DNA from: a virus
Virus record (IMG/VR): IMGVR_UViG_3300032271_000398
Coordinates: 1-23,208 of that record
DNA: 23,208 bases
Reading direction: 5' to 3' (one strand)
Below are positions 1-23,208 of the stretch, in pieces. Position 1 is the first letter of the stretch. Each line of letters begins with the position of its first letter. The notes beneath the pieces are model-generated. The model did not search any database and was not told where the DNA came from. It saw nothing but the letters and a program-made list of their open reading frames with translations. The position numbers were made by a program, and so were the translations under genes.

Positions 1-1050
1 ACAGTGCCAGATGGTTCGATTACGGCGTCCAAATTGGCGGCGAATTCCGTAACGAGTGCGGTTATTGCGAATGCAACAATTGTTACGGCGGATTTGGCAG
101 ACGGCGCGGTGACGAGTGGGAAACTGGCTTCCTCGCTGGATTTGTCGGCAAAGACTTTGACGTTGCCTGCAAGTATCACGAGCAACGTGACGGGCAACGT
201 GACGGGCAACGTGACGGGCAACGTGACGGGCAACGTGACGGGCAATTTGACCGGGACGCCGATTAGCCCGACTGGGTTGTCGCTTCGCAATCGGTTACTG
301 AATGCCAGTTTTTCGGTGAATCAGAGAGTTTACGCAACGGGAACGGCTACTACGGCGGCGAACCAATATACGTTGGATCGCTGGAGGGTTGTGACGAGCG
401 GGCAGAACATTTCTTGGACGAGTTCTGGCGTTGATAAGGTCGTGACGGCGCCTGCTGGCGGCATGGAGCAGGTGATTGAAGGGGCCAGTATTGAAGGCGG
501 GACGTATGTGCTTTCGTGGACGGGAACGGCTACGGCGACGGTTGCCGGGAATGCGGTGACGAGCGGCGTTTCGTTCACGTTGACGGCCAACACGAATACA
601 ACGGTTAGGTTTACGGGTGGAACTGTGTCGCTCCCGCAGCTTGAGCAGGGCAGCATTGTAACGACGTTTGAGCGTCGGCCTTTTGCTTTGGAGCTTGCGC
701 TTTGCCAGCGGTATTACGAGAAATCGTTTCCGCAAACCACGGCGCCAGCGCAGAACGCTGGCCTTGCGGGTTCGTTTCAGCTTCCTTCTCCCGTGGGCGC
801 GTCTGTAACGATTCAAGCTGTTTACATACCTTTTCAGGTAATCAAGCGCACAACTCCGACGGTTACGCTGTACAATCCCCTTGCTGCGAATGCGCAGGCT
901 AGGAATAAAAGTTTGGGGACGGATTGCACTTCGACATCCGCATATTCGGATGGTAATGACCGTGGGATTGTTTTTACGGCAACGACGCCAGCGTCTACGG
1001 CTGCCGGGCATCAGTTGATAATTCATTTTACTGCGGACGCTGAAATTTAA
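1..1050 (+). CDS. Tail fibre protein, C-terminal part (5' end beyond window start)
   Basis: Receptor-binding tail fibre. The reading frame is open from base 1 (Thr-Val-Pro-Asp-Gly...), so no start lies here; a GTG at 4 is only an internal Val. The N-terminal part of the fragment has short repeated stalk motifs (PDGSI, ADGAVTSGKL) and a tandem NVTG tetrapeptide array. From about residue 95 follows the head domain seen in many phage fibres: 'RNRLLNASFSVNQR', 'YTLDRW', then 'TFERRPFALELALCQRYYE', a hallmark of C-terminal receptor-binding domains. The 3' end overlaps the next start as TAATG at 1048-1052. The fragment at 22690-23208 is very likely the front of this same gene. Domain identity is by motif recognition; the receptor cannot be predicted. 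Confidence 0.9.
   Translation, partial: TVPDGSITASKLAANSVTSAVIANATIVTADLADGAVTSGKLASSLDLSAKTLTLPASITSNVTGNVTGNVTGNVTGNVTGNLTGTPISPTGLSLRNRLLNASFSVNQRVYATGTATTAANQYTLDRWRVVTSGQNISWTSSGVDKVVTAPAGGMEQVIEGASIEGGTYVLSWTGTATATVAGNAVTSGVSFTLTANTNTTVRFTGGTVSLPQLEQGSIVTTFERRPFALELALCQRYYEKSFPQTTAPAQNAGLAGSFQLPSPVGASVTIQAVYIPFQVIKRTTPTVTLYNPLAANAQARNKSLGTDCTSTSAYSDGNDRGIVFTATTPASTAAGHQLIIHFTADAEI
184..255 (+). repeat. 12-bp tandem repeat encoding (NVTG)n in the fibre stalk
   Basis: Five exact copies of AACGTGACGGGC (184-243) are followed by a degenerate sixth copy (244-255). They encode (NVTG)5-NLTG. The unit is a multiple of three, so gain or loss of copies would change stalk length without shifting the frame. 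Similar NVTG/NLTG arrays occur in other viral fibre stalks. Confidence 0.95.
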
Positions 1051-1214
1051 TGTTTGATATGTACACCGAACACAAAGACCCAGTAACAAACGAAGTGTTT
1101 ATGATTCAGCGAGCTTCGGATGAAGCGTGGATCCCGCTCGACCCAGACAATAAAGATTATCAAGTGTATCTCGCTTGGGTAGCGGCGGGTAACACGCCTG
1201 CAATAACTTCATAA
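1050..1214 (+). CDS. Small tail-fibre-associated protein (XkdW-like motif), 54 aa
   Basis: The ATG at 1050 overlaps the tail-fibre stop (TAATG), and the frame runs to TAA at 1212-1214. The product is acidic, with a C-terminal motif of the form 'DYQVYLAWVAAGNTP'. That YxAWxAxGNTP signature is common in small proteins encoded directly downstream of phage tail fibres (XkdW-like or N-terminal portions of fibre-assembly chaperones). The role is therefore probably fibre folding or attachment, but this is inferred from motif and position only. There is no Shine-Dalgarno site, and stop/start overlap suggests translational coupling to the fibre. The gene falls below usual ORF length cut-offs and is easily missed. 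Confidence 0.75.
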   Translation: MFDMYTEHKDPVTNEVFMIQRASDEAWIPLDPDNKDYQVYLAWVAAGNTPAITS

Positions 1215-1218
1215 TACT

Positions 1219-1440
1219 ATGGCCGCCGAATACAACATTGATTGGCAAATCGGGGAACTGTCGGGAAAAATCGATCAGATCCTTGAAAACCAGAAATTGA
1301 TTATGTCGAAATTCGATACGCACGATGTTCGTCTGCGGAGTTTGGAAAAGGGTCACGCACAGCTTTTGGGCGTGGGCGCGGTGATCGCGGTGATTGTTTC
1401 CGCAATGACGCAATGGGTAAAAGCCAAAGTATTACTATGA
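1219..1440 (+). CDS. XhlA/holin-like protein: coiled coil plus C-terminal membrane helix, 73 aa
   Basis: Residues about 8-48 form an amphipathic, coiled-coil-like helix (heptad-like Ile/Leu in 'IGELSGKIDQILENQKLI'). They are followed by one hydrophobic segment, about residues 49-66 ('LLGVGAVIAVIVSAM'), and a short basic tail. This layout matches the XhlA/hemolysin-type accessory holin family. It is the first gene of a five-gene lysis cassette and lies 4 bases after the preceding small gene. Its stop TGA (1438-1440) overlaps the next ATG. It probably inserts in the inner membrane and assists endolysin release. The class is supported by architecture, not by catalytic motifs; a tail-associated coiled-coil membrane protein is an alternative. 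Confidence 0.65.
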   Translation: MAAEYNIDWQIGELSGKIDQILENQKLIMSKFDTHDVRLRSLEKGHAQLLGVGAVIAVIVSAMTQWVKAKVLL

Positions 1441-1619
1441 ACAAATTTTTCTATGTCGCAGCCATAACGGCCATGTTGATCGGGTGCGCTAACCAGCCCC
1501 CGGTAGGAAAACTGACGGCTCCTGTCGCCGAGTCGCTTGACAAGGTGCAGGACAATTTAAGTCGCGTGGACGGAAAAGCCGTCGTGGTGGAAAATTACCT
1601 GAAAAAGAACTGCAAATGA
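1437..1619 (+). CDS. o-spanin-like outer-membrane lipoprotein, 60 aa
   Basis: The start is the ATG at 1437 in an ATGA overlap with the previous stop; an upstream in-frame ATG at 1413 would lengthen the signal implausibly. The N-terminus is a lipoprotein signal with lipobox L-I-G-C, Cys17 being the predicted lipidated residue. The mature part is short, polar and helical, and ends in Cys-Lys. Size, lipobox and location beside holin and endolysin genes fit the o-spanin (Rz1) role: anchoring in the outer membrane and, with an inner-membrane partner, fusing the two membranes at lysis. Unlike lambda Rz1 it is not embedded in another gene and is not notably Pro-rich. The stop TGA (1617-1619) overlaps the next ATG. 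Confidence 0.7.
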   Translation: MNKFFYVAAITAMLIGCANQPPVGKLTAPVAESLDKVQDNLSRVDGKAVVVENYLKKNCK

Positions 1620-2074
1620 AAAAGCTGATATTTTTACTGATTGTCCTGTTCCCCTGCATCGCTGTCGCAGGGCAGCCGGGTAACACGGTTACAAAGGACG
1701 ATATTATCAAGACCGTGGAGCACATGCGGCAGTTGACGGCGCAGGCGCAAGAGGACACGGCGGTTGCGAAGCGTGAGTTGACGAACGTGCAGGCGACGGC
1801 GGATACGTTGGCCAAGACGGCTGCGAACGAGAAGATGCGCGCAGACAAGGAACACGTTGCGGCGCATGAGAACGCCAAGGAACGGGATGTGATCCTGTAT
1901 TTGTGGGCTTTGGCGGTGGCGGCGTATGCGGGGACGTTCTTTGCGGCTCCGTTGTCAAAGTTGGCCGAGCCGTATGGGTTGATTGCGGTTGTGGCGGCGT
2001 ATGTCGGCTCGTTTGGGGCTGGGTATGGCATCGGTCGTTTGATCCTCGAATCTCTGGCACACTTTATCCCGTGA
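1616..2074 (+). CDS. Secreted/membrane coiled-coil protein of the lysis cassette, 152 aa
   Basis: A Sec signal peptide is evident (MKK, hydrophobic core, 'AVAG' cleavage site near residue 19). It is followed by a charged, Ala-rich coiled-coil region (about 25-90) and two hydrophobic segments (about 93-115 and 118-146). It lies directly after the o-spanin-like lipoprotein with an ATGA overlap, where an i-spanin would be expected. The topology is odd for an i-spanin, which normally has one N-terminal anchor and a periplasmic coil. Here the coil precedes the membrane helices. It could be an atypical spanin partner or a holin-class protein; I cannot decide. The stop TGA overlaps the next gene's GTG. 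Confidence 0.6.
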   Translation: MKKLIFLLIVLFPCIAVAGQPGNTVTKDDIIKTVEHMRQLTAQAQEDTAVAKRELTNVQATADTLAKTAANEKMRADKEHVAAHENAKERDVILYLWALAVAAYAGTFFAAPLSKLAEPYGLIAVVAAYVGSFGAGYGIGRLILESLAHFIP

Positions 2075-2367
2075 CTTGGCTACAGGGCATCAAGGATGCG
2101 CTGTCGCATCCGATTCAGTACGTCAAGGATGTGCATTCGGCAGAGAAGCCGGATTCGCATATTCGCTGGGTGGGAACGGCGTATACGGCGATGACCGGGT
2201 ATGTGCTGGTGCATTCCGAGGCTCATCACGTCGCTTTGGATCCGACGGTTTCCTCGACGATTCTGGGGCTTGGTGGAATTATCTTGGGTGCGGGTACGGC
2301 TAGAAAGATTTGGGGGGAAAAGGATACCCCGCAACATCCGCCCAACATTAAGAATTTGGACCTATGA
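2071..2367 (+). CDS. Putative holin / small membrane protein, 98 aa
   Basis: The start chosen is GTG 2071-2073, which overlaps the preceding TGA (GTGA) and matches the overlap pattern of this cassette. The open frame extends upstream to 1903, but that stretch lies inside the previous gene. The protein has a short polar N-terminus, a weakly hydrophobic stretch (about 33-50), a clear membrane segment ('TILGLGGIILGAGTA', about 65-82) and a charged Pro-rich tail. Position immediately before the endolysin and the size suggest a holin that permeabilises the inner membrane. No family-specific motif was recognised, so the functional call rests on context. Confidence 0.6.
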   Translation: MTWLQGIKDALSHPIQYVKDVHSAEKPDSHIRWVGTAYTAMTGYVLVHSEAHHVALDPTVSSTILGLGGIILGAGTARKIWGEKDTPQHPPNIKNLDL

Positions 2368-2939
2368 CGATTGACGATATTCTTAATTCTGTGACTGTGG
2401 CCAATCAGAACGAAAGGTTTAGAAAGGCCCTTGATTTTACTCTGAAAAACGAATGTGAATTTGACTCAGACGGTCAGATACGGTGTGAGAATGTGCCGGG
2501 GGATAGTGGCGGGTTGACGTTTGCGGGCATCGACCATACCAGCCATCCAAAGTTTCCATTTGATGACCCGCAGCCGGAGGATGTTTGGCAGACGTATTTG
2601 ACGAATTATTGGGTCGCCTGTGCTTGCGATCAGTTGCCGTCGCCAATCGCCGAAGTGATGTTTGTGCAGTCCGTCAATCAGGGCGTGGGGGTTGCCAAGC
2701 GAATGCTTCAGTTCGTTTTGAATGATTACGGGTCGCAGTTGACGGTTGACGGGATGCTAGGCCCCAAAACGCTTAATGCGGTGATGCGCGTCCCCGATTC
2801 TACGGAATTGGCGCAGGCATTTTTGCAGAAAAGTCGCCGTCGTTACCAAGCCATTGTTGCGGCTGTTCCGGCAGACGAAAAGTTTTTGAAAGGCTGGATG
2901 AATCGCATTGAAAACATTCAGCAGACCTTTATCGCTTGA
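2364..2939 (+). CDS. Endolysin, GH108-type N-acetylmuramidase with C-terminal PG-binding-like domain, 191 aa
   Basis: It cleaves peptidoglycan at lysis. The N-terminal half matches the glycosyl hydrolase 108 pattern: 'LKNECEF' with Glu30 at the catalytic position (family 'hEGG'), 'GDSGGLTFAGI', then 'YLTNYWVACACDQLP' and 'FVQSVNQGVGVAKRMLQ'. The C-terminal half has the putative peptidoglycan-binding signature 'LTVDGMLGPKTLNAV' and the conserved 'FLKGWMNRIENI' end. There is no signal peptide, so it should depend on a holin. The ATG overlaps the upstream stop (ATGA), and its own stop overlaps the TTG start of the terminase. Family assignment is confident. The usual EGGY-type motif is altered (Glu-Cys-Glu). 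Confidence 0.88.
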   Translation: MTIDDILNSVTVANQNERFRKALDFTLKNECEFDSDGQIRCENVPGDSGGLTFAGIDHTSHPKFPFDDPQPEDVWQTYLTNYWVACACDQLPSPIAEVMFVQSVNQGVGVAKRMLQFVLNDYGSQLTVDGMLGPKTLNAVMRVPDSTELAQAFLQKSRRRYQAIVAAVPADEKFLKGWMNRIENIQQTFIA

Positions 2940-4576
2940 CCAAAAAACCCGACAACGCAGAGGTAGCGGCGTATCAGAAGAAGCTCGCGGCGGCGAAGCG
3001 GCTTCTTGCTGCCCAGAAAGCCCGTACGTCTTTTCTCGACTTTGCGCGGCTGATGATGCCCGATATTGAGGATGCAGATAATCCCGACAAATCCCGGTTT
3101 ATTGTTGCTCCTCACCATCGTTTGCTTGCCGAAGCACTTGAGAAAGTCGCCCGAGGAGAGATCCTACGTCTTTGTATTTCTCTAGCCCCGAGGCATGGCA
3201 AATCGGAGATGTGTTCCCGTTTGTTTCCGGCTTGGTTTGTCGGACAGGATCCCTACAGACAGATCATCCTTGCCGGGGCGTCGGGTGACTTTGCAACGGC
3301 GGAGTTTGGGCGCAAGATCAAGGCTGTCGTTACGAGCCCGATGTACAGACAGGTGTTTCCAAAGGCATCGCTTCACGGGGGCTCAAAATCCGTGGAGAAC
3401 TTGGTGTTCACCGAAGGAGGAAACATCAAATCGATTGGTAAGGGGGCGCAGGTGGTGGGTCGCGGCGCTGATTTGTTGGTTGTGGATGACCCGATTAGTG
3501 GCATTGAAGAAGCCATGAGTCCGAGTGAGCGTGAAAAGCTCTGGGGCTGGTTTACATCGGATGCGATGAGCCGTCTGATGCCCGGTGGCCGTGTAATCGT
3601 GATTCATCAAAGATGGCACAATAGCGACTTGATCGGCAGGCTCGTTGACCCAGAATGCCCTGAGTATGATCCAGAAATCGCAAGCAAGTGGACCCATGTT
3701 AAGCTTCCGGCGGTCATCGAAAGCCCGAATTTATCGGAGGCGCTTGGCATTCCGCTTGAGGTGCAGACAGATCCCGAGATTACCGCCCAGTTTGGAACCT
3801 CTCCTATTTCGGCTTTGTGGCCTGAAAGGTTTGGACTCAAGTTTTTTGCGGAACTTCGACGCCAGAACCCCAAATCCTTTGAGGCTTTGTACCGGGGAAC
3901 CCCGCGATTAGAGGAAGGGGAATTCTTTAAGGGCGAATGGTTTAAAGGGTACAAGCCGCATGAGTTACCGAAAAACCTTCGAAAGTACATGGCTGGCGAT
4001 TTTGCCGTCAGTACTCGGCAAACGGCAGACAAAACCTGTCTGATTCCCGTGGGAGTGGATGAGGATGGGGTTGTTTGGATCCTGCCGGACGTGGTTTGGC
4101 GCCGAATGGACGCTGAAGCGACCGTGGAATCGATTATTGCGATGGTTCAACGGCACAAACCGCTTTATTTTTGGGCGGAAAAAGGACATATTTCGCAATC
4201 TATCGGCCCATTTTTGCGTAAAAGGATGCAGGAAGAGGGCGCAAACTGCACGATCGTTGAAAAAACGCCTGTAAAAGACAAATTGACCCGTGCCCAGTCG
4301 TTTAACGCGCTGGTTTCGCTTGGACGGGTGCGATTTCCTACTTTTGCGCCGTGGTGGCGGGATGCGGAAGCCGAAATGCTTCGATTTCCCGAGGCCGCGC
4401 ATGACGATTTTGTTGATTGCGCAGCATGGATCGGACTTGGCATATCAATGCAGACCAAAGCAGGTAAGCCAAAGCCGAAAAATACCGGACCTCGCGAAGG
4501 GACACTTGCATGGGTTAAATCTGCAAGCAAACATGAAGCCAAACAAAAACGACTTGCCCTAGCCGACGGATTTTAG
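2936..4576 (+). CDS. terL: Terminase large subunit (TerL), ATPase and nuclease, 546 aa
   Basis: The motor packages and cuts concatemeric DNA. ATPase domain: Walker A-like 'APRHGKS' (84-90), Walker B 'LLVVDDP' (180-186, Asp184/Asp185), and the coupling-type segment 'IVIHQRWHNSDLIGRL' (about 221-236). The RNase-H-fold nuclease has candidate metal ligands Asp355 ('AGDFAV'), Glu415 ('FWAEKG') and Asp491/Asp494 ('HDDFVDC'). The start is TTG 2936-2938, overlapping the endolysin stop as TTGA; the next Met in frame is far inside at residue 40, so TTG is preferred. The length is normal for TerL. No small subunit was recognised nearby. It is followed 18 bases later by the portal gene. Confidence 0.95.
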   Translation: MTKKPDNAEVAAYQKKLAAAKRLLAAQKARTSFLDFARLMMPDIEDADNPDKSRFIVAPHHRLLAEALEKVARGEILRLCISLAPRHGKSEMCSRLFPAWFVGQDPYRQIILAGASGDFATAEFGRKIKAVVTSPMYRQVFPKASLHGGSKSVENLVFTEGGNIKSIGKGAQVVGRGADLLVVDDPISGIEEAMSPSEREKLWGWFTSDAMSRLMPGGRVIVIHQRWHNSDLIGRLVDPECPEYDPEIASKWTHVKLPAVIESPNLSEALGIPLEVQTDPEITAQFGTSPISALWPERFGLKFFAELRRQNPKSFEALYRGTPRLEEGEFFKGEWFKGYKPHELPKNLRKYMAGDFAVSTRQTADKTCLIPVGVDEDGVVWILPDVVWRRMDAEATVESIIAMVQRHKPLYFWAEKGHISQSIGPFLRKRMQEEGANCTIVEKTPVKDKLTRAQSFNALVSLGRVRFPTFAPWWRDAEAEMLRFPEAAHDDFVDCAAWIGLGISMQTKAGKPKPKNTGPREGTLAWVKSASKHEAKQKRLALADGF

Positions 4577-4594
4577 GATACCTTTGAACCTCAA

Positions 4595-6712
4595 ATGACT
4601 GACCCGACCACAGGACCCGCAGACCAATCAATCGCTTTGGCTGATTATTCCGTTGATGACGGGAATAATAATTTTACGCAAGATGAAACGCCTGACCCGA
4701 CCCCGGCACGGGCGGCTCTTGTTTCTCGCTGGCAGGGAATCATCCAGAATTCCAAGAAAACTTGGCAGGATTCGTTTAAGCAGATGCGGGACGACATGGA
4801 TTTCTTGGCTGGCGATCAATGGCCGGGAGAGATTGATAAAAAGAACAAGTACGTCGCCAACATTACGCAGCGTCACGTTCAGCAGCGCGTCGCGGCGCTC
4901 TATTCCAAAAATCCAAAGGCAGTTGTTACCCGTCGCAAGACGATGGATTTCCGCATTTGGGATGAGAAGCCAGCGACGTTGCAGGCCGCACAGATGCAGC
5001 TTCAGCAGGCCCAGATGACGGGGCAGCCGAACTATCAGCTTGCCGCTTTGATTCAGGACGTGGCGCAAGGCGTCCAGAAACGTCAGACGCTCGACCGCAT
5101 CGCGAAAACGATGGAGATTGTGTTTGAATACGCGATGGAGGAACAGATGCCCCCGTTCAAATCGCAGATGAAACAGCTTGTCCGCCGTGTCTGCGCCTGC
5201 GGCGTCGGGTACGTCAAAATCGGGTTTCAGCGCCTCATGCAGATGCGCCCGGAGGACGCAGACAAGATTACCGACATCACGCAACAGCTAAAAACGTTGG
5301 AGCGTTTGATGGAGGATGCGGCAGAAGGCGACATTACCGAGTATCAAGCACAGGCAGAGCAGCTTCGTTTGCTGATGCAGGATCTTCAGAATGCTCCACA
5401 AGTTGTAACCAAAGAGGGATTGGTTTTTGATTTCCCGCAGAGCAACAGCATTATCGTGGATCCCCGGTGCCGTAATCTCCGTGGATTTGTCGGCGCTCAG
5501 TGGGTAGCACAGGAATTCATTTTGGATGTTGATGACATCAAAGAAATTTACGGAGTGGATATTTCCGGCAATTACCGCCCGTATATCAACGTGAATAGCT
5601 CGCCGACGGTCATGGTGGCGCAGGAAAAAGACCGCGAGCGTAAAATGTGCTGTGTCTATGAGATTTACAACAAATCAGACGGTCTGGTTTACGCGATTGC
5701 CGAAGGGTACGACGATTTCTTGAAAGAACCCCGTGAGCCTGAAATTAAGCTAGAGCGGTTTTGGCCATTCTTTGTGCTTTCGTTTAACGACGTTGAGAAT
5801 GACCGAAAGATTTTCCCACCTTCTGATGTGTCGCTCATCCGGCCCATGCAGAAAGAATACAATCGTTCCCGTCAGGCGCTTCGTGAGCATCGGATTGCCA
5901 ATCGTCCCAAAACGGCGGTTCCAGCCGGAATGCTGGACGAAAACGATGTCGAAAAGCTACAGACGCACCCGGCCAATGCAGTTATTACGCTGAACGCCCT
6001 TCAGCCCGGTCAGTCTGTGGACAACGTGCTTCAGGTCATCAAATGCCCCCCGATTGACCCGCAGTTGTACAATACCGACGTTATTTACAACGATTTGGAG
6101 CGTGTTGCCGGGTCACAGGTTGCCGATTTAGGGGGTACTAGTTCTTCAACGGCTACGGAGTCTTCGATTGCCGAATCAAGCCGTATGTCTTCGATGGCGT
6201 CAAATATCGATGACCTTGATGATATGTTGAATGATTTGGCTCGCACGGCTGGCCAAATCATGTTGATGGAGTATTCGCCAGATACGGTGACAAAAATTGC
6301 AGGCCCCGGTTCGGTTTGGCCTCAGTTGACGGTTAACGAAGTCGCCCAAGAGCTTTATCTTGAAGTGGAAGCGGGGTCCAGTGGCAGGCCGAATCAAGCG
6401 GTTGAACTTGCCAATTTCCAAAAGATTGCTCCGACCTTGCTTCAGATTCCGGGGATTGACCCGCTGTGGATTGCCAAGCAGGCAATTATCCGTCTGGACG
6501 ATAAACTTGATGTCACAGACGCCATTTCTGATTCGATGCAAAGCATCGTGGCCATAAATGCCGCCAAGCAGCCCGCTACTGGTAATCCGGCGAGCGACCC
6601 GAATCTTCAGGGACAGAATGGAGCGCAAAACGCGCTTCCTGCCCCTCAAGGGCCACCACCACAAATAACACACCCCGTCCCCGGCCAAGCCAATATGCCA
6701 TTACATCCGTAA
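4595..6712 (+). CDS. Portal protein, P22-like, 705 aa
   Basis: It forms the dodecameric ring at the capsid vertex through which DNA passes. The N-terminal 'SFKQMRDDMDFLAGDQWP' and 'YVANITQRHVQQRVAALYSKNPKAVV' segments, and the later 'ANRPKTAVPAGMLDEN' region, are typical of large P22-type portals of podoviruses. A Gln-rich helical insert (about 130-170) and 'SSSTATESSIAESSRMSSMASNIDDLDDMLNDLARTAGQIML' precede the C-terminal helical part. The last about 45 residues are Pro/Gln/Asn-rich and probably disordered. The gene sits between TerL and the scaffold, the standard order. The length is within the range for this portal class. No SD sequence lies close to the ATG. Confidence 0.9.
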   Translation: MTDPTTGPADQSIALADYSVDDGNNNFTQDETPDPTPARAALVSRWQGIIQNSKKTWQDSFKQMRDDMDFLAGDQWPGEIDKKNKYVANITQRHVQQRVAALYSKNPKAVVTRRKTMDFRIWDEKPATLQAAQMQLQQAQMTGQPNYQLAALIQDVAQGVQKRQTLDRIAKTMEIVFEYAMEEQMPPFKSQMKQLVRRVCACGVGYVKIGFQRLMQMRPEDADKITDITQQLKTLERLMEDAAEGDITEYQAQAEQLRLLMQDLQNAPQVVTKEGLVFDFPQSNSIIVDPRCRNLRGFVGAQWVAQEFILDVDDIKEIYGVDISGNYRPYINVNSSPTVMVAQEKDRERKMCCVYEIYNKSDGLVYAIAEGYDDFLKEPREPEIKLERFWPFFVLSFNDVENDRKIFPPSDVSLIRPMQKEYNRSRQALREHRIANRPKTAVPAGMLDENDVEKLQTHPANAVITLNALQPGQSVDNVLQVIKCPPIDPQLYNTDVIYNDLERVAGSQVADLGGTSSSTATESSIAESSRMSSMASNIDDLDDMLNDLARTAGQIMLMEYSPDTVTKIAGPGSVWPQLTVNEVAQELYLEVEAGSSGRPNQAVELANFQKIAPTLLQIPGIDPLWIAKQAIIRLDDKLDVTDAISDSMQSIVAINAAKQPATGNPASDPNLQGQNGAQNALPAPQGPPPQITHPVPGQANMPLHP

Positions 6713-6720
6713 TTCGGCTG

Positions 6721-6748
6721 TTGACTTTTGTAGGGAAACGGATTTAAA
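6721..6748 (+). promoter_or_regulatory. Candidate sigma70-type promoter before the scaffold-capsid genes
   Basis: TTGACT (6721-6726) and TTTAAA (6743-6748) are separated by 16 bases in the 45-base gap after the portal gene. The -35 matches 5/6 and the -10 matches 4/6 of the consensus. A start about 7 bases on would fall almost at the ATG at 6758, leaving a very short or no leader. It is a weak prediction made by eye. Confidence 0.35.
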
Positions 6749-6757
6749 ACACACAAC

Positions 6758-7777
6758 ATGGACGATAACTCACAGGATGCTTCGTCGGCATCCCTTGAAA
6801 CTAATGAAGTAACCAATGTGGATTCTTACGATTCCACAGGGGTTGAGGACGCTAATACTTCACAGGCCACGGACACGTCTCCCGTGGACGAAACGCAGGT
6901 CGCTAAAGAGCCTAAATCTCTGTTGGAAGCGGTGAAAGCCGCAACCGATAGGGACGAAAAAGCTGGGGAATCGACTGACCCGACGCAGAAAAACGCCGTC
7001 TCTGAAACGGAGTCCGCCGAAACCAAAAGCCCCACGGACGAGGCCAAGGCAAAAGCAGACGAAGCCAAAGACGAGAAAGTTCCTTTCCATAAACACCCCC
7101 GCTGGCAGGAGATGATTCGGGAGCGCGATTCCTATAAGGATGAAGCGACCCAATTTCGTCAAATCACGGCGTTCATGTCCAAAAACCAGTTGACTTCGCA
7201 AGAAGTTGCACAGGGTTTTGAGATCATGTCTGCCATGAAAAACGACCCCCTTCACGCCCGCGAGATGTTGTCCCAATACACAAGGGCTCTGGACGAGTAT
7301 GCCGGGGTAATCCTTCCTCAAGACCTTTCTAAAAAGGTTGACGAGGGGGCGATTGACCAGCAGGCCGCCCAAGAGCTTGCGAGAACCCGAAACGAAGCGT
7401 TGGCCAACCGCGCTAGGTATGAACAAACCGTTCAAGCCCAGCAAGCGCAATACCAGCAGCTTTCGCAACAGGCAATTCACAGTGCTGTAACAGGGTGGGA
7501 AGATACAATCCGAAATCGCGACGTTGATTATGCGGCCAAGCAAAATCTAGTTCTTGACCGGGCTAGGGCATACCTTCTCCAAGGTCGCCCGCAGTCTCCA
7601 CAAGAGGCTCTGGCAATCGTGGAAAAGGCGTACGCAGACGTGAACGACACCCTGAAGGGTTTCGCCCCACGAAAGCAGCCCATCCGAACAGCAACTAGCA
7701 CAAATTCGTCCACCAACAGTCAGCCCGTGGCTAGGAGCCTCCAAGAGGCAATCCGAATTGCGGCTGGCGCAAACTAA
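6758..7777 (+). CDS. Capsid scaffolding protein, 339 aa
   Basis: The protein sits between portal and major capsid genes and has scaffold architecture. The first about 105 residues are acidic, low-complexity and Ser/Thr/Asp/Glu-rich. Next come 'VPFHKHPRWQEMIRERD', recurrent in podovirus scaffolds, and then a long Gln/Ala-rich helical, coiled-coil-prone region (about 150-300). A short C-terminal helix ('SLQEAIRIAAGAN') could contact capsid protein. It would template procapsid assembly and then leave. There is no predicted membrane segment or enzyme motif. The A/C-rich leader (AAAACACACAAC) before the ATG replaces an SD site. Confidence 0.82.
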   Translation: MDDNSQDASSASLETNEVTNVDSYDSTGVEDANTSQATDTSPVDETQVAKEPKSLLEAVKAATDRDEKAGESTDPTQKNAVSETESAETKSPTDEAKAKADEAKDEKVPFHKHPRWQEMIRERDSYKDEATQFRQITAFMSKNQLTSQEVAQGFEIMSAMKNDPLHAREMLSQYTRALDEYAGVILPQDLSKKVDEGAIDQQAAQELARTRNEALANRARYEQTVQAQQAQYQQLSQQAIHSAVTGWEDTIRNRDVDYAAKQNLVLDRARAYLLQGRPQSPQEALAIVEKAYADVNDTLKGFAPRKQPIRTATSTNSSTNSQPVARSLQEAIRIAAGAN

Positions 7778-7786
7778 TCAACTCAA

Positions 7787-8842
7787 ATGGCCTTTACAGC
7801 CTCAGAACTCACCAATATCGCGAATGCCGCGCTTGATTACTACATCAAGGGCGAAGCCTTCAACAACAACATCATCAAGAAGCCCCTTCTGAACTCGCTG
7901 ATTGCGAAACAGAAGACGTTCCCCGGTGGGAAGGGCAACATCAGCATCCCCGTCAAGGGCGATTACACCACGGCTATCGCGGGTTATACCCACAACGATA
8001 CCGTGTCGTATGCCAACCCTGCGAACATCAAGCGTGCCGCCTATCCTTGGAAGGAAGTTCACGCTGGTATCGCCGTCACCCTGTCCGAGTTGAAAATCGA
8101 CGGTATTTCCGTCGCAGACAGCACCACGGGCAGCAAGACCGTCGATCACTCGGATCGCGAACTCACCGCCATCACCAACCTCTTGCAGGATAAACTCGAG
8201 GACATGGGTGAGGGCTGGGCTCGTACCTTTAACCAGATGCTCTGGAAGGATGGTACTCAGGACAGCAAGCAGGTCCCCGGAATCCTGTCTCTTATCACCG
8301 ACGCTCCCACCACGGGAACCGTTGGCGGTATTGACCGTTCCGTCAGCACTTGGTGGCAGAATCGTAGCCTTGTTGGAGCCAACAAGATTACTCCTTCGAC
8401 CACTAGCCAGACCCTCACCAAGACGCTCCGCAGCGAGTATCGTCAGCTTACCCGTTACGGCGGCAAGCCCGATACCATCCTTTGCGGCAGCACCTTCCTC
8501 AACGCGCTTGAGGCCGAGGTTCAGGCCAAGGGTAACTACACCCTCACTGGCTTTGCCAAGGGTAACACTGACATCGCTCTGCCCGGCATCAAAATCATGG
8601 GTGTGGGCGAGTTCCAGTACGATCCGACCCTCGACGACCTCGGGTATGCCGCCCGTGCGTACCTCCTCGACACGGATGCTATCCAGCTTTACGTCATGGA
8701 AGGTGAGGATCGCAAGACCCACAACCCTGCACGTCCGTACAACCAGTACGTTCTGTACCGCGCTATGACTTGGACGGGTGGCCTTTGTGGCCGTCAGTTC
8801 AACAGTTCGGCTGTGTACGAGGTCAACACCTCTTGGTCGTAA
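7787..8842 (+). CDS. Major capsid protein, 351 aa
   Basis: This is the shell protein, following the scaffold gene by 9 bases. The sequence resembles HK97-fold coat proteins of podoviruses. It has an N-terminal 'NAALDYYIKGEAFNNNIIKKPLLNSLIAKQKTFPGGKG' arm, a central 'FNQMLWKDGT..VPGILSLI' region, 'DTILCGSTFLNALE' and 'LLDTDAIQLYVMEGED', all typical of such proteins. Synonymous sites are strongly biased to C-ending codons (AAC, ATC, TAC, ACC, CTC) compared with most neighbours, as expected for a highly expressed virion protein. No SD site precedes the ATG (TAATCAACTCAAATG). A hairpin with terminator-like form follows at 8859-8886. Confidence 0.9.
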   Translation: MAFTASELTNIANAALDYYIKGEAFNNNIIKKPLLNSLIAKQKTFPGGKGNISIPVKGDYTTAIAGYTHNDTVSYANPANIKRAAYPWKEVHAGIAVTLSELKIDGISVADSTTGSKTVDHSDRELTAITNLLQDKLEDMGEGWARTFNQMLWKDGTQDSKQVPGILSLITDAPTTGTVGGIDRSVSTWWQNRSLVGANKITPSTTSQTLTKTLRSEYRQLTRYGGKPDTILCGSTFLNALEAEVQAKGNYTLTGFAKGNTDIALPGIKIMGVGEFQYDPTLDDLGYAARAYLLDTDAIQLYVMEGEDRKTHNPARPYNQYVLYRAMTWTGGLCGRQFNSSAVYEVNTSWS

Positions 8843-8858
8843 GCTGAATCAAGTTTCT

Positions 8859-8886
8859 GGGGAGTCGGAGTAAAATCCGGCTCCCC
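8859..8886 (+). terminator. Hairpin terminator or attenuator after the capsid gene
   Basis: GGGGAGTCGGA (8859-8869) pairs with TCCGGCTCCCC (8876-8886), an 11-bp stem with one G-U pair and a six-base loop GTAAAA. Only two T residues follow, so termination is probably partial. It could tune capsid against downstream expression or stabilise the capsid mRNA 3' end. Confidence 0.7.
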
Positions 8887-8908
8887 TTAAACCCTTTAAA
8901 CACAACAA

Positions 8909-8983
8909 ATGAAAAACAAACCCGGACTCTACGCCAACATTCACGCTAAACAGCAGCGCATCAAAAACGGCAGCGGATTTTAA
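8909..8983 (+). CDS. 24-residue conserved phage mini-protein (GLYANIHAK family)
   Basis: A 25-codon frame runs from ATG 8909 to TAA 8981-8983 between the capsid hairpin and the next gene. The peptide begins Met-Lys-Asn-Lys-Pro and contains 'GLYANIHAKQQRIKNGSGF'. The GLYANIHAKxxRIxxGSG signature recurs in short proteins next to capsid genes of many podoviruses, usually with a longer C-terminal tail. Here the protein ends just after the signature. The peptide is basic and its function is unknown. The leader is A/C-rich (AAACACAACAAATG) without an SD site. Recognition rests on memory of this motif, not on a search. Confidence 0.72.
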   Translation: MKNKPGLYANIHAKQQRIKNGSGF

Positions 8984-9016
8984 CCCCAACCCAACACCCA
9001 ACCCAACAACACACCT
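8984..9016 (+). promoter_or_regulatory. A/C-rich leader with four C-tracts (G-quadruplex motif on the minus strand)
   Basis: Four C-runs (8984-8987, 8990-8992, 8997-8999, 9002-9004) separated by 2, 4 and 2 bases precede the ATG at 9017. The complementary strand meets the canonical G3+ N1-7 quadruplex pattern. The mRNA itself would be an unstructured A/C leader. It resembles the leader at 19931-19967. Confidence 0.45.
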
Positions 9017-9382
9017 ATGCAACACGCATCCTGTATGGTCGCCCTTAACGGCGACATCACGTTCACCGTTTTCAAACAAGACGTTACCGTACCTGAAATC
9101 GCCATTCTCCGTGCCATTCACGGGCCGGATTCAGTTCGAGACATCAAGCCCCTTCACATGGACAAGCGTTCCCACTCCGAAGAGCGCAGCCGTCTCATGC
9201 ACGAATACGGAAACGCCAAAGATCACAAAGACGAATCAATTTTTGAAAAACTTTTCCCCGGTCTGTCGCCATTGCCTGTGCATTTCAAAGACATCGGCAT
9301 CGAAATCGCGGACGAGGAGCCCGTAATTCAGGAAGAAAAACCTCGCCGGGGGCGCCCCGCTGCCGTAGAAGTAGCTGAATAG
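9017..9382 (+). CDS. Conserved phage protein of unknown function with AT-hook-like C-terminus, 121 aa
   Basis: It lies between the capsid and head-tail adaptor genes. Residues about 5-45 ('CMVALNGDITFTVFKQDVTVPEIAILRAIHGPDSVRDIKPL') resemble a small family I recall at this position in other podoviruses, with a 'VTxxEIxxLRxIHGxDxVxDI' pattern. Its role is not known to me. The C-terminal tail is charged and contains 'PRRGRPA', whose R-G-R-P core is the AT-hook DNA minor-groove motif, so weak DNA contact is possible. It could be a minor head or completion protein. It is preceded by a C-tract leader and followed by the adaptor gene after 2 bases. Confidence 0.72.
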   Translation: MQHASCMVALNGDITFTVFKQDVTVPEIAILRAIHGPDSVRDIKPLHMDKRSHSEERSRLMHEYGNAKDHKDESIFEKLFPGLSPLPVHFKDIGIEIADEEPVIQEEKPRRGRPAAVEVAE

Positions 9383-9384
9383 CC

Positions 9385-10074
9385 ATGCCTGTTGGAACCG
9401 CCCTGTCTACGCTCGTATACCAGCTTCGCGCCGAAATTGGCGCCTCTACGAACGTGGCGCAGGGTGTCAACAACTTGGACAACCTTCAGCAAGTACTTCG
9501 ACGCAATCAAAATCGTCTGTGGAACGAATTTAATTGGCCGCATTTGGTCATTGATCGTGACAATCCTTTGCAGGGCCACGAACGGTATTACTCGTTCCCT
9601 AGCGACATTGATTACAACAGGATTACCGGATGTTGGGTAAAATACTCCAACACCTTTGAACCTGTTGGGTATGGGTTTAACCCCACAATTTACGCCGCCG
9701 TCAATTCGGAAACCGGGTCGTATTCCGACCCTGTGCAGCTTTGGCGGCACTATGAAATCGGCCAATATGAAGTTTGGCCAGTTCCGACAGGGAATACCGC
9801 ACAAGTTCTTCGCTTTCGGGCCATTAAAAAATTGTCCCCATTGCTGGCCAACAGTGATACGGCGGATCTTGATGATGATTTGCTTGTGTTATTTTCCGCA
9901 GCCGAAATTTTGGCCCGTCTGAAATCCGCAGACGCGCAAGGTAAATTGCAACTTGCCCAATCGCATTACGCCAACCTTCGTAAAAATACCATGAAACGCG
10001 ATATGTTCATTATGGGCAACGGTTTGCCACGCGATGATCGCGGGGATTGGGTGATCCGGGTCAACCCGATCTAA
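9385..10074 (+). CDS. Head-tail adaptor / tail tubular protein A-like (gp11-like), 229 aa
   Basis: It probably docks under the portal and connects it to the tail nozzle. Characteristic features are an N-terminal helical region with 'NLQQVLRRNQNRLWNEFNWPHL', a central beta-rich part with 'RYYSFPSDIDYNRI' and 'YEVWPVPTG', and a C-terminal helical 'AEILARLKSADAQGKLQLAQSHYANLRKN' segment. This combination is typical of podovirus adaptor proteins (T7 gp11 role) encoded before the nozzle gene. The length fits the family. The start ATG is 2 bases after the upstream stop; no SD is evident. The stop TAA (10072-10074) ends 2 bases before the nozzle ATG at 10077. Confidence 0.82.
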   Translation: MPVGTALSTLVYQLRAEIGASTNVAQGVNNLDNLQQVLRRNQNRLWNEFNWPHLVIDRDNPLQGHERYYSFPSDIDYNRITGCWVKYSNTFEPVGYGFNPTIYAAVNSETGSYSDPVQLWRHYEIGQYEVWPVPTGNTAQVLRFRAIKKLSPLLANSDTADLDDDLLVLFSAAEILARLKSADAQGKLQLAQSHYANLRKNTMKRDMFIMGNGLPRDDRGDWVIRVNPI

Positions 10075-10076
10075 TC

Positions 10077-12422
10077 ATGTATCTTCTCGTTGAGAATTTT
10101 AACCAAGGGCTTGATACCCGCAGGATGTTTTTGACGTCCAAAGCGGGGTCGCTTCAGGTTTTAAAAAACGCGCACATTACCCGAGGCGGCGAGATCGAAA
10201 AACGGAAAGCTTTTGCGAATTTCGCCTCTCTCCCGGCGGGAACTTTTGGTCTGCAAGCCGCAGCGGATCAATTATACACGTTCGGATCGCAAAATTTGGC
10301 GGCATCGATGCCGTCTGGCGTAAATTATCTTCGTCTGCAACACCCAGACGGCGTTTCCCCAATGACAAGCTTGGTTTACAGCGAAACTTTTAACGGAAAA
10401 GTTTACGCCGTGGCACAATTTGGGGATGCCAACAATTCGGTTTATCATTTTTACGATCCGAGCATAAACAACGTTGCCTCGGGGGCGGTCACAATTAGCG
10501 CATCCGCTACAACGGGTTCGATTTCGCAAATAACGATCAACGGGGTCAATTTGCTGTCAGGGGCGGTAACTGGAACTGCTACGACTGCCGCGACGGCAAC
10601 AGCGGTTGCTGCGGCCATAAGTGCGTACACGGCCACATCTAAATTTTCAGCTTCGGTCAACAATTCCAACACCTCCCAGATTACGATAACCGCCCCAACG
10701 GGCACTGGGTCTACCTATGCCGGGAAATCAATTACCGTAACTACGGCTGGGACTGGCCTTACCGTTGGAACGTCAGTAATGGCGGGCGGTCCTCGAATTA
10801 CCGCATGGGATGTTATCGCTCCGAGCGTCGGAAACAACAATCAGATTGCATCTAGTCTGGCGTTTTTGATTTCAAAAGATTCAAATTTCAACGCAACGGT
10901 CAGCGGAAATGTCGTCACCATTAAAGCTATCACAGCAAACCAAGCGTTCACGCTTACGGGATCGACCAATAATGGCGGCTCCTTAAACGATCAAAGCATC
11001 ACGTTTGCTACCGTTACGGCGGCGGGGTCTGGGGCATCTTCGGCAGCACAAATTTCAACAGCCACTATTTCTGGAACCTTTCAGGTTGGCGACACGTTTA
11101 CGATTACCGCCGCGATCAGCGCGACCAATTATCAAAATACTTTCACGGCGTCGGCAAAAGTTACTTCGTCTGCAAAGGCAATTAGAACGTATAGTTCAAA
11201 AATGTATTCGGTCGTCGGGAGTCTTTTGTATTTTTCAGACATTCTTGACCCCACAAAATACACCTATTTGAATAACCCCTCGTTTAACAACGGGTCTGGG
11301 TTTATTGATTTGTCCAATCAAGACAACGGGTTTGAAACGCTTCAAGGTATCGGGGTATATCTTGGCAAGCTCGCAGTTTTGGCTCGCCGCGCCGTTCAAA
11401 TTTGGACCCTTGACCCGGATCCCACAAAAAACGTGTTTACCCAGATTTTGAAAAACATCGGGACGTTTGCCCCGAAATCGGTGGCGAATTTTGGAGACAT
11501 CGATGTTTTCTTTTTGTCCGACACGGGAGTTAGAAGCCTTCGCGCTCGCGATGCTTCCAATGCGGCAACCGTCAGCGATGTTGGAACCAACATTGACACT
11601 TTGGTTCAAGCGGACATTTCGGCTTTAGACGCCGTAGACCCAACGATTAAAACGAAAGCCGTCGGAATTATTGAACCGCAAGATGGCAGGTATTGGCTGG
11701 CCGTCGGCCCCAAAATTTACGTTTACAGCTATTTCCCGACTCCGGGGATTGCCGCTTGGTCAACGTATGAGCCCGGATGGACCGCCTCGGCTTTGACGTA
11801 TGCCAACAATCAAGTATACGCCCGAACGGAAAATGCCGATGGCACGGCAACGGTGTATTTGTACGGCGGGGCAAATAATCAGACCTACGACAACAGTCAG
11901 GTTGAAGTGATTTTTCCGTACCTTGACGCCGGGAAGCCCGCGCACATAAAAACACTTCAAGCCATCGATTTAACCTGTTTGGGCACTTGGAATATCTACA
12001 TCGGATGCGATACAACGGTTCCCAGCGTTCGGGATTATTGCGACACGGTATTCAAATCCACGTTTGATATTTCCAGAATACAGGCATCCGGCATGGGAAG
12101 CCATATCGGGGTTCGTTTGACTTCAGACACGTCTGGAGAGCAAATCCAGAATGTCGCGTTTAGCTATTCCGGCACGACAATCACGGCATCCTCGCCGGAT
12201 CACGGGTTGATCGTGGGCGAGACGTTTACCATTTCGGGACAGACGGGTAGCAATTCGGTATTGAACGGCACTTGGACAATTTCCGCGATTACGACAAATA
12301 CTTTCACCTTTACCGTAAATTCTGCGCCGTCTGCGGCCTTGTCCCCGACTTCCATTTATTACTACGGACCCGCAAAGATTGGAAATTTTGCCGTTCACTT
12401 TGACATCAATGACGCAGGTTAA
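10077..12422 (+). CDS. Tail nozzle / tail tubular protein B-like (gp12-like), 781 aa
   Basis: The start is ATG 10077, two bases after the adaptor stop; an in-frame ATG at 10047 lies inside the adaptor. The N-terminus ('NFNQGLDTRRMFL', then 'NAHITRGGEIEKRKAF') is the standard nozzle opening. Residues about 125-365 are a Ser/Thr/Ala-rich beta insert of repeated Ig-like character. They are followed by 'KMYSVVGSLLYFSDILDP', 'LAVLARRAVQIWTLDPDP' and 'FLSDTGVRSLRARD', which fit the nozzle beta-propeller. The C-terminus carries an 'ASSPDHGLIVGETFTISG..NGTWTI' module common in tail proteins. The product forms the distal tube holding fibres. It overlaps the next gene by 14 bases. Confidence 0.83.
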   Translation: MYLLVENFNQGLDTRRMFLTSKAGSLQVLKNAHITRGGEIEKRKAFANFASLPAGTFGLQAAADQLYTFGSQNLAASMPSGVNYLRLQHPDGVSPMTSLVYSETFNGKVYAVAQFGDANNSVYHFYDPSINNVASGAVTISASATTGSISQITINGVNLLSGAVTGTATTAATATAVAAAISAYTATSKFSASVNNSNTSQITITAPTGTGSTYAGKSITVTTAGTGLTVGTSVMAGGPRITAWDVIAPSVGNNNQIASSLAFLISKDSNFNATVSGNVVTIKAITANQAFTLTGSTNNGGSLNDQSITFATVTAAGSGASSAAQISTATISGTFQVGDTFTITAAISATNYQNTFTASAKVTSSAKAIRTYSSKMYSVVGSLLYFSDILDPTKYTYLNNPSFNNGSGFIDLSNQDNGFETLQGIGVYLGKLAVLARRAVQIWTLDPDPTKNVFTQILKNIGTFAPKSVANFGDIDVFFLSDTGVRSLRARDASNAATVSDVGTNIDTLVQADISALDAVDPTIKTKAVGIIEPQDGRYWLAVGPKIYVYSYFPTPGIAAWSTYEPGWTASALTYANNQVYARTENADGTATVYLYGGANNQTYDNSQVEVIFPYLDAGKPAHIKTLQAIDLTCLGTWNIYIGCDTTVPSVRDYCDTVFKSTFDISRIQASGMGSHIGVRLTSDTSGEQIQNVAFSYSGTTITASSPDHGLIVGETFTISGQTGSNSVLNGTWTISAITTNTFTFTVNSAPSAALSPTSIYYYGPAKIGNFAVHFDINDAG

Positions 12423-12885
12423 GCTGGATCGGCTTGATTACAACGGGGTGTATTCCGTTGCCGAAAATATGCGGGTTTCGGATCGCCGGGAGATTTTTGC
12501 AACGCGATGGGATTCCAGTCCCGAAACCTTGGCCGCAGACGCAATGAAAAGTTACGAATTCGGCTGGCTGGCTTGGCTTGGGGACGCCCCCGTTTGCGCT
12601 TTTGGTGGAATGCCGATACATCCCGGTGTTTGGGCTGTTTGGATGTTTGCGACGGACGATTTTCCCAAAGTTGCGCTGTCTGTGACCCGGTTTGTTCGGA
12701 AATACATGAAGCCCGTGCTTCAGGACTTGTCTCACCGAGTTGAATGCCGTTCAATAGAAGGGCACCCAGACGCACAGAAATGGCTTGAATTCCTTGGCAT
12801 GAAGCAAGAATCTGTGATACCACGATACGGCAGAAACGAAGAGACGTTTTTGCTTTACAGTTGGACCAACCCTAACCCACTTTAA
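12409..12885 (+). CDS. T7 gp13-like internal virion protein (DUF2833, GNAT-like fold), 158 aa
   Basis: The start is ATG 12409, inside the end of the nozzle gene; an in-frame ATG at 12379 is possible but overlaps more. The pattern 'RREIFATRW..SPETLAADAMKSYEFGWLAWLGDAPVCAFGGMPIHPGVWAVWMFATDDFPK..LSHRVECRS..GHPDAQKWLEFLGMKQESVI' matches the podovirus gp13/DUF2833 family, an acetyltransferase-like fold usually needed for virion assembly. The classical acetyl-CoA loop (Q/RxxGxG/A) is not visible, so an enzymatic role is doubtful. It is found next to nozzle and ejection genes, as in T7. The gene ends in an Asn-Pro-Asn-Pro-Leu tail encoded by C-tracts. Confidence 0.78.
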   Translation: MTQVKLDRLDYNGVYSVAENMRVSDRREIFATRWDSSPETLAADAMKSYEFGWLAWLGDAPVCAFGGMPIHPGVWAVWMFATDDFPKVALSVTRFVRKYMKPVLQDLSHRVECRSIEGHPDAQKWLEFLGMKQESVIPRYGRNEETFLLYSWTNPNPL

Positions 12886-12890
12886 CGATC

Positions 12891-13562
12891 ATGTGCTTTG
12901 GCGGCGGCGGCGGCGGCGGACAATCAAATCTGAATGCGGCAAACAACGCCGCTGCACAGGCCAATTTGCAGTTGGCACAACAGCAACGTCAGGATGAAAT
13001 TGCCCGCCAGAACAACATCAATACGGGGATTGGCAACATAAACAATACGTTTGGCCAGTTTGATAACAATTTCTACAACAAGCTCGGGCAGAATTACTTG
13101 TCGTATTACCAGCCCCAGTTGGATCAGCAATACGGACAGACGCAGCAAAACGACTTGTTTCAGCTTGCCCGTCAGGGAATTGTCAACAGTTCTGGTGCCG
13201 CTAAAGTTTACGGCGATCTAGCCCGCGACGCTGGCAATCAAAACATAGCCCTTCAAAGCGGGGCTAACAATTATATGCAACAGGCTCGCGGAGATGTTGA
13301 GAACCAGCGGAATGCGTTGGTTAATCAAGCGACTGCAACGGCTAATCCTACTGCGGCGGCGAACGCAGCCACAAATGCCGTGGGCGCATTGCAGATGATT
13401 CAGCCTGCGGGTGGGTATTCGCCTCTTGGCGGCCTGTTTAACACTTTTGCCGGCGCCGCCTCCAATGGGTTGCAAAATTACGCTTACGGCAACCAAGGTG
13501 GTCTTCTAGGCCAGATATTCCGTCCGTCTGGTGGCGGCAATTCGTCAACTGTAATCCGTTAA
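12891..13562 (+). CDS. Internal/ejection protein, MCFGGG type, 223 aa (paralogue 1)
   Basis: The N-terminus is Met-Cys-Phe followed by a poly-Gly run encoded by repeated GGC triplets from 12900. Podovirus internal virion proteins often start MCxxGG. The rest is Asn/Gln/Ala-rich and helical, with 'SYYQPQLDQQYGQTQQNDLF', 'QLARQGIVNSSGAA', 'DVENQRNAL', 'ATANPTAAANAATNAVGAL' and 'YSPLGGLFNTF'. The same blocks recur in the next gene, showing tandem paralogy. Low hydrophobicity and Gln/Asn richness suggest an ejected channel protein. No catalytic motif is seen. The gene lies 5 bases after the gp13-like gene, with no SD. Confidence 0.7.
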   Translation: MCFGGGGGGGQSNLNAANNAAAQANLQLAQQQRQDEIARQNNINTGIGNINNTFGQFDNNFYNKLGQNYLSYYQPQLDQQYGQTQQNDLFQLARQGIVNSSGAAKVYGDLARDAGNQNIALQSGANNYMQQARGDVENQRNALVNQATATANPTAAANAATNAVGALQMIQPAGGYSPLGGLFNTFAGAASNGLQNYAYGNQGGLLGQIFRPSGGGNSSTVIR

Positions 13563-13563
13563 T

Positions 13564-14457
13564 ATGGCCTTAATCCCCGGAAATACGGCTTCTTCAGCCA
13601 CGCTTCCGTGGGGAAGTGCGCCTGTGCAATTACAAACTGGGTTGCCTTCAGAGTTGCTTCCGCAAGCAAAAGCGGATCAATCCTCCCTAAATAATTACAA
13701 TTCGCTAATTTCTTCAATACAAAACAACCCTGCTGCTTGGGCAAACCAATACGATGTTCTTGGAAATGCTACAGGGAAAAAAATTCCGATTTATTCAAGG
13801 AGTCAAAATAATGCAAGTTCCCTATATCAAAATTACATAAATAACGCTAATTCAGACCTTTCACGATTAAATACTGAGGGAAAAAACTATAATCAATCTG
13901 TTTACAACATAGATTCCCCGTTTTCGCAAACCTTTACCCCGCAGTATTTTGATACTCGGCTCGGAAGCTATTTAAGCAATTATACCCCTCAACTTAACAG
14001 CCAGTATAATCAGCTTCAAAAAAATTCGTATTATCAGCTTGCTAGACAGGGCCTTTACGGGTCGCCTACGGCTTCTGAAGTTGCCAATAGAAACCAAGTT
14101 CAGTATGCCACGCAGCAAAATAACCTGAATTCTTTGGGCAACGATTACGTCAATGGCTTAAAATCGGACGTTCTAAACTCCAGAAACGCAATCGCTCCTT
14201 CCAGTGCTGCGTCAGCAAACCCAACACAGGCATCTAAAGACGCCACCGCAGCGATTGGCAATTTGACCCAGCAGCAGTCTAACCCGACGTTTTCGCCGCT
14301 TGGCAACTTGTTTACCCTATTCTCAAATGCCCAAGGTAATTCTGGAAACAACGGAACGTTTTTCCAAAATAACGCAACCCCGTACACAAACCCGGTGACA
14401 AGTCAGATTTTTAAGCAAAATGCTGGTGGTCAAGCTGGAAAAGTTGTAACAGGATAA
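13564..14457 (+). CDS. Internal/ejection protein, paralogue 2, 297 aa
   Basis: It begins 1 base after the stop of its neighbour. Aligned by eye, residues about 135-265 match the 223-aa paralogue: 'YLSNYTPQLNSQYNQLQKNS' then 'YYQLARQGLYGS', 'DVLNSRNAI', 'ASANPTQASKDATAAIGNL', 'FSPLGNLFTLF'. Over a 42-residue stretch about half the positions are identical. It lacks the MCFGGG start and has an extra N-terminal region of about 100 residues rich in Asn/Ser/Tyr. The DNA is visibly more AT-rich than the genes on either side, suggesting separate acquisition of one copy. It is probably a virion protein ejected with the DNA; there is no enzymatic motif. Confidence 0.7.
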   Translation: MALIPGNTASSATLPWGSAPVQLQTGLPSELLPQAKADQSSLNNYNSLISSIQNNPAAWANQYDVLGNATGKKIPIYSRSQNNASSLYQNYINNANSDLSRLNTEGKNYNQSVYNIDSPFSQTFTPQYFDTRLGSYLSNYTPQLNSQYNQLQKNSYYQLARQGLYGSPTASEVANRNQVQYATQQNNLNSLGNDYVNGLKSDVLNSRNAIAPSSAASANPTQASKDATAAIGNLTQQQSNPTFSPLGNLFTLFSNAQGNSGNNGTFFQNNATPYTNPVTSQIFKQNAGGQAGKVVTG

Positions 14458-14461
14458 CGAT

Positions 14462-15307
14462 ATGTGCGACCCCACAGGAGGACTTTTAACCGTAAGTGCG
14501 ATTACGACCGCTTTAGGAGCGGGTGCGTCACTTTACGGGCAGCAGAAACAGCAACAGGCGTACAACGCCGTTGAGAATGCCCAAGCCAACGCCCAGCGTC
14601 AGGCTAATGCGCAAGCCATTCAGTTGCAGGAGGCTGAACGCGCCCGTCAGCAGGGGTTTCAACAGCAGTCCCAAGGGCTTTTAAACAATAGTGTGACGCA
14701 CAACTCCCTCGCCAATCAGCAGAATCAGTTGGCGCAGGAACAAAACACGCTTGGCAATCAGTATACTTCGGCGCTTGGCGGCATTACCAATCCTTCAAGC
14801 ATTCCGGGGTTAACAAACCCGTCTGCGGGTAATTCCGGGACACCCCAGCTTGTATCCGACGCTTATCGGACGGCGTTGAATCAGACGGGTAATTTCCTGA
14901 ATCAGCAGGCTGGCGCCAAAGCTGCGATTGATGCTTTCGGCAATCAGAATGCATCCAATACGATGTACAATGCCCGCCAGCTTCAGCAGCAGGGTATTTT
15001 CGGTAACTTTATGCAGGGGTCAGCAAGCGCTTTGGCCAACGAACTTGCGGCGAACAACGAAAATTCCAACCTTGCCTTTGGCAAAGCGGATCTCGCTGGC
15101 AATAATCTCGCTAACCAAGCTGCCATTTACAATGGCCTTGGCGGTCTAGGGCTGAACCTCGGTATTTCCGGCCTCACGGCGGGGGTCGGACAGGCTGGCG
15201 GCATTAACGGTCTTCTGGGCGGACAGGCTCCCAAAACAGTCGGATACGGCATGAACGGGGCTCAATACACCTCAACCCCTTATTTTACCCCGGTTAAACT
15301 GAACTGA
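14462..15307 (+). CDS. Internal virion protein B-like (gp14-like ejection protein), 281 aa
   Basis: It starts MCDPTGG, then a hydrophobic segment (about 8-26, 'LLTVSAITTALGAGASLYG'). A long Gln/Ala/Asn-rich helical region follows ('QQAYNAVENAQANAQRQANAQ', about 30-75). This resembles T7 gp14-type proteins (MC start, N-terminal membrane-active segment, Ala/Gln helix), which are ejected first to breach the outer membrane. A second weakly hydrophobic Gly-rich zone is at about 225-255 ('LGGLGLNLGISGLTAGVG'). The order after the gp13-like gene agrees with T7. A weak AGGA lies 6 bases before the ATG, one of few SD-like hints here. Confidence 0.75.
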   Translation: MCDPTGGLLTVSAITTALGAGASLYGQQKQQQAYNAVENAQANAQRQANAQAIQLQEAERARQQGFQQQSQGLLNNSVTHNSLANQQNQLAQEQNTLGNQYTSALGGITNPSSIPGLTNPSAGNSGTPQLVSDAYRTALNQTGNFLNQQAGAKAAIDAFGNQNASNTMYNARQLQQQGIFGNFMQGSASALANELAANNENSNLAFGKADLAGNNLANQAAIYNGLGGLGLNLGISGLTAGVGQAGGINGLLGGQAPKTVGYGMNGAQYTSTPYFTPVKLN

Positions 15308-15309
15308 TT

Positions 15310-17010
15310 ATGCCTTACCGCGCTAATCCCGTAGCTCAGATCAATAACGCGCAGAATATCGCGGACACGTTTACCAGTCTCGGAGGCGCGGTAAACGCTC
15401 CGTCTTTGTTTGCCCAAGCTGCACTTGCTCAAGCGCATGGCAAGTATCTTGATGCGGAAACGCAGAAAACTCTGGCTGAAATCGGCACTCAGCAGGCGCT
15501 TAAAAATGCCCAGACGCAGTTATACGGAGCGCAGACGGCCAATGCCAATGCCGAAGCCCAGCACAATCTTGGGCTTGCCAATCAAGTTGCGGCTCAAAAC
15601 GACGCTTACAAAAACGTTTTGGCCAACCTTGTTGCCAATGGCGTCGATCAAAACAAAGCAGCCCTAACTGCTGGTCTAATCGTGGCGGGACACGGCAACG
15701 CCAACGATCTTTCTCAGTCGATTGGCAGCACGCTTGGAACGCTTCAGCAAATGCAGCTTCCGCAGAATGCGTCTGAAGCACAGGCCCGTCAGCCGATCTT
15801 GCTCCGCGATCCGAAAGCGATTTTCAACAATACAACGGCAATTACGCCTGCGTTCCAGATTCAGAACGAGAACAACAAGCCGATTGTGGCCAATAACCGG
15901 GTCATCAATCCCGGTATGGTCCCGCAGTTGTCTGCGATTAACAACCCGTCACTCGTACAGTCTGCTTACGGTTCCGGGGCTACGGCTCCGCAGCCCGCAA
16001 ATTCGGCGGCTGCCGCCCCGACTGCTTCTCCTGCGCCTGCCCTCGGCGTTAGCCCCAATCCTTCGCCTTTGGCGTCTGCCGTTTCCGGCACAAATCTTCA
16101 GGATGCCACGGCAACGCCGGGTATGCTGACGCTGCCTTTCAAAAACACGCAGCCGATTACCGGGCAGCAGAATCCTTACCTGCCGACAACCACGGTTGAC
16201 CCTGCTCTTGAGCGCAAATCGTTTAACGATTATCTCAATCCAAAGGCTCTTGGAACGACTCAGGCCAACGTTCAGAACCTTCAGCGTTTGCAGGATCTTA
16301 TCGCCCACCAAATTCCCGGTCAGCAGGGCGACGTTCATCAAGGTGGCGTTATGGGTTCCGTCACCAGTATTCCTTTGGTCAGGAATCTTGTCGCCTCGCC
16401 CGCAGACCAAGAGTTTGACAAAACTGTTGCCAATCTCCAGCTTGGCGGTGGCGGACTTGGAAACCTGTTGTCTGGAAGTTCTGCAACGGGTAGCGATTAT
16501 CGCACTGCGACCGCTGGACAGGGCACTCCGAGCAGGTACAATCAGCCTGCGGCCAACGCGAGCATTATTCAGCACGCTCTGGACGCAAACAATCAAGCTA
16601 CTGAAGCCAAGGATTTTATAGGCCAGTACATCGATCACGGCGGCTCCCTGCAACAGGGACTTGCGATTGCCCAGAAGTATTTGACCGATCCGAACGTGTA
16701 CCCGCTGACCAAAGACCCGACCACGGGGCAAATGGTTCGTAGCAACACCTACACGCCGATTGGGGATTATTACAAGAGCCTAGTGACAAGCTGGAAGCCG
16801 GGGGATGATGCATTCTCGTCTGCGGCTCCCAATGCTGCGCCTGCCCCCGCTAACGGATCTCCTTTAGCAACCGCCGTCAGCGGTCAGTCGCCTGCCGCGC
16901 CTCAATCGCCCGCGACGGTAAAGGTTTTCCACCCCGACGGCACGCCCGGATCGGTTCCCGCTAACCAGCTTCAAGATGCCCTGTCACAGGGTTACAAATT
17001 GAATCAGTAA
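15310..17010 (+). CDS. Putative internal/ejection protein (gp15 position), 566 aa
   Basis: No family motif was recognised. The first about 150 residues are helical and Ala/Gln/Asn-rich. A Pro/Ala/Ser-rich linker follows (about 220-275: repeated 'APALGVSPNPSPLASAVSG'). A mixed region (about 290-480) precedes a second Ala/Pro linker, in which 'GSPLATAVSGQSPAAP' echoes the first. The C-terminus 'KVFHPDGTPGSVPANQLQDALSQGYKL' resembles short modules seen at the ends of large phage ejection proteins. Its place between gp14-like and the very large internal protein corresponds to the T7 gp15 slot. The upstream gene ends 2 bases before; the next starts 1 base after. Confidence 0.65.
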   Translation: MPYRANPVAQINNAQNIADTFTSLGGAVNAPSLFAQAALAQAHGKYLDAETQKTLAEIGTQQALKNAQTQLYGAQTANANAEAQHNLGLANQVAAQNDAYKNVLANLVANGVDQNKAALTAGLIVAGHGNANDLSQSIGSTLGTLQQMQLPQNASEAQARQPILLRDPKAIFNNTTAITPAFQIQNENNKPIVANNRVINPGMVPQLSAINNPSLVQSAYGSGATAPQPANSAAAAPTASPAPALGVSPNPSPLASAVSGTNLQDATATPGMLTLPFKNTQPITGQQNPYLPTTTVDPALERKSFNDYLNPKALGTTQANVQNLQRLQDLIAHQIPGQQGDVHQGGVMGSVTSIPLVRNLVASPADQEFDKTVANLQLGGGGLGNLLSGSSATGSDYRTATAGQGTPSRYNQPAANASIIQHALDANNQATEAKDFIGQYIDHGGSLQQGLAIAQKYLTDPNVYPLTKDPTTGQMVRSNTYTPIGDYYKSLVTSWKPGDDAFSSAAPNAAPAPANGSPLATAVSGQSPAAPQSPATVKVFHPDGTPGSVPANQLQDALSQGYKLNQ

Positions 17011-17011
17011 C

Positions 17012-19858
17012 ATGGGTTCATCCATCAACTTCGTTCCCGACCCTTCAATGGCGACGGGAACGGACGCCGCGCCAACAATAAGTTTTGTTCCAGACCCCGC
17101 TGTTACGGCTCCGTCTGCGCAACCCGGCATTACGTTTGCCAAGGATTCCGAGGGGCAGGGCTACAATAATCCAGCCCCGCAACCGTCGCTTGGCAGAAGT
17201 GTCGGTTTAGCTCTCCGATCCTACGGACCCGTTGGCGCGGCTGCGGGCGGAGGCGCTTTGGCTTCAAGTATGTTGCTAGGCCCCGAAACGGCTCCGCTTG
17301 GGGCGGGCGCAGGGCTTTTGTCGTATGGCGGCGCAAAGCTGATCGGCGACCCTCTTGTTGCCGGGTACAATTACATCAAACCTCAAAGCTGGCCTGCCCT
17401 TACGCCCCCCACGCAAGCCATCAGCAACGCTTTGGACACGATCCTGCCGAAGCCCGCAACGCCGGAGGAGCGAATCGTCGACGCCATCAATCAAGCGGTA
17501 TCCGATTCTGTCGGCACAACGGGGCTTGGGGCGTTTAAGGGAGCCGCAGGCGCATTACAGGCGATGAACAACCCTGTTGTTCAGGGGGTCGGTAAAACGC
17601 TTGCCGAAGCTCCCGTTGCCCAAGCTGGCCTGTCTGCGTTAAGTGGCGCAGGGTATGGGATTACCCGCGAAGCGGATCCAAATAATCCGTATACACAGAT
17701 GGCCGGAGCGATTTTGCCCGCCCTCGTCGCTGGCGGGGTCGCCAATGCCGGGCGCGGTACGCTGAATTTCCTTGGTCCCGAAAACGTAGCGGCGTTTGCA
17801 ACGGGAGGACGCGAAGCTGCGGCCAATACCTACGCTGAAAACGCCGTGGCCAAGCTCTTGCAAGAGCGTGCAGGAAACGCAGGCCAGCAGGCAGCAGCCG
17901 TTGATAACCTAAACCAAGCCATCAACAATGTTACCGCCAACGGATACCTTCCCACCTCGGGAACGGCTTCCGGCAACGTCGGGCTGATCGCTACCGAAAA
18001 GGGTTTGGTCAACAATCCGACGGTTCTTAACCGCTACGTCGAGAATCAACGTGCCGTAAACAATGCCCTTGCCGGGCAAATGGAACAATCTGGCGCTTCG
18101 CCTAGCGCGGCACAGAACTTCATGGGCAACATTCTCGAAGGGCAACAGCGGTCGGCGCAGAATTCCGTCAATGCCGCGCAGGATGCCGCTGACAGGGCCA
18201 ATCAAGCCTTGGCACAACGTCAGGCCGACGTATCGACGATGAGCGCAGACAGCACGCGCACGGGGGCGTCCACACAGGTTCGCGGGTCGCTAAACGATCA
18301 ATTCAGCAACGCCCGTGCAACCGCAGACGAGCTTTATAGCAAGATTCCGCAAGATGTGGCCGTCCCAGTCAACAATTCCCGAGACATTGCCGCAGGCATC
18401 GCCAAGGGGTATGAAGGAACGGTTGGGCAAGTCCCGCCTGCCATCACCAAATTCCTTGAAGTCAGCGAAGCTGGAGCGATGCCCGCTGCCAAAGCGCAGC
18501 GTAATCTTGAAGAGCTTTACGCCGCCATTCAGGAAACGCCCAAAAACTCGCCCGCTGCCAAGGCGCTTGGGGATCTTCGGAACGCTCTTGACCACGATAT
18601 TTCCCAAGTGGAATCGGTATCCAAACCGCTTCAGGAAGCTCGTAATTTCTACCGCGATACTCTGGCGCCTCAGTTTAAGCAAGGTGCGTCTGCCCCGGTA
18701 CTCAATCAACGTGGAGCAGGTGGCGCCGATGCCGTGGCACCCGGTAACACGTTGGACCGTTACATGGGCAACGAAGCCGATGCAGCCCGTCTGAAATCTG
18801 CACTTGCTGGCGAGGGTGGCGAACTCAAGCCAAGCGACGCCGCAGCCGTTCGTGATTGGGCTGTCTCCAAAATGGCTGCTTCGGTCGGCGAAAACCCGAC
18901 GGGAACCAAGATTCGTTCTTGGCTTAAAGCCAACGATTCCGTCATTTCGCAGTTTCCCGAAATCAAGACTGAGATTCAGAAGATGGCCAACCGCATCGGC
19001 GGGGCCGCGCAATTCAAAGACAAAATGGCGGGCGAACTTGTGGCGCGTCAGGCTGACCTCAAAGCTGCACAGACAGCCGCCACAGACAGCAACGTCGCCA
19101 AGTTTGCCAACGGCAATCCTGTCGCCGAGGTAGATTCGTTCCTGTACGGTAACAACGCAGACCGCCGGATGGCTGAACTCGTCAAGCAGGCCAGCTTGGA
19201 CAAGACGGGTCAATCCACCGAAGGGCTTAAAAACGCCGTCAAGGAATCAATTTTGCAAAAGGTCAAAGCCTTCGGGTCCAATCCCAGCGCCAGCAATTCG
19301 ATTGACGCCATCTCGGCAGGGGATTTGCCCGCTACGATTGCCAAGATGAACAAGCTCCTCCTCGACGGGACCCCCACACGCAAAGCGATGCAGCAAGTCT
19401 TTACGTCGGATGAGATGAGCAAGCTCGACCAGATCCGCAAACAGCTTGAGGTATCGAACCGCATTAACTGGAAGGCTACGACGGGCAGCGATACGGCTTC
19501 TTTAAGTACGGCGCAGGAAATGGTCGGCGCCGTCAAGCGAGGCGCTTGGAATGTACCTATCGTCAAGGGCGCCAAGACGATTGGCAGCATTCTTGATGTT
19601 GGCGGTGCAGCCCTTCGAGCGGTCGTAATGAAAGACCCGGAAAAGGTAACGAAAGACGTTTTGACCAACGCCATGCTTGACCCCAAGCTTGCCAAAGCCC
19701 TTCTTTTGAAACCCACAGACACAAATCTGCCGATGATTCAGCAGTCAATTACCCCGTATTTGATGGCGTATCTGCAAAATCCGACTGACCAAACCGCCGC
19801 GACGCCTGCGCCCGGAAAAGCTGGCAAGATGCTCAACGCAGCCGGAATGCGCCCATAA
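17012..19858 (+). CDS. Large internal/ejection protein (gp16 position), 948 aa
   Basis: This is the largest gene. The N-terminus has repeated short motifs 'INFVPDP' (5-11), 'ISFVPDP' (23-29) and 'ITFAKD' (40-45), seen at the start of some podovirus giant internal proteins. Residues about 60-115 and 225-245 are Gly/Ala-rich and hydrophobic, possibly membrane-inserting. The middle and end are long Ala/Gln-rich helices with coiled-coil character ('AQDAADRANQALAQRQADV'). I see no lysozyme or transglycosylase motif such as the Glu-Ser of T7 gp16, nor an RNA polymerase motif. It probably forms part of the trans-envelope DNA channel. It is the last gene of the ejection set and is followed by 109 non-coding bases. 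Confidence 0.72.
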   Translation: MGSSINFVPDPSMATGTDAAPTISFVPDPAVTAPSAQPGITFAKDSEGQGYNNPAPQPSLGRSVGLALRSYGPVGAAAGGGALASSMLLGPETAPLGAGAGLLSYGGAKLIGDPLVAGYNYIKPQSWPALTPPTQAISNALDTILPKPATPEERIVDAINQAVSDSVGTTGLGAFKGAAGALQAMNNPVVQGVGKTLAEAPVAQAGLSALSGAGYGITREADPNNPYTQMAGAILPALVAGGVANAGRGTLNFLGPENVAAFATGGREAAANTYAENAVAKLLQERAGNAGQQAAAVDNLNQAINNVTANGYLPTSGTASGNVGLIATEKGLVNNPTVLNRYVENQRAVNNALAGQMEQSGASPSAAQNFMGNILEGQQRSAQNSVNAAQDAADRANQALAQRQADVSTMSADSTRTGASTQVRGSLNDQFSNARATADELYSKIPQDVAVPVNNSRDIAAGIAKGYEGTVGQVPPAITKFLEVSEAGAMPAAKAQRNLEELYAAIQETPKNSPAAKALGDLRNALDHDISQVESVSKPLQEARNFYRDTLAPQFKQGASAPVLNQRGAGGADAVAPGNTLDRYMGNEADAARLKSALAGEGGELKPSDAAAVRDWAVSKMAASVGENPTGTKIRSWLKANDSVISQFPEIKTEIQKMANRIGGAAQFKDKMAGELVARQADLKAAQTAATDSNVAKFANGNPVAEVDSFLYGNNADRRMAELVKQASLDKTGQSTEGLKNAVKESILQKVKAFGSNPSASNSIDAISAGDLPATIAKMNKLLLDGTPTRKAMQQVFTSDEMSKLDQIRKQLEVSNRINWKATTGSDTASLSTAQEMVGAVKRGAWNVPIVKGAKTIGSILDVGGAALRAVVMKDPEKVTKDVLTNAMLDPKLAKALLLKPTDTNLPMIQQSITPYLMAYLQNPTDQTAATPAPGKAGKMLNAAGMRP

Positions 19859-19967
19859 TTTCTTCGATCCCACGGTTTCAGGATCCTAGAATCTTGTTGA
19901 CCAACACGGCCAAACAGGACAATAACGAAACCCCTAACCCTAACCCTAACCTCAACCAAACAACATC
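19859..19967 (+). promoter_or_regulatory. Leader region with telomere-like C-tracts before the decoration gene
   Basis: This is a 109-base non-coding gap. C-runs at 19931-19934, 19938-19940, 19944-19946 and 19950-19951 are each separated by TAA, making a CCCTAA array; the minus strand has the corresponding quadruplex-prone GGGTTA array. An A/C-rich stretch leads into the ATG at 19968. A TTGACC at 19895-19900 lacks a convincing -10. The isolation of the following gene and its terminator suggests a separate transcript, but no clear promoter was found. Confidence 0.45.
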
Positions 19968-20834
19968 ATGTCGTTCAAAATCATCACAGGAACTTTGTCG
20001 GCTGACGTAGCCACTTCTGGCACGTTCACCGTTTCCTACCCTACAGGCACTAACGCTGGTCACTATGCCGAGTCTGTCAATCATCAGTTCGTCGTCAACC
20101 AGAACCTCTACAGCTACCCCGCAGGTTTCAGCCTGACCTTCGGTTCCAGCAACATCACCGTTACCAATAACGGAACTGGCACTTGGAGCAGCGGTTCAAG
20201 CTACACGCTTCAAACCGAGCTTATCGGAGTTACCCAGTACACCGATGTGGATTCCGGCTTCCAGCCCGCCAACACGACCCGCCCGATCGTGCTTGAGACG
20301 GTCCTCGGTACGCCTGCCGCAGCTTCCAGCACCTATCTGGCCGCTTCGCAGTCGGTCGCCGCTGCCGGAGCCGCAACCCTGTCCGCCACCAGCCTTGACG
20401 TTCCTCGTAACGTGGTTGCCGCTTGGACGACCAGCGCCAAGATCACCGTCAAGGGAACCGACGTTTATGGCGTTGCCCTGAGCGAATCGATGGCTTCCGC
20501 TGGAACTTCCTTCACCGGGAAAAAGGCATTCAAGACCATCGTCAGCATCACTTCGGATACCGCGATTACTGGCTTTACGGCTGGTACGGGTAGCGTCCTC
20601 GGTCTTCCGTTCTACCTCCCCGCCGCAGGCTCCGTCCTCGGTGAAATCGTTAGCAATTCCAAGGCTGGTACGGCTGGTACGTTCGTGGCTGGTGTTTCTG
20701 GCTCCGTTGCTACTACCACCACGGGTGACGTTCGCGGAACCTACGCCCCTAACGGTGGCGTGAGCGGAACTGACAGCTACATCATCATCGCCGCTTGCCC
20801 TGACGCCGGGTTCAAGGGTGTAACCCAAGCCTAA
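19968..20834 (+). CDS. Putative head decoration / structural beta-rich protein, 288 aa
   Basis: It is Thr/Ser/Gly/Ala/Val-rich with very few charged residues, and consistent with an all-beta surface protein. Segments such as 'SLDVPRNVVAAWTTSAKITVKGTDVYGVALSE', 'KKAFKTIVSITSDTAIT' and 'GSVLGLPFYLP' resemble capsid decoration or head-fibre proteins I have seen in podoviruses. Codons are strongly C-ending, like the major capsid gene and unlike most neighbours. It also has its own leader and a strong terminator just after it, so an abundant virion protein is likely. It has no signal peptide. The exact role (decoration or minor tail) is uncertain. Confidence 0.62.
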   Translation: MSFKIITGTLSADVATSGTFTVSYPTGTNAGHYAESVNHQFVVNQNLYSYPAGFSLTFGSSNITVTNNGTGTWSSGSSYTLQTELIGVTQYTDVDSGFQPANTTRPIVLETVLGTPAAASSTYLAASQSVAAAGAATLSATSLDVPRNVVAAWTTSAKITVKGTDVYGVALSESMASAGTSFTGKKAFKTIVSITSDTAITGFTAGTGSVLGLPFYLPAAGSVLGEIVSNSKAGTAGTFVAGVSGSVATTTTGDVRGTYAPNGGVSGTDSYIIIAACPDAGFKGVTQA

Positions 20835-20865
20835 TCACTCCGACTAGGTTAGAGAGTTAGCAAGG

Positions 20866-20896
20866 CCCCTCTGGCAACAATGTCAGAGGGGTTTTT
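20866..20896 (+). terminator. Strong Rho-independent terminator at the end of the virion gene cluster
   Basis: CCCCTCTGGCA (20866-20876) pairs with TGTCAGAGGGG (20881-20891), an 11-bp stem with one G-T pair and a four-base loop ACAA. It is followed by TTTTT (20892-20896). It lies 32 bases after the stop of the decoration-type gene. Confidence 0.92.
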
Positions 20897-21034
20897 GCTG
20901 CACTGCAACAAGGCGATACGCTCAAAACGTGCCCGGTTCCTGCCGAAATCGACAGACAAGCATTGATTTCATTACCAGAATAGACGCCCGAAACGACCCG
21001 ATTAGCCCTCCTTGGGCGTTCCTCCCTTAGACTT

Positions 21035-21069
21035 GGGCCGAACCAACATACAATGGTTTGGCCCTTTTT
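21035..21069 (+). terminator. Second Rho-independent terminator, plus strand
   Basis: GGGCCGAACCA (21035-21045) pairs with TGGTTTGGCCC (21054-21064), 11 bp with one G-T pair and an eight-base loop. It is followed by TTTTTCTTCTTTT. No coding gene lies between this and the terminator at 20866-20896, so it is either a back-up or ends a short RNA starting in between. Confidence 0.85.
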
Positions 21070-21134
21070 CTTCTTTTCCAAGGCTATAGCCTGTTCGTTG
21101 ATGGGTGTTTGTTGGCCATAACCTACACCCGAAC

Positions 21135-21159
21135 GGGGCGTTTAGCCTTATAACGCCCC
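21135..21159. repeat. Perfect 8-bp inverted repeat (hairpin)
   Basis: GGGGCGTT (21135-21142) and AACGCCCC (21152-21159) are separated by a nine-base loop. No T-run follows on either strand, so it is not a standard terminator. It abuts the first CCCGAACGGG palindrome. Confidence 0.8.
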
Positions 21160-21167
21160 ACATTACA

Positions 21168-21226
21168 CCCGAGCGGGACCAATCCTTTTGAGAAGGACAG
21201 ATTTGCTCAAAATCATCCCGCTCGGG
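21168..21226. repeat. Nested inverted repeat (11-bp outer, 7-bp inner arms)
   Basis: The outer arms are CCCGAGCGGGA (21168-21178) and TCCCGCTCGGG (21216-21226), a perfect 11 bp. The inner arms are TTTTGAG (21186-21192) and CTCAAAA (21206-21212). A GGACAGAT at 21195-21202 in the loop is repeated directly at 21228-21235. This could extrude a cruciform or fold as RNA. Confidence 0.85.
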
Positions 21227-21286
21227 AGGACAGATGATGCAGATTCGCTCACTTTGGCGGAATGTAGCAGTTCACAGACATATCTC

Positions 21287-21324
21287 CGTTCATGGTAGCG
21301 TGAACGCTACATTTATCATGAACG
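21287..21324. repeat. Nested inverted repeat at the GNAT gene 3' end
   Basis: CGTTCATG (21287-21294) pairs with CATGAACG (21317-21324). Inside, GTAGCGT (21295-21301) pairs with ACGCTAC (21304-21310) around a two-base loop, leaving a six-base bulge ATTTAT. It covers the stop codon of the leftward GNAT gene. It has no U-tract, so it may protect or mark the mRNA end rather than terminate. Confidence 0.8.
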
Positions 21325-21759
21325 AACAAGGTCGCGGTAGAAGTGCAGCGACCCCTTCCCGCCCCACACTCCCCTATACAACTTGAACCCGCAACCGATC
21401 AAACTATTGGCAGACGCAAGGTTCCAGTTTTTGACATACGAGACAACCTGCCGCAGACGTAACCGCTTCGCATAGGCCACCCGTGCCCGGATCAACTTCT
21501 TCTGAATCCCCTGTCCCCGGTAATCTTTCGCCACGCCGCAGCGCGTCAGGGCGACAAGTCCCTCGTTACACTTTTCTCGGCAAGGGCGCATCCCGGCAAA
21601 CGCCACAGGTTTAACGCCGTCCCAGACAACCCACCAATAACAGCCGTCGCTAGTTTCGACCGCGCCGTCTGTGGGGAAACATCGACGATCAAGTTCCAGA
21701 ACAATCTTTTCGATGTCTGGGTGCAGATTGTCTGGTGTCGCTTCGAGCTTTAATTTCAC
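21316..21759 (-). CDS. GNAT-family N-acetyltransferase, 147 aa
   Basis: The core motif A is clear: 'VALTRCGVAKDYRGQGIQKKLIRARVAYAKR' contains the acetyl-CoA pyrophosphate loop R-G-Q-G-I (about 85-92). It is followed by 'VVSYVKNWNLASANSLIGCGFKLYRG', the usual GNAT C-terminal N-x-x-S-A-N-S-L-x-x-x-G-F signature. The substrate is unknown; it could modify a host protein, a peptide or an antibiotic-like amine. The start is GTG at 21759, inside the upstream HNH frame (71-base overlap, different frame), so the two are probably co-transcribed leftward. It is an accessory gene on the opposite strand from all virion genes. Confidence 0.83.
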   Translation of the reverse strand: MKLKLEATPDNLHPDIEKIVLELDRRCFPTDGAVETSDGCYWWVVWDGVKPVAFAGMRPCREKCNEGLVALTRCGVAKDYRGQGIQKKLIRARVAYAKRLRLRQVVSYVKNWNLASANSLIGCGFKLYRGVWGGKGSLHFYRDLVRS

Positions 21760-22165
21760 GGGTAATGGAGATCAATCCGCCGTGGAGTTTATGGTGGCAA
21801 TTCGCGCAGACAAGCACACACTTTTCTGCTTCTTTCCGAAGGGATTCGTAGCTTTTGCCAGACAAGTTGCTCAATCCGAATGATTTTTTGGACGGGTCGA
21901 TATGGTGAAAATGTAAAGCTGGGGAACACTCGCTGAACCCGCAAAATTCACATTTGCCGCCCCATTCTTCCTTTAACCTCGCCAACGACCCTTTAGCCCT
22001 CATGCTTGTGCGGCGATCATGTCGAGCCTTAAAGCTTGGATCCACATGATAACTGACGGTGGTACCCCTGCATCCCAACAAAGCAGCGATTTCGTAATTT
22101 GATTTGCCTTCTTTTTTAAGATCCAAGCACCTCTGTTTCAGGGTCACGGGGCGATAGACGACCAT
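21689..22165 (-). CDS. HNH endonuclease with N-terminal helix-turn-helix, 158 aa
   Basis: An N-terminal HTH-like segment ('KSNYEIAALLGCRGTTVSYHV', about 21-41) precedes a zinc-stabilised HNH domain. It has Cys72-x2-Cys75, the His-rich strand 'LHFHHIDP' (His85, His87, His88), and Cys110-x2-Cys113 with 'CHHKLH' (His114, His115, His118). This is the layout of free-standing phage HNH nucleases, many of which are homing endonucleases. HNH proteins next to terminases can also aid packaging, but this one is far from TerL and on the opposite strand. It starts at ATG 22163-22165 and overlaps the GNAT gene. The target site is unknown. Confidence 0.85.
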   Translation of the reverse strand: MVVYRPVTLKQRCLDLKKEGKSNYEIAALLGCRGTTVSYHVDPSFKARHDRRTSMRAKGSLARLKEEWGGKCEFCGFSECSPALHFHHIDPSKKSFGLSNLSGKSYESLRKEAEKCVLVCANCHHKLHGGLISITREIKARSDTRQSAPRHRKDCSGT

Positions 22166-22231
22166 ACCCCTGTAGGTTGCGCAAGCTAAAAGTGTTGCTT
22201 TTTGTCGGGAACCGACCTACACATTGCCGGG
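22166..22231. promoter_or_regulatory. Divergent control region between HNH and Dps-like genes
   Basis: This short region between leftward and rightward genes should hold both promoters. TGTAGGT (22171-22177) and ACCTACA (22215-22221) form a 7-bp inverted repeat 37 bases apart. TTGCGCAA (22177-22184) is a perfect palindrome, and GTCGG-GAA-CCGAC (22204-22216) is a small hairpin. No convincing -35/-10 pair was seen. Confidence 0.4.
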
Positions 22232-22690
22232 ATGCACAACCTCGCCGCCATTTTCCGCTTCCTGCAATTTTTTTCGCACGCCGCGCACAACATGACGAAT
22301 GGCTGCACCTTCTTTGCAGACCACAAATTTCTTCAAAAGCTGTATGGCCAATACGAAGAGGCGTTCGATGCTACCGTGGAGCGGCTTATCGGGCTGGGGG
22401 AAATCAAGACCGCCGAAGAACGGTTGGAAATCGACGCCAAGGCCGCTTCCATTCTAGCCAAAGCGGACACTGAGGATCTTGAATGCGCCGAAGATTGGTT
22501 TGAGGTTCTTCAGGACATGGAAGTGGAACTTTGCAAAGCCATCGAAAAGCTGGCCAAAGGCAAAATCAGTCAAGGTACGCTCAATCTGATCGCCCAGTTT
22601 GCAGACGACTCCGAAGTCCGGCAGTATCGTATCGGGCAAAGGTTGAAAATGGCGCCCGCCGAGAAAGCTGAACCCGAACGGGCTTACTGA
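22232..22690 (+). CDS. Dps-like ferritin-superfamily protein, 152 aa
   Basis: The helical N-terminal half carries 'FFSHAAHNMTNGCTFFADHKFLQKLYGQYEEAFDATVERLIGLG'. Counting from the ATG at 22232, His19, His31, Asp46 and Glu50 have spacing 12-15-4. This equals E. coli Dps ferroxidase ligands His51, His63, Asp78 and Glu82. The Asp67 equivalent is Gln35, so iron oxidation may be altered. Dps proteins assemble into 12-mer shells that oxidise iron with peroxide and can bind DNA. The frame opens at TTG 22202 (10 residues more), but I prefer the ATG. The stop overlaps the tail-fibre start as TGATG. Such a gene is unusual in a small phage. Confidence 0.75.
   Translation: MHNLAAIFRFLQFFSHAAHNMTNGCTFFADHKFLQKLYGQYEEAFDATVERLIGLGEIKTAEERLEIDAKAASILAKADTEDLECAEDWFEVLQDMEVELCKAIEKLAKGKISQGTLNLIAQFADDSEVRQYRIGQRLKMAPAEKAEPERAY
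22673..22682. promoter_or_regulatory. CCCGAACGGG palindrome just before the tail-fibre start
   Basis: This is the fourth exact copy of the palindrome, seven bases upstream of the ATG at 22690 and inside the end of the Dps-like gene. A bound protein here could affect tail-fibre expression. It may instead be a chance product of coding sequence (Pro-Glu-Arg). Confidence 0.35.
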
Positions 22691-23208
22691 TGAGCGCGGT
22701 TCCTACCCCCTACACTAGGCAGGCGAATTTTGTTTCCGACGCTGGGAACAACCCGAGCGGGTCGGCTTCACCCGTAAAACTGGACGCTGAATTCAACGCC
22801 GTACAGACAGCCATTTCTACGACGCAATCCCGGCTGGCGCAGATCCAGCGGGATGACGGTGGCTTGCTCAATGGCATCGTGGATCGGAATGCCTTGGCTT
22901 CGAACATGGTGTTTTCCGGGGCTGACATTCAGCTTGGGTCTGTAACCGGGTATAATCTGGCGTCTAAAACGGTCACGGCAAACAATATCGCAGACGGTAC
23001 GATTGACCCGACGAAACTCACTTCTGGATTCTCGCTGCCTTCCTCGGCGATTCCCGATGGCTCAATCAACGACGCCAAGGTTTCCTCGCTTTCTACCAGC
23101 AAAATTACGGGGCTAGATGCGGCTTTGCTCGGAAAACAGCCCGCAGGAAGCTACGCCGCATCCTCGCACACGCATTCCCTGTCTCAAATCACGCAGTCGT
23201 CTGCCTCC
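22690..23208 (+). CDS. Tail fibre protein, N-terminal part (3' end beyond window end)
   Basis: The ATG overlaps the preceding stop (TGATG). The first about 60 residues match the podovirus fibre attachment domain: 'NFVSDAGNNPSGSASPVKLDAEFNAVQTAI', then 'LAQIQRDDGGLLNGIVDRNAL'; the I-Q-R-D-D-G block is diagnostic. This part binds the tail nozzle. The following repeats (ADGTIDPTKL, PDGSINDAKV) are the stalk, matching the style of the fragment at 1-1050. The 519 bases to the window end are exactly 173 codons, so the frame continues into base 1 if the molecule is circular. The combined protein would be about 522 residues. A CCCGAGCGGG palindrome lies inside at 22752-22761. Confidence 0.9.
   Translation, partial: MSAVPTPYTRQANFVSDAGNNPSGSASPVKLDAEFNAVQTAISTTQSRLAQIQRDDGGLLNGIVDRNALASNMVFSGADIQLGSVTGYNLASKTVTANNIADGTIDPTKLTSGFSLPSSAIPDGSINDAKVSSLSTSKITGLDAALLGKQPAGSYAASSHTHSLSQITQSSAS
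22752..22761. promoter_or_regulatory. CCCGAGCGGG palindrome within the tail-fibre 5' coding region
   Basis: This is the fifth exact copy of the palindrome, inside codons for Asn-Pro-Ser-Gly of the fibre attachment domain. Being coding, it may be coincidental. It lies 79 bases from the copy upstream of the fibre start. Confidence 0.3.

Follow-up and report, generated by a model that had tools for sequence, protein, structure and literature searches.

The window analysed here, the whole 23,208-nucleotide stretch of IMG/VR virus record IMGVR_UViG_3300032271_000398, carries directly ahead of a tail-fibre gene an open reading frame that an earlier note, made from the letters alone, had read as a phage-encoded Dps-like ferritin. 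The locus raises the question of whether the product is indeed a Dps and, if so, what a phage might gain by making it together with its fibre. The frame is uninterrupted from the ATG at 22232 to a TGA stop at 22688-22690 (Table 1), and the start codon is backed by homologues, the majority of which share the same first residue. The best profile match was to PHROG 3636 (phage Dps; E=1.3e-8, profile positions 13-140 of 149), and phmmer matched solved Dps/NAP chains with E values down to 1.2e-5. The Pfam Ferritin profile PF00210 scored just below its gathering cut-off (22.0 bits against 24.5; E=1.6e-4), so the ferritin relation rests on the fold and the PHROG match. A weak match to PF19174 (DUF5856) also fell below its cut-off (19.6 bits against 34.6; E=0.002).

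Table 1. Features of the window around the Dps gene
Feature	Position	Strand	Remark
Dps-type mini-ferritin CDS	22232..22690	+	152 aa, ATG start, quartet H19/H31/D46/E50
TGATG, Dps stop and fibre start sharing one base	22688..22692	+	identical junction in G005
Tail-fibre gene, N-terminal 173 aa, truncated by contig end	22690..23208	+	46% identical to 506-aa G005 fibre
HNH-Dps intergenic region (divergent genes), 66 bp	22166..22231		strongly conserved with G005
HNH endonuclease gene, conserved neighbour	21689..22165	-	55% identical in G005
GNAT acetyltransferase gene, conserved neighbour	21316..21759	-	same cassette in G005
Inverted repeat then T-run, after late gene 19968-20834	20866..20896	+	putative terminator

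The expectation of a four-helix ferritin bundle was borne out when the monomer was modelled with AlphaFold2 from the window protein together with 23 viral homologues, 24 sequences in all (mean pLDDT 93.8, pTM 0.86). Predicted helices at residues 2-21, 27-54, 61-77, 86-109 and 114-139 correspond to A, B, BC, C and D and are followed by a low-confidence tail, giving the Dps arrangement of a four-helix bundle with a short BC-loop helix and no fifth (E) helix. In a Foldseek search of the PDB, Dps structures filled the top of the list, mostly at TM scores of 0.70-0.76, and the BFVD matches included proteins of phages under the name 'Dps DNA-binding ferritin-like'. The spacing claimed for the ferroxidase quartet was exact (H19-H31, 12; H31-D46, 15; D46-E50, 4) and is identical to that of the E. 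coli Dps quartet, H51/H63/D78/E82. H31 lies 15 and 19 residues from D46 and E50 on one unbroken helix (27-54), a separation that, given the geometry of a helix, would make a site within a single subunit impossible and would leave the inter-subunit arrangement of Dps as the one fit. The position of E. coli Asp67 is occupied by Gln35 (H31+4) rather than by an acidic residue, as the earlier note had stated, but its implication that a lone ligand had been lost did not hold. Of 51 subfamily sequences, 49 carry Gly here, so Gln35 does not mark the loss of an otherwise kept ligand, and since Gln also occupies the aligned position of 5lbh, a solved Dps-type chain, an acidic residue at this place was not taken as defining for Dps. 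The Trp that usually follows the first His is missing from the window protein and this, together with Gln (Gly in the subfamily) at the Asp67 position, suggests that iron affinity may differ.

Relatives of the protein were divergent. A tblastn search of GenBank phages with the window Dps gave nothing below E=0.01, and a single-sequence scan of viral sequences found no homologue; degenerate DNA patterns of the ferroxidase motif did recover a subfamily, the closest member of which is 54% identical to the window protein. A match in Sphingomonas phage PAU was dropped, being on the strand opposite to gp89. Because hits from motif patterns are circular for the motif residues, conservation was counted instead on a separate alignment-based scan, which used patterns from residues 26-33 and from the C-terminal DDSE.RQY stretch and returned 50 viral loci; its seed alignment was drawn from motif-selected sequences, leaving a residual bias. 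Among 25 viral representatives, each less than 85% identical to the others, R9, H16, H19, G24, Y38, D46, E50 and Y132 were invariant, none of these eight being demanded by the residue 26-33 pattern from which most of the set came. H31 was also invariant but lay within that pattern; it was kept in the three sequences found solely through the C-terminal pattern. Taken with the PHROG and PDB-chain matches and the confident Dps fold, the invariant residues in the 50 viral loci indicate that the quartet is more than a chance arrangement, and positions 22232-22690 are confirmed to encode a Dps-type mini-ferritin. Comparison with the Dps gene of a sister phage (see below) gave a dN of 0.38 with dS saturated, consistent with purifying selection. 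The alignment-based scan of genome contigs found no cellular relative. A stricter pattern returned four short MAG contigs from cellular genomes, at least one of which (L312) bears phage virion genes, and fitted at least 52 fetched viral loci; as the viral set was motif-selected, these counts indicate only roughly that the subfamily is enriched in viruses.

The suggestion that the protein condenses host or phage DNA was not favoured by its composition. The window Dps is acidic (pI 4.95, net charge -9; homologue median pI 5.4) and lacks the basic N- or C-terminal tail of DNA-binding, E. coli-type Dps, the first 20 residues carrying a net charge of +1 and the last 15 of 0, and the C-terminal tail of the sister-phage protein is strongly acidic. 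The low pI and missing basic tail make DNA condensation unlikely and point to iron chemistry rather than DNA binding. Compared with bacterial Dps (E. coli 1dps/7aqs; NAP-type 5lbh and 1ji4), the window protein shares the four-helix bundle with BC helix and the quartet spacing and is similar in length, but is only 17-22% identical and differs in its Asp67 position, absent Trp, acidity and lack of a basic N-terminal tail.

The earlier note knew of no established role for such a gene in phages of this size. That statement was not supported, as the window represents part of a genome of some 45 kb (see below) and phage-encoded Dps is not new: the genes are present in GenBank in Streptomyces phages and E. 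coli jumbo phages. The PHROG 3636 genes of Streptomyces phage Karimac (gp34) and its relatives share the fold family of the window Dps but sit in phages of 120-135 kb, and that of Karimac lies near tRNA, HNH and thyX genes with no adjoining fibre gene, unlike that of the window. Members of DUF5856/PHROG 858 (E. coli phage 121Q gp518 and relatives) have in common with it the core AAHN...CxF..xH...D...E, belong to jumbo phages and are about 27% identical to it. The available parts of two papers report Dps in 'Gratiaviridae' and 36 other gut phage genomes (PMC8008677) and in Lactobacillus phages (PMC6669764), each proposing a role in oxidative stress; these are other phage groups, and fibre coupling is not mentioned in those parts. 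Ferritins are also encoded by freshwater phages (PMC6802176). The window gene therefore joins an established class, and what is added here is a divergent branch of phage Dps with an intact ferroxidase quartet and conserved coupling to a fibre gene. Phage Dps has so far mostly been noted as an isolated stress gene; an intact-site, mainly viral subfamily, found in register with a fibre gene and recurring beside head and tail genes, turns this into a testable question of whether an iron cage is deployed or carried by certain phages as they assemble, and whether it protects the virion or aids entry.

The coupling to the fibre gene was upheld by comparison with a sister contig of 44.7 kb, IMGVR_UViG_3300042363_000536 (G005, also L305), which is 93% identical to the window in TerL, 83% in the adaptor, 76% in the portal and 54% in Dps. 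Its gene order is lysozyme, GNAT(-), HNH(-), Dps, fibre, and the one-base TGATG overlap that had been pointed out in the window is the same there. No Shine-Dalgarno sequence lies directly 5' of the fibre ATG in the window or in G005, so the fibre is likely to be translated by re-initiation after Dps. Upstream, the 66-bp region between the HNH and Dps genes is conserved, and a terminator-like inverted repeat, which was missing from the output of a simple terminator scan, stands between the late genes and the Dps-fibre unit; together these suggest that the pair has its own promoter, and the 66-bp region is the probable promoter/operator, although a scan of it for consensus sigma-70 sites found none.

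G005 also bears on the extent of the window. It has fibre regions in two places, ahead of TerL and past Dps, with replication genes in between, and the N-terminal domain of the window fibre recurs in a second G005 fibre gene, upstream of TerL. Both window ends (1-1050 and 22690-23208) fall in fibre-like genes, which by this comparison probably derive from different fibre genes. A circular 23-kb genome broken within one fibre gene was rejected on account of the two fibre regions, which make a fragment of a temperate-type phage genome of about 45 kb the better reading of the window. The G005 contig carries an integrase and a Cro/C1-type HTH (repressor) gene, and its Dps cassette stands at the end of the late genes, adjoining the integrase. 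No Dps was found in more distant relatives of the window phage, so the gene behaves as an accessory cassette.

Elsewhere in the subfamily, the Dps gene of L059 is flanked by those for a portal and a ClpP-type head protease, the Dps genes of L277, L284, L189 and L147 adjoin fibre-like genes, and that of L312 shares an operon with genes for a virion protein and an SU10-type adaptor; the remaining placements include accessory regions. As neighbours were taken from plain ORF calls and a number of the long ones had no family match, these are given as examples and not as an enrichment statistic. In other phages, Dps domains matching PHROG 3636 lie in one frame with a head maturation protease (L035:1-1851(-), L068:2828-4744(-) and L095:726-2024(+)) or are fused to portal/head-protease-like segments (L047:6307-8955(-)), arrangements suggestive of Dps delivery into the procapsid. 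BFVD lists Dps-fold proteins under the name prohead protease, indicating that such fusions are already in databases; a literature search found no paper on Dps-head protease fusions. A 'DNA-binding protein' of SU10 in BFVD is weakly Dps-like, and its gene was not located in the part of SU10 examined.

Beyond the fold, ligand conservation, purifying selection and conserved fibre coupling demonstrated above, the reading we consider probable is that the gene supplies a Dps cage that oxidises iron, is produced alongside the fibre during lytic growth and keeps Fenton damage in check; the narrower claim, that a Dps-fold protein binds iron at the quartet, is very likely correct. The product would be a catalytically competent mini-ferritin of a phage-enriched subfamily, assembling as a hollow shell of twelve subunits. 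Its ferroxidase sites would lie at the two-fold interfaces, where one subunit would contribute H19 and H31 and the other D46 and E50. Translation together with the tail fibre makes lytic growth the most likely phase of its production. The cage would oxidise Fe(II) with H2O2 (or O2) and store Fe(III), so that phage DNA and virion proteins would suffer less Fenton damage inside the infected host.

A purely intracellular antioxidant does not, however, explain the recurrent placement beside virion genes. It is on this placement that the idea of a virion component draws, according to which the cage or its subunits would be in the particle, as head cargo or beside the fibre, guarding packaged DNA or presenting iron to receptors of the host (the 'Ferrojan horse'). 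Co-translation with the fibre gene, kept in G005, the portal, protease, fibre and adaptor neighbours and the protease fusions all fit it, as does the ferritin-like protein seen by mass spectrometry in Vi01-like virions, the gene of which is near a tail gene; for that protein in phage Sajous1 (gp217) an iron-tail link has been proposed (PMC10892097). The parallel is one of description, the ferritin assignment of gp217 being by Phyre2 only, and gp217 was detected in virions whereas the window Dps is known here from its gene alone. Moreover, Vi01-like phages showed no TonB or FeoB dependence (PMC10892097), the argument for the window protein is one of gene context, other subfamily members occupy accessory regions, and more distant relatives of the phage do without the gene. 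We therefore regard a virion role as unlikely, and slightly more doubtful still its extension to the whole phage-enriched branch, as virion cargo or an attached iron cage forming a counterpart of the ferritin-like cargo of encapsulins.

The absence from more distant relatives would suit a lysogenic-conversion gene (moron), expressed from the prophage and raising the iron and peroxide tolerance of the host, and the integrase, the repressor-type gene, the position of the cassette and the conserved region upstream of Dps itself agree with this. However, the gene is coupled by its overlap to a fibre, of no use to a lysogen, and many of the homologue-bearing phages had no lysogeny gene in the stretches fetched, leaving the explanation improbable. 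The same overlap might instead suggest that the four-helix fold serves as a structural or chaperone aid in fibre assembly, its iron chemistry lost. A C-terminal extension ending in RAY, common to the window and G005 proteins and missing from most other members, would fit such a role, but the RAY codons lie within the fibre leader, so that nucleotide constraint could explain them. Many homologues have no adjoining fibre gene, and the ferroxidase residues, not needed for assembly, are invariant; an assembly role is thus very improbable, and the iron-oxidising cage of lytic growth is retained as the preferred reading.

Several further features of the two contigs were observed. In G005, TGTAGG-N6/7-TCTACA palindromes (1367, 2343 and 7690-7728) flank the GNAT-HNH cassette, one of them just 5' of Dps, and related CCTACA/TGTAGG repeats sit in the repressor region, a possible shared operator. 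A tRNA-end-like sequence near G005 position 1250 gave no tRNA gene by ARAGORN. At 19968-20834 the window carries, in the place taken by a phage lysozyme in G005, a gene for a 288-aa protein of unknown function; in its N-terminal part this protein is similar to a domain encoded by the gene directly past the capsid gene in Rhizobium phage RHph_N65. Three telomere-like CCCTAA repeats stand in tandem at about 19930-19957, between two late genes. The adjacent genes at 12891-13562 and 13564-14457 both match one same protein in relatives and appear to have arisen when a virion gene was duplicated in tandem.
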